From positions 22,768,942 to 22,832,941 of the forward strand of contig JAJEKV010000002.1 of the NCBI GenBank assembly GCA_021234155.1: a DNA stretch of 64,000 nucleotides. The letters are read 5' to 3'. Of this stretch, positions 1 through 64,000 are shown in pieces (within the stretch, counting starts at the first letter, position 1; the number at the start of each line of letters is the position of its first letter). The position numbers were made by a program, and so were the translations under genes. The DNA comes from Isoetes taiwanensis (lineage: Eukaryota; Streptophyta; Lycopodiopsida; Isoetales; Isoetaceae). Below the pieces are notes generated by a model. The model saw nothing but the letters and a program-made list of their open reading frames with translations, had not been told where the DNA came from and did not search any database.

Positions 1-405
1 TCTTTGACACTGACAAACAAATGGTTTTTTATCTTTTTGACACAACTTTTATTATTGGTCATCTAATAATTGATGAAAATGTAGATATTGTTTTTGCCAT
101 AAGTTTGGTGCAATTTAGTTCTTAGTTATGGTTTATTTTTGTCACTACTTTGTTAAAATATTGCTAAACCTTTGATGTTATTTCTGCACAAACTTGTCAC
201 AATCTTGGTAGAAAATACTTTTTGTGACAAAAATTGGAGCCACAATCTTGCCACAAAGGCTGTCACTATTGTGTCAACTTTGTGACCAATGATCACGACA
301 AGTGTAGCATCAAGATTGTGACACGAAGTGCCATTTAACAGGTTATGCTTGTGTCAACAAAGTTGACGTTATACCTGACACTATTGGTACCATCCTCTAG
401 TAGTG
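1..405. mobile_element. Right terminus and subterminal repeats of a CACTA (En/Spm-type) transposon
   Basis: The segment ends with GGTACCATCCTCTAGTAGTG, whose reverse complement begins CACTACTAGAGG, the form of a CACTA-superfamily terminal inverted repeat. The 400 bases inside this end are packed with short direct and inverted copies of TTGTGACA, TTGTCAC and TTGACAC, as expected of subterminal transposase-binding repeats. No coding sequence is seen here, and the rest of the element lies left of the window. Coding sequence for a NIF-like domain starts almost directly outside the terminus, so the insertion may have split that gene. The 3-bp target duplication cannot be tested without the left end. 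Confidence 0.55.
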
Positions 406-412
406 GGTTTTA

Positions 413-1011
413 GGCAAGTTTTATGACTTGAAAGAGAGGATCCCTGCATCGGGCGAGCCAGAAGTGACCATCCAGAAATTGAACCATCAAAAGTTCGCAG
501 TTTCCAGGTCTGGATTTCAGAAGTTCTTAGAATGGTGTTTTTCAAAATTTGAGATTGCATTGTGGTCTAGCATGGCTAAGAGTAATGTTGACTTGTTGAT
601 GAGAAAGTTGCTGCAAGAATATAAGGGCAGATTTCTTTTTATTTAGAATCAGGATGACTGCACCAACACAAAATTAAAAGTGGTTAATAAGCCAATTTTC
701 CTTAAGGATCTGTCCAAAGTGTACCAGAAATTTTGGAGATACCAGGTGACAAACACATTGTTGATAGATGACAGCAGATATAAGGGTTACGCCAACTGCA
801 GGAAACACAATGATATGTCCAAATAGTTTTGCTCCGCGACGGTTGTATTCCAATTTCCTTTTGGAGCAACTCAAACCATGGTTTGGAGGGACTTCATTTT
901 GCCGCGAAAAAGTGTGCCGACTTATGTGAAGGAATATCAAATGTGGAACATGTGGGATTACGAAGAGTCAGCATTTGCATGAAAATGCTCGACAAGTATT
1001 TTCATAAATGA
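413..1011 (+). pseudogene. NIF/FCP1-like (HAD superfamily) phosphatase domain fragment
   Basis: The frame reads the core of an NLI-interacting-factor/FCP1-type protein phosphatase. In order it shows a block ending FLEWCFSKFEIALWSS, then RFLFI, NQDDCTNT, KPIFLKDLSKV and TNTLLIDDSRYKGY. In this HAD family the KPIFLKDLSKV lysine and the paired aspartates of LLIDDS are catalytic or Mg-binding. The N-terminal DxDxT nucleophile motif is missing; it would lie beyond the CACTA terminus at 405. A TAG at 644-646 sits where relatives usually carry a tryptophan (F-I-W-N-Q-D), and a second stop lies at 824-826, so the copy is dead. An Ulp1-like domain follows on the same strand, 170 bases on. Family recognition is from motifs only. 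Confidence 0.7.
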
Positions 1012-1179
1012 ATCTTGTAAAACTCTTTGAAAGTCAATATAAGTAAAAAAAATTCTATGATATGTGTTGTACTTTTTCAATTTAAAATATTTGAATGGAT
1101 TGTGAGCAAATGTTCTCGTGTGTGTTTAGAACTAGAGATGATAGAGCTTCGGCAGTCCCTGACTATCTAAAGCCAAATA

Positions 1180-2055
1180 CACATCTGGAAGTGGTGTTGA
1201 GTGGAACTGAAACTGTCGTGATTAGCTCCACCGACATCAAAATTTTGGAAGCTGATACGCAGTGGTTCAATGTCAATTGATCCTCCTCTTCTCAAGGTGA
1301 TACTTTCATCTGATTTGTGATCATCAGGATTGTGCCAGATGATATGCATATGTTTGCAGATACATGGAATACTACTTGATTCTCCAAGGAATGAGCCATC
1401 TCTTTCATTTCTTTGACCCTCTTTTTCACTCGACATTGTCCAAGGACACAAATAGTTACAAAACAATAAGGAAACATGTGAATCTGGATAAGTGCCAGTA
1501 CATGTTTTTGCCTGCTTGTGATGGACATCACTGGACCTGTTTTCTGATTATAAGCCACGCGTGTCTCGCACAGAGATATAAAACCAGGGATATATCACTT
1601 TGATAACTCGGGCTTGCATGGCAGAAGCAGACATATTGAGAGGTTAGTGCTTGCTCATTGCATTTTGCTGTTGTGGCACAATGACAACAAACTTTGAGTG
1701 CAGGTTCCTGGAATTGCTTGGACACAATAATTTCAGCTTTACAACCTCATATGTTGTGAAAATTTCCAGAACGCCTCTTCAAACCGATGGTCATTCATTC
1801 ATGTGGCCCTGCCGTATGTTCGTTTATGCACAAATTTGTGAGGGGGTACTTGAAAGGAGTGAATATATTGTTGCCTGATCTAGTAAGTCAACTTAAATCC
1901 AGCAGACAAACCAAACTCTGTTATTGACAAAGTGTGGTTAACTGCAGGTTGTGGACATTTCAGACCAGGATCTAGTTGATGTTAGAGTGTTCATGCTTGA
2001 AGTTTTAAGATTAGAAGCAACAAAAGTGAACCGAGAGGAACATATGTATTGGGAA
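1180..2055 (+). pseudogene. Ulp1-type (C48) cysteine protease domain, broken
   Basis: SUMO-protease-like domain. The start VVISSTDIKILEADTQWFNV matches the usual opening of Ulp1 domains. CQYMFLPACDGHHWTCFLI carries the catalytic His next to Trp, IYHFDNSGLHG carries the catalytic Asp, and QTDG-HSCGPAVCSFMHKF carries the catalytic Cys (codon 1802-1804). Two short GT-AG introns fit the frame, 1643-1703 and 1883-1947; the next exon starts VVDISDQDLVDVR and may end at a donor at 2056. The copy is inactive: there are frameshifts between the His and Asp motifs, and a four-base duplication (TTCA, about 1792-1803) lies directly before the Cys motif. It could be one fused gene with the NIF domain upstream, or a separate captured fragment. 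Ulp1 genes are often carried by plant DNA transposons. Confidence 0.75.
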
Positions 2056-4195
2056 GTATGTAGGTGCATGAGTCACCTCGCACTTAAATCATCAGATATC
2101 TTTCTTATGTACATAATTGTTATTGTAACCTCGATTCATTTCAATGAAAATTCATATTCAATTCATCTCACAAACAAAGGAATCAAGTGTTTCAGAAGAA
2201 TTCAAATCTTCAAAAGAAATCAAGACAAACTCATTTTCACAGCTCACATGAGTTCTGAAAACTACAGAATGGTTTTACATTTCATCATCATCAGAAAGAA
2301 CTTCGGGTAAATTCTGTAAAATTTTCTCCTCATCTAAAGGATCCAACCTATATACAGTCCTGTTTTGACGTTTAGTTGGTGGCATGTGAAGTCCGATTGC
2401 ATGATGACGTGTTGTGAATACTATGCCTAAATGCGTCTTTTTTTGCAAAGATCATAGCTGACAGTTGATCTTGCGCCCTTCTTGTAATACATACCTTCTA
2501 TGACACTATCACCGGCGAGGTACCATATTCCATTGAGTTGGAAGTCTTCCTCCACTATCCATTTTGGTTTTGTGCACATCAGAATCCAAAATTCAGAACC
2601 CTCATCATTCCCTTTCGGAGCAACGACAGCAAAATTATCACCAACTCTAAGTGCCTCTGCTAACATCGTGGGATTGGAGGAGAACAAGGACCTGCTGGAT
2701 TTACGGTCCTCAATGTCAGCATGCACATTGGAGGATGGTACAATAACTTGAAGTTTCCAATCATCAACGTAGTGCTTGTTCACACAACTGTCCCACATGC
2801 CATCCAAGCAGAGGCTGCGAGAAGCATGAAAGTTCCCTCATGTGCAACTACAATGGAGATTCGTGGATTGAATGCATGTACACAATGGATCTGCGCCTAG
2901 TGTCCAAAAATCCTTTCGCACCCCATGCTTTCTTTCTATCTATATCCTCCACCTTGACTTCCCAAAAGAACCTTTTTATATTCTTCCTCTTATTTGGTTT
3001 GAGATGTGTTCATCCTTTCGGATGTTCCACAAGTAAACATCTCTTTAAGAACTTCTACCACTTCATGAGCATTACCCAATTTTATGCTGCTGTATTTTAA
3101 TTGCAGTTGTCTTAACCATCTCTTCAACTCAGCAGCTTTGCCATCGTGTTCACCTTTCCCGTGGTTAGAACCAAAAAAATTCCACATCATATAGACATCA
3201 GTGTCGTTTGTGTACCTAGCCACAAAGTAAAATGGTCTAGAAGCCTTGAATTGAGATGCTGCACCATCTGAAAACACATAATGTCTCTTTGGAACCCTTC
3301 CTTTCTGCTCCAGATATTTGTGGTGCTTCATGAAGCAGTGTTGCACGAACAAAGTATCGTGTTCCCTATCATCTGATACATAGTAATGTGTTTCCTTGAT
3401 AATCTCATCTGCCACTGAGTCATACTGATATGTTATTTGAACCAAAATGGTAATCTGGTTATTGACCCCAACCCAACGCATCGACTGCACCTCCTCTTGT
3501 TCCTTGAATGTATAGTTCTCTGCAAAATCCACTACCGAGAGACATGCATCTGCTGGGAGATTCTCCAGAAGCTCCTTAAACTGTTTTGCCTGCCATTGGT
3601 ACCTGAAATTATGCAGTGGAAAGATTTTTAGACGCTCTTTCAGTTTATCCAGAAGCTCCTTGGGTTCTGTCTCATTGTACTGATGAGTCAGTCTCCTACC
3701 AGAACTCGAGACGTTGTCTTTTTCATAGTCAATGTACTCCCATTTCACTTTCCTACTGCCACTTCCTTCCATGGGACAGGTCTGAAACTTCTTGATTCCA
3801 CACAGCTCACAATTTCCAAGGATGCACGCCTTCTTGTGAAACTCATCTAATTCACCCTTTGGACACAATATAGATCTCCACAAGCTTCCTCAGTACTTGC
3901 AATTTTATCTTTGGTGTGCCCCGCATTGACCAAGTTCATGTGATCTACAAACATCGCAGTGCAAGTGCAATTCTTAGGATGTTTGGTTCTCATCCCATTG
4001 AGTCCATCCACTAGCATTTGCATCCTCACGCGTCTTTGAATGCAACAAAGCAACTATTGAAGTCCTTCAATTTCACAACAAACTGGGGTTTTAGCTTCTC
4101 AAAAGCTCGAAGATCTAATCTTAATTTCTCGGATGTTGGTCCGTAAACCTCTTGAACAATAGCATCTCGCATGAAATGAACACTAAACTGTTAGG

Positions 4196-4960
4196 ATGTG
4201 TATACCACACCAAACCATGCACCATACCATGCCCCACACTCATCATATTCACTTAGCGAGCACCTTAGTGCTGTGTACATTACCACACATCACACCACAC
4301 CCCACCAGACACCACACCATTCACCACACACCATACACCAAATGGTGGAGTGTGGTGGTGGTGGAGTGTGGTGGTGGAGGGTGGTGGAGTGGGTGTGTGG
4401 TGGTGGTGGGGGTGTGGTGGTGGGGGTGGTGGTGGTGGAGTGTGGTGGAGTGGTGTGTGGTGTGGTGGTGGGGCGTGGTGGTGGGGGGGTGGTGGTGGTG
4501 GTGTGTGTAGTGGTGTGTGGTGCTATGATGTGGTGTGGTGGAGTGTGGTGGTGGTGGTGGTGTGTGGTGGTGGTGGAGTGTGGTGGGGGGTGTAGTGGTG
4601 GTGGTGTGGTGTGGTGTGGTGTTGTGGATTGTGGTGTGATGTGATGTGGTGGTGGTGGAGTGTGGTGGTGGTGGTGGAGGGGTGTGGCATGGGATGTGGT
4701 GGGATGTGTGTGCATGTGGTGGTAATGTGGTGGTCGCAAAGATGTGGTGGTAGTCTATGGTGGTGGGATAGATGGGGTGTGGTGGGGTGAGGGGGGAGAA
4801 TAAATAAAATTGAATCCACACATATCATACATTAACATGCACACACCCACATGACACCATGGACATAACGCAACCCACACCACACCACACCACACCACAC
4901 CACACCACACCACACCACACCACACCATCACGACACCACACATCACATCACATCACTTTT
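4196..4960. repeat. Inverted CCACA / TGTGG simple-repeat tract inside the intron of copy A
   Basis: CCACAC-type repeats (~4,200-4,335) are followed by about 400 bases of GTGG/TGG repeat (4,340-4,790), then by a pure (CCACA)n run (4,868-4,925). The left and right arms are complementary to the middle, so the tract can fold on itself. Long ORFs across it in several frames are low-complexity (Trp/Gly/Val or His/Thr/Pro) and are not genes. It accounts for much of the difference between this intron and the 0.55-kb intron at the same place in the second copy. Confidence 0.85.
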
Positions 4961-5153
4961 ATCCTATTTCGTCTGATATAAAAAATTTGCCTAGCCTGCT
5001 CTCATAAACACTTCTGAAATTCGTACACCCTGACAATAACTACATTCCTCTTCTAATCATTGGAAAAGGATCGGGTCCTAAATCCTCGTTCCTACGCCTG
5101 ATTTTTGGCGTTTCATTCCCAATTCGCCCAATTCAACAAGTTCATTCCGCAAC

Positions 5154-5492
5154 ATGGTAGGAGGGATGTTCAGAGATCACTACGGCTATTGTAGGGTGAG
5201 CGAGGAGGGCATTCGGCACATGTTAAACAGGGCTCGTGATCAATCTCTGAAGGTGGATATGCCTAAATCCACCTTCTTTGCTGATTTCGAATCCAACCTA
5301 AAGGCATACAACAGACTGGATGCTGGGCCTTCAATGGCTATGCTTGGAGTCAGATTGACAGGAAGAGAGCTCTTAGACAAGGTCCATCGCCTTATGTTAC
5401 ATCTTTGTCCGCAAGGGCGGTGGTATATTTGTTCTCGTCACTTGTCCGCCTCGACTCTGCAAATGGCGGGTTTTCTTGGCAGAATTGCGTGA
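5154..5492 (+). CDS. Unidentified coding-like ORF within the intron of copy A
   Basis: A 112-residue open frame opening MVGGMFRDHYGYCRVSEEGI and ending in GFLGRIA. It has a balanced, protein-like composition unlike the simple repeats beside it, and the frame stays open upstream of the Met with plausible sequence (NSPNSTSSFR). It lies on the strand opposite to the surrounding gene, between the simple-repeat tract and the first exon of copy A, so it may have arrived as an insertion. I do not recognise the family, and no motif suggests a function. It could be an exon of a captured gene. Confidence 0.3.
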   Translation: MVGGMFRDHYGYCRVSEEGIRHMLNRARDQSLKVDMPKSTFFADFESNLKAYNRLDAGPSMAMLGVRLTGRELLDKVHRLMLHLCPQGRWYICSRHLSASTLQMAGFLGRIA

Positions 5493-7058
5493 CTTACCAC
5501 CGGGGGATGCAGAAGCACGGCAAACCTCATCCTGTTAAATGGGATGACCGCAGAAAGCTTAGATGCTTTAATGCGTAAAACAATAATTTTGATGCACCAG
5601 TTCTCGAGCGATCATACCAAAGATTTCTGTTGTTTAGGAAATCATGCATGTAAATTTAGTTCTCGGGTACAGAGCTTTCAATGGAAAGCCAAATTTTGTA
5701 AAGCCAAATTTTGTAAGATCCTTTTTTTAATATATCATACTTTCCAACAGAGCTGTGCTTGAATCTGACAAAAAATTGTCTTTATTCAACAAAAATTTGT
5801 ATCTCGAGGATCGATTAGTTATCATTCTCAAATATTTTTAGACTGCATTACACACCCAAGTAAAAAGGAGTACTCAATTTTGGTCATGTTCTAATAATAT
5901 TCCAAACATTAAATATTGCATTTCAGACTAGAGTCAACTACACACAATTCACATGCTGCATACAGTACACCACAATCACTGTACAACACAATAACCACCA
6001 CATGCACCACCACACTAAGCACCATAACTAAGAAAACATGAATAATGTAAATAAACTAACCCTGTGATTCCTCCGGATAGTGGGCAGCATGTTCTTCTCT
6101 TACATTTCTCTCCAATCTTCTAGTTCTAACATCCTTTGTGTTAGGGAGACACTCGTGTTCTCAATCCAAAATTTTTGAATCTTTTCTATATGTTCATCCG
6201 AAATTGCATCGAATCTTTTAGCCCTCTTGTAAGAAACCCATTTCCCACCATTGTAATCGATCTCTTCCCTCTTTTTTCTTTGCCTTTTGCGGGTTTCTTG
6301 GGTGAACACCTAATACCTTTCCAAGATCTCGCCGGGCTGATTTTGTCACTTGTTTGAAGACCGCGACGGTGTGGTACTGAACATTGCAAGGCAGCTATTC
6401 TTGGCTGCTAGGCAGTCATTGCTGATAGAGAGTTTGACAGTCTGCATGGAGTCCCAGAGGCTCCTTATAACGATGCTCTTGGCTTCCAAATCCTTTAATT
6501 CTTCGCCTATGAATTTTTCCAATGTTTTATCCCTCAAAAACTCAAGTAAAATTTCTTTCTTCGTGCTATCCTCCATTCTTTTGGTCTGTTTATGGAAAGA
6601 CGTTAGCAAATTAAGGACAATACGGCATTTACTGCTTGCACTTCTTGATGAACCGGATCCTTCTGCCAATTCTCAAGAAGAACCGGATCCTTCTGCCAAT
6701 TCTGCAAGCTCCAATTTTTCTTCTCTTCTTCTTTTCCTCTGGCGTCTTTTCTTCAACATTTCTTGTTCCTTGGTTCTTCTTTGTTTTCTCCTGTCTGAAA
6801 TGCCGGTTTGTGGACAGATTACCTCATTGACATCCATATCCACAATGGATTGGAGCTTGCAGCAGGGAGGGAGCCAAAGAACAGGACGTAGGCAAAGAAT
6901 AGGAAGGGGCCAAAGAATAGGAATTTGAATTTGAATTTTAGTTTTTGAAATTAGAATTTCCCCCACAAATTGGGACTCTATTCTTAAATACCGGCAGCTG
7001 AGCGGTGCCATAATTATACTTTCATACCACAAAAGTGGTGGATGCAACGCCACATTTT

Positions 7059-7077
7059 GGGGGGACAGGGGGGACAG
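7059..7077. repeat. G-rich direct repeat upstream of copy A
   Basis: Two units of GGGGGGACA stand in tandem about 220 bases upstream of the first Met of copy A. The same 18-base string occurs at 20,406-20,423 upstream of copy B, and both are followed by similar bases (AAT-GG ... GCTTT-ACCC). It could be part of a shared promoter or an element end, or a G-quadruplex former. Confidence 0.6.
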
Positions 7078-7515
7078 CCGAATTGGAACACCACAGCGTG
7101 CTTTTACCCCCAACTGAAGCCATGGTTGGAGGGCTTGAGAGACTCAAATCACATTGTAGACTATGTTTGAGATCATCCTATTACTAATTGGTTGGATGAT
7201 ATTTCTGATTCAATAATTGAATTGTTGACAAAAAGAATGGTTTAAGCAGAAGTTGAAGAACTATGAACTCCATGTTGTGAGTTTATGCTAAAATGCTGGA
7301 AATCCTCTTATTCAAGGACAGATCCAATGAGTGATCTGCATGTACTATTGCTCTTGAATGAATATAATCTGCTCTGGTTTGGAAGTGTATCAATTGTAAT
7401 GAGTTTAGTTTTAGCATTACCTTTGACAGTATTAAGTAGGAGTTGCAGAAAAAGAGACAACAACAAAATTTCAGAGACAACAGTATGTTCATCACAGTAA
7501 AATCGATAACTTTTA

Positions 7516-7712
7516 AAACGGATCATTACTAACTCATGAAAGAGCTTACAGAAAAAAGTTTACTTGGAATTTATATTCTGCATTCCTTTACATACACCAA
7601 AATTTATCATAAGTTTACATAAAATGGATCATTACTAACTCATGAAAGAGCTTACAGAAAAATGTTTACTAGGAATTTATATTCTGCATTCCTTTACATA
7701 CACCAAAATTTA
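7516..7712. repeat. Tandem duplication, 106-bp unit
   Basis: The stretch starting GGATCATTACTAACTCATGA occurs twice with a period of 106 bases and only a few differences. There is no coding content. Confidence 0.85.
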
Positions 7713-7779
7713 TCCATACATAGCCGAGAAAATAAGAAGATTTCAGATATATTTAGCCGAGATCCTATTAAGCCACATC

Positions 7780-8040
7780 CTATTTGTGAAGTCGAGGCAT
7801 TTTCAGCGCAACAATAAGGTCATTGTCCTCAACTACAACCATCTCCAGAAGGCGCTCGTCAGTTGCATGCACACGGTCTATCCACTGCTGGACCTTAGAA
7901 GAGACTGCAGCTCCTTTTCTCTGTAACTTATTCACCTCCAGACAAGAAAACTTGGCCACAATCTTAAGTTTCCTGCCCGGATTGCTGAAACCGATTGATT
8001 CCTCCATGGGTGCCCTGGCAGTGATTTTGAACCTGGCCAT
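7780..8040 (-). CDS. Small uncharacterised protein, 86 aa
   Basis: Open frame from ATG at 8,040 to the stop at 7,780, beginning MARFKITARAPMEESIGF and ending ALKMPRLHK. The composition is ordinary and soluble, with several Lys/Arg and a Val-rich stretch (MVVVEDNDLIVAL); there is no signal peptide or membrane segment. I chose this Met because a TATA-like ATATATAA lies at about 8,172-8,180, which would place the transcript start just upstream; the longer frame from 8,205 begins beyond that TATA. The leader holds a duplicated GAAGAAGAGTGATCGATG unit. I do not recognise a family. It may be a real orphan gene or chance; the TATA position is the main support. Confidence 0.35.
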   Translation of the reverse strand: MARFKITARAPMEESIGFSNPGRKLKIVAKFSCLEVNKLQRKGAAVSSKVQQWIDRVHATDERLLEMVVVEDNDLIVALKMPRLHK

Positions 8041-8170
8041 CCTAAGTCGAAGAAGAGTGATCGATGTCGTCGAAGTCGAAGAAGAGGAGATGGGTGATCG
8101 AAGAAGAGTGATCGATGCAGCAGAAGACTGTTGCATGCATAATTGAATGCAGGCCTCAAAAGTCGAGCCC

Positions 8171-8180
8171 AATATATAAT
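8171..8180 (-). promoter_or_regulatory. TATA-like box upstream of the 86-aa ORF
   Basis: Reads ATTATATATT on the minus strand, about 135 bases upstream of the ATG at 8,040. Inferred from sequence and position only. Confidence 0.35.
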
Positions 8181-8205
8181 AAGTAACTTTAAAAAAATAA
8201 GGCAA

Positions 8206-11200
8206 CTAGCAGAATTGCAGGGTTGGGAAGAAGGCTAGGCAGATGGGTTTGTGTCGAAATTTTAATCGTATTAATTTGAATTTCGGCGGCATGCTAAGAG
8301 AATGTGTATTAATATACGAATGTTACGTTGTTCATCCCTTATTGGGTCCCTGATAGGAAGAATCCACGTCACTGCGGCGTCCTAGAAATGTACGGTTTCC
8401 CCTCGTACGACGAAGTGGGGATTACCACAGGTTTTTTAGCGGCTATATTAGCAGGGTTTTGTTCGGCTGGAAGTCCGCCGTCGTGATTGGCGACACGATC
8501 GACGTCTGATTAAGCCCATTTTCAGGGAAATAAATTTTTTTACCTATTTCAAAATGGAGTAAGCAACGATTTCGTAATCAACAGTTTGATTGAAAAGCAC
8601 ATGCATGCTACATTTTGGATGACGACTAACATGGATTGGAGCCTGTTGGATTGAACGACAATCGATTAATTTGTCTAGTACACATAGCAGTTATCCAGTA
8701 CAGAATACAAGTTCTATTATAAGACTGTCGAAGACTGGCTTCCTATCGACTTTGGTGTTGCTTGACCTCAAAGCTCTTTCACTATATTTATTTGAGATTA
8801 AAGATCAATAAAGATATCACCATCCCTAAAAAACGCCCAAGAGTTGATGGCATTTACAACACAAAATTTTCAATTAGAGTACCAAGTATTATGCATTTCA
8901 ACCAAGTTTTGCTCAATGTTCCTAAAGCTGAAAGCGAGGTGATAGAATAAATAATATGCATATATATAACGAACCGATGTGAGGGTCTCTTGCTCAATGG
9001 CTTATATTAGTCTAGAAATTTTCTTTTCTCAGAACTTCATTAGCCTTAATGGCTTCAGGCTAATGGCTTTTAATAATTTGAAGTAATATTTGAAGCTTTG
9101 ACTTGGAGCATTGGCCCAGACTCTATCCACTTGAGACGGAACCCGATAAACGTGCCTTCTTTTGAATTTTGATGGGAGCTTAACAGGAGGTCGAAATCCA
9201 CTATTATCTGTGGAGTACATTGTAGCCGTTATGGGTTGCAAAATTGGATCTGAAGCTTCAGGGGATGCTATATCTCCAATTTGGGTTGACATCTCTTAGA
9301 TTGTTGGATGATAATCCTTTATAGAATAGAATAGAATAGAATAGGGTTTTTAGCAAGTAGTGTTTGCACAATAAATGCATTGAAGGCTGCAATACAAATA
9401 TTAGATGTTACTATAGACAAGGAAACAATTATGCTTTATGTACAAGTTGTAAACTAAAGATTTTTCCACGACTTCCAATTGTAATATCAAACATGCCAAA
9501 ATATGGATACAGAGCACGCAAGTTAATTAAGAGAGTACCATTTATAGAACTTAGGCGTTATCTTTTCACCAACAATTCAGTTGGAATATAACTTTAGGTT
9601 ATATAAATGTTGACTAAAATATAAACACATAAACTCTAGAACATAGGCAAATACAACATGAATTGGGTTTTTTGATTGACTAAAATATAAACACATAAAA
9701 TATAAACACATAAACTCTAGAACATAGGCAAATATAACATGAATTGGGTTGTTTGATTGATGTGTGGCTCTCTCTTGCTCATATGAATTCGGTTGTCTCA
9801 GACGTTGCTCTCTTTTGTTCATAAAAATGCCAACGCATGCATATTGTGCGCATTACAATTTCCCCTTGCTAAGCTAAATATCTTCCTCGATGCTATGTTT
9901 TTGTTGTCTCAACTGCTCTAAAGCATAGAATCCATGAAATCCCCTTCTACTAAAGATAGGTGCCGACATGCAAACAACTCACAATGAGAGCCAAAGCAAT
10001 CCGTTCTCCTGCAACACGTTCTTATCTTTAATTACTTTGAAGATAGCCCTCTTTCTGCATCTATTGCATCGCATCACATCATCCTTTGCAGCGGAACTTT
10101 GAATCACAATGACAAATTACAACAAACAACATCTACAATATTGCTTATAGGCCATTCACAATATAATTATTATTACCAACTAGCTTGCACCAACACGTTG
10201 CACATGGTTCTAATAATATGGGATAAATTTGTTTTAAACAACAATTTAAATGTTTTTAAATAATGCGCCATAGAGATTTATTCCCTTTTCTTAACTTGAT
10301 TAAAGATGGAAATAAGAAAGCAAAAAGAGACCCGATTACAGAGAAATAATGGCAATTCAGACGTCTTTATGCACATTTTTTACTCTGATAAAGAAGTTTC
10401 TTGGCAGTACAAAACAATGGCCTTGCAGGATAGCAGGCTATGTGCAGGACCAACCATAATCTTTAAGGTCCAAAAATGCTTGCAACAAAGCAAATGTGTT
10501 CCTAAGGCCCTGTCTGTTCTGATCGGCCATGTACATAATTTCCTTTTCTTAGAGTCTTGGGTTGTGCTTAGAAACACTGTCATCTACACGGAATTTTACC
10601 AAAAAAACCACTTTGCAACCTATAATGTTTTTGTTCTTTACCACCCCGGCACCACTTCCCATGTCTGTTATTTGCTTTCCCAGCAAATAATAGTTGTGAA
10701 TGCTATTTTGCGCCCTCTCTGGACATGGCTTATAACTACGTCATATAAGATATGAGGAGGATGTTAGACGTAGGTAACATTCTGCTAACAGGGCCATGCT
10801 TGGATTATGCCCTTAAACGAATGAATGTCTGCTGCAAAGAAACACAAGAAAGAATGGAGCAAGGAAATGCATGTGTGGTAACGAAAGGTGCACTTTAATG
10901 ATCTCTATATGTCATTGCTCCATCTCTAATTTGCTGAGAAGACATGAGCAAATCTTACTGTTCCAGCACACAGAAAGTTCTAATGTTCACTAATTTATAG
11001 CAACGATTTAAAAAATTACGGCTTTGTCTCTACGTATGCGCTGTTATTGAAGCTAGCAGATCTGTGACCTGTACCATATATCTTATAGGGGAAGCATAAC
11101 CTTTAAATGCTAGATGAGTTATCGCTTTTAGATGTTTCTTCAGTAGATGGAGTTTACTTGGAAATAAGCATTTTCATTGTGCAGATCTGAAGCACCAATG

Positions 11201-12030
11201 TAAGTTAAAACTTGATCTAAGCATGAGAGAACCTAAATTTCTACTACTTTCTGGAGACCGCATGTTCATCTGCTGAATCTTCAATCTTATCTAGATTGTA
11301 TTATATAAATTTATCTTTGCATTACTATTAGTCAATCATATAGAAATGAGAAAACATGCCTGCAGTAGGAAAGATCGATCCCTGGAATTGCCCCTGTGAA
11401 AGCCCGATTGAAATGGTCCAAAGCCTACAAAACCTCCTTCCAAGGTCCTAAATTTCACGTATCTGGAATTTCTCAGGAGATGCAACAAAATATATATTGC
11501 TAGTAAAATGGAGAAAGATCATGAAAGCAACAAAGAAGGACAGAGGTTCATTTGGGTTGCCAACTCAATAGATGAGTCGCTTATACGACATAGGCTGAGA
11601 ATAAATGCGTTGAAATTGAGATCTTGTTCGGACAAAAATATCAAAGTAAAATGAAGAAAAATCTCAATAACTTACAAGGAAAATTATGGTCAGAATCCAG
11701 AAAGAAGGGAGGCATCAATGATCTTCATCAGGAGCCGACTATACAGCAATGGATCTTTGAGAAGACTAGAAACTACACAAAACATAAGTATTGAAGTCGT
11801 TTTACTAAAAAAAGAACCAGAAAGGATGAGAAATACCATCTATTATAGTTGTTTTTCTGCCATCGCTGATTCCGGCATAAGGATCCCTTCCTTGCATATG
11901 AGTAACAACACTCGCAGGAACTATGATCTCATCCCCAAATCTAAGCTCAGCCTTATTATTAAGCTTATTTTCCATTTAGTATTTCAACTCCGACCAGATT
12001 TTCTAAGCCGAGAGTGGAAGGAGAATATGT
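8206..12030. other. Intergenic, AT-rich, no supported gene
   Basis: No homology-bearing frame is recognised. It contains a short (AGAAT)n run at ~9,318-9,342 and a local duplication at ~9,605-9,750 (two copies of a block with AAATATAAACACATAAACTC, the second with an internal repeat). Open frames at 9,029-9,292 (minus, 87 codons) and 10,306-10,755 (plus, 149 codons) lack recognisable motifs or splice context. Confidence 0.5.
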
Positions 12031-12143
12031 AGCACAATAACAGGGGGTTACTTTTAGATTTTTATACGCTTTTTCACATGGTTTTTCTATGATTTCGTTG
12101 TTGTATTCGTTGAGGTGTACTAAATAGTATTTCTAGAGTGCAC
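12031..12143. repeat. Copy of a dispersed foldback-element arm
   Basis: The block from TAGCACAATAACAGGGGGTT to the end TTTCTAGAGTGC matches, in reverse complement, the left arm of the small foldback element at 54,178-54,668. Its outer end (GCACTCTAGAAATA in the other orientation) is the same. The partner arm is not evident to the left, so this looks like a partial copy. The core AATAACAGGGGGTT also occurs in both arms of the long inverted repeat at 12,632-13,914. Confidence 0.6.
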
Positions 12144-12199
12144 CATTTATGGGCCGTTGATTTTCGTTGATGGGAACAATCCGAGGGTTGTTGTCTTTC

Positions 12200-12345
12200 T
12201 CTGCATGTGTTTGTGCGTGCATGTGCACATGCATGTGCATGTGTGTGCATGTGCATGTGCATGTGTATTGTGCATGTGCATGTGCAAGTGCATGTGCATG
12301 TGTGCATGTATGTGCATGTGTGCATATGCATGTGTACTTGCCCTC
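12200..12345. repeat. (TGCATG)n-type microsatellite
   Basis: Alternating TGTGCATG/TGCATG units over about 145 bases. Cys/Met/Val or His/Thr-rich frames across it are artefacts. Confidence 0.9.
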
Positions 12346-12631
12346 TTGGATTCTTATTGCTGGAGTGAATTTTACTACCACGAGATGGATTTTTTGCTCA
12401 CACTTACAAAGGTATTTGTTTTTTAATGTTTCTTCAGTTAGCATAATGTTTTTTTTTTTTTACAAGGTATTGGTTTCTGATTCTACAATGTAGTCTTTGC
12501 AAAACCCCCTTTTGTTTCCTTCTTAAGATTTGCTGCAGATTCAAGTTTAGGCCCTCTGTTTGCTTCCAACTCTTGGATATTCCTGGCTGCCGGATTGTTC
12601 ATAGTAGCCAGCCTTTAGCTTCAATCAACAA

Positions 12632-13914
12632 ATGGATTCTTATGCACACAACATGCGGATTATTCCACGCCCTTTTCCATGTAAAGATCGGTCAGCGGTG
12701 GCCACAAGAATGCATTTATATTGTAGGTTTGGAACTTTAATCAAGCCGTAAAGGTGAATCATGCATTACCTTTAAGCTAGAGGCGGAGCATCAAAATCAT
12801 ATGGATTGATAAACAATGGTGTCATTGTGAAAAGAAATAGTTGTAGCGGAAGTAACAATATGTAGCATAATAGCGAGGGGTTTTCTTTGTGTTTGCAAAC
12901 TTTATGACTTCGAATAAGGGATCAATCTGCTCTATCTTTATGGTAAATTTTACTTATGTTCTATTTGTTTTATTGTGATCAAATTCAAAAGCTACAGGTG
13001 ATGAAAGCCTCAAATGAATTCTAGTTTTGTTACGATTTGAATTCTAAAGTTTTTGTCACCGGGGGGGCGTCCTAAAGGCCCAGAAGAGGCCAAAAAAATT
13101 TTTTTGCAACACAAACCATTAACATCCAACATATAAAAATTAAATCCCCCAACACATAACAACCAACACATAACAACCATTGACATTAACAATCAACACA
13201 TAACTACCATTGACATTAATTAACACAACCATTGGGTCCAACACATTTAAATTAAAATCCCCCTTAATCCCCCTTTGGTAAGGGGGATTTTAATTTAAAT
13301 GTGTTGGACCCAATGGTTGTGTTAATTAATGTCAATGGTAGTTATGTGTTGATTGTTAATGTCAATGGTTGTTATGTGTTGGTTGTTATGTGTTGGGGAT
13401 TTAATTTTATATGTTGGATGTTAATGGTTTGTGTTGCAAAATTTTTTTGCCCCTTCTGGGCCTTAGGGACGCCCCCTGCAGACAAAAAACTTTAGAATTC
13501 AAACCAGAACAAAACTAGAATTCATTTGAGGCTTTCATCACCTGTAGCTTTTGAATTTGATCACAATAAAACAAATAGAACATAAGTAAAATTTACCATA
13601 AAGATAGAGCAGATTGATCCCTTATTCTGGAAGTCATAAAGTTTGCAACACAAAGAAAACCCCCTGTTATTATGCTACATATTGTTACTTCCGCTACAAC
13701 TATTTCTCTTTCACAATGACACCATTGTTTATCAATCCATATGATTTTGGATGCTCCGTCTCTAGCTTAAAGGTAATGCATGATTCACCTTACGGTTTGA
13801 TTAAAGTTCCAAACCTACAATATAAATGCATTCTTGTGGCCACTGCTTGACTGATCTACGTGACATGGAAAAGGGCGTGGAATAATCCGCATGTTGTGTG
13901 CATAAGAATCCATT
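12632..13914. repeat. 1.28-kb near-perfect inverted repeat (foldback/MITE-like)
   Basis: The left arm begins AATGGATTCTTATGCACACA at 12,632. The right arm ends at 13,914 with its exact complement, TGTGTGCATAAGAATCCATT. Each arm is about 640 bases and the arms look roughly 95% identical by eye, with scattered single-base changes and small indels. The centre (about 13,255-13,290) is AAATCCCCCTTA, a loop of about 12 bases, then TAAGGGGGATTT. No protein is encoded; the ORF at 13,301-13,495 is low-information. A transcript would form a very long hairpin. The element class is uncertain. Confidence 0.9.
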
Positions 13915-14701
13915 ATATCATACGGGCTTATGTTATCCGAGCAAGCAAGTCTACCTCAAAAAAAAAAAGAAAAAACAGCTGTCTTCTACTTAACCTAAGA
14001 CCTGCGTCCAATCCCCATTTGTAAAGGAAAGCTCATTTTGTATGCCAGGTTCATGAAGCATACCTATAGAAGATTTGTCGTTGAAATCATTGCATCTTCA
14101 TAACTGTCCTCTGCTTCAGACTTTGAATCGTCATTACTTATCTCTTTTGCTTCACCTTCACTGGCAGTTTCAAGTCCGTCGCCCTCTCCATCCATCGAAT
14201 TCGAGCAAGCAGAAACAGAGGAGGGAAGCAGAAGTGATTTTCAAGCACTTTCTAATTTTCATGGCCGTCCGATGCGAAATTAAGAAATCTAATGGTTGCG
14301 ATTAAAAACAGCTGACGTGGCATGACACGTGGCATAGCTAGGAATGCAGGAAAGTGGGCAAGGGGGGTTAGGCAACCCTGCTAAAAATCAATATTTAGAT
14401 AGATGAAATTCAATAGTTATAATCAAATGTTCTATGATGATTTTAATATATATTGCAAGCCTTTGCTTTGCCTAGTTATGCACTAGATCCAAATTGTTCA
14501 ATCTCTTGCCTAGGCTATAAATACTTCACACTTGTATTACAAGAAGAAAGAACTTCCCACACAAACAATTTCAAGTCTTTAACAAACTTCAATACTTATA
14601 ATTTAACTATCAATGTTCAACTGGTCATTAAACCATTGGATATAAATTTCATTGGCTATTGTAGCAACGGGATTGACCCTATTACTGTAGCTGCATTGAC
14701 T

Positions 14702-15704
14702 GGATTCGACTTATATCCCACAGGCTTGCTGACAATATGAAGCCCTTAGACCATTGAACCTTCAAATTGTTCAATATTGCTTTTCTTTTAGGTTAAACAA
14801 CCTTAACTATTTCACCATGACTACAAGTTCAACACCCTCATATTTTCTACAAGGGGAGCCAAGATATGTATCATTCCCCCTTCATGTGATATTCATGACA
14901 CTTAAAGTATGCTAAAATCAATAGGTAGATAACAACTTAGTATGCTAAGATCTTAGACTTCACAGAAATGCATAGGCTATATATTCAATGACAGTTGATT
15001 GCATAACTTCAGCTAGATAATTTGGCAAGGAGATCACAAAAGTCACTAAGCAAATTCAACCATACACTCCCACTCCATTGTCTGTTGACTGCATTGACTG
15101 GATTCAACTTATATCCCACAGGCTTGCTGACAATATGAAGCCCTTAGACCATTGAACCTTCAAATTATTCAATATTGCTTTTCTTTTAGGTTAAACAACC
15201 TTAACTATTTCACCATGACTACAAGTTCAACACCCTCATATTTTCTACAAGGGGAGCCAAGATATGTATCATTCCCCCTTCATGTGATATTCATGACACT
15301 TAAAGTATGCTAAAATCAATAGGTAGATAACAACTTAGTATGCTAAGATCTTAGACTTCACAGAAATGCATAGGCTATATATTCAATGACAGTTGATTGC
15401 ATAACTTCAGCTAGATAATTTGGCAAGGAGATCACAAAAGTCACTAAGCAAATTCAACCATACACTCCCACTCCATTGTCGGTTGGATTTTGCATTATTT
15501 GGATTCGACTTATATCCCACAGGCTTGCTGACAATATGAAGCCCTTAGACCATTGAACCTTCAAATTATTCAATATTGCTTTTCTTTTAGGTTAAACAAC
15601 TTTAACTATTTCACCATGACTACAAGTTCAACACCTTCATATTTTCTACAAGGGGAGCCAAGATATGTATCATTCCCCTTCATGTGATATTCATGACACT
15701 TAAA
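14702..15704. repeat. Tandem array, ~400-bp unit, about 2.5 copies
   Basis: The block starting GGATTCGACTTATATCCCAC recurs with its TTATATCCCA at 14,711, 15,109 and 15,510 (periods 398 and 401). The third copy is cut short after TTCATGACACTTAAA. Copies are almost identical, pointing to recent duplication. A TATA-like CTATAAATAC lies at ~14,513-14,522 just before the array. No coding potential is seen. Confidence 0.9.
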
Positions 15705-15901
15705 CAATAAAGATGTTCTCAAAACTTATTCTTTAACATGTTCATTATACCCTATATTGTCCTGATGTGTTAACTGATGATGAAGAAAAATGTCACAAAA
15801 TGTCACAATATATCTGAATGCCAGGTTCATTGATTCAAATTTAGAATGGGCTCTTGAGGATGAGCATGAAATTTTCCTATTGAAGTTTTGAATTCAATGG
15901 T

Positions 15902-16325
15902 TCAATGGTTCTATAGTTAAATTGTATTGAATTGTTTGATATTTAGAACCTAATTATTGTCATTATTGTGAACCTTTAGTGCCAATAGTTGAGAACCAAA
16001 GGAAATCCTAACAAAGGTTAAGTCGAATATGGATAAATTAAGAAAATCTTTAAAACGAATGGATCAAGGAATGGGTCTTCATGGCAAAGGGGATCAATGG
16101 TTCTATAGTTAAATTGTATTGATTGTTTGATATTTAGAAGCATTGCACAAGAACCTAATTATTGTCATTATTGTGAACCTTTAGTGCCAATAGTTGAGAA
16201 CCAAAGGAAATCCTAACAAAGGTTAAGTTGAATATGGATCAATTAAGAAAATCTTTAAAACGAATGGATCAAGGAATGGATCTTCATGGCAAAGGGCTTT
16301 CTTCTTCCCCTTTGCCATGAAGACC
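15902..16325. repeat. 192-bp direct duplication ending in a stem-loop
   Basis: TCAATGGTTCTATAGTTAAA begins at 15,902 and again at 16,094. The two copies differ by a small insertion and a few bases. The second copy ends CTTCATGGCAAAGGG, followed after ~11 bases by its inverted partner CCCTTTGCCATGAAG, giving a stem of about 15 bp at ~16,281-16,322. Confidence 0.85.
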
Positions 16326-16934
16326 CAATCCAACCTAAATAAAAAATGCAAATGTTTATATAACAATGGTTTTTTTTTTCATTCATGCTTGTGGGATATA
16401 TAAACCCTGGAATTGATTTAATCGAATGTTACTGTTCATTTGGTTTAGGGTTCATTTGTTACAGGGCCGAAACCTGCAATACAACCAGGTCAATGAATCA
16501 AGAATACTTGTTAGGTTCTGCTACATAAACAACTCTGATGGTTTTATGCCTAAGATATTTCGAACACAGCAACAAGGCAATAATTTTGGGCCTGGGTACA
16601 TGGAACACATCAGTAAGGAAACTTCAGCAATGGGACACAATTACAGATACACAAATACACAATTCTCATATTTCCAAAATATAGCAGGGATATAAGTCTG
16701 ATATTCACATATGAATTATATCTGATATTCAAGATGCAACGAACAGTACAATCTAAGTCCAAAATTTGACTTCAAATAAGTGTTTTCTTGATTATGAAAA
16801 ATCAAACATGAACAACAAAAAAAAGAGTTACATCAATCTATTTTCTGGCGTTGCAGACCCTTCAATCTGCTTGTCTTATAGCTTCAAGTATAATGCTCCT
16901 CATCTTATCAACTCATTCTTCATCACTTGGCACA

Positions 16935-19900
16935 TCAGGCATCTCTGATTTTCTCTGCATCATTCTCATCAAGTGTGAATATCTCAGAACTCCCTTTGAC
17001 ATGATGCTTAGCTCGTACCATGGAAACTCGAATAGCGCAGACTTGTGTTGCAAACACTCTGGCTTTTTCTTCATTCCTACAAAGTTCGTATGATGATCGG
17101 GTTCTTTGAAGCTTTCTATAATATATGCCTTCTAGGACACTTTCACCTTTTAAAAACCATACACCATTCTTTTCAAAATCTGACTCATTAGAATGCATCT
17201 CTCTTGTGCATTTCACCATCCAAAAATCAGATCCTTCTTCATTATCTTTGGGTGCAACAACTGCAAAGTTATCACCCACTTTAACTGCACTAGCTAAGAC
17301 ATCTGACTTAGTGGAGAATAGAGCTCTTTGAGACTTCCGGCTCTCCACCATATCAGGTTCAGCTGAATTGGTAGGCTCTACTACCACTAACTCCCATTCA
17401 TCAACGTATGCCTTGTTCTCACATCTATCCCAATGTCCATCCAAGCAGCAACTACAAAAGCATGATAACTTGCGAGTATGCAACATTGTGTTGGACTGAA
17501 GATTGAAGGCATGAACACAATGAATGTTTCTCGTATCCTTTATTGTGTTTGCGCCCCGCGCCTTAGACCTGTCAACATCTGTAACTTCCCAAAAATATCT
17601 TCTTACAGTATCTTGTTGTGAGTAAGTGGATGAAATTCCATGGGAAAATTTTTTTGCAGCTGCCTCCATAACGTCATGTGCATTTTCAAGCTTTATCTCA
17701 GGAAACAAGAGTTGCATCATTCTAATCCACCTCTTCAGTTCTGCAGCCTTGCCATCGTGCTCGCCTTTACCGTGGTTTGAACCAAAATAACTCCACATCA
17801 TCGTGCACTGTGTTTCAACCGAAATGGGAGAACAAAATACATTGGACGAGCTGCCTTAAATTGTGATGCAGCTCCATCAGACCAGACCCAATGCGTTTTG
17901 GGTTTTAGCCCTTTGGCCTCCATGTACCTGAAATGCATCTTAAAACAATGTTGTACAAAGAGAGTATCATGCTTCTTGTCATCAGAGATATAGAAGTGTG
18001 TTTCTTTTACGACTTGCCCACTTTCATCCACATGATAAGTAATGTGAACAAGGATTGTTACCTGAATGCTGCACCAATACTGAGATTGCACTTCAGTACG
18101 TTCTTTGAAGGTGTAGTTTTCGGCAAAATCCACCACTGAGACCACTACATCTGAGGGTAGATTTTCCAGCAGCTCACGAAATTGCTTGTCTTGCCATTTG
18201 TACCTAAAGTTATGCAAAGGAAACCGCTTTAATCTATCACGTAACTTCTCCACAAATTCTCTAGAAGTGGTCTTTTTGTATTGATGCTTCAGAATCTTCC
18301 TTGGTTTCCCATTCTTGCCCAATCCTGCACCCTCATAGTCCAAATACTCCCAATTCAGCTCTGCATCACTCAATTCAAGAGGACATATATGCAACTTGGA
18401 GATGCCACAATTCTGACAAGTACCATAAAGGCAGTCCTTCCTATGGAACTCATCATCAACTTCTTTTGGACAAACAATGCACCTTTATAACTCATGTGTT
18501 GAAGAGAATATTAACGCGTGAGCATTACAAGTGCACGTATGGTGAGGTTCACATACACTACAAGTACATTCACAAGGTTCAGAATGCTTCCTTCTCATTG
18601 TTTTGAATGCATCAAGCAGCATTCCAAGCCTAACATGATGAATACAACAGCATGTATTATAGTCTTTTAGCTTCACCACAAACCATGGTTTTAACTTTTG
18701 AAAAGATCTTGCTCCTACCTTAGCTTTAGGGTATTCTTCTTTGAACCGTTCGTACAATTGCATCTGTAAGAATATATGTGTTAGCATGCAAAATAACTCT
18801 CAAAGTATAGCACAAAAGAGGAATACAAACCATAACTACTACTGTATACCACTGACTACTACAAACCATAACTGTTACTGTATACCACTTACTACAGTCT
18901 TCCACTTACTACTACCACTGTAGTTCCAAGAGTGCACTCCAACTATGTTTAAAGCACACACCATTATGGCTGCACCCGAACTATGTTGAAACACTCACAC
19001 CATTATATAGTTGCACTCAAACTATATATGGTTTGAGATCCACTATATCTCCAAGAATGCACTCGGTTTGAAAACAAACCACTTATAGTTGGAAAACAAC
19101 CATTGAAGATCAAGGGCACAAATGAAATTATAGTTAAAGACAAGCCACTATGGCTAGACTGTAAACCATTGTAGCTCAATAATTGATGCAGCAGAACTAT
19201 AAAGAGATATACCTGATATAAACTTTTAATCCAACCACTATAGCAAAAATCGTTATTGAAAACCTCAACTATAAAAATCTCAAAGGAAGAGATAAGAAGA
19301 GATACCAACCTGAGATTGTTCCAGATAATGTGCTGCATGCTCCTCTCTAATATTTCTTTCTAGTCTTCTAAATTTTACATCCTTAGTATTTGGAGAAACT
19401 CTAGTGTTTGAGGTCCAAAATGTTTGTACAAGTGTAATAATTGAATCTGAGATAGAGTCACACCTTTTAGATCTTTTATAATACACCCACTTTCCTCCAT
19501 TGCAATCAATTTCTTCCCCTGTTTTTTTCTTAGCAAATTGAAATATTTCTTGGATGAACATCAAGTAGCTTTCCAATTTTTTCTCGTTACTCAAATTCTC
19601 ATTTTCTCCACCAACCGCCATAGCCAAACAACTTTTTGGCAGCCAAACAATCCAAATTTATAGATCAAGTTTCCACGGTCTTAATAGACTCCCCGATGTT
19701 ACTTATCATTTGGTTCTTTTGCTTTTAAGTCCCCTCAAATCATCTCCCACAATTCCATCCAATGCCTTATCTTTGAATAAAGTAATTTAGAATCCCTTTT
19801 TTCATTTGCACACTCATATGCTTAGACTGCTTCAAGAATGATTCCACCAGATTCACACCCACTCTCCTCTGCGTGGCTATGCTTCTTTCTACTCCAAAAC

Positions 19901-19980
19901 ATGTATTTAATCGAGAAACCAATGCATCTTCATTTTTTTTTTTCTCTGGCGTTGCCTTTTCCTCTCGGTTTCCTCTTCTC
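16935..19980 (-). pseudogene. DFAEN-type DDE transposase-like gene, copy B
   Basis: Homologue of the gene at 2,275-6,836, about 60-65% identical in the core by eye. One exon runs from ATG 19,621 to a donor at 19,310 (MAVGGENEN..., with EEIDCNGGKWVYYKRSKRCD). A basic N-terminal extension matching copy A is readable in broken frames up to ~19,980. After a 546-base intron, exon 2 starts at 18,763 and carries KLKPWFVVKLKDY, the Cys cluster CECTCSVCEPHHTCTC, the second cluster DCLYGTCQNCG, VVDFAENYTF, WSDGAASQFK and NHGKGEHDGK. C-terminal are a third Cys cluster (CFCSCCLDGHWDRC) and an SH3/BAH-like part (VGDNFAVVAPKDN...GESVLEGIYY). It is broken by a TAA at ~18,483-18,485 and a one-base frameshift near 17,810. 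Metazoan genomes hold proteins with similar DFAEN and SDG-SQ-K motifs (recollection). The function is inferred. Confidence 0.65.
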
Positions 19981-20405
19981 TTGTTCTTTTCTTCCTCATT
20001 CCTGAAATTTTTGCCTTCGTCAGGTCGCTAGTCCGGACCACGAATCCGATTCCATTAGTTCAATCCCTGATTCCGATTCCATTTCTTCAAGAAAAACACA
20101 TTCAATTTAAATTATCTGCCAATGCCAAATGTTAGGAAGGATTCACAATTGATTAGGTCATGCAATGTTAGGAAACATGCAATTGATCAGGTAATGCAAT
20201 TGGATCGAGCAACCTGATCCTGCCGTGCTCCCAATTTTGCATTTCCCTCCATACACCAGAATTAGTAATTACCACGATTCTTGCTCTGCTAATAGAACAA
20301 ATTTCCTAATTAATGCAATTTGGTATTTTTTTAGTATTAATGCCTACGTGACTCCATCTAACCACTTCTTGACCTGGGACTTGACCTACATTTCAAACTA
20401 TTCTA

Positions 20406-20423
20406 GGGGGGACAGGGGGGACA
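20406..20423. repeat. G-rich direct repeat upstream of copy B
   Basis: GGGGGGACAGGGGGGACA, identical to the string at 7,059-7,076 and in the same position relative to the gene, although the sequence between motif and gene is not conserved. Confidence 0.6.
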
Positions 20424-20600
20424 ACTACAATGGCCCGCTTTACCCTGCATCAACCCAAGAATATCATCTATTTGGATAAAAAAAATCACAAGCTAAGGAT
20501 CTTTAAGGATTTTAAAGGATTTTAAAGATTTTTAACATATTTTATATGAAATACGTTTTTAAAGATTTTTTTCAAAAAATTTAAAAATCTTCAAAAAATC

Positions 20601-21717
20601 TTAAAAAATATTTTTTAAACGTACGGATTTTGACGTACTTAACAACATTGGTGTGATGTGGCCATTAACAAACTTGATGTCATAGGGAGCACGATAAAAT
20701 TGCTTGATGCTCGTTGAGGCACTACCTCCATCAATTTGCGCATGATTGATCTGTTGGTTCCCCATCGTGGCGTGTACCGTGGGGGTTGAAGTGGCCACAG
20801 CTCCTACCAAGACTGTGGGTAGGGGCAACTGCTCCTTGAGAGCAGGACACAGTTTAAGGATAGTAGCAAGACTCAGGGGAATCTTAATTTTTGCCAGCTC
20901 CTCTTGGAGTTCTAAGGGAACATGAGAAAAGAGATATGCAGGGTCCAATGGTGCAGGAGTCTGAGGCATGGACGCAGAGACTTCCTTGAGAAGCTCAACT
21001 TCAGCAGCGATGTTGGGGTACTACTGAGTGCATGGGCTTCTGACATGGAGGGTGCTTCCTGACGCTGCTAGGCACGTGTGGTGGCATGAACAATGGCAAG
21101 CATGTATCCTTCAGCAGCTTGCATGAGTTTGAGAATGCTTTAGCGCACCTTAGGCATGACATGACGCATGAGCTTTATCAAGATCAGGTGCGAAATGGAC
21201 CTTTTTGTGGTCCTTGTGCGGAATTGTGTCCACAACAAACGGAGGTTGCGTGTCATGTGGTATGATCGTCAATAGGTGGGATGCCTTGGTCTGGCTACCA
21301 ATCCAATTGGATGGCTGGACCGAAGGATTAAGAGCTTGATAAATCTCCTCTTGAGCTTATTGATCTAGAGTGGTGGAAGGTGCTGCTTGTTGAGGTCTCT
21401 GCTGCTGTGGGGGTCGAGGGGGTTTCTTCAAGACTGTCGTGGGCCCTGTTTGCCATTGGCGACCCAAAGTTGGTATGCAGTAAGACGAATTGAGGCCATT
21501 TGATTGGTTCCTGGAAGCTAGACTTGGACTTGAGGAAGCTGAGGACATGCCGTGGTGGTATGACCCCATTCTTGACAGTGATAACACTGCGCTTTTGAAG
21601 GATCAAAAGGAGGTCTTGAACCTTGACCCCGTGATCGTTGGGGTTGCTGAACATGTTGATACTATTGAGGCAGATATGATTGCTATGGTATTTTGATTTC
21701 CCAGAATACACTTTCAA
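20601..21717 (-). pseudogene. Ty3/gypsy gag remnant with CCHC zinc knuckle
   Basis: The minus strand encodes a nucleocapsid-type knuckle, CYHCQEWGHTTTACP (C-x2-C-x4-H-x4-C), in a frame near 21,550. Downstream a linker rich in Pro/Ser/Thr leads to an ORF at 20,601-20,969 (MPQTPAPLDPAYLFSHVPLE...), the sort of region found between gag and protease in plant Ty3/gypsy elements. Frames are interrupted. The same strand carries an LTR and primer site at 24,077-24,464, so this may be one element with a noncoding or inserted stretch between. No protease, reverse transcriptase or integrase follows; an AT-rich palindromic patch lies at ~20,480-20,630. Confidence 0.55.
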
Positions 21718-24076
21718 CCATTGGCAGCCAAGCCAGCAAAATTTTCAACCTCAAGACACTCTCAAAGGGTGAAACTATTCTTATACGGCTTGCCCCTTAT
21801 TGAGATCCTCTCTCGAAAGTGAATAACTCTTATCAATGGGAAATTCATAGATAGGATCCAATTCTTAGGTTTGAATTATGTGCTAACACATATTCACTGC
21901 TTGACTACTTGTTCTAACACATATTCACTGCTGTGCCAATTTATGGCTATAAGGCATAATATACATCTCATAATACCTATACAAGCCCAGCTTATATATT
22001 GCGACCCATATGTTTTACCCCAAGCCCCGCTTGAACATACTGGGCAATAAGATGTATTCACAACTCCTAGTTGTATATAGATGTAGGAATATAACTCTAC
22101 TAACATTCTTGTTTCCAAACAGGAGATATTGAAATTTTCTAACCAATCTCAGTAACTTAGTTTGAACATAGGTAGAGTTTATATGGAACTACACAGTCCA
22201 ATCAATCATATTGTAGCTTGTTTCATCCTTGGCATCTTTCCACAGACACCCTTTGAAATCAATTTAACAAATGCTACAATAATCTATTGCATGCATCCAT
22301 ACGATCCTAGTTGAATCCGTTTGCTTCTTTATTTATTTTAAGTGCTCTTCCCAGAAGAACCCCTTAAAATGACTAACAAGTTGCTTTGCAATTTCTATCT
22401 TATAGTTTCTACCTGATAAGTTCTCAACCTTATCAGTACTGCAACTTGTATTCTCTAGATGCGTTAGCTAGCATCTCTAGCTATAGTACTTTTAAACTAT
22501 AGATTCCATATGTAGATGTTCATCTATGAAGGTTATTTTCTTGACCCAACAATCGCAGATTGTATACGTTCCTTTGGAATTTTTCAAAGGAATACCTCAA
22601 GCTAAGTTAATTTGTTGACACTTTCCTTTATGCAACCAAGATCTTTCTTGGTGCTTATAAGAAAGCATATACAAGGCATAAAACCTTTAAATCCCTTCAA
22701 AATTCCTTCCTAGAATTCAAAGACCTTATTCTCAACACTTACCACAAGTGTTGTTATTCCCAAGTGTTACTATGTTCCAAGGAACTAGTCAGGACTTCCA
22801 GTGTTCTAATAAAAGCTATGCTTCCAAGATGTCCACTTAACGGACCCCAAATCCTCCAAGCAACCAAGTCTTAGCATTCATTAAGAACTAGTATCCACAA
22901 TATTTCCCAAATATTGTGCACTTCTAGCACAAACTCTAGGTCGTGCACTAGTGACCCCACCAATTCCCTACAAGGATTGGTTAAAGGAACATGCGACCTC
23001 GTACCACCCTACCCAATAGAGTGAGTCAATGATCCCAGATCAGGTGGTTATCACGGGCAACAACATTCGAACATTGGACTTCATTTTCCATTTCTAGTTT
23101 CTGTTTACGCCACACTACCCAGTAGTGTGCATCAACTGGGCATAATCCCAAATCATGACACCCTATGATGCACTCATTGAAAGGGATCTTTGGAGGGCAA
23201 TAATGCTTTTTGTTAAAGCATAATTTCTCTTAGTTCCTTGAACGTAAAGACGCTCTTCAAAAGAATAATCCTGGATATCAAAATTAATTATCAACTAATT
23301 TTAAAAAACTCAAAGCTCTAGGGATCTTATGTTAAGCATATCCACATGCTCCAGGGTATGGCCCATCTCCATGTGGTTCGTCTATGTTCCACTACTGAGC
23401 CCCGACTCCTCATGACGAAACCACCTAACACTCTTGGAGTGGTAGAATTTACAACCTATTTTCCTTTCAGCAAACCCAATTTGCAAGAATGAATAGGTGG
23501 TACTACCAACAAGTGCCCTTGGCCCTTGTTCATTACTAGTTCAACTAGTACCAACATTAGCTAAAATCGTAAATATTAACAAAGGTAAGTAATAACGCAT
23601 TAAAACCTCCCCTTTAAATTTTAATGGTTGATAACGGGGAATAAAATCCCTGATTTCTTTAATGGGCTGATAACGGGTCCTGGTTACCTTTTAACAAAAA
23701 TCACAGAATCAAAATCTCAGAATCACGAAATAGTGATTCCGTGCCAGCCAGGATCAATCACTCTGGGCTGCTCGGTACTCGGATTGCCACGAAATTTGGC
23801 AAGTAAGCATTTCGGCCCCAAATGCTCCTGCTCGTAAATTTTCAGCTCAAACCGACCTGTTTTGCAAAATTCGTTTTTTCAGGCCCCAAACATGATTTAG
23901 CAAGCCCTGCTTGCCCAGAGACTACTACAGCGGTTTCATATTGGCTTCTCAAGTCCCCAGGAGCCTGAAGAACGATTCTAAGACCAAACCTTTGCACTTC
24001 GTGGATGCTCCATAAATTGCTCTCAAGTTCTGCTCTCTTAACTGCTGCGCGGCCTCGAATCCAGCATCAAACTTAG
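21718..24076. other. Noncoding stretch between gag remnant and LTR
   Basis: No long or conserved frame is seen. Near the right end (23,949-24,076, minus) a readable piece, FDAGFEAAQQLREQN, follows the primer site and may be the start of the element's leader or gag. The rest resembles noncoding retroelement or inserted repeat DNA, but I could not place it. Confidence 0.4.
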
Positions 24077-24088
24077 GCTCTGATACCA
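24077..24088 (-). other. Primer-binding site, initiator tRNA-Met type
   Basis: Minus strand reads TGGTATCAGAGC, the standard plant LTR-retroelement primer-binding sequence, one base inside the LTR end at 24,090. Confidence 0.8.
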
Positions 24089-24089
24089 A

Positions 24090-24464
24090 TGTTACAACGC
24101 CATGGAAGGGGCCAAGTTTGGCTACCATGAACCCCCTGGGTTCCCCACTCCTCGAGTCCATTAGACTCCCCACGCCAGACTTGTTTTGAATCCTCTGGAT
24201 CAATACTGCAACATCGTGCAGTTCTCTAATCGTTCCCAAAACGATTCTCCATGGCCCCCTTTCTTGAGATCCGTGATCTCTTATATAGGGTACCCACTCT
24301 TGTGGCATGCCGCCACGTATATGCATGCATGCATATGGACTCTTGGAGTCTCCTTATGCCACTTGTCCCTTAAACCTCTAATCCTTAGGTTTAATGGTCC
24401 TATGACCTAGGGACCAACATATGTATGTAACATATGACTTAGGGTCTAACCTATGTTTGTAACA
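24090..24464 (-). mobile_element. LTR (375 bp) of a Ty3/gypsy-like element
   Basis: The segment is bounded by TGTTAC ... GTAACA, contains a TATA box (CTATATAAG on the minus strand, ~24,279-24,287) and is followed on the minus strand by a tRNA-Met primer site, so it is the 5' LTR of a minus-strand element. The other LTR is not found in the window. The base after its outer end is 24,465; a recombinase-like reading frame opens five bases further on. Confidence 0.75.
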
Positions 24465-24469
24465 GACGC

Positions 24470-25627
24470 ATGAGTCTAATTTGCAAACAATACGTCCGCC
24501 ATTTACTAGCAAAGGAGCAGGATTCCAAGGCGAGGTCATTGTTTCTTCAGCCAATCTTGCAGCCTAGGGAAAATGTAAGTAATTTCTTATGTAAGTTTCT
24601 TTTATTTATGATAATAATTCAATTGCATGTCTTCTTTTAGATCTGGTATGCTGTTACACCTGTCGGAACGAACAATATATCGAAATGGTTAAAAGTCATG
24701 GCCACTGCATTGGTCCTGAGACGCAAATCTGTAATAAGAGCGGACGCGTGTCTTTGGTTTCTCGTTTATCAAGTGCAAATGTTCCAGTGGAGGTCGGGAT
24801 GAGTATTACGGGCCATAAGAACCCCAATTTTGGTTCTGTTTTTGTTTTTTGGTTTAGGGTTCTTTTGAGTGTTTGTTGCAGGTATGATTGGAACCTTGAT
24901 TTGAAGATCGATGCATGTATGGATCTTGTCTCGAATCCAATTAATGCTGATGGTACGGCAAGATGCTTCACAAATTTGCTTTCTGGTATGAATTCCTGTC
25001 ATAATGAATATTTCTGTCATGATGAATATCTACCAGAATTCTCATAATAAATATTTCTGTCAAATGAATGTTTAGCAAAATTTTGTAATAATTTTGTTGT
25101 AATTCTAGTATTCTGTCATAATGAATGTTTTCTTATGTCTTTACATTATCTTATTATTTATTCTGTTATAATGAATTATTATTGTATTTGCAGATGAGGT
25201 TTCTAAGAGTCAAGTTACTGATAGAGTTGCACTTGGGGAGTTGGACAAGAATACAGCTGTGCAGGGATTGTCTTCAAGAGTTTTGCGACTTGCAGACATG
25301 ATGCAACAGGAAAACATCTTACCTGTTTCTGTGCCTCCAAAGTCGGATAGTCACTCAGCTCAGCAACTTTCTGTTGTCGATAATTGTGGTCAGATAGTCA
25401 GTGATGGTAGTGGTAACGTCTATTGTGAGTTGGTCGAGGATGAATATGATGAAGATTTTTATAAGCAGCTTAGTGTGGACTGCCTGGAGAGTGCACGGGC
25501 ACTTGGAAAGTACCAGTCACAGGTTATGAGTAATTCTGGTACATTCACAGGCTGTACATTCAATCTAGGTATCGATGCGAATCAACTTTTACAGGTTATT
25601 TCTGCAGTTGTGATGAAGAAACAGTGA
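24470..25627 (+). CDS. Crypton-like tyrosine recombinase gene, partial and frameshifted
   Basis: Exons: 24,470-24,574 (open frame with VRHLLAKEQDSKARSLFLQP), 24,641-24,985 and 25,194-25,627, joined by GT-AG introns that keep frame at both junctions. The second exon begins IWYAVTPVGTNNISKWLKV and then, in another frame, gives NKSGRVSLVSRLSSANVPVE followed by ITGHKN and a Tyr (RYDWNLDLK). That is the Arg / Gly-His / Tyr layout of the C-terminal tyrosine-recombinase domain of Cryptons and of proteins derived from them. The usual N-H-S-G-R has Lys for His. The last exon is acidic and ends SGTFTGCTFNLGIDANQLLQ, a Cys/Thr/Asn tail also seen in that family. A one-base loss between the two motifs (near 24,700) breaks the frame, unless it is a sequence error. 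The N-terminal part would lie beyond the adjacent LTR. Confidence 0.6.
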
Positions 25628-27078
25628 TAGATTCTGTATTCTATAATACAACTGGTCGAATTTCGAGGAACTTTTGGATTTTCTGGATTCAAACTTCTGG
25701 ACATATAGAAGTTCTAAATTTCGATATGTAGGACCTTGTAAACTGTTGGAATTTTGGTATTGTAATTTCTGTATTGAACTCAGTTGGAACTTCTGGATTT
25801 GCAACTGTGTATTTCAGTTAAGTTCAGTGATGTAAATCTGTGATATGAATGTAATGGATTTGCAGCTATGTATTTCAATTAAGTTCGGTCATGTAAATCT
25901 GTGATTTGAATGTAATAGTTTAATGTGTTAATATGCACTCAAGAAAATTGTATAATGGAAGAAAATTATGTAAAGTCGTGGAAAAAAATTCCTGGTGGAC
26001 ATGAAATTCTGTGTCTTAATTTACACAGAATTTTACAGTAATCCCAGGGTAGTGTTTATTACGGTGTCAAAAGAGGTTGCAAATAAACCACGTACATAAG
26101 AATCTAGAATGCTGGTGGCCAAGTCATTTATTGTTAATAGCCGAACCATTAGACTAATTAACTCGGTTACTGGGAACAAGTATATATAAATAAACATAGG
26201 CATCTCTGAGACAGAACCAGGTCTAAAAAATCGTTACGGCTAGCAAGGATCTTCATCATCCTCGCAGCTCAGCTATGGAGCAGGGCCGAAGGAGAGCCAT
26301 CTCCGGCAATCTGCAACCAGAAAGGATGCCTTGCAGCAAATTTTCAAGGGGTATGGTCGGATCGGACACCCTGGAGGGCAGCTATGGCAGCATTTCCGAC
26401 CACAGAGCAAGAGCTTGTGCAGATTGTAGCCGGAGCTGTGAAAAAAAAACTAGTCTGTCAAGGTAGTAAGCGGACGATCATATAATCTGCCGGTACTGGT
26501 ATGCGCAAGAGGCCAAGCTGGTTTGACTATAAGCACAAAGGATTTTAAACGGGAATATAGTGGTGAATCGGACCGGAATGATCAAGTTTTCGTCGGGAGG
26601 GGGTTGAGTGATGATGGGTCCATGCGCGAAGGAAGGCGACCATACCTAGTCCTTTTTCCCACAGTAGTCACAAAATATGGCTGTCATATGCTATTTGTGA
26701 CTCCAGACACAAATTTAAACTTATTTTTTTTACTACACGGTAGTCATAAAATATGACACCACTAAAATATTAGTGGAAAACCATGAAAAAATATATTTTA
26801 GTTATATTTTCAAATAAGACTAGATGTCTTATTTTATGGCGGGGATCCCCTGAAATAAAATAAGACTCCATTTACAATCCAAACCTATTCCCAACCTAAA
26901 TAAGACATGTCTTATTTTTATGTGATTTTCTTTTAGAACAATAGGTGGCCAAACATCATTTGATAAAATATGCGACTTTGGAAATATGACTACCATGGAA
27001 AAAGGGTTTAAATGGCCTATTCGCTTCATATTCCATCCTCCTAAGGGTGGGGTGAAGGAGCTGGACTTGAAAAAATAC
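25628..27078. other. AT-rich intergenic DNA
   Basis: A 63-codon ORF at 26,275-26,466 (MEQGRRRAISGNLQPERM...) has protein-like composition but no recognisable family. A short palindrome-rich patch (TAGTCACAAAATATG ... TAGTCATAAAATATG, then CACTAAAATATTAGTG) lies at ~26,660-26,780. Nothing else is supported. Confidence 0.45.
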
Positions 27079-27080
27079 AA

Positions 27081-27081
<1 letters not shown>

Positions 27082-27116
<35 letters not shown>
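27082..27116. repeat. Poly(A) run of 35
   Basis: An uninterrupted run of about 35 A. It could be the tail of a retroposed sequence on the plus strand, but no source gene or target duplication is recognised. Confidence 0.9.
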
Positions 27117-27121
<5 letters not shown>

Positions 27122-27547
27122 AACTAGCATACGCTAGACCAGCATCTACCTCGGTCAATCCCTTGGTAGTATTATCATCCTAATATCTAAACTGAACAAG
27201 CCAGTCTAGACTAGTACCTCTTTTTCCAAAGCCTAAATAATTTGAAGACCATTGATAACTGACTACAACTTAAAGCATATGCATTATGAGACTGAAACTC
27301 TTTTCCATATATTTAGTAAGACTGAGCCAAAAAGAAGAATTACATCTTTTAGACCTTTATCAACGTGTCACATCATATCTTGAATCATGTCATACCTTTA
27401 AGGATGAAATTAGATCTTTCAACCCTAAATACCTTCTATCATATTTCATGTTTGAAATTCAGAAGTACAAAAGCATTCTAGAAATAAAAGTTGACATTAA
27501 TAACTAGTTTTTTACTCTGTTTTTGTCATTAAGATGAACTGCTGACA

Positions 27548-27673
27548 TCAAGCTTGTTTCTTAGCTACAGCTGTAGTCTCTTCGAAATCTCCATCATTCT
27601 TGAAGCCTAGTCCAACTACAAAAGCAAAGGGAACAATGGGAAGAAAATCCCGTACCTGCAGCCAATCAATACC
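27548..27673 (-). CDS. Putative terminal exon of an unidentified gene
   Basis: The minus strand gives an acceptor-like CTAACAG, then GIDWLQVRDFLPIVPFAFVV, GLGFKNDGDFEETTAVA and KKQA before TGA (27,548-27,550). The hydrophobic middle could be a membrane segment. Composition and boundaries look like a real last exon. Another exon-like segment with clean splice sites lies upstream on the same strand (31,009-31,101), but phases do not join directly, so at least one further exon would be needed. The family is not recognised. Confidence 0.35.
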   Translation of the reverse strand, partial: GIDWLQVRDFLPIVPFAFVVGLGFKNDGDFEETTAVAKKQA

Positions 27674-28835
27674 CTGTTAGCGTAAAAACGGTATCAGGGC
27701 AAGGGCCAAAAGGTACATTGGGATTTTCAGCTCTTCGTTGACACTGCCATTATTGCCAAATATACGTCTACAGTGAAAGAAAATAGGAAACATATAGGAA
27801 AAGAAAGGGTGCTTTGACCTATGGCCTCACAAAATACAATATACCTATAGAGTCAATCCCATAGCTCAAGCTCTATTGGAACTTTTAACTATTCAAAATA
27901 AGCACTTATATGCAACATATAAAAAATGGTGGACGAAATGATGACCAGAAATAAGAATAGGATACAAAACAGTAAAATTTAACAATTGCAAGACAACGAA
28001 TTTCTCTGTGCCAATGTAAATTTTATAGAAACGCTTGTAAATTATGGTTTGTGCACAATTTCAACTTGGATCATTACTTGCAAGCATTACATGGTACACA
28101 AAGACAAACTTTAAATGGCGTGACAATGGAGTATAGAGCAAAGTCATTACCTTAGGGCAATTGTTAAGGTTAACAAATGATCATATAGTTTCATCTTAGT
28201 TTCTCAAAATTCCTTGCTATCTCTGGATCAATATCTCATAAATGGTTTTGCACACCTCCAAAAAGTCATGACCATCTAAAATACGACATCAATAAAAGCT
28301 AATTATTCAAGTAAGCTTTCTACCTTAGTGCTTAAATGCTATTTTGAAACTTCAGGCGTATATAGCACTAAAAGAAACATGGAAATACTCTGATTCGTTA
28401 TATGTATCTTTCTAATTCAGCACCGCAAAATAGCTCTCTAGCTTCAAATTGGGCTAGTGACATGAAATTCAACTCTAAATTCAATTGTAGGATCTATCTA
28501 TCTCAATAAAATAATTTCACCAAATTAGAATCATCTCATTAAAATATGACATCAAGAATAGCAATAATACTGCAGAAAACTCACTCAGAGATGTTTAATG
28601 CAGAGGCATTTTTTTATGTGGTGTAATTCCGGAGCAAGATAGAATCTCTATGATCACATCAACAGCATGTAAACACAAGTTACTGAAATTTTTCTATCTT
28701 ATATTATAATGTTATAGCGTAAGTATGTCATGAATGAAACCCTAATTTGGATGGTTGAGATCATCCGATTGCATTCGGAGGTCGAGATTTATCGCACGAC
28801 TTCCCTCCACCATGATTGGCCATGCTCTAATGTCT
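27674..28835. other. Noncoding DNA, possible intron
   Basis: AT-rich and without supported coding content. It would be intronic if the exon-like segments at 27,548 and 31,009 belong to one minus-strand gene. Confidence 0.4.
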
Positions 28836-30856
28836 GAAGAGGAAAGGGAAAAGGAAAAGGGAGGAGAAAATGGCAAAGTGAAAGGCAAAAAGGCACGGGT
28901 AAAAGGGAAAGAAAGAAAGGAAAAAAAGGAAAGCGAAAAGAGCACGAAAAAGGGAAAGGAAAATAAAGAAAAAAAGGACACGATGAAAAGGAGAAGATGG
29001 AAAGGATGAGGATAGGAGTAAAAGGGAAGTTGAAAAGGGGATGAGGAAAAGGGAAGGGAAAAGGAAAAGGGAAAAGGAAAGAAAAGGGAAAGGGAAAGGA
29101 AAAGGTAAAAGAAAGAGGGAGGAGGAGGGAGTGAAAAGGAACACTCGGAAAGGGGAAGAGTAAAAAGGTGGGGAAAGGAGGAAAAGGGAGGAGATAAAGG
29201 CAAACTGAAAGGCAAAAAAGGCACGGATAAAAGGGAAATGGAAATAGAAAATAGCACAAAAAAGAGAAAGGAAAAGTAAGAGAGAAAATAAAGGAAAAAA
29301 TGACACTACGAAAGGAGAAGAGGGAAAGAGTGAGGACAGGAGTAAAAGGGAAGGGAAAAAGGGGATGAGAAAAAGGGTAGAGAGAAGGGAAGGGAAAAGG
29401 AAAAGGGAAAAGGAAAGAAAAATGGAAAGGGAAAAAGGGGAGAGGAGGAGGGAGCGAAAAGGGACAGTGGGAAAGGGGGAGAGAAAAAAGGTGGGGAAAG
29501 GAGAAAAAAGAAAGGGAAAAAGGACAACAAAAAAAAAAGGAAAGAGAAAAAGGGAGGAGAGAAGGGATGGAAAGGGTAAAAGGAAAAAGCGAGGGGAGGG
29601 GCAAAAGGGAAAAAGGGCATGGGGAAAAGAGAGAGAAAAGAATGAGAGAAGCAGAAAAAAGGAAGAGAAAGGAGGGAGGAAAGGGGAAAGGGAAAAAGAA
29701 AAGAACAAATGAAGGAGGAAAGGGAAAGAAAAAGACTACAAGAAAAAGGGAAGAGGGAAAGGGTGGGCAAAGGGAAGGAATAAATGGCACTGTAAAAAGA
29801 CAAAAAGACATGAGAAAAAGAAAGGGAAAAAAGAAATAAAAAGGAGGCGGAAGAGAGAAAAATGGAAGGGAAAAAGGGCAAGAAAAAAAAGCGGAATAGA
29901 GAAAGGATCGGGAGAGGAGGAAAAGGGAAGGGAAAAAGGCCATTGGTAAAGGGGAAGGGGGAAAGGGAAGCGAAGGGGATGGAATGGGAGAAAAGGAAAA
30001 TAAAATAAGGTAAAATGAAAAAGGGAACGTGAAAAGGGGAGGGGATAGAAAAAGGAAAAGCAAGGAGGTTGAAAATGGAAAAGGCAAACGTGAAAAAAGT
30101 GGAAGCAAATGGAAAAAGGCAAAAGGGAAAAAACGGGAGGTAAAATGGAAAAATAGAAAGGGGAGGTGAATAAAAAGGAAGAGCAAAATAGAAAAAGAAA
30201 AAGAGAGAGAAAAAAGGAAAAAGGAGGGGGAGGAGGAAAAAGGTGAAGAAAGGGGAAAAGAGGAGCGAAAAAAGAGCATGAAAAAATAGAAGAGAAAAGG
30301 GACATGGCAAAAAAGGGAAGAGGGAAAGGGTGAGGAAAGGGAAAAACCGAAGGAAAAATGGACATGGAAAAAGGGAAAAGGGAAAGAGGGAAAACAAAAA
30401 AGGAGGGGGGAAAAGGAAGGGAAAAGGGCACTAGAAAAAAAAAGGAAGAATCAAGCAAATTTGGGCAAAAGAGGAAAAGGGAAGGGAAAAAGGGGAAAAA
30501 AGAAAAGGTGGGGAGAAGGAAAGGGAAAAGGGAAAGGAAAGGGGAAAACAGAAAGGAAAACTTAGAAAGAAGGGCACGAGGAAAAGGGGAAGAGGGAAAT
30601 GGAAAAAGAGAGGGGGGAAAGGGCACAAGGAAAGGGAAAAAGGGCAACCACAAATTGGAGAAAAGGGAAGGGAAAAATAGAAAAGGAAAAATGGGGAAGC
30701 AGAAACAAAAAAGAGAAAAAGAGGAAATGGAATAATGGAAAAAGAAAAAAGTAAATTGAAAAATGTAAAAAGGGAAAAGGGGCAAGGGGAAAATAGGAAA
30801 AGAAAAATAGTAGACAAAGGCAAAATGAAAAAGGAAAACGGAAAAGATAAGAAGAA
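28836..30856. repeat. ~2-kb polypurine (G/A) tract
   Basis: Almost every base on the plus strand is A or G (AAAAGGGAAGGG-type units) with sparse C and T. At least the first part has a degenerate higher-order period of ~328 bases (GGCACGG at 28,892 and 29,220, each followed by similar sequence). Very long Phe/Ser/Leu/Pro ORFs on the minus strand and Lys/Glu/Arg/Gly ORFs on the plus strand are compositional artefacts. Such mirror-rich tracts can form triplex (H-) DNA. Confidence 0.95.
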
Positions 30857-31008
30857 GTGCGAAATGTGGTCAAATGCTCTTGATTATCCAATTTTAAAAA
30901 CAAGAATCCATTTAACAATTGCTCCAGTATGTCATTCACAGTTTCTAGCTATGCCCAGCAACGCTGGGCACCTTAACTAGTAAGAACATAATTTCCACGT
31001 CCAGTTAC

Positions 31009-31101
31009 CTTTACATTGCAACATTCTGAGAATATTGAGGATGCCATCAAAAGCATGCCGTCGCATGTGCATCTTGTTGTTTTCCTTGAAAGGGTCTTCT
31101 C
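31009..31101 (-). CDS. Putative internal exon of an unidentified gene
   Basis: Flanked by TTTCCTATTGCAG (acceptor) and AAAG|GTAACT (donor). It encodes EDPFKENNKMHMRRHAFDGI, then LNILRMLQCK, in a well-composed frame. It starts two bases before a codon boundary and ends one base into a codon. I do not recognise the family. If it belongs with the exon-like segment at 27,548-27,673, the polypurine tract lies in its intron. Confidence 0.35.
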
Positions 31102-32329
31102 CTGCAATAGGAAATGATGAACTGTTACCATTGTACATGGTAAATGGATTGGTACAGCAAGATATTGCCTGTTGCGTAGCAAATTGTGGAGTAAGATATT
31201 GTGAAATCAGCCATACATTTTTAAAGCACAGTAAATCACAATGGCTTTCTAATAATGATAGGTTTAGTCAGAGTAATAATAAGACCACCAACACTTTTCT
31301 AAATGACTAGCAAAGTTTATTCCACAACTCAAGTTTTCCTTTAACTCAAAGTCTAATTATCTTTGAATTCAATATGCAAGGTATAAACAACTCAACCAAC
31401 TTAGGGAAGCCAAATTGTGGTCAATCCATTCCCAATAAGATCCTAGCATATTTCAAAACTCCACTTCAACCTCAACACTTCATATAACACCAATATAATG
31501 AATATCTCTTCTCATATACAATTGCTATATTCAATAACTATGAAATTCTCAAATGTTGGGCGTTCCCATTCTCGATCCGAATTTTAGGTCCAAGTTCTCA
31601 AAAAGTTCCCATTCCGGGTAACTATGTCTCAAGTATCTCTCCCTTCTCCCCAACTTGAGAGTCTAAAACAGGGCACTGCTTCAAAATGACATGTTTCTCA
31701 TAAAAAGAACCTTGTCTTGGCTAGATGGGGCTTTGATATGACTAAATTGGGATGTCAGGGATTGCGGGAATCGGATTCTCCAGTTGGAGTGCCAAGAATC
31801 GGTTTAGAGCCTTGCAGCCTCGTCCACCGGAGTTAGTCAGAAGCTTCACAGAGTAAGTTGTTCTATAAATTTCATGCATGCTGGTCGCAGTTTTTTAAAA
31901 GCATTCTATATTCCTATATTCAGTAATGTCCTATACCGTGTTCTTGTCATACCATGTCAGCTATAGAATATGGATGATGCTTATCTGTGCTGGGCATTTA
32001 ACAACATTCTGTTGTCTTTATTTCCTAATAAAAGGTGGTACTATCAAGGTAAAAAAAAGAATTAAAAAAATGAAATAAAACGGTGAAGAAGGAACTTACT
32101 CAGAAAACAATAGTTTTTGACCCTGTGGTTAGCTTGGGAGGGTGAAATAAAAAACTGAGTTCTGTTAACTACTTACAATTTTTAACTTGTTGATTAGTTC
32201 TGCATCCAGTTGCTTTGTGCCACAAATTTCAACAACTTCAGTGCGTGCTTTGTTTTGCAAACCCCATAAATAGCAGCTAGCATTCTTTCAAAACTGAAAA
32301 AATATTCACGTAACATATATATTATATAT

Positions 32330-32972
32330 TGTATATATGCTTTATGCTTTTTACCTGCTGCCTGGTAACCAGAGGAACTTATTAGACTGAGCAAATATTC
32401 TTTGAATTGATGTTAAGATATCAAAAAGTTTGATGCCATCATGGTAACTGCTTCCGAATGCGGTCCTATGTGCCCATTCTTCTCCATTTGCTATAATCAA
32501 TCCATTTCCTAAAAGTAGAGACCCTCCTTTCTTCTGCAAAGCTGATTTGCCAAAATGACCAGATTTTATTGTGCAGAATCTCCTTTACCATTTCTGGTTC
32601 AGTTATTGTGATCCTAGGCACCAGAATACAAATCTTTTTCCTGGATGAAAAGGAATTCGTCAAATTAGCCCTCGGATGAAATATAAATTTAACAAAAGAT
32701 TGAAATGGTTAGCATTGGATATACCATAGATCTTCGCCCATTCTACGTAATATGGACAAATTCGAGGTACCAAATCGTGATCTCCCACTTGGAGATCCTC
32801 AACTAACTGCCAATTGGCGCATTTTCATAATCTATTGCATATTTCCGGCCAAGAAGCTTCTCAATTCCTGTGCATAGTTTAGTGGATGCAAAATGGAATT
32901 GTGTATAAAGCCCACAATTTGGCTGCAAAGGAGGAAGACAAAAGCCAAAAGGATGAGTGCAAACTCTATCAT
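32330..32972 (-). pseudogene. Cytochrome P450 (CYP72-clan-like) 5' fragment
   Basis: From ATG 32,972 the frame reads a membrane anchor (MIEFALILLAFVFLLCSQIV), followed in a shifted frame by PRICPYYVEWAKIYG and a donor at ~32,724. The next exon (~32,660 down) gives ITITEPEMVKEILHNK, SGHFGKSALQKKG, LLLGNGLIIANGEEWAHR and FAQSNKFLWLPGSR. This order (anchor, proline region, TEPE-MVKEIL, LLGNGL-GEEWAHR, PG-R) fits the N-terminal third of CYP72-clan P450s, which are ER-anchored haem oxygenases. Frameshifts and in-frame stops occur. No I-helix, ExxR or Cys haem-binding motif was found down to 31 kb, so this is a truncated, non-functional copy. Confidence 0.65.
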
Positions 32973-35386
32973 CAGAAGAACCCACTTAAGAAGCACCGAT
33001 TTACGTGTAGGTTTTTCTGAACAGATGGATAGACATATTTATAGTAAGAGGGGGACCTTTAATTTTGTAAGCAGGTGTTGAGTTTTTCTTACAGTGGATC
33101 GGGTCCTTCTTTTTCTTTTATGAACCCTCCTTCTATACACAACGTGCCCCTTCCCAAATAAGGTTGCACAACCCCCATTATGTTGAACTAGGACACCCCA
33201 TGGTACCAAAATAATGTTGCACAACCCCCCCATACTAGACAGCCCCCACCTTGTTAGCTGCATTCTTCCACAGTGTGACTCACTCTGAGCTTACGTTTAA
33301 TGTATCTGACATCACCATAGTGTGACTCACCTAATGCTGACGTTTAACTAACATATTATGACGTCACTCCATGCATTGTTACACCTCTCCCTATTCCTGG
33401 ACCCTAAAGTTTCAGTGCCCTTCATTTGGACTCTAGATTTCTCCTTTATGCTCCAACGCCGATGCTTCTGCATAGGTTTCTGTAGCCCTTCCGTGGCCTG
33501 TTCTATTCCAGGCTCATATCTATATTCACCAATGGATATTCCTATGTAATGATATATATTCCTTTTACTCTGCATGTAGATTAGATAGCCTATAAATTAT
33601 GCCCTTCCCGCTTTTGCACACATTAAAACCATTGACATTATTAATAACTGTCGGCATTAATTAAATCCCCCCTCGAGCCCCTTGTTATTTTGGTGCATAT
33701 TGTGTTAGAACCAGTTAGCTTAGGCTATTGGATGGGAATTAGAGCAATTTGGCGTGTCGGAGGGTGCAACCCCTAAAAGCACGCAAACAATTCTATGACG
33801 GTGCATACAATTCTTTTGCAACAGTTGGGTAGTCTCAATGCCCTGCCCATCATCATCATAAATGTAGTGTAATGTAATATTCTCTTACTGTTCAAACCGT
33901 CATGTCCGTAAACAATGAACTGATTATCTAAACAAACCCCATCTCAGGCTCGGCGAATCTTTGAAATTGCATAGTTGAATCATTTCTACAAAGTAAATAG
34001 TGATGCCTATCATAGACGTTGCCATTTTGCATCTTGATCTTCATATTACTAATGTTGTTTCCATTTTAAGATGAAAGTGCGTTAGCACAATGCCACCTAA
34101 GTTTTGCAAATGCTTTTTACAAAATTTTGGTAAAAAAGGAGTTCTAATAAAAAAAAAAAAAAAACTTTTTGTTGGCACGGACCACTGGGCAAACAAAAAA
34201 TGGACAAAAAATAGTACAAAAGCAGGGTATAAATAGCACAAAAAGGGCAGAGCATAAATGACACATATGTGGGGAGCATAAATGGCACATATATGCACAA
34301 ATGGCACATTGTACCATTTATGCTTTGCCCTTACTTTGCCATTTATAACTATTTTTATAGTTAAAGGTACCTTCATGGCAAATATCTGTCGAAAAAGTAT
34401 GTTCATAGACCTGGTCGCGGATATGCAGCCTTCAACAATGAGACGGAGCTCCAATTTTTGTGTAAGGTAGTCCGTTCAACGGAAGTGTGAAGTTTCCTTA
34501 GCCCTTTTCGTTGGGCAGGGTTTAGAGAGTAGCTCAAGAAGAGCTATGGCGGGGTCCCCCTCTTTCTATAAATATGCCTGTCCATCCTTGTTCTTTGTTC
34601 ACGACAAACCCATCTAAGCCTAGTGCAAACTTCTTCCCCCAAGTCTTTTCCATCTCAAAGATCCCACTTCACAAATTTATTTGTAAAACTTTCTTTAATG
34701 CTTTTAGATAAGTACAATTGATTGCTTAAGTCTTCTTGTCTTTACATGCTTCCTTGAGAAAAATCGAAAAAAATTCTTGCTTTGCATCAATATGCATTTA
34801 CTTGGAGAAGGAAGTAATATTGATTGAAATATGCACAATGCGAATAGTAGCATCAACAACAATACCACCACCACCACCACAAGGAAAAGGAAAACAACAA
34901 CAATACCACCACCACCACCACAAGGAAAAGGAAAATATTTGTTTCAGATGAAATTGTCAAGCTTCTGAAGCACATTATTATATTCTAGTCTTTATTGAAA
35001 AAAAGATCAATATAAAACATTCCCTTCTGCTAGATGTCATGTCCAACTTGTTTTGATTTTTTACAAAATCTTGTACATTGCCAAGTTAATCATGCATTTG
35101 AGGATAGTATTATAGGATGTGTGTATGTGGGCGTGTGCGCGTGTGCGTGTGTGTAGATGGTAAATGTGGTCTCTTCAACTACTATGCTAAAATGCTTCAA
35201 GTATGGATATGTCAAGGGAGCTTTGCTTTCGATATTCTTAGACCCTCCAACATTGCTCAAGTATTCCTTTTTCTAGATAGACTAAATTAAACTCCATAAG
35301 GTAGGTAAGAAACTCATCCACAAAAGTGCATACCACAATTGTATTAACGGAGAAACATGCATTACCTGTCTGAAGATCCTTGGTAT
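32973..35386. other. Intergenic DNA with a promoter-like site and short repeats
   Basis: No recognised gene. A consensus-like TATAAATA lies at 34,567-34,574. A 40-bp unit (CAACAACAATACCACCACCA...GGAAAAGGAAAA) is duplicated at ~34,854-34,934 within a 71-codon ORF (34,736-34,951), so that ORF is doubtful. A GT-rich patch lies at ~35,118-35,156. Confidence 0.45.
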
Positions 35387-35391
35387 TGAAG
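35387..35391. other. Target-site duplication (left), TGAAG
   Basis: Five bases directly outside the left LTR, identical to 46,043-46,047. Confidence 0.9.
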
Positions 35392-37307
35392 TGTTGTCTT
35401 TCACAGAATCCTTGCAAAAACTGTGATGCACAAATCTCTAAATTGTGGGATTTCCTAAAAGATACTTGCCAAATTCTGTGTTTAGGGTGCAGAGAGCCAA
35501 AGATGTGGTGAGGGGATGTGAAAAGATGAGAAAAGAGGTGCAAATGTGAGGAAATGAGGTGATATGTGAATGCAGGTGTATGACTGGGATTTTTTTCTGC
35601 AACAAAGTAGTGAAAATGATTGAAGAAAAAACTTGGGGATGCAGACAAACTTCCTTTGAATGCAGATGAATTTTTTGAACAAATTCTGGCAGAATAGCTA
35701 TCAATTTAGCTAAATCTAGATAATATCAGATAACTTGAATTGATTTCAACTCATTTGTTGATAAAGATTGATGGGGAATTCGTGGCAAAGTTCGCCAGAA
35801 ATGGACTGACACGTAAAAAATGGGAGAACCCTATTTTTTTGAAAAAAAAAACTCAGAAATCGATTGAAGAAAGGGGAAACACCATGAATTGCTCAAGAAA
35901 ACTTTTCTCAGATTATCTTAGGAACATAATATTAATCGGGTAATCCATTCGATCACTCTGAAATAGAATTTGTATCAGAACTTCCAGAATCTTGGCTTTC
36001 AAGAACAAGGGCGGGTTTCTAATCAAAAATCTCCTCTCCTGCTATAGAATACGGCTCGGATCGTCTTTATAGACCTGTGTCAGGGTAGTTAGAGCTCCAA
36101 TTTGTCTGCATATGGCTACGAACTCTTTTTTCCCAAAAATAGGCAATACTCTGTTCTTGGCATGATCTCTATTAATTCAGCATCTTCTTCATGATTCGAT
36201 TGGTTCCAGAAGTCGGTTATGATCAGCGAACCGCCTCTGCATCACTCAAATTGCGGGAGGCTGAGAATCATAGAACCCTAATGGATCTTGGCAGAATTTT
36301 CTTCAATGGATATATCCCACAGGCCAAAATCGAAAAGTCAGCCCAGGGGATATATAGCCCAATCCACGCAAACTTTTAAATTGACGTGTCTTGCCCACGT
36401 GGGATTCGGTACCTCCACCGCCCCACACGCCCGGGTGAGCCACGTGGAGGGGGGTGATTGGCTGGAAAGGAATCTAGGTCAGGGGGGAGGGGGTAGAATA
36501 GGACAATTTTTTTATATTTTTTCAAAGGGCACGATTCCCAAGAAGTGGAATTTAAAGGTCTATATAGGGTCTTTTTTGGAAGTTTTTTGTGCCAGGTGGC
36601 ATATTTTCATTGGGGCTACAAGATGATGTGGTCAAATTTTGAAAAATGGCACTTTGATTTTTGGCTAAAAAGGTGAATCAATGGTGACTGGGCAATGGAT
36701 GGTGACATGATGAAATGATGACTTGGCATAGTGAAGGATGATGTGGCAAAGTCAAACATGGCTTTTTGCCTAAGTGAATTTTCGAGATTTTAAATGCCCC
36801 TTGATATTTTTGATGAGGTGGCATGATTTTGGCCCAAGTGGCAAAGATATAACCAAAGTTGGATGACAAAGCATTTTTTGAACAAGGTGGCCATCCTAGG
36901 TGGCATTTTGACTCTTGATGACGTGGCAAGGGTATTTTTTAGAAAGTGTGCCTTTTGGCTTTCCATTTTGACTTTCACTTGACTTTTTGACATTTTTGGC
37001 ACTTTAGGATGATGACTAGGATGCCACTTGGCAAAGGTATAGATTTTTTGGCATTTTTGGATTTTTAGGCATCTTTAGAAGCATATTTGGCTAGCGATAG
37101 GGGAAATTCAAGAAAAAAATAGGAGATAGGCTCAAAAAATTTGGGAAAAATCAAGGATGGCTAGTTTTGGCTAGAGGATTTGGCAAGGGTACTCACCTGG
37201 CCTAGATTCTCTTCCAGCCTGATACTTTTCCTTAATAGCTCCTCCAATACTTAGAATTTTCTTCATATCTTCATCTCTTCTTCATGTTGCCACTTCAAGG
37301 GGCAACA
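35392..37307 (-). repeat. 3' LTR (1,916 bp) of the minus-strand LTR retrotransposon
   Basis: Bounded by TGTTGTC ... GGGGCAACA, with an inverted TGTTG/CAACA end. It matches 44,126-46,042 over its whole length. A TATA-like CTATATAGA (minus) lies at ~36,560-36,568. Differences from the other LTR cluster in 35,700-36,250. Confidence 0.95.
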
Positions 37308-38381
37308 TCTTTGCCCAAAAGAAAAAATGGCTGGTCCCCCAGCCTTGAAACCTGTTAAAAACTTCTCCTGACATCTGGATCTGAATTATCCTGTTCTGAA
37401 ATATCAGAGCTTCTTAGAATGCAGCATAAAGGCATCTGAAAAGTGCAAATATATGAGAGTGAATGCCAAATCAATGCATATCCTGTTCCTGAGATAATAT
37501 AAGGTTTTCTTGAGGTCTTCATGAATGGAAAATGGTGCCAGAATAGGAAACTGGATAGAACTATGTGTACTTCACATTTTTGGTGATGAATTCTGCAACT
37601 TTGAACACAGCAGCAACTTTTGAACCTTTGTAACTTGTAGGGTCTGCTACCATGTTCTTTTGACTTCCCATAAGTGTTGAAACTTGGGGGGAACGTCCAA
37701 AATCTGCTTCAGTGATCTTGTGAATAAAACTTGATACTTTTAGGATTTTGACTACCCATTCTTGTAGGGGTCTTGGATGAAGCTAGAATGTTATGGAAGG
37801 GTGCGCAGACACATTCTAGAAGATGTAATGGTCCCGCAAATTTGCCCAAAAAAAAAAAATGCGATGGTATATAAAGTCTGGCTAGTGGGTAAAGGATGAT
37901 CCCGCAAATAACATGAAATAGAGAGTTAGGAGACCGCTTTTATGATGCACTGGGGATGAATAGCGACTCAGAGGTGATGAATAAAAGTATGAGCAAGGCT
38001 TATATGAATGGGAGGCCAATAAATGAAAAATGAATGGTATGGAAGACTAGGATGGTCCTGCAAATGACATGATGACTTAGATTAGTACTTCAATCCTGGT
38101 ATTCATCACGAGATGTTCAGCAAACTGTTCATGATGATTTTGAGTTCCTGCATGTGAGCACAACTTTAGGAGGCAATGGTTTTTCTGGCTGGCTTTAAAC
38201 AGAACAACTAATGAACCTGCAAATGACAATGTTAAAGATCAAAACACATACTTTTTCTTTTCAGCTTTTCTTCTTTTTATTGTTTTCTCCCCATAGTGTT
38301 AGCAAATCATATCTAGAACGATTTCAACTACTTCAACCTTTTTTAGACTACCTACAACTATACTAACTAGCATTAGCTAGT

Positions 38382-39906
38382 TTAGATCCAATAAGCTTTC
38401 AAGTGCTGTGCATTGAGAGGATTTGGCAAAATCCTCTCAGACTCTAACTCTTGTAAGTAATATGAGTTTACTCCAGCATGTGAAGAAATGACAAATGGAC
38501 CTTCCCAATTTGCAGAAAACTTACCTAGAGTGGGATCTCTGTTTTTAGCTAACTTAAGCACCAAATCACCAACCTGATAGTTGACTTCTACTGCTTGTTT
38601 GTCAAATTTCTTCTTGATTTTCATCTTGTGATCTGTTATCACCTGTAGAGTCTTATCTCTGAGTTCCTCAAGGGCTAGCATCTGCTGCAGCCTGCACCAG
38701 ATAGCATCCTCTTCACTTTTGACTTGTATTTGCATCATCCTTGGCGAAAGTACCTGCAACTCAAAGGGTAGAATGACGCTAGTACCATATACAATAGAGG
38801 CAGGAGTGTTTTTTATAGCCACTTTATAAGTGGTTCTCAGAGGACCGGAGGGCATAGATCAACTTTGTATATGACTTCTTGGAAACCTATCTCTTGTCTT
38901 CTTCATAATGGATATCGAGTCTTATTGGTGGATTACGCTGGCCATTTCCACGAGGGTAGTAAGCGAGAACTTTTGTATGTCTTATCTCAAGCAATTGGGT
39001 AAGCTTGTCTATTACTTCATTCACAAAAGGCGTTCCTCTGTCAGAAACAATCTTCAATGGTACTCCAAACCTAGCACATATATTAGACAGTAGGAAACTT
39101 GATGTGGTATCTGCATTTGCACTTGTCAATGGAGTTGCTTCAGCCCATTTAGTGAAGAAGTCTGTAGCAACTAGGATGTATTCATGTTTGGCAGAGGAAG
39201 ATGGATGTATAGGACCAACAAAATCTAATCCCCAAACCAGAAATGGGCCAGGGACCACAATAGGTGAAAGGGGAGGTACCTTCAGGCGTTTGCTGGCATG
39301 CTTTTGACAGTCAGAACAACTCTGCACATACCTTTTGACATCATGATGAAGTGTAGGCCAATAGTATCCAGAACTTAGAATTTTCTTGGCTGTGGCATCC
39401 ATAGAATAATGTCCACCACAGCAGAGGTCATGAGCATGTCTTAGAGCTTGTACCTGTTCTTCTTCAGCCAAGCACCTCAACAAAATCTGTGAAGGCATCT
39501 TCCTACATAAAATGTCCTCAACCAGCACATATGTTAGACATCTTCTTCTAAACTTAACTTTCTCAGATGGTGAAAATGTGGCAGGGATCTCTTGATGTCT
39601 TAGATAATTGACAATGGGTTGCATCCAAGACCTGGTTTCTCCAACTAAATGACATACCTCTTCTTCTGTTTGATCCTCTTCAGAGGTCAAATCATATTTG
39701 TAGAAGGCATAGGGTATGAAACTACTCGGATCCTTTTCTGCTTTGACAAGATGGACTTCAATGGCAAAGTCTTGAAGCATGGCGGCCCACTTATAGAACT
39801 TGGTCTTCAGGGCTTGTTTACCATACAACATTGGAAGAGGATTGACCTTCATATAGACTTGAATCTTTGGAGCTTGCATCAGAAGATGGGAAAATTTAGT
39901 GGTCAA
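38382..39906 (-). pseudogene. Integrase (with RNase H end) of the LTR retrotransposon
   Basis: The first frame (38,887-39,906) starts with a degenerate RNase H tail (WAAMLQDFAIEVHLVKAEKD). It continues into the integrase zinc domain (HAHDLCCGGH ... CSDCQK, HHCC type) and the catalytic core with GLDFVGP and SDRGTPFVNE, which hold the two catalytic aspartates. Around YYPRGNGQ the frame is shifted by a lost base, and the expected Glu codon of the D-D-E triad reads as a stop in the ancestral frame. The second frame (38,382-38,855) resumes with the C-terminal part (YKVAIKNTPASIVYGT, then GPFVISSHAGVNSYYLQ). No chromodomain is seen. Confidence 0.85.
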
Positions 39907-40314
39907 AAAAATATTAGGCGGCAGCAGACTTCTCTAGGACTGGGTAATTCACCTCTGTGTCTGACCACTGCTTTCCTGCATAATTTAGTACCCTTTTGTT
40001 CTGAAATAAGGCTAATCCTACAGCAAATGATGTAACTGTTATATAAACTTGGAAATCTTCATTTGGTTTAGGGGCCAGAAGTGTTACCTTCTTCTTTGCC
40101 GAGCTCTTCTTTGATCAATTCAAATGCCCTTTGGCAATCTTCATTCCACTCAATTTGGAACTTTTTGACTTGTATTTTTAGATACATACCCTACTTTGGT
40201 GAGCTTGGTGATAGGTCTCAAAATGTGAGAGACGTTTGGGATGTAGATCCTCAAGCCTTGAAGTGTACCAACAAAACCTTTTGCTTCAATGTTTTAGAGT
40301 GTCTTTGGGCATGG
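39907..40314 (-). pseudogene. Reverse transcriptase connection / RNase H region, broken
   Basis: Translated in pieces, the minus strand gives the connection segment after the polymerase (VSHILRPITKLTK ... CQRAFELIKEELGKEE) and leads into the RNase H remnant of the next frame. Stops and shifts are frequent. It was separated from the polymerase core by the insertion that follows. Confidence 0.6.
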
Positions 40315-40795
40315 AAAAAAAATAGTGGCTAAACTTAGCTAAATGGCGAAATTTTGGCCTTGTTTGGAAAACAATTGGCTAAACTATGGCCCTTTTTGGG
40401 CTAAAAAAAAAAAGATTTTAGCCAAGTCTATTTCACGTCCCACCTCCATTTCGTCCGACTTTAGTCTGCAAAATTTGGAAAGTTTAGCCAAAACTTAGAA
40501 GCTTTTACGTCAAACTTTAGTGTACTTTAACCAAATTATCCTATAACCTTTATATTTATTATGGTCAGTTAATATTTAGGTCTTGATTTAGTGCAAAATA
40601 GTCAAAAGATAGAAGATTTTTTCTTTTTTAAATAAAAGATGGCAATTGGCAAAATTTAGAAAGTTTAGCTAAACATTAGAAGCTTTCACCTCAAATTTTG
40701 GCATACTTTAGCCAAGTCTATTTCACCACTTTGAATATAAAAAAACAAACACTTGTCCTTTGGAGCAATCGAACTCCTTCCTCGATTTCGATGGC
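40315..40795. mobile_element. AT-rich insertion inside the reverse transcriptase
   Basis: About 480 noncoding bases separate the FLDD-containing polymerase part from the connection domain. They contain direct repeats: TTTAGCCAAGTCTATTTCAC occurs twice (~40,424 and ~40,711), as does a block AAAATTT-GAAAGTTTAGC with AAGCTTT. The composition fits a MITE or another small element; terminal repeats and target duplication were not resolved by eye. Confidence 0.55.
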
Positions 40796-41293
40796 CTAAT
40801 TTAAGTTCAAAACAAACACTTCTTTGGATTTAAGTTCACACCCTCGGTTCGCACAAAGAAAACATATTAGAGATTGTTTTGAGATGATCTTCCAAAGAGG
40901 TGTGCGAGTCAAATCATCCAGAAAAGCCCTGAAATCTTGGGGAGATAATGACTCAAGAATATTGTTCATTGCCCTCTGAAAGGTTGCAGGGGCATTTTTC
41001 AAGCCAAATGGCATTCTTAGCATCATATAAGTTCCCCAAGGTGTAATGAAGGCAGTTTTTGGTGTGATAAAGGATCAACTTCTATTTGGTTGAAACCGGA
41101 GAAGCCATCCATAAGAGAATAGACTTCCTTTCCACTCATGGTATGCAAAACTTCTTCTAGAAACGGTAGGGGGATAGCGGTCTTTGATTGTAACCTTATT
41201 GATATCTCTATAATCAATACAAATTCTAAGTTGGCCACTTCTCTTCTTGATCGGCACAATGCAAGACAACCACTCGAGGTTCCAATGTCTCAC
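40796..41293 (-). pseudogene. Reverse transcriptase core of the LTR retrotransposon, frameshifted
   Basis: Three overlapping frames together show the polymerase blocks: [54 protein letters not shown] and FRAFLDDL, the last being the metal-binding xxDD box (FLDD here). Each step needs a frame change, so no intact polymerase is made. Confidence 0.85.
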
Positions 41294-41404
41294 ATATCGC
41301 CTTAGAACTCTCCATAGTTTTTAATTCTTCATAGATAAGTGGCGGCAAGGCGTAATTTATCCTCCTTAATTTACGTTGAACAGGATCGAGCCATCTTTTA
41401 CTTT

Positions 41405-42115
41405 TTATTTCAAATTTTGCTTTAGAGGGGGAATTCCTTTTAGTTGAGTAATCCCAAACAAAGACATCGAGAATTCTTGACCAAAGATAGGAAATGAGTT
41501 AAAGCAAGGCTCAGGAGCTTTTGGACCAACTTTCAGGGTTCTAGTTTGGCCATTCTTTTGGATACAAATGACTTGCTCTCTGCTTGCCTCCTCTATCCCT
41601 ATAGTTAGAATTGGACAAGTCGTGAGAGGTTCGGCTCTTCTTCTGAAAGGCTCCTTGACTAAAAAATCCAGTATGGTACCTTTAGCTAGCCTGTCTACTT
41701 CACTATTCAAATGCCTAGGGATATGCTCTATAGTCCAGGCCTCAAATTTGTCTAATAGTCCCAAAACCTCTTCTTTAAGTTGTACTAACCTTGAATGCTT
41801 GGTTTGGTATACCTCTTGGACTTGATTGCACACGAGCTGAGAGTCTCCCTTTATATTCAGCTTCTTGATTCCCATCATGTAAGCTTCCTGGAGACCTGCA
41901 ATCAAAGCTTGATACTCTGCCTCATTAGAGGTTATATTTTTGTGAATTCTTGCTGTTTTGGCCACTGTCAAAGCCTCTGGGCTTTTAATGATGGCAGCAG
42001 CACAGGCTAGGCTCAACTTCCTGCTACAACTGCCATCAAAGAACAATGTATGAGTATGCTCATCAAGTTTTTGCTCTTCTTCTTCCAAAAGGGGATCTAC
42101 ATAGATGTTGTACAC
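41405..42115 (-). CDS. Additional RNase H domain located upstream of the reverse transcriptase
   Basis: A single 236-codon frame holds a complete RNase HI-type domain: HTLFFDGSCSRK (first Asp), NEAEYQALIAGLQEA (Glu), LNIKGDSQLVCNQV (Asp) and HLNSEVDRLAKG (final Asp). The domain retains all four catalytic acids. This type of extra RNase H is known from the Tat/Ogre group of plant Ty3/gypsy elements, where I recall it following the element's own RNase H and preceding integrase. Here it lies between protease and reverse transcriptase, while a degenerate second RNase H remnant sits in the usual place before integrase. The C-terminal ~90 residues look like a linker. Confidence 0.8.
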   Translation of the reverse strand: MYNIYVDPLLEEEEQKLDEHTHTLFFDGSCSRKLSLACAAAIIKSPEALTVAKTARIHKNITSNEAEYQALIAGLQEAYMMGIKKLNIKGDSQLVCNQVQEVYQTKHSRLVQLKEEVLGLLDKFEAWTIEHIPRHLNSEVDRLAKGTILDFLVKEPFRRRAEPLTTCPILTIGIEEASREQVICIQKNGQTRTLKVGPKAPEPCFNSFPIFGQEFSMSLFGITQLKGIPPLKQNLK

Positions 42116-42208
42116 ACCTACATCTTTATAGATTAGTGCATCATCAATTAAAAAGGCAAATTCTTCTTGGAGTTTACCTTCCCCGGGTTGTAGAGTGTGA
42201 CTTCTTGC

Positions 42209-44077
42209 TTACCATCCTGTTATTGTGCATTTACCTCCTCCCCAATCGGCTTTGCGTAAAACCACCTTGAGCCATTTTCTGCCCAAAAGAAGGTCATAGC
42301 TGCCAATCTGAGAAGGAAACTGTACTACAACAAAGTCCAGGGTCATCTTGATGCCCCCTACATCTGTCAAGACATCATTAACGACTCCTTTTGGTTGTAC
42401 ACTCTCATTAGCAAAAGATTTCAGAATAATTGGTGCTGCAGAAGTGATTTTTAACTCTAAAGAGTCCATAATATGTAAAGGCATGATATTTATACCTGAG
42501 CCTCCATCCAAGATGACTTTAGAGAGTGTTTTACCTTCGACTTGAGCTTCACATGAGAATATACCAGGGTCTTTCCCAACTCTAGAGATGTTGTGGACAG
42601 TAGGTTCTGAATTCTCCTCTATAAGTGTTTTGACACGCTCTCTATAGGAAGGTGCTATTCTTAACAAGGTCAAAACATCTAGGGTGACTCTAGTAGACTT
42701 CAACACCTGGTCAACTTCACCTAACACAGCAGGCCTGTCATTTTGAGGTGAAACTGGCTCTGTAACCACAGAGGGCAGAGGAGCTATGCTATTTCTAGGC
42801 ATGTTGGCTTGCTGAGGTCTGGATCTTAGGCTATAGGGAGTACCAGCGGCCAAGACCTCTTCTTCTCTTCGAAGTTCATCACCTCCTTCTACTGTAATCA
42901 GAGAAACAGCATGAGAAGAGGATGCATCTACAGTCTTACCTTTATCTTTCAACATATACTCTTTGATCTTGCACCTGTCTTCATAATGGCCTGTTTCTTT
43001 ACAATATGAACAAACAGGGCACTCCTTACCAGTGTGGCCCTTTTTATCACATCTAGGGCAAGGCTTGGACCAGCAATTACTTTCTGAATGGCCTGGCTTC
43101 TTACAGTAGGTACAATGCTTTCTACTTTGTGTAGAATCTGAAGACTTGAAGTCGGATGCCTCATCTCTGGGTGCTGGAGCCTTCTTGAGCTCAAAGAGTT
43201 GCTTGGTAACCTCCATAAGTGTCTCTGCAGTCCTGGCATGTTCAGTTGCAATTTTGAGGTTAGTAGCTTGCAACTTAGAAATCTCTTCTTTCATATCTTC
43301 TTCAAAAGAATTTTTCTTCTTCACTGTACACACAGGTTCATAGTTAGTCTCTAAATCATTGAAATAATCAAGATCAACGTGCTCAAAAGTAGAAAATGCA
43401 GCCCTTAGCCTGCTGATCTCAATTGCTTTGGAAAATACCCTTGGTAATGTCTCAAAACGTTGTTGTTGATGTATCTTCATTAACTTCTTGTAAACAGGAG
43501 GTCTGAACTTCAAACCATGCAAGAAAGCAGTAATCAAATGCAAAGGAGGATTATCAACACCCTTTGACTCACACTTTATCACATGTTCTCCAAATCTATC
43601 AACATAAGCTTCTATGCTTTCATCACTTCTAATAGAAAGAGAATGCAGTTGCTGAAGCAAAGTTTCAGGAGTCACAGATTCGCCAAACCTATCAATGAAT
43701 CTGCTCCTCATCTCTTCAAATGTGTGAACACCATAAATCTTTCTTTGAGTGTTAAACCATTTAGTAGCAAGGTCATCAGATAAAGAAAGCTTGAACAATT
43801 CCAACTTAGTCATACCTCTAGGAGCATGATTCCTAAAATAATCATCAAATGAGTTTAGAAATACCTCAAGGGGTTTCTTTCTGTCATAAAGGGGCTGTGA
43901 AGGAGGCGTCTCCAACCTGAAGATAGGGTCAGCATAGTTGCCTAGAGGTGCTGCTGCTGCTGGCGCTGCTGCTGCCAACCCAGGCTCCAAAGGCATATCT
44001 TCAGCGTGGCTAGGCTCTCCATCACCATCCATATCTGTACCAGTCTTCCTTGGGTGCCTCACCATGAGGGCTCTCAA
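42209..44077 (-). CDS. Gag-protease polyprotein of the LTR retrotransposon
   Basis: An open frame of 622 codons. It contains an Ala/Pro-rich N-terminus, a retrotransposon gag domain (about residues 55-230, with FLNSFDDYFRNHAP and WFNTQRKIYGVHTFEEM), a coiled segment, and three CCHC zinc knuckles (CTYCKKPGHSESNC, CPRCDKKGHTGKEC, CSYCKETGHYEDRC; about residues 318-375). A protease domain follows (about 480-622), with VILDGGSGINIMP at the active Asp and YDLLLGRKWL near the end. The start is 48 bases from the 5' LTR, with the primer site between. Gag forms the virus-like particle and the protease processes it. This is the only long intact frame of the element apart from the extra RNase H. Confidence 0.9.
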   Translation of the reverse strand: MRALMVRHPRKTGTDMDGDGEPSHAEDMPLEPGLAAAAPAAAAPLGNYADPIFRLETPPSQPLYDRKKPLEVFLNSFDDYFRNHAPRGMTKLELFKLSLSDDLATKWFNTQRKIYGVHTFEEMRSRFIDRFGESVTPETLLQQLHSLSIRSDESIEAYVDRFGEHVIKCESKGVDNPPLHLITAFLHGLKFRPPVYKKLMKIHQQQRFETLPRVFSKAIEISRLRAAFSTFEHVDLDYFNDLETNYEPVCTVKKKNSFEEDMKEEISKLQATNLKIATEHARTAETLMEVTKQLFELKKAPAPRDEASDFKSSDSTQSRKHCTYCKKPGHSESNCWSKPCPRCDKKGHTGKECPVCSYCKETGHYEDRCKIKEYMLKDKGKTVDASSSHAVSLITVEGGDELRREEEVLAAGTPYSLRSRPQQANMPRNSIAPLPSVVTEPVSPQNDRPAVLGEVDQVLKSTRVTLDVLTLLRIAPSYRERVKTLIEENSEPTVHNISRVGKDPGIFSCEAQVEGKTLSKVILDGGSGINIMPLHIMDSLELKITSAAPIILKSFANESVQPKGVVNDVLTDVGGIKMTLDFVVVQFPSQIGSYDLLLGRKWLKVVLRKADWGGGKCTITGW

Positions 44078-44100
44078 GTTTTTTGCAAGAGTTTTTTAGA

Positions 44101-44120
44101 GAATCCCGGTAGGACCTCCA
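44101..44120 (-). other. Primer-binding site, tRNA-Gln-like
   Basis: The plus strand GGTAGGACCTCCA, five bases from the 5' LTR, is what a tRNA 3' end with a U discriminator and CCA would look like, so the minus strand is a primer-binding site. From memory it resembles plant tRNA-Gln rather than initiator Met. The tRNA assignment is tentative. Confidence 0.6.
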
Positions 44121-44125
44121 AAAGA

Positions 44126-46042
44126 TGTTGTCTTTCACAGAATCCTTGCAAAAACTGTGATGCACAAATCTCTAAATTGTGGGATTTCCTAAAAGATACT
44201 TGCCAAATTCTGTGTTTAGGGTGCAGAGAGCCAAAGATGTGGTGAGGGGATGTGAAAAGATGAGAAAAGAGGTGCAAATGTGAGGAAATGAGGTGATATG
44301 TGAATGCAGGTGTATGACTGGGATTTTTTTCTGCAACAAAGTAGTGAAAATGATTGAAGAAAAAACTTGGGGATGCAGACAAACTTCCTTTGAATGCAGA
44401 TGAATTTTTTGAACAAATTTCGGCGAGAATAGCTATCAATTTAGCTAAATCTAGATAATATCGATAACTTGAATTGATTTCAACTCATTTGTTGATAAAG
44501 ATTGATGGGGAATTCGTGGCAAAGTTCGCCGGAAATGGGTGACACGTAAAAATGGGAGAACCCTAATTTTTTTTGAAAAAAAAACTCGTAAATCGATTGA
44601 AGAAAGGGGAAACACCATGAATTGCTCAAGAAAACTTTTCTCAGATTATCTTAGGAACATAATACACTTTGCCGGGTAATCCATTCGATCACTCTGAAAT
44701 AGAATTTGTATCAGAACTTCCAGAATCTTGGCTTTCAAGAACAAGGGCGGGTTTCTAATCAAAAATCTCCTCTCCTGCTATAGAATACGGCTCGGATCGT
44801 CTTTATAGACTGCGGTCGTGGTAGTTAGAGCTCCAATTTGTGCAAGATATGGCTACGAACTCTTTTTCCCAAAAATAGGCAATACTACGTTCTTGGCATG
44901 ATCTCTATTAATTCAAGCATCTTCTTCATGATTCGATTGGTTCCGGAAGTCGGTTATGATCAGCGAATCGCGCTCGCATCACTCAAATTGCGCGGGAGGC
45001 TGAGAATCATAGAACCCTAATGGATCTTGGCAGAATTTTCTTCAATGGATATATCCCACAGGCCAAAATCGAAAAGTCAGCCCAGGGGATATATAGCCCA
45101 ATCCACGCAAACTTTTAAATTGACGTGTCTTGCCCACGTGGGATTCGGTACCTCCACCGCCCCACACGCCCGGGTGAGCCACGTGGAGGGGGGTGATTGG
45201 CTGGAAAGGAATCTAGGTCGGGGGGGTAGAATAGGACAATTTTTTTATATTTTTTCAAAGGGCACGATTCCCAAGAAGTGGAATTTAAAGGTCTATATAG
45301 GGTCTTTTTTGGAAGTTTTTTGTGCCAGGTGGCATATTTTCATTGGGGCTACAAGATGATGTGGTCAAATTTTGAAAAATGGCACTTTGATTTTTTGGCT
45401 AAAAAGGTGAATCAATGGTGACTGGGCAATGGATGGTGACATGATGAAATGATGACTTGGCATAGTGAAGGATGATGTGGCAAAGTCAAACATGGCTTTT
45501 TGCCTAAGTGAATTTTCGAGATTTTAAATGCCCCTTGATATTTTTGATGAGGTGGCATGATTTTGGCCCAAGTGGCAAAGATATAACCAAAGTTGGATGA
45601 CAAAGCATTTTTTTGAACAAGGTGGCCATCCTAGGTGGCATTTTGACTCTTGATGACGTGGCAAGGGTATATTTTTAGAAAGTGTGCCTTTTGGCTTTCC
45701 ATTTTGACTTTCACTTGACTTTTTGACATTTTGGCACTTTAGGATGATGACTAGGATGCCACTTGGCAAAGGTATAGATTTTTTGGCATTTTTGGATTTT
45801 TAGGCATCTTTAGAAGCATATTTGGCTAGCGATAGGGGAAATTCAAGAAAAAAATAGGAGATAGGCTCAAAAAATTTGGGAAAAATCAAGGATGGCTAGT
45901 TTTGGCTAGAGGATTTGGCAGGGGTACTCACCTGGCCTAGATTCTCTTCCAGCCTGATACTTTTCCTTAATAGCTCCTCCAATACTTAGAATGTTCTTCA
46001 TATCTTCATCTCTTCTTCATGTTGCCACTTCAAGGGGCAACA
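44126..46042 (-). repeat. 5' LTR (1,917 bp) of the minus-strand LTR retrotransposon
   Basis: Matches 35,392-37,307 with the same ends and the same TATA-like site (~45,290). It shows small indels and substitutions relative to the other LTR, mostly in 44,420-45,000. Confidence 0.95.
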
Positions 46043-46047
46043 TGAAG
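46043..46047. other. Target-site duplication (right), TGAAG
   Basis: Directly outside the right LTR and identical to 35,387-35,391. Confidence 0.9.
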
Positions 46048-46423
46048 TTAGGGTAAAGCATCCAATTAGATGGTTGACATATGTGATCATGCATGCCACT
46101 TATATAAAACCAAAGTTAGCTAGAAAAGAGATCTTGAACCTTTCAAGTATTTTCTTGATCATGGCTGATCTTGAACATTTCAAGTATTTTCTTGATCATG
46201 TCTTTCTATTCTTTATTGATTTTTAACTTTTGAGGCAATGATATATGCTATTCTAAAGGCATATGGCGTGACAAATGTCTCATTCAAATAACATACACAT
46301 ATGATATGTGCATCAGACGTTTATAGATCACCATCTTTCCTTTATCTTTTATGAATTCCTTGACAAATGTCGACGTGCAAATTTTCTGCATTAATATAAT
46401 CCCAAATATACTCCTTGGTGGCC

Positions 46424-46711
46424 TTCCATTCCACGCTACTTCTCAGAGCACCATCTGTGCATGACTTGGCAATATACATACTTGAGGTTCTAGATAAACG
46501 TCTGCAATTACTGAGCCCTCGGTAGTCATTACCTCCGCTTGTCTAGTATCATCATTACTGCAAAGGTTTTTCCCTTGAAAACCTTTCGAGGCAGGGGTTT
46601 TTTAATCCTAGTAGTAATGATTGTACTAGCTCATTGTATGGGTCCCATGACCTATTGGTCTCTGTGGACGTTAAAAAATTTATTCTATTCTATTCTATTC
46701 TCATACATCTA
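46424..46711 (+). mobile_element. LINE 3'-end fragment, first copy
   Basis: About 285 bases nearly identical to the end of the longer LINE fragment at ~47,250-48,562, including TAAACGTCTGCAATTACTGA, GTAGTAATGATTGTACTAG and the terminal (ATTCT)n tail. It is 5'-truncated with no coding sequence left. A 39-base duplication (TTTCAAGTATTTTCTTGATC) lies upstream at ~46,126-46,200. Confidence 0.8.
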
Positions 46712-46949
46712 TTTTAGTAGCTGTATTCGTTCCTCCAAAATAAGTTGTCAATAGATTAGATTACCCTAGTAAGATAAAATATTGTGACAATTCCTTGTAT
46801 GGCACCATTGATGTCTGTGAATGATAGACAACTTGTTATCGTGTTGTTTTGCTGTAGAAGAAATCGAGCAGAGTGATCCCTCTTATACTTTGAAATTTGA
46901 GCTATTATTTTAAGTATAATGTCAAGAACATAACAGGTTTGAGTAGTGT

Positions 46950-48562
46950 TTCTTGTATAACAACTGGTGCTCCATCATCCCTTTTAAGCTTGTTGAATCT
47001 ATCAAGTTGCACTTGCTAGATCTAGTTGTATTTGGTGGCCTTGAAGAACTGCTTTATCAATATAATTTGACAGACCCTATACCATTAGAGCTGTCATTAA
47101 TTGTTTTCAAGCCATTATCCAAAGAACATCAAGTTAACTATTCAGAGACGGGAGCTTCAATTGGCGTGTCTACTGCAAATGAAAAATTCAACACAGGTAA
47201 GGGCTTCAGTTGGTTTATCTACTACAAATGACAAATTCATATTCCATCCCAAGTATGATGCCTCTTTATATCTTTGTGAGAACACAGGTTTGCGTGTTAA
47301 TCTCCAAAAGACCAAGCTTTTGGTAGTTCAATCTTCTCGTCACAATGTTCCCCCTATGCACTATGATAGCCGCGAAGTTGAAGTTGTAGATAGCTACAAG
47401 TATCTTGGTGTAGAATTCTGTAGGAACACACTTTGGGAACAGTGTATTACCAAGCGGGTGGCTGCTGGATGGAGAGTACTCTATGCAATGCAAAACAATT
47501 GTTTTCGCACAGAAATTCATGATTGGCCACGGAAAGCCCACTTGTTTCGGGCTTTGGTAGAGCCTGTTTTACTGTATGGTTCTGAAGTGTGGGGGCCTGC
47601 CATTAGTGCTAGTGCTTGGGAGAGCTTGGAGCGGGTGCAAAAGTCCTTTCTCACTTACGACCTCGAGAGTTAAAACAACGGTGCCCTATGCTATTCTTTT
47701 ACAAGAGACAGGTTTTGGCCTCTTCAACATTACGCCGCCATGCGCCATCTCCACTCACGCAAGGTGCACCACATGGATGATGTTAGGTATCCCTGTTCTT
47801 GCACTTGCCATGGTGAATCTCCTCGGCGTTTGAAACGATGTTGGAAAGAGCATTGCACTACATGGTTTGCGGTTTGGGGTCGTGCAACCAAAGCACCGCT
47901 TGATGCTTGCCGATTCGATCCCCGAAGCTTTTGCAACAATATCTCAATGGTCGTTTTTCTCAAAAGATATGGGACGCAGATTACTTTGGCCCAAGTGAAA
48001 ACGGTCATTATCATGCACACATAAATCCCACCTTGGCACCGGGGCCCCAAGCTTATTTGCTTGCTTCATTGTCCAGAACAAGCTTGTAGCTATTGCATCA
48101 ATTCGCCACGGGGTCCCACGGTGTGCTACGGATTGAGACAGTAGATGGGAGCGCCGCAATTGCGGCGAAGCGAGACTATGTGCATGTTGCCAGTTACAGG
48201 TTATTGAAGATGAAAGCCATACTCTTCTGAGTTGCCCTGCTTTTGAGATAGTCCGGAATCATTTTTTGACCTTAGCATCCCATTCCATGCTTCCACAACT
48301 TCTCAGAACACCATCTGTGCATGACTTGGCATTATACATACTTGAGGTTCTAGATAAACGTCTGCAATTACTGAGCCCTCAGTAGTCATTATCTCTGCTT
48401 GTCTAGTATCATCATTACTGCAAAGGTTTTTCCCTTGAAAACCTTTCGAGGCAGGGTTTTTTAATCCTAGTAGTAATGATTGTACTAGCCCATTGTATGG
48501 GTCCCATGACCTATTGGTCTCCGTGGACGTTAAAAAAACTATTCTATTCTATTCTATTCCTA
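46950..48562 (+). pseudogene. 5'-truncated LINE (non-LTR retrotransposon), reverse transcriptase C-terminus
   Basis: The frame at 47,101-47,673 carries CENTGLRVNLQKTKLLVVQS, VVDSYKYLGVEFCRNTLWEQ and LFRALVEPVLLYGSEVWGPA, the signature of the last reverse-transcriptase blocks and following region of plant LINEs. LINE homology becomes clear at ~47,250; the 300 bases before it include a 54-base near-repeat (GCTTCAATTGG / GCTTCAGTTGG) and may not belong. Beyond a frameshift, broken frames (47,740-48,280) include CxC-type Cys/His segments (CAGCQLQ ... HTLLSCPAF), the C-terminal zinc knuckle region. The 3' UTR (~48,283-48,562) ends in an (ATTCT)n tail instead of poly(A). Confidence 0.75.
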
Positions 48563-48565
48563 AAA

Positions 48566-49913
48566 AATTCTCCATAGCATATACCAAGCCTATATGGTAC
48601 TAGATAGATATCCGAATAGGAGAACTAAAATCTTTGTAATTTTCTTACGAAGTTGTTGTGCAGTTGCTCTGAAAGAAATAAGCACACCTTCTCTTGTATA
48701 TGATGATGCAAAAGGAAGGCTCTAGGGGATAATTTAGAGTATATATTCTGGTGCTCTAATTCTGATGTGATGTGTCCCGTTGGATATAGTTCTATGCTAA
48801 TATACATATCTTGTATGTCTGCCTCAACATTTTGCAACAAACTTATATTGCCTGGGAAAAAGTACAAAGTAAATTAAGAGTACAACTCATAATTGTGGCA
48901 TTAATGCCTTCATTTGAACTGTGGCATGTTACAACACGTCATTCCATGGAATGTTCACAACAAATCTTCCATAACATGGGTCAATGTTGAAGTTAACTTC
49001 ACTACCATTCAACAAACAAGATTTTAAGATCTGGAGAAGTAGATGCATATGCCCCAAATTGTCCACATCCTTTTGATTCAACTTTGAATAGATTAATATC
49101 ACATTCTTTCAATTGGCTTAATGCCTTCATATTTGATCCATCCATTCTACATCCTAAGGCCTTATGCTTGTGGTGGAAATTGGTCTTTGCATTGATTTAT
49201 TTTTTCTTTCTACAGGGCTCCAACGTTCTAACAATTGAATGCTGCAATAATTCCCCGATCTGGAAGTCAATAGAAAATTCCTTCATGTCAAAGAATAAAG
49301 TGCACACATCAAGCATATGGACTAGATGCATAAATCTCCATGACCTGAAACAAGCAGGAAAGGTTTATAAATCATTCACACTGTGCTATCTAGGTTGAAC
49401 AACTTATCTAGAGGCAATTTATGGACAATTGTAGCTCGTAGACAGGCAAAATAAAGTTTTCCATGTATAATAGCTTAATGCGAAATGGCTGTCATGTTCA
49501 AGATCTCTTTAATTTGAATATTTCCATAACCATTGGAGCATATTGTCTGCATACGTTAAATTGCCTTGGCATAAGAAATGCTCCGTATAGCTTTCTATCC
49601 CATTTCACTAACATGGCGGCATAGATTAAAAGTGGAGCTATCTAAAAGATGAGCAAACAAACAACCATGAATCACAAATCTTGTACATATCAAAATAGCT
49701 CGCCTCAGTTTTAATATCTATAGCCGCAGCACAAAATCCATACAAGAAGCATTGTGGTAACCTTTCAGAGAACTTCTTTTACCCTAATGCTTTTTCATTG
49801 AGCTTTAGAAACTATCCCTCCTATGGCTGAATTTGCCAAAAATAATGTTGAGATGCCACAAATCCGCAAAGAATAGAGTGTTTCAGGCAAAAGAATTGAA
49901 CCAAATAGGCGCT
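48566..49913. other. Intergenic DNA downstream of the carrier gene
   Basis: No supported gene. The 104-codon ORF at 49,084-49,398 (plus) has no recognisable motif. The last few hundred bases before 49,914 probably include the 3' UTR of the carrier gene. Confidence 0.5.
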
Positions 49914-51362
49914 TCAAAAATTAATTTTCTTTTCAAACTTCTCTATCTGGTTAAGGAAAATCCACGTCATCTGCAATGACAAAGTAAGCTGTTCAGAAGC
50001 AACAACGCAAAAAATACTCTAAAACCCAGTTGATCTAAATCAAGTGACTTACCATAACGTGAGGTGCAATTCGTATGCAATAAGTGCCAAAGCCAGTATA
50101 AAACTTCAAGGGCCCACCTGTTCTTAAAGTTTTGAGGGCACAATCCAAAGGACCAGTATACGGATACTTGCCATCTGGACCAGGCTGCATCTTTTGTATT
50201 TGAGTTTTGACATAGTCGAAGGGGAGACTGCATGCAGAAGCAAAGAATCCTGAAACTGCACTGGCACCTATAATGGGATAACAAAATGGCATTTAAAAAC
50301 TCAAAAGAACATAACGACAAAACATATCCATGAGTACAATCATAAAGGGCTTACCAACAACAGTCGGAACATCAGTAAAGTGCAAAGAATCTCTCAAAAA
50401 TTCAGCAGTTTGATCATAAGAAGCAAGCATCCCCATGTTCAACGCCATAGCACGCACAATTGTAGGGCCTGCTCCTTTCCAAAGAGCCAGGACACCTTCA
50501 TCAGTACTGATCCTATATAGTGCATGGAATGCATTTTGATAATTTCTTCTTTGTGCAAGAGGCAATGTTGCATCAGCTTGCATTCGAATGAGAGCTAAGT
50601 CAGCAGGGCTCCCAAAAGAAGCCCCAATAGCTCCAGCAGTTAGACCACAAAGGGCCTTCTTATACAAAGGCAATGGCTTGCCATCATTTGCTGCTGTGGC
50701 TTTAGCTGTTATCACTCTGCATAAACAATACCAAATTCAGTTATTTTACATGATCCTGTCAGCTTAATCTTTTTCTTCATCTAAAAGTACTTACTTAAAG
50801 GCCCCAAGTCTTGCTGTAGTGTATGTTGCTTGTCTTAAAAGACCAGCAGACAAGCCCTGAGTTTAATGAAACGTGATTTCAATTGTAAAGGAGTAGACAT
50901 GAGAATTGAAAGAGTAATATCAAGCATAACAGAAAACTATGCCCATTTCGCTTCTATAGCAAAGAAATTGTGCAACTACATACTTAGCCTTATAAATCAT
51001 GAGTTTAGGCAGATAAATCCAATCTTGAATATTTAAGATTCAAGTATAAAAGCCAATAAAACAGCACATGCATGGCGAACCTTGTAAAGAGCGCCAAACC
51101 CTTCGTTCTGCACTACTTTTCTCGCCACTTCAGCTGCAGTGCCTTGTCCAAGTTGAATCCTCACCTGAAATAGACGGCTATTTAAGAAGAACAATAAGAA
51201 ATCCTTAACCTCCAACTAAAGCATGCTTACCTTCACCATATCAATTGGTTGGATCACACAAGTGGCTCCCATGCCAGAAAGGCCACCATTTACAAACGGC
51301 TTGATAGAGCTCCAAACAGCGCTTTTTTGCTTCTGTTCGACAGACATTGCAGCGGCTGCCAT
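49914..51362 (-). CDS. DTC: Mitochondrial dicarboxylate/tricarboxylate carrier
   Basis: Six exons, all GT-AG: 51,231-51,362; 51,081-51,164; 50,795-50,856; 50,355-50,716; 50,053-50,267; 49,914-49,970. The 912 coding bases give 303 residues, about the length of plant DTC (I recall ~298 for Arabidopsis). The protein has three mitochondrial-carrier repeats with the P-x-D-x-x-K type signatures QPIDMVKVRIQ, SPADLALIRMQ and LPFDYVKTQIQ. DTC-like stretches include LCGLTAGAIGA, LPLAQRRNYQNAFHAL, LALWKGAGPTIVRAMALNMG and CIRIAPHVM. Members exchange 2-oxoglutarate, malate, oxaloacetate and citrate across the inner membrane, feeding nitrogen assimilation. The N-terminus (MAAAAMSVEQKQKSAVW) has no cleaved presequence, as usual for carriers. 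All signature residues are intact, so the gene is probably functional. The start is the first Met in frame after the leader. Confidence 0.95.
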
Positions 51363-51604
51363 TATTCAATTTGATCCTCTTAAGCTGGGAAAAACAAGGA
51401 AGAGCCTAATGAGGGAGAGAAAAGACCTAAAATTATATGAAACAGAACAAAAAGAAAAGAAAGAGCTCTAGATCAACAGATTGCATGAAACCGAAAAGGA
51501 CGCTAGGCCAAAATACCCAAAAGAAGGATCGGAAGCAATGGGCGCTCGGAGGCAGCCTGACAGCGGCAGAGCAGGGAGGATGAAAATGGAATGGAGGATG
51601 GTTC

Positions 51605-51612
51605 TAAATATA
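51605..51612 (-). promoter_or_regulatory. Candidate TATA box of the carrier gene
   Basis: Minus strand TATATTTA, about 245 bases upstream of the ATG at 51,362. Position and sequence only; a 5' UTR of ~210 bases is implied. Confidence 0.35.
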
Positions 51613-51721
51613 AAGGTTTTATTTTGTTGAATGTTGGACAACCACCGCTTAATGTATGACTTTGCAACAAGCTTGACATCGTGTTGCACGCCATCTTATG
51701 TATACCACCCCTCGTACCCAT

Positions 51722-52080
51722 GATTCAATGGTCAAAAAGAAACTAAGCATTCCACTACCTGCTCCAATTTCGTATGTTGCAAATACGTGCTAATCTTTTA
51801 GAGTCGGTTCAATGAAGGTGCCATCACCATCGCGTCTAAAGGCTCACCCTTTTACATGCACTTTAACAACCTGGCCCTCAAGTTTTAATGTTGGGATCAG
51901 ATCTCAGCCGTTGGTTGCAGTGGTGTTACCCACCAGTAACACATTAAAAATTGCATAAACACCTAGTTTATTATGCCAAATGGCCATAAACGCCTAGGTT
52001 GTTATGGAAACCACCATAAAACTACTACAAAACCACCATAAAGCTCTCGGGCCCAGGTTGTTGAAACGGATAACACCCTA
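51722..52080. other. Intergenic, no gene seen
   Basis: Noncoding sequence with CCATAAA-type repeats leading into the next array. Confidence 0.5.
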
Positions 52081-52230
52081 GAACTCGTGTGTTATGCCCT
52101 ACTATAACAAACTCGCACCCTAGAACTTGTGTGTTATGCCCTACTATAACAAACTCGCACCCTAGAACCCGTGTGTTATGCCCTCGTTTGTTATAATAGG
52201 GCATAACACCTTCGTTCCAGGGTGTTATCC
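52081..52230. repeat. 42-bp tandem repeat followed by an inverted unit
   Basis: GTGTGTTATGCCC recurs at 52,087, 52,129 and 52,171 (period 42). It is followed by the inverted TTGTTATAATAGGGCATAAC (~52,189-52,208), which pairs with GTTATGCCCTACTATAACAA. A transcript would fold here. No coding function. Confidence 0.85.
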
Positions 52231-52240
52231 CTCTCATCAT

Positions 52241-54170
52241 TTGCCATCGCTAAATAGCACAGGGCAAAACAGGGCCCTTCTCCGGCGATGGTTGCATGTG
52301 AACCCAGCCTTATCCCATGGCCCGCTTATGGCCCGATTGGGTCCCTTGGACATTCAAGATCTACCTTCATCTCATCTTTATTTTCGACAAGAAATTTATC
52401 GCGGCACCGCAAACATTTCTTTGATTCTAAACCCGTGAGAAAGAGGCTTCTAAACATATGGGATTTGAACCTGCATTTTTTGCTTTGTCTTCCGGTGCTC
52501 ACAAGATAGACTTGAGTAAGAGATAAGCAATAACTCAATTCCATGGGCCATATAAAAACACCATCAATACGCAATAACTTGATATAACTACCTTTTTTGC
52601 TAGACCCTTAATTATTTAGATGCCAAAGTTTGTCTTAAGTTACTCCTCTTCCTCCTTCTAAAGACATTTCCTTCTGAATCACTTTGGATCTTGGCATAAT
52701 GAGTTTTGACCTACTGACTAAAAAACCCTATAATGACATAAAACATGCTGCAACCTTTGAAGGATTTAGTTCATTCTAGTTCAAATTTATGGACTTGCAT
52801 ATAGCTACCAAACTAACTAATAGTAAAGACTCTTAAAAGTAACTAGAACTAGAAAATCATATCAATAATGCTACCATGTGGAATGTGCACCTTTTGTTTT
52901 CTAGCTAGAAGGAGCAATTCAATGGTCTTTGAGTTGAGAATGATGAGAATGATATTATATTCTCTGAAATTATCTTCTTTGTGTAGGGTATGGTCGCCCC
53001 CTATCGCGACTTGCCCACATCGGCGGGATCAAGGGTCCTGTTAGCACGTTGCCAGGCCCCCCCATACTGCACACAACATCTTTAATTTCCTCTTTTTGCA
53101 TAAGTTGGGGCGCTTATTGGAGAAGATACTTAGACATTGTTTTCCACTCCGTACACCTGCAAGACTGAGCAAACTTTTTCATCATTTACATTATGCAGCA
53201 CACAGAACAACGAAATGCAAGCTAACAAAGTTCAAACTGAAGTAAACAAGGAGTACCTCACTAAAGTGAACAGAATAGAAGGACCTTGCTCGCCACTAGA
53301 GATCAGCATATATCTGCAAAAGCAAAGTGTAAAAGAATGATATGAACTAAAGCCATACACAATGCAATATGTAATGTGAATAGCAACTTCTTTCCGAATT
53401 GATAATGGCCCTTGGAAGATACTTATCATGCCTTTTATTACTGACCTTGTAACAACAAGAAGCGTGGTTTCAGTGAGGCCATGTTTCTAATTGTTCCCCG
53501 TTCCATTTTCAACTTTAAAAGCATTGAACTTGTCAAGATCTTCATTTAAGGTACAAAGGGGAAGAATCAAAACTAGACTGCACAAGGTTGTTGTGACTGC
53601 TTACCACAGAGGCAACTAGCATTGACTCTTCCATACCAAAGCTCGTCAGGAATTATCTTCCATCAATCGAACTCTACTGAAAATTGTTAAAACTGTTAAA
53701 AGATGAATTTTGTGGATGCATCATAGACGATTTCTACAGTCTCCAACTAATAGGACGATTCTTATAGTCTCTAGCTTCATAGCAAGTCCCCTGGGCTAAA
53801 CGCCATTGCAATATGATGCACTCTTATTTGGGTAATGCCTATGATAGCACTGTTACTTTGTGCCAAACTTGTTCCTGGCAAACCACATGCACGGCCATTT
53901 GCTCTGCCCTCCCCATTTGCTTTGCCAGGCACAGAGTTCTATATAACCCTAGCTCTGCTACCAAAGCAGCTCTGGGTGCATCTTCTAAAGCACAGAAACC
54001 CTAAAAAACAATTTAGCCGCACAACTTGAAACAATTTTCTGTTAGAAAAAGAATGTGTCTAGGTCCTGACTATTGAACCCTAAAATAATTTTATCAGCAT
54101 CAGCATGGATCCAAAACTTTAGACATCACAACCACAAGATTGCATTTTTTATTTAAATCAACCATCCAGA
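52241..54170. other. Intergenic, no supported gene
   Basis: Scattered short ORFs without recognisable motifs, AT-rich. Nothing further seen. Confidence 0.5.
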
Positions 54171-54177
54171 GAGAGCG

Positions 54178-54668
54178 CACTCTAGAAATAGTATTTAGTA
54201 CACCTGCGCAAATACAGCAATGAAATCGTAGAAAAACCATGTGAAAAAACGTACAAAAATATCAAAGTAACCCCCTGTTATTATGCTAAATATTTGTTTA
54301 CAACTTTCATGTAGATAAGTGTGTTTGCACCGAGAGATGTTGGATAGGCATATGATATTAGGAGTTGTGCTTCACTTTGGGTCATAGATAATGATCCTCG
54401 TCTATATGGTATGCTCCCACTAGTTGGGGTATACCATATAATGAGATCAGTGAGATACTATAAGATTAAATAATGTGCTAAGGGCTTGTTGTTTTGGTTT
54501 CTTATTCAGTGATCTATTTATGACCATGCCCTAGACTATTGCCTTAAATTTGTTGATGGGTTTTTCGTCGTGCAAGACGTATAATTATATGGCCATTTTG
54601 CTATGGTTTGCATATGATTCTATTGTTGTATTTGTGTGAGGTTATGCCAACAGTATTTATAGAGCGCG
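54178..54668. mobile_element. Small foldback/MITE-like element (~490 bp)
   Basis: The left arm starts GCGCACTCTAGAAATAG and runs ~75 bases. The right arm ends ...CAGTATTTATAGAGCGC and is its imperfect inverted complement (shared TATGGTTT, TTGTTGTATTTG, AGAGCGC). The interior is noncoding. The left arm and adjoining bases recur in inverted orientation at 12,031-12,143, so this is a dispersed family. Confidence 0.55.
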
Positions 54669-54707
54669 TGTTGTATTTCTTCTTAGTTTTCACTCCCAAC
54701 CTATGGT

Positions 54708-54810
54708 TTTGACATGCACGTGTGTATGCATGCACACAATGCATGCACTTTGCCACGCATGCACTTTGCAATATGTGCATGCATACCAACATGCATGTTG
54801 TCCCTATAGT
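54708..54810. repeat. GCATGC-rich low-complexity patch
   Basis: Repeated TGCATGCA / GCATGCACTTTGC motifs over about 100 bases, noncoding. Confidence 0.75.
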
Positions 54811-55055
54811 ACTTAACACCATGCAAGCCACATTGCTTACTTTCCTTTGCGGCCATAGAGGTATTTTCACATAAGAGACATACAATATTCATCTTCATGG
54901 TAAATTTGCAGATTAGCTTTGTTTGTATGAGAGTTAGAATTCACAAATCCCCAGTTCATACAGATATAGCTTATTATGCTCGAGTAGAAGCTGTGATATT
55001 GTGTTCATGCAGGCAGCAAGATTCAGTACTATGCTTATCACAACAAGAGAATGGA

Positions 55056-55560
55056 CACTTAGCGACGTGGGCTTGCGACGCCGTGCGGCGCGGCGACGCC
55101 GCGAAATAACGTGACCATGCGCCACGCGGCGTCACGTCGCAGACACGCCGCGATGCGGCGTGTGGTGCGACGTCGACAATGGCGTGGCGGTCATCCGCCA
55201 CGCCGGTGGGCGCTTTTGGCGCCCAGTGTGGACGGCAGTGTGTCACGCCAGGTGGACGTATACGCCGTCGCGTCGCATGCGACGCATGATGCTTGGCCCA
55301 TCTGCGGACGCCCGGTGGGCTTACGCTGGTGGACTGACAGTGTCTCGCCAGGTGGATGTTTACGACGTGACGTCGCATGCGACGTCGTATATGTGACATA
55401 TGTGACATATGTGTCGTATATGACACGTCGATCATTATATATGACGTATGTGACGTATATGACACGTCAGTACGTATATGTGACGTATATGACACGTCAG
55501 TATGTATATGTGACGTATATGACACGCCAAACGCGGTATATGTGACGATGTGACGTAGGT
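55056..55560. repeat. GC-rich palindromic block with 30-bp minisatellite
   Basis: Starts CACTTAGCGACGTGGGC and is dense in CGACG/CGTCG motifs, including the palindromic core CGTCGCATGCGACG (near 55,270 and 55,370). The right part is a tandem repeat of TGACGTATATGACACGTCAG (55,451, 55,481 and 55,511; period 30). The block resembles that at 58,930-59,300, sharing GCAGACACGCCGCGA and CAGGTGGATGT. It looks like transposon subterminal sequence. Arg/Ser-rich ORFs through it are artefacts of composition. Confidence 0.75.
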
Positions 55561-55618
55561 GGTCGATGTGACGTATATTTTTATACCACGAAGGTTAATG
55601 GTTTTTAGGATTACAAAT

Positions 55619-56110
55619 TCAATACCGGCTCGATTGATAAATGCCGAAAAAAGACTCGACGACCAACCCGGCGGCTTCATTTAAGCGTGTTACTGCGCAT
55701 GCATCATCACAAATAGATGTGCTACCGCTTATAAATTGTTCATTATAAAACTGACGTTGTTCTGTGTCAAAATCTAGTTGTTCCAAGTTTACAATCCTTG
55801 AAGGTAACTTGACAAGAGGCTTGTTGTCAATCATTGTTGCTGAGAGAAGAACAGGATAAAGCCTTAAAATTTGTGCAAGAACATAAGAAAAATCCCACAC
55901 TTTTACCTTTTGTCCGCCGAAGCATTATAGTGTTTAATATGACTTGCAGCCGCTTGTACCCCATAACATGGTTTCTTTGGATCTGATTCCTTATTTCATT
56001 GTTAAATACTGATTGGCATCATCATAAGGATAATACCTTAAAAATCGAAAATAACTATAGAGATCGTCAATTTGGTTTTGAATTGGAAAAACAGACCTCT
56101 CTTCTGCTCC
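55619..56110 (-). pseudogene. SNF2-family (RAD5/HLTF-like) ATPase fragment
   Basis: The minus strand from ~56,110 reads PIQNQIDDLYSYFRFLRYYP, then, in shifted frames, HVMGYKRLQVILN and PLVKLPSRIVNLEQLDFDTE, followed by QRQFYNEQ. This succession (P-I-Q-N, DDLYSYFRFL, the Y-L-Q-I-L region, L-P-S-R, V-x-L-x-x-L-D-F-x-x-E-x-R-x-F-Y) is the middle of the ATPase domain of the plant RAD5/SMARCA3-like chromatin-remodelling family. The Walker A and B motifs and the helicase C-terminal domain are absent, and several frameshifts occur, so it is a captured or degraded piece. It lies just inside the GC-rich palindromic block. Confidence 0.8.
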
Positions 56111-57239
56111 TACATGCCAAAATCAGATCCTTTGGTGCAGTTTTTTAACGCCATGCTCAGATTGTTTTCGCTTCATGACTCATGAACTTGTTCCGTTTGA
56201 ACGCCAAGATTTTTATGGGTTGCTGCTGCATCGATTGTATGATCCGACAGTCACAACATACAGCAGCCAAAAAATCATCAAAAATTTTTTTTTTCGAGAA
56301 ATCTCTTAACCGCTTTTTTAATTTCTTCATTATGGCCATTCCGAGGTTGTCCTTTCAAATAACGTTTAATCATTCCCTATCCGCTTTTAGATCATGCTAA
56401 AAAGTGGAGGTTTGCCTTCTTGGACAAGTTTGTTCATCGAAAAAAAGAGAATTGTGGAGTTGGTTGAACCAAAATATTTTAATTGGTCATCTAGCAAAAT
56501 GCTTTGGGAAGAAAATAAGTGTGTTCTCTCGCAACATTCATTCTAGAACTTTCTACAACATTCGAAAGACACCATCTTCAAGCAGTGCCCTTAAGCCCCA
56601 AGCAAGCACGTGAACTTTTAGTGTGAGCATTTTCGATGGATTGAGCTTCATCCGAATAATTCTCACCTTGTAGCCGTGGCTTAATGCATTCTTATCAAGT
56701 TCGACCCCGCAAATAATCTCCAAAGCAGTGACGAAGATATTCGTAGTTTTTCCCGATGGGGTTGGCAAGAAGTATAGAAAATGATGCGCCATCTTTTCGT
56801 GAGAGCTTGGATTCACGTTTGATAATCGAGCCATGCGTGCCACAAAAGTTCACTGGAGGATATTATGCTAGACACTCCACCAGATATTTCTGTGGTGGAT
56901 CTAGTTGGCTCTCAAGATAGTGTAGATTGGTTAGATAAGAAAGTCCTTGAGACTGGCATTTCATTTCGTGCTTGTGCAACCAAGTGGGCAGCTTGATTTG
57001 ATAACTGATTCTGCATTGGATTTTTTGTTTCAGCTCGTCATTCCAAAAATTCTAGGTTTAGGGCGATGGCGATTGGCAGATTCTAGGTTTAGGGCGATGG
57101 CGTAACTCAAACATAGCGTTAGTGCACTCAAACATCCCCAAGAAAAGGGATTTATTGATTATTGACTGATTGATCTGTCCATATCAATGCGGCTTCATTA
57201 GGTCTTTCTGGAAGTAATCTTATCTCTAGATGTGAAAGA
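56111..57239. other. Mixed remnants, unidentified
   Basis: A minus-strand ORF at 56,553-56,843 (MARMARLSNVNPSSHEKMAH...) has protein-like composition (SGKTTNIFVTALEIICGVEL) but is not recognised. Other frames are short. It may be further captured gene sequence. Confidence 0.35.
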
Positions 57240-57831
57240 GAATGGTCATTTAGCGATGTGGGTTTGCGACGTCTGAATTACCTCCTTCATCTAGACTCTT
57301 CAGAAACCGAACTGCGGAAAAATGGTTTTTTTGGGGGCTTTGAGAGCTTGCAAAAGCCGGAAAACACCTGCCCTCGAACTATGCTGGTTGGAATCAGCAG
57401 CAAAGAATGCTTGAACTTGCAACTTTACCTCCCAAACGCCCGGATGATTTTGTGATATATGATGGTGGAGGAATTTATGCTTCAATTGCACAAGTTCCAT
57501 ATGAAGCCAACCCCATTGATGAGGATTTTGAAAAGCCGAGATACTATGTGGCTACACGTGCAGTACGTGCATGTGTACAGTATGTGCACGGTGCAGACAG
57601 GCTGTGTCTTCACAAAAGGTCGGAGCAGGTTTGTCAAGGCAAAGAATTTGCGGGTGAATGATGTGGTTTCGCTTTGAGAGAGATATCCAAGGTAAAAATT
57701 TTACATCGGTGGCGAAGGGATCCTTCACGGTGCCGGAAATTACGTTGTTGATGCGAGGATGCAAATGACCCTTTGCGAAAAGTTTTCGTGTCGTTTGGAG
57801 TCGATATTTGGTATTGAAGCAACTTAAATTC
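57240..57831 (+). pseudogene. B3-domain (RAV-like) transcription factor fragment
   Basis: In one frame (~57,600-57,677) the sequence gives CVFTKGRSRFVKAKNLRVND followed by VVSL, closely matching the core of the plant B3 DNA-binding domain (x-V-x-T-K-G-W-S-R-F-V-K-x-K-x-L-x-x-G-D-x-V-S-F). After a further frameshift it ends DPLRKVFVSFGVDIWY and a stop, the position of the R/K-L-F-G-V repression motif of RAV-type B3 proteins (here V-S-F-G-V). The N-terminal part is not clear. The segment begins with a copy of the AGCGA-GTGGG-TTGCGACG string found at 55,056. Frames are broken, so it is not functional. Confidence 0.65.
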
Positions 57832-57935
57832 TATCTTTTGATATAACTATAATATGGTAGTTTTGAGCTCAGATTAGCTCCTGGTTGATCCAGAATTTTT
57901 TGAGCCTTTAATTTAGCTTTCGGGTTGATCCAATT
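57747..57935. repeat. Direct repeat, copy 1 of the B3 gene 3' end
   Basis: Matches 58,262-58,460 (period 522): it begins at GATGCA, continues through TTTGGAGTCGATATTTGGTA, then AATTCTATCTTTTGATATAA and the duplicated GGTTGATCC blocks. Confidence 0.8.
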
Positions 57936-58156
57936 TTTGAGGCACCGCTTTATGTATATAAGCATGACGAGAACACAAAAACCGGATATATGATATGATA
58001 ATATATTTTAAATCGCTTTTTCAAAATGGAATTTGAAGATAAAAATATGAAGAAGATGAATATGATCAGGATGGATATCAAGAAGATGAATGCCACGATG
58101 AATAAGGATATGACAATAATATTGCTTGTTTTAATTTATATAGGCCTATTTGTGCT

Positions 58157-58339
58157 ATGGGTATTTTGAAAAAGCAGATGAATTTAGTGATGGACATGGA
58201 GTTGGAGATGGAGGAGCTTATGTATGAACAAGGTAAAGAATCGGGTTTTGGGTTTCTGATTGCTCTAATCGTTGATGCAGGATGCAACAACCCTTTGCAA
58301 AAAGTTTTCAGGCTGTTTGGAGTCGATATTTGGTATTGA
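58157..58339 (+). pseudogene. Second copy of a RAV-like B3 protein C-terminus
   Basis: A 60-codon frame starts MGILKKQMNLVMDMELEMEE and ends NNPLQKVFRLFGVDIWY. It includes a perfect RLFGV, the known repression motif of RAV-type B3 factors. The 3' part matches the fragment 522 bases upstream. Without a B3 domain in front it is a partial duplicate. Confidence 0.6.
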
Positions 58340-58460
58340 AGCAACTTAAATTCTATCTTTTGATATAACTAATATGGTAGTTTTGAGCTCGGGATTAGCT
58401 CCCCGGTTGATCCGTAATTTTTGAGCTCATAATTTAGCTTCGGTTGATCCCAGAAAGAGA
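58262..58460. repeat. Direct repeat, copy 2 of the B3 gene 3' end
   Basis: Partner of 57,747-57,935, with small indels, ending in the GGTTGATCC blocks. Confidence 0.8.
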
Positions 58461-58477
58461 AAAAGAAGGAATTAGAA

Positions 58478-58817
58478 ATGACATATGGATTTACCCCTAG
58501 AATTTCTACAACGAGAAGATTGGGTAGTCAAAAAGTGGGACTCCCATATCCTCAGTCCAACATCTTTAGAGAAGCAACAAAATGCAATCTGAATGAGGAA
58601 CTTGGTGTCCAGCATAGTGGGAGAACTGCTTCTGACGACTCCTTGCAAATCCAAGGCATTAATGTCCCATGTGTCAAAGCGTCTGATCAAAATTTGCCTA
58701 AAAAACGCCATCGCCCACCTGGCATCGTCACGACAAATGTCAGACCTGTCACGCAATTTGCTCTGTGATGCAGCTAATCAAGCTATGTTCAAGTGTTTTG
58801 AGGTATGCAGATTTTAG
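58478..58817 (+). other. Unidentified coding-like stretch
   Basis: Overlapping open frames of 96 codons (58,478-58,768) and 74 codons (58,593-58,817; MRNLVSSIVGELLLTTPCKS...) are both free of low complexity. Neither is recognised. Which is real, if either, cannot be decided. Confidence 0.25.
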
Positions 58818-58929
58818 GTTGTTACACAAAACTTGCTCTGATTTTAGGTTGCTCAGAACAGCATAGGTATACATAAATTTCATAACCGATGAGAACCTAC
58901 GTGGTTTTGAGTGAGTAGAAATGCTCATA

Positions 58930-59300
58930 AAGCATATCTTCACCTGGCATCGTCACGACAAATGTCACGACAAATGTCAGACCTGTCACGACAAATGTTA
59001 CGACAGGTGGATGTCGCATGCGACGTCACGTGACATTACAGAACATAAGACACGTCGCATGCGACGTGGACGCATAAAGATGTAACCCGCAGACACGCCG
59101 CGACGCATTTTACTTGCCACGGTAACGCCAGTCGCATGTGATCTGGATTTTGACCGTTGACTATACGCCGCGATGCGACGTGGTCTACGTAACGATGACA
59201 CGCGTGACGCATTTTGCCGCGGTAACGCCAAGTCGAGGTGACCGGCATGTGACCGTTGACACCACGCCGCGGCGACGTCACGCCGCATGCGACGTTAAAG
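58930..59300. repeat. GC-rich palindromic block, right-hand counterpart
   Basis: Contains CGCATGCGACGT-type palindromes (near 59,010, 59,050 and 59,287), CACGACAAATGT triplications (58,948-59,000), and a ~108-bp repeat (ACGCATTTT-GCC-CGGTAACGCCA at ~59,103 and ~59,209). Related to 55,056-55,560. Confidence 0.75.
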
Positions 59301-59305
59301 ATTTC

Positions 59306-59313
59306 TATATAAA
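59306..59313 (+). promoter_or_regulatory. TATA box
   Basis: TATATAAA directly right of the GC-rich block. It could drive a transcript whose first exon ends at the donor CACAT|GTAAG (~59,489) and leads toward the SET gene. No intact frame was found in that first exon. Confidence 0.45.
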
Positions 59314-59589
59314 CAACTCTTTTCGGCCTTCATTGTTATTTTCTTTTCGCTCCTCTTCCAAACTTAGCGCCTTTGTCGCCTCTACATGGATCGCCATGGT
59401 CATCCAAGATGATCGATTTTCGGAGATGGCCAGAGACGATTGATGTTGTCTTACCACCGGGGAGGTCGAATATGCGGAACCGCCACATGTAAGTTATCGA
59501 TTCTTGTATTTAGTAGCCTAGACATATATAAACTAGGAGAGGACGGTAATCGCGAGTAGTAAAAAAAAACGCAGTGTTTTTGGTCAAGG

Positions 59590-59860
59590 ACACCTGGGCC
59601 GCCTCCACCTTGAGTGGAGAGGACCAGTGTGCCAGGCCCAAACTCACCTTCATACCTTACTAAGTACAATGTAGATTACAAAATTGAGGTGTCGTGGTAG
59701 TCAAGGTCATATGTCGACTTCACCTTGAGTGGAGGGGACTCTATGTATCGGGCTAGCTGCCTCCAAAAGATCTTTATTGAAATTGAAACTTATATAAGGG
59801 TCGACGGGAAAGGGCATGGTCGGCTTCACCTTGAGTGGAGAGGACTACGTGTCCGGCCCA
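59590..59860. repeat. ~110-bp degenerate repeat with CACCTTGAGTGGAG
   Basis: CACCTTGAGTGGAG(A/G)GGAC recurs at 59,606, 59,721 and 59,827 with similar flanks (GTC-GGC-TCACC before, GGCC after). Function unknown. Confidence 0.75.
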
Positions 59861-59870
59861 ATTCATTCCA

Positions 59871-59916
59871 TTTAGGATTTAGGGTTTAGGGTTTAGGGTT
59901 TAGGGTTTAGGGTTTA
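59871..59916. repeat. Interstitial telomeric repeat (TTTAGGG)n
   Basis: Six to seven units of the plant telomere repeat, the first imperfect, 117 bases upstream of the SET gene ATG. Such AAACCCTAA boxes also act as promoter elements (telo-boxes) in plants. Confidence 0.95.
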
Positions 59917-60032
59917 TACTACCATATATTGTATCTATCACGGTACCGCTCAAACTATTGTTCAAGATATAGTACTTACCTTTTGTAATTGGCGGAGGGA
60001 CAAAATAGTTTGCGATTGTAAAAGATGTATAA

Positions 60033-61043
60033 ATGAAGAGACGACTTAGAACGGTTGTTGAAGACCATCCGATAAGATTTGGTACATTTGAACAACCCAC
60101 CGATCCGATGCTCGCCATGGATATCGTGTTGGTATACAATTATTATTTGTTTTTTTTTTTTAAGAGTATCTCTCCCAGTTCAAGTATATATTCAAGATGT
60201 TTATGATATCTAAATATGTAGGTAGATGATGCTGATGTCTCCTCCAAACTAGATGTGGATTTTGGTTTAATATTGTCCATAGAGGCATATGAAACCCGGC
60301 AAAGAACCCGATTCATCAATAATGTGGATGGGTGCCGCTCAACGCTGAGTGTTCCCCTGCGTGAAAGAACACGAAGGGCTACAATCATGAGAACATCGCA
60401 TGTATCGCACATTTCCCAAGAACGCTTGGCCTCACTGCCCGAGCGTGAAATTCCTGAAGAATTGCAAAGATTAGTCCGACCCTTTGTTAGGCACCGCAAG
60501 ACATTTGGCTTGTGGCCAGTAGACTTACCTATCCCTATGGATCAAGAATTTGCTTATTGGGGAAGAAGATACATCATTATGCGGAGCCGCATTTGTCCAG
60601 AAGCTGGATTCGGCCTTATCTCCGGCACGCGTATAGAAGTGGAGCGAGACACCCACATTCCATTAATGCCATATGCAGGTCCCGAGTACGATTGGAAAAC
60701 TTGGCAAACTTTGACTAAATATGCTTGGCGTATGAGGATTTATGAAATGAATTCCAATGCTGCGTCGATAGCTGTGGGGGCATGTGATGAGGAGTTGAAG
60801 TTTATTGATGGTCGGCCAGGGGTTCATGGCAATATTGCAGGGTTCATCAACAGTTCTATTGACAACCGTGAGCGATGCAATTGTGAATTTTTAGAGTGTC
60901 AAGGAGGGGAGGAAGATTTTTTTACAAGATGTGTAAAAAGCAGATATATCATGGTGTGTGCTATTAAAAGCATAAACATTGGAGATGAGTTATTCATCAA
61001 CTATCGCTATGATAGACCTCTCCCATTTGAGATGGAACAATAG
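60033..61043 (+). CDS. SET-domain protein
   Basis: Two exons, 60,033-60,131 and 60,222-61,043, joined by a GT-AG intron in phase, give 306 residues from ATG (MKRRLRTVVEDHPIRFG) to TAG. The C-terminal half is a SET domain, the catalytic fold of protein lysine methyltransferases. It has EAGFGLISGTRI (the G-x-G start), GNIAGFINSSIDN (relatives have R-F-I-N-H-S) and GDELFINYRYDRP (relatives G-E-E-L-x-x-D-Y). The N-H pair important for cofactor binding reads N-S here, and there are no clear pre-SET or post-SET Cys clusters, so activity is uncertain. The frame is fully open although the DNA around it is badly decayed. A telomeric array and a TATA box lie upstream and a CACTA transposase remnant lies downstream on the same strand, so it may be a transposon passenger. 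A further 5' exon is possible. Confidence 0.75.
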
Positions 61044-61759
61044 TATTGTTGTACTAAAAAAAAGGAATAAAGAGGTTTTTTTTTTTTTTAATATGTTTTT
61101 TGTCATTCGTGAGTCTATACAAATGGTTGTATGTATTTTATACTTATTACATTATTTGACATGATGGTTAATACGCTGTTCTCCGCTTAATGAACTCATT
61201 CAGAGCGGTCTCCATCCCGATCCATTAGTTCTAAGTTAAGGTGCAAAGGGAAACCTATCGCCGTGAATTTCAAGCCGAGCTCACCAATATGAAGATATTG
61301 CATACGCATCAATATGAAGAGGATGAAACTATTGACTAACCCGAGAACTAAGTTTTCGTGACGAGCCGATGCTCGATATGTTGCACGCCTTCAAGAATTA
61401 CCTGATATTGATTTAGATGATGTCGAGGATGGTGGTGGAGAGGATATGGTAGAAGATGTGGGATACCCTTCGAGGATTGGTCGTACTGACGATGACCCTA
61501 TTGTTATCGAAGCAGAAACGCAGTTATTTCCCGCGCCTCGAACCTCTCGCTTTGTCTACAAGGCCCGCAATTCTCAATCTCCAAACCAAGTTCAAGTGGA
61601 GCAATGCAAGTGTCTCGCTTCTATTGAGGTGACATACTTATCAAGTCTTTCTATCTTACCACCATCTCCATCTTTTATCTTACCACTCTTAGATGCGCAG
61701 TTATTGCACGAGAAGATCCTTCCAGAGAAGAACAATATGCCTACCGGCTGCATCTCAAG
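61044..61759. other. Spacer with an acidic ORF
   Basis: Holds the SET gene's 3' region and a plus-strand frame at 61,446-61,763 (MVEDVGYPSRIGRTDDDPIV...). The frame continues from an acidic Asp/Glu/Gly-rich stretch and may be the decayed N-terminus of the transposase that follows. Not recognised otherwise. Confidence 0.35.
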
Positions 61760-64000
61760 TTAAGAAAATGATTCAAGCGACCGCCTTGGTTATAAAGTCA
61801 TACATGCATGTCCAAATGATTGTATGATCTTCTATCCCCTCGCCGAGCATGAGAAGTCCACTCATTATCTCGTATGTAATGAACCGAGATACGTGAATGA
61901 CCTAAAGGGAAAAAACGGTACCTCGTAAGGTTATTCGACACTTTCCAATAATCCCAAGGTATATGCATCACCACTTATTACAAATAGTTGTAAATTCACT
62001 TATTTTCGGTACTTATATGTTGCCTATAATTTATTCTATAGGTTAAAGTTGATGTTCCGCTGCAAGACATTGGCTAGCCTAATGGACTTTCACGGCTACA
62101 CATGCATCTAGTGATGATGTGATGCGAGTCCCGAAAATAAGCAGCAGTAGCTTTTGAAAGCATGTCGATGCGACATGGCCCGACTTTGAAAAGAACCACG
62201 TAACGCGGCGCTTTGGGCCTGGCCACCGATGGCGAAAACCCATATGGTACACAATCGATCGCATGGTCTACATGGCCGCTGATGATAGTGAACTACAACA
62301 TACCCCCATGGTTGTTGATGAAGAGTGGGCACATTATGATGACTTTATTGATACCGGGAAGAAAAACCAAGTAATTTAGATGTGTACCTAAGAATAATTG
62401 TGGATGAGTTACCCTTTGTGGAACATGTATTCGTGTCTACGATGCCCATAAAAATGACGCTTTTTAATCTTAGAGGTATACTATTGTGGACTATGCATGA
62501 CTTTCCGGGCTTGCCGAAAGTGTTCGGGTTTAAGACATCGGGCACTTCCCTTGCATGATATGTGGGGAAAAGTTGCAAGACCGGCCACTCTAAGCATCCA
62601 AGAAAGTAGTATACGAGGGTTTTAGGAAGTATTTGCCGCCACGCACCCCCCTTCGTAAAAGCAACAGACAATTCGGGTGGCAATCAGACTATACGTAACC
62701 ACCAAGCGTAATTACCATACGAGAATGGGGTGAGCGCTTGGGATAAGAAGGAAGAGGGGAAAATCCGCAAGGGAAAACTGTGAGGGGGGCACTCAAGAAT
62801 GAGGAGGTCGAGCCGACCTAGACAAAGGAGGATGAGGAATTATACAAAGGGTGGCGAGGAAGCCATGGAGGAGGAAGTCTTTACTACCAATATGAAAAGG
62901 AAGTCTGCTTTTTATAGACTACCATATTGGACCGACCTATTGATTCAACACCTTTAGACCCGATGCATATCTTCAAGAACGTGGGAAACTCTTTATGGAA
63001 GCATGTATTTGGTCAAAAAGACACAACAAATGCCGTGGATGGACCTTAAGGTAAGTAATACAAAGAAAGAGGCATGGATCCGAGGTGAAGGGCAACCACT
63101 TCCTCCGCAAAATGGGTTATTGCTAGGGCTGACCATCGAGCTATTTATGATGATTTAAGGGCCCTTAGAACACCAACTGGTTATATGCAATCATTGCGAA
63201 CCGCATTCACAAGTAGTGGGGAGCCGACGGGTTTAAAGTCCCATGATCGGCATAAGTTCTGCATGTAAGCAATTGAAGTCCACATATATGCACTACTATA
63301 AAATATAAACCATAACTTATATTTGGTGTTTGATCATGCTCTTCATGCCCCGACCTTTAGGGGAGTTTTAGACAAGGGACCATTGAGGCAATAAGTGCCC
63401 TATCAAAGGTCATAAGGTTGTTACCCATGTTGATTTAGTGGTCCCCCCGCCTATTTTATTTGTGGCTAAGTTTTTGTTTTGGACCTCATAGGTGGATGTG
63501 TAAAAAAACTATACCGAAAAGACTAAAATTGAAGAGATGAAAGTGAAAATGGCGAGGCATGTTGCTTGTTGGAGAAGGAGTTTCCTACGAAGCTTTTTGA
63601 CAACCAAACCCATCTTTTGGTACATCTTATTGAGGAAGTGGAGCTCATGGAACTCGTATACATGATGTTTTTCTTGGAAAGGTTTATGAAGGTATTGAAG
63701 GATATGGTGCGCCAAAGAGCACGCCCCGAAGGTAGTATGGCAGAGGGATGGCTTGTAAAAGAGTCACTTTTCTATATGACAGAATATATTTCCGCCAGAC
63801 ATCCAGATGCACCTCGCTTATGGAGTGATGAAGGGACGAGAAGATTTGGGGTAGTGGCGTAAGGCAATGGTATGCGTAAGTCATTTCACCGATATGATCA
63901 TTAAGGTTAATCAATTTCTTCTTTCCAACCCGCACCAATGGCAAAATGGATTGCTCGTTATGAGAACGCAAAGGAAGAAATGGAAGAGAAGAGGCATAAA
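61760..64000 (+). pseudogene. CACTA (TNP2-type) transposase with DUF4218-like domain, decayed, runs off right edge
   Basis: Pieces in shifting frames follow the TNP2 order. First come VIHACPNDCMIFY and LKGKNGT with a Cys cluster (~61,795-61,925), then a GT-AG intron (61,959-62,041). MFRCKTLASLMDFHG follows, then ALGLATDGENPYG (~62,200), STWPLMIVNYNIPPW, LLIPGRK, LLWTMHDFPG, HFPCMICGEKL, KVVYEGFRKYLPPRTP and LPYWTDLLIQH (~62,920). GLKSHDRHKF (~63,235) leads into the DUF4218-like part (63,566-63,862) with HLLVHLIEEVEL, LERFMKVLKDMVRQRARPEG and SMAEGWLVKESLFYM. The family is the autonomous transposase of plant CACTA elements. Frame breaks occur about every 100 bases. Confidence 0.85.

Follow-up and report, generated by a model that had tools for sequence, protein, structure and literature searches.

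Sola transposons are characterized, in a published review, by a DDD transposase, 4-bp target duplications and terminal inverted repeats (TIRs) of 11-1124 bp, with a usual size of 2-9 kb that sometimes exceeds 15 kb, and are known in Physcomitrella (PMC10741241). Sola1 is listed for the same moss in another study (PMC9033089), and a 21.5-kb Sola1 of the brown alga Ectocarpus carries a second gene for a ParB-methyltransferase on the opposite strand (PMC12477816). Elements of the Sola2 group were described with AT-rich duplications (PMC3627910). The Kolobok superfamily is described as TTAA-specific, while the solo repeats of the KolobokP lineage are flanked by duplications of 3-5 bp (PMC9587614).

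The window considered here, that is, the whole analysed stretch of 64,000 nucleotides from the lycophyte Isoetes taiwanensis (contig JAJEKV010000002.1, positions 22,768,942 to 22,832,941), contains two diverged genes, A and B, which we regard with high confidence as the transposase genes of a large and abundant family of cut-and-paste DNA transposons. This reading is based on the terminal inverted repeats, the 4-bp duplications, an empty site and the hundreds of copies in the genome, and not on the protein fold; the initial annotation had taken the genes for an unusual transposase family, and the same four lines of evidence bear it out. Compared with the published Sola descriptions, the Isoetes elements share the 4-bp duplication (7 of 7 elements), their TIRs of 11-27 bp and sizes of 8,967-12,407 bp fall within the Sola ranges, and both groups are known outside the flowering plants. 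However, the Sola triad is DDD, while the third acidic residue in Isoetes is possibly E, the Sola2 duplications are AT-rich, while most of the seven Isoetes duplications are not, and the second opposite-strand gene codes for a ParB-methyltransferase in the brown-algal Sola1 and for a RING-NIF protein in Isoetes.

Two broken transposase genes and a nested insertion

The genes A and B are homologous, both lie on the minus strand and are 58-59% identical in the core by alignment of the window frames, with the motifs DFAEN, SDGAASQFK and HGKGEHDG in both copies and the blocks VVDFAENYTF, SDGAASQFK and HGKGEHDGK conserved, so that the two diverged copies and their motifs were found where the initial annotation had placed them. 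Neither of the two is intact, the reading frames being frameshifted and broken into several. The core of transposase A, with its Cys clusters and the C-terminal part, occupies 2275-4182 (minus strand) in several frames delimited by open frames and tblastn, the longest of them running from 3889 to 2990 (299 aa), and the N-terminal region with a basic N-terminus was located at 6031-6823 (minus strand) by tblastn with the N-terminal frame of L007, a genomic copy of subfamily A. The core and C-terminal part of transposase B, at 16935-18799 (minus strand), consist of two overlapping open frames in different registers, 18484-17798 (228 aa) and 17855-16935 (306 aa), with a frameshift near 17,840, and its N-terminal region is at 19283-20019 (minus strand, tblastn). 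In both copies the N-terminal part is separated from the core by a presumed intron. A GT/AC-rich low-complexity array at 4343-4800, given no strand, lies between the N-terminal region of transposase A and its core, and complete copies have a matching, inverted array in their other arm.

The part of element A inside the window spans 405-7109 (minus strand), as delimited by blastn to L005-L010, with the left terminus GGGTAAAAGCACGC at 7109, while the opposite end of the element was located beyond the window, at C1018:22745563, 23.4 kb ahead of the first window base; in the nearest 9 kb upstream of the window, of the approximately 20 kb between, no A or B match longer than 120 bp was found in this orientation. 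Element B surrounds it: the 5' part is at 14383-20456 (minus strand, blastn to L011-L013), with the left terminus GGGTTGATGCAGGG at 20456, and the 3' part bordering the A insertion is at 7110-8205 (minus strand, by comparison with the B copy L012). The intervening segment 8206-14382 is absent at the corresponding point of L012 and is probably a later insertion. The left-side target duplication of element A, TTGG, is found at 7110-7113 (minus strand), a second TTGG borders the right end outside the window, and beyond it the B sequence resumes at position 9590 of L012, in which the same site is uninterrupted, i.e., empty. Thus, the duplicated TTGG, the resumption of B and the empty site show, more directly than any other observation, that element A jumped into element B. 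The status of the copies as whole transposons, the nesting of A in B and the second gene on the opposite strand had escaped the initial annotation.

Copies, ends and transposase of the family

The genome searched comprised 1,658,258,908 bases in 1,110 contigs and contained at least 135 matches to copy A, while for the 228-aa frame of copy B there were at least 150, numbers well above any chance level, with long open frames of up to 674 aa kept in some of the copies. The best-matching of the remaining A copies share 95-98% identity with copy A, and therefore the family was probably active fairly recently, as judged by this similarity. The left ends were defined by aligning 12 fetched loci together with the window, and three subfamilies, A, B and C, were distinguished, all beginning with GGGT..GCA and ending with TGC..ACCC. 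The sequence GGGTAAAAGCACGC or its one-base variant forms the left end in six of the seven A copies (L005, L006, L007, L008, L010 and the window; L009 is devoid of the left part), GGGTTGATGCAGGG in three of the four B copies (L012, L013 and the window; absent from L011), and GGGTCCAAGCACAA in all three copies of subfamily C (L014, L015, L016), each running on into TGTCCCC-rich sequence. The inverted right ends were located in L005, L007 and L010 of subfamily A, in L014 and L015 of subfamily C, and in L012 and, imperfectly, L013 of subfamily B, which gives TIRs of 27 bp in A (2-3 mismatches), 26 bp in C (3 mismatches) and 11 bp in B (no mismatch). The six complete elements measure 8,967, 9,049 and 10,537 bp (A), 12,407 bp (B), and 11,308 and 11,084 bp (C). 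A 26-base terminus allowing up to two mismatches matched the genome 521 times, against 0 for the reversed control; since a left end deviates from this pattern at only some two positions, the matches count ends of both kinds and not elements.

The 4-bp target duplication is perfect in all seven elements read to both clean ends: GCAT (L005), AGCT (L007), AGTT (L010) and TTGG (element A of the window) in subfamily A, ATGC (L012) in B, and GCCA (L014) and ATAT (L015) in C. The locus L013 has AAAG on both flanks, with a right end devoid of the last CCC, and L006, L008, L009, L011, L016, L050, L051 and L052, with one or both ends missing or not reached, were left out of the duplication count. Both the flanking inverted repeats and the target duplications, for which the initial annotation had suggested a search of the whole genome, were accordingly present.

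The candidate catalytic residues in the 299-aa frame of copy A are D121, D208 and either E247 or D249; the D/D/E spacing of 119, 206 and 245 reported by the initial annotation designates the same D121, D208 and E247, with an offset of two residues. The equivalent positions D221, D306, E345 and D347 of L015, together with the surrounding motifs, are invariant in 13 aligned copies, which were chosen for their long open frames. Across a broader set of 32 loci, the motif is lost at either residue in decayed copies, with K for E in L012 and A for the last D in L010. In the 13-row alignment E247 and D249 are equally conserved, and either may be the third catalytic residue. There are uncharacterised animal proteins with the motifs DFAEN/DYAEN, SDG-SQ and HGK-DG; in the last of these motifs D is kept but E is not known to be, which would favour a DDD triad. 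These proteins resemble the Isoetes copies in the motif order, the N-terminal block, the Cys clusters and the SH3-like C-terminus.

The order of D, D and E/D along with the anatomy of the element points to a DDD/E transposase, for which an RNase H-like core is the inferred fold. AlphaFold2 models of the core, computed with the window's own three rows as input, reached a mean pLDDT of 37 and 41 and were unusable; the strand order in these low-confidence models is compatible with an RNase H core, which proves nothing. Neither Pfam, NCBIfam and PHROG nor the PDB sequences matched the transposase convincingly, the best values being scattered between E 0.004 and 0.02, i.e., at the chance level: Pfam NID (E 0.0076) and NCBIfam RadB (E 0.0038), both below the cut-offs, a PHROG match (E 0.01) and PDB 4r03 (E 0.022). 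The searches of the PDB sequences with a single protein and with the 13-row profile gave weak, apparently unrelated matches only. The observation of the initial annotation that none of the common plant transposase superfamilies is matched was confirmed with Pfam up to E 10, where no hAT, MULE, CACTA, PIF/Harbinger or Mariner transposase model appeared, and a convincing match to a named non-transposase family, which it had named as a refutation, was likewise not found in these four collections. Relatives outside the Isoetes genome were not found in the viral, bacterial and archaeal contig collections, which are silent on other plants and on animals, and four viral contigs obtained by a DNA-pattern search showed no tblastn match better than E 0.03 among the matches listed.

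The opposite-strand RING-NIF gene

When the 3' halves of the subfamilies A, B and C were compared, a second gene came to light on the opposite strand, facing the transposase; it is present in all four lineages examined, these three and the diverged locus L054. In the window, gene 2 of element A is decayed and occupies 404-1927 (plus strand), with the NIF/HAD region from 404 to about 930 and an Ulp1/C48-like region at about 1343-1927, the 5' part being cut off by the interruption of the element at 405. The frame 2034-3071 of L007 matches the Pfam family PF03031 (NIF) at E 2.1e-16, its 60.5 bits exceeding the cut-off of 21.8; in subfamily B, one NIF fragment reached E 0.001, below the cut-off, and the other had no Pfam match, and in C no NIF match was obtained in Pfam, the region being 39.8% identical to that of A over 98 aa. 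When only the 3' halves were compared, the NIF region of A proved to be conserved in B (E 3e-44) and in C (E 5e-26); it is also conserved between A and L054, at 27% identity (E 1e-18). In L054, the opposite-strand transposase pieces show about 35-54% identity per piece among the matches listed, and the RING-like part is recognized at E 1e-4. The RING-like finger upstream of the NIF domain is weak in Pfam and below the cut-off, with the best E of 0.06 in A, 3.7e-5 in B and 0.23 in C; a stretch resembling a coiled coil was also noticed by eye upstream of the NIF domain. The Ulp1/C48-like region downstream of the NIF domain in A (E 0.002 and 0.09 in two frames, below the cut-off) did not turn up in the loci searched for B and C. 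Some MULE and CACTA elements of plants carry Ulp1-like proteases comparable with this passenger region of subfamily A; however, their transposase, duplication length and ends differ from those of the Isoetes elements, in which the C48-like region follows a NIF domain.

The catalytic motif of the HAD enzymes is DxDx(T/V). The corresponding sequence of gene 2 is DFNRVL in A, DFNGVL in B and DVNGVL in L054, so that in these three lineages the canonical motif is not present and Asn replaces the second Asp. Because of this replacement and of the chemistry of HAD enzymes, the HAD domain may be a pseudophosphatase.

Two C1089 loci and second-exon rows were excluded from the neighbour count, which removed 6 of the 135 core rows and 3 of the 120 gene-2 rows. 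A listed transposase match lies within 12 kb of 29 out of the 117 gene-2 loci, on the opposite strand in every case (29/29) and with gene 2 downstream in 28 of the 29, while the positions shifted by +/-200 kb or 500 kb gave 1/117 each time. The remaining 88 loci have no transposase nearby among the matches listed. That such loci are free-standing was considered but is unlikely: all three that were read hold a decayed opposite-strand transposase, and incompleteness of the listed matches is the more probable reason. The diverged NIF locus L055 has no transposase nearby, and so the genome also has NIF genes outside these elements.

It may be supposed that gene 2 is a captured fragment of a host gene with no role for the element, which we consider rather unlikely. 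In keeping with this supposition, fragments of host genes, Ulp1-like ones among them, are frequent in plant transposons, and the Ulp1/C48-like part of the A copies, missing from the B and C loci searched, looks like such a passenger. The median dN/dS within subfamily A is 0.49 for the transposase, 0.45 for the NIF part and 0.43 for the RING part, below the shifted frames; however, 4 of 12 control readings of other regions fell at 0.49-0.54 and the pairs are not independent, therefore these ratios are weak evidence for coding constraint and do little against a passenger. On the other side, in A, B, C and L054 alike the NIF gene is a neighbour of the transposase and lies on the opposite strand, and a recent capture would hardly be common to lineages whose transposases are only about 39-59% identical. 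This conservation between lineages carries more weight than dN/dS. A gene bearing RING and NIF domains and kept across diverged lineages is, to our knowledge, uncommon among DNA transposons, and in elements that are otherwise of a known kind, the novelty lies in this two-gene RING-NIF cassette.

In the mechanism that we propose, the transposase would most likely bind the GGGT..GCA terminal repeats, the acidic triad of D121, D208 and E247 or D249 in the RNase H-like core would cut the element out, and the excised element would be joined to staggered target cuts 4 bp apart. The autonomous copies carry in addition the second, convergent gene with its RING-like finger and FCP1/NIF-type HAD domain, whose product probably assists transposition or counteracts control by the host. 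As a tentative proposal, about as doubtful as the capture of a host fragment, the elements may represent an undescribed DDD/E lineage from early land plants, in which an autonomous element depends on both the transposase and its convergent RING-pseudophosphatase (NIF) partner; this dedicated partner might, for instance, recruit or modify the host ubiquitin/SUMO or RNA polymerase II machinery and so allow expression and transposition.

Placement of the family and its significance

Among the known superfamilies, Sola is the best fit for the duplication length, the terminal repeats and the DDD/E-like triad, and we lean slightly towards this placement, which compares anatomy with published descriptions only. 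The same anatomy could also belong to an undescribed DDD/E superfamily distinct from Sola and from the rest of the approximately 20 superfamilies of Repbase, a possible but distinctly less probable solution. It would agree with the lack of a convincing match in Pfam, NCBIfam, PHROGs and the PDB sequences, and with the combination of the GGGT..ACCC ends and a NIF gene, which was not found in the open-access literature covered. Against such a superfamily stand the 4-bp duplications, the TIR range and the size, all inside the published Sola description (PMC10741241), and the listing of Sola1 for Physcomitrella (PMC9033089); moreover, no Pfam model is known to us for Sola transposases, which makes the missing match uninformative. 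Membership in Kolobok, with its 5'-RR..YY-3' ends, is improbable: the GGG..CCC ends would fit, and the 4-bp length is alike and lies within the 3-5 bp reported for the KolobokP solo repeats (PMC9587614), but the TTAA site is absent, as 0 of the seven Isoetes duplications is TTAA. The possibility that the genes are domesticated or form a host gene family and not a transposon is very remote, since the dispersed copies and ends number in the hundreds, many of them broken, with fixed termini, target duplications and one nested copy, even though some copies keep long open frames of the kind that a host gene would have. Kolobok elements carry a THAP domain, and no such domain was among the Pfam matches, which also speaks against that superfamily.

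No published description of these elements was found in the open-access literature, where the combination of Isoetes or lycophyte with Sola or transposon gave, by title, no paper on such Isoetes elements, the motif strings of the transposase no relevant paper, and NLI interacting factor with transposase no related one. A large transposon family such as this one, without matches in the libraries searched, would close an annotation gap in lycophytes, where its transposases and NIF proteins might otherwise be taken for genes of the host. In addition, the DFAEN family is a candidate link between orphan animal proteins and plant transposons, and the RING-NIF gene allows the idea of a mobile element equipped with a protein of its own for interaction with the host to be put to the test.

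Arrays and repeats within the window elements

The element A of the window carries a low-complexity array of the GTGGTG type at 4343-4800, as do L007, a complete A copy elsewhere in the genome, and the other complete A copies. In the complete A elements, such arrays are found in both arms and are inverted relative to each other, and, therefore, the two arms could pair. The 3' part of element B contains a unit of ~400 bp that is present about three times at 14669-15704, with the copies ending near 15704, 15390, and 14992. Relative to the B copy L012, element B is interrupted by about 6.2 kb at 8206-14382, a stretch that, from this sequence comparison, is probably an additional insertion.

NIF-domain frames across the genome

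Frames encoding the NIF domain (PF03031), such as those at C1032:10397763 and C1067:28147093, that scored about 60-85 bits accounted for roughly two thirds of the at least 151 genomic matches listed. Of the two diverged loci examined, L054 adjoins a transposase of the A/B/C kind, and L055 lies close to frames judged by eye to be retroelement-integrase-like.

A small conserved frame in B and C elements

A conserved MARFKITARAPMEES-like frame of ~100 aa was observed at 7780-8205 (-) in the window, as well as in the B copies L011 (9489-9836) and L012 and the C copies L014-L016. Its copies share about 65-80% identity with one another (tblastx) and are found in either orientation relative to the transposase, that in C differing from that in B. 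The frame looks like a further small mobile repeat nested within these elements.
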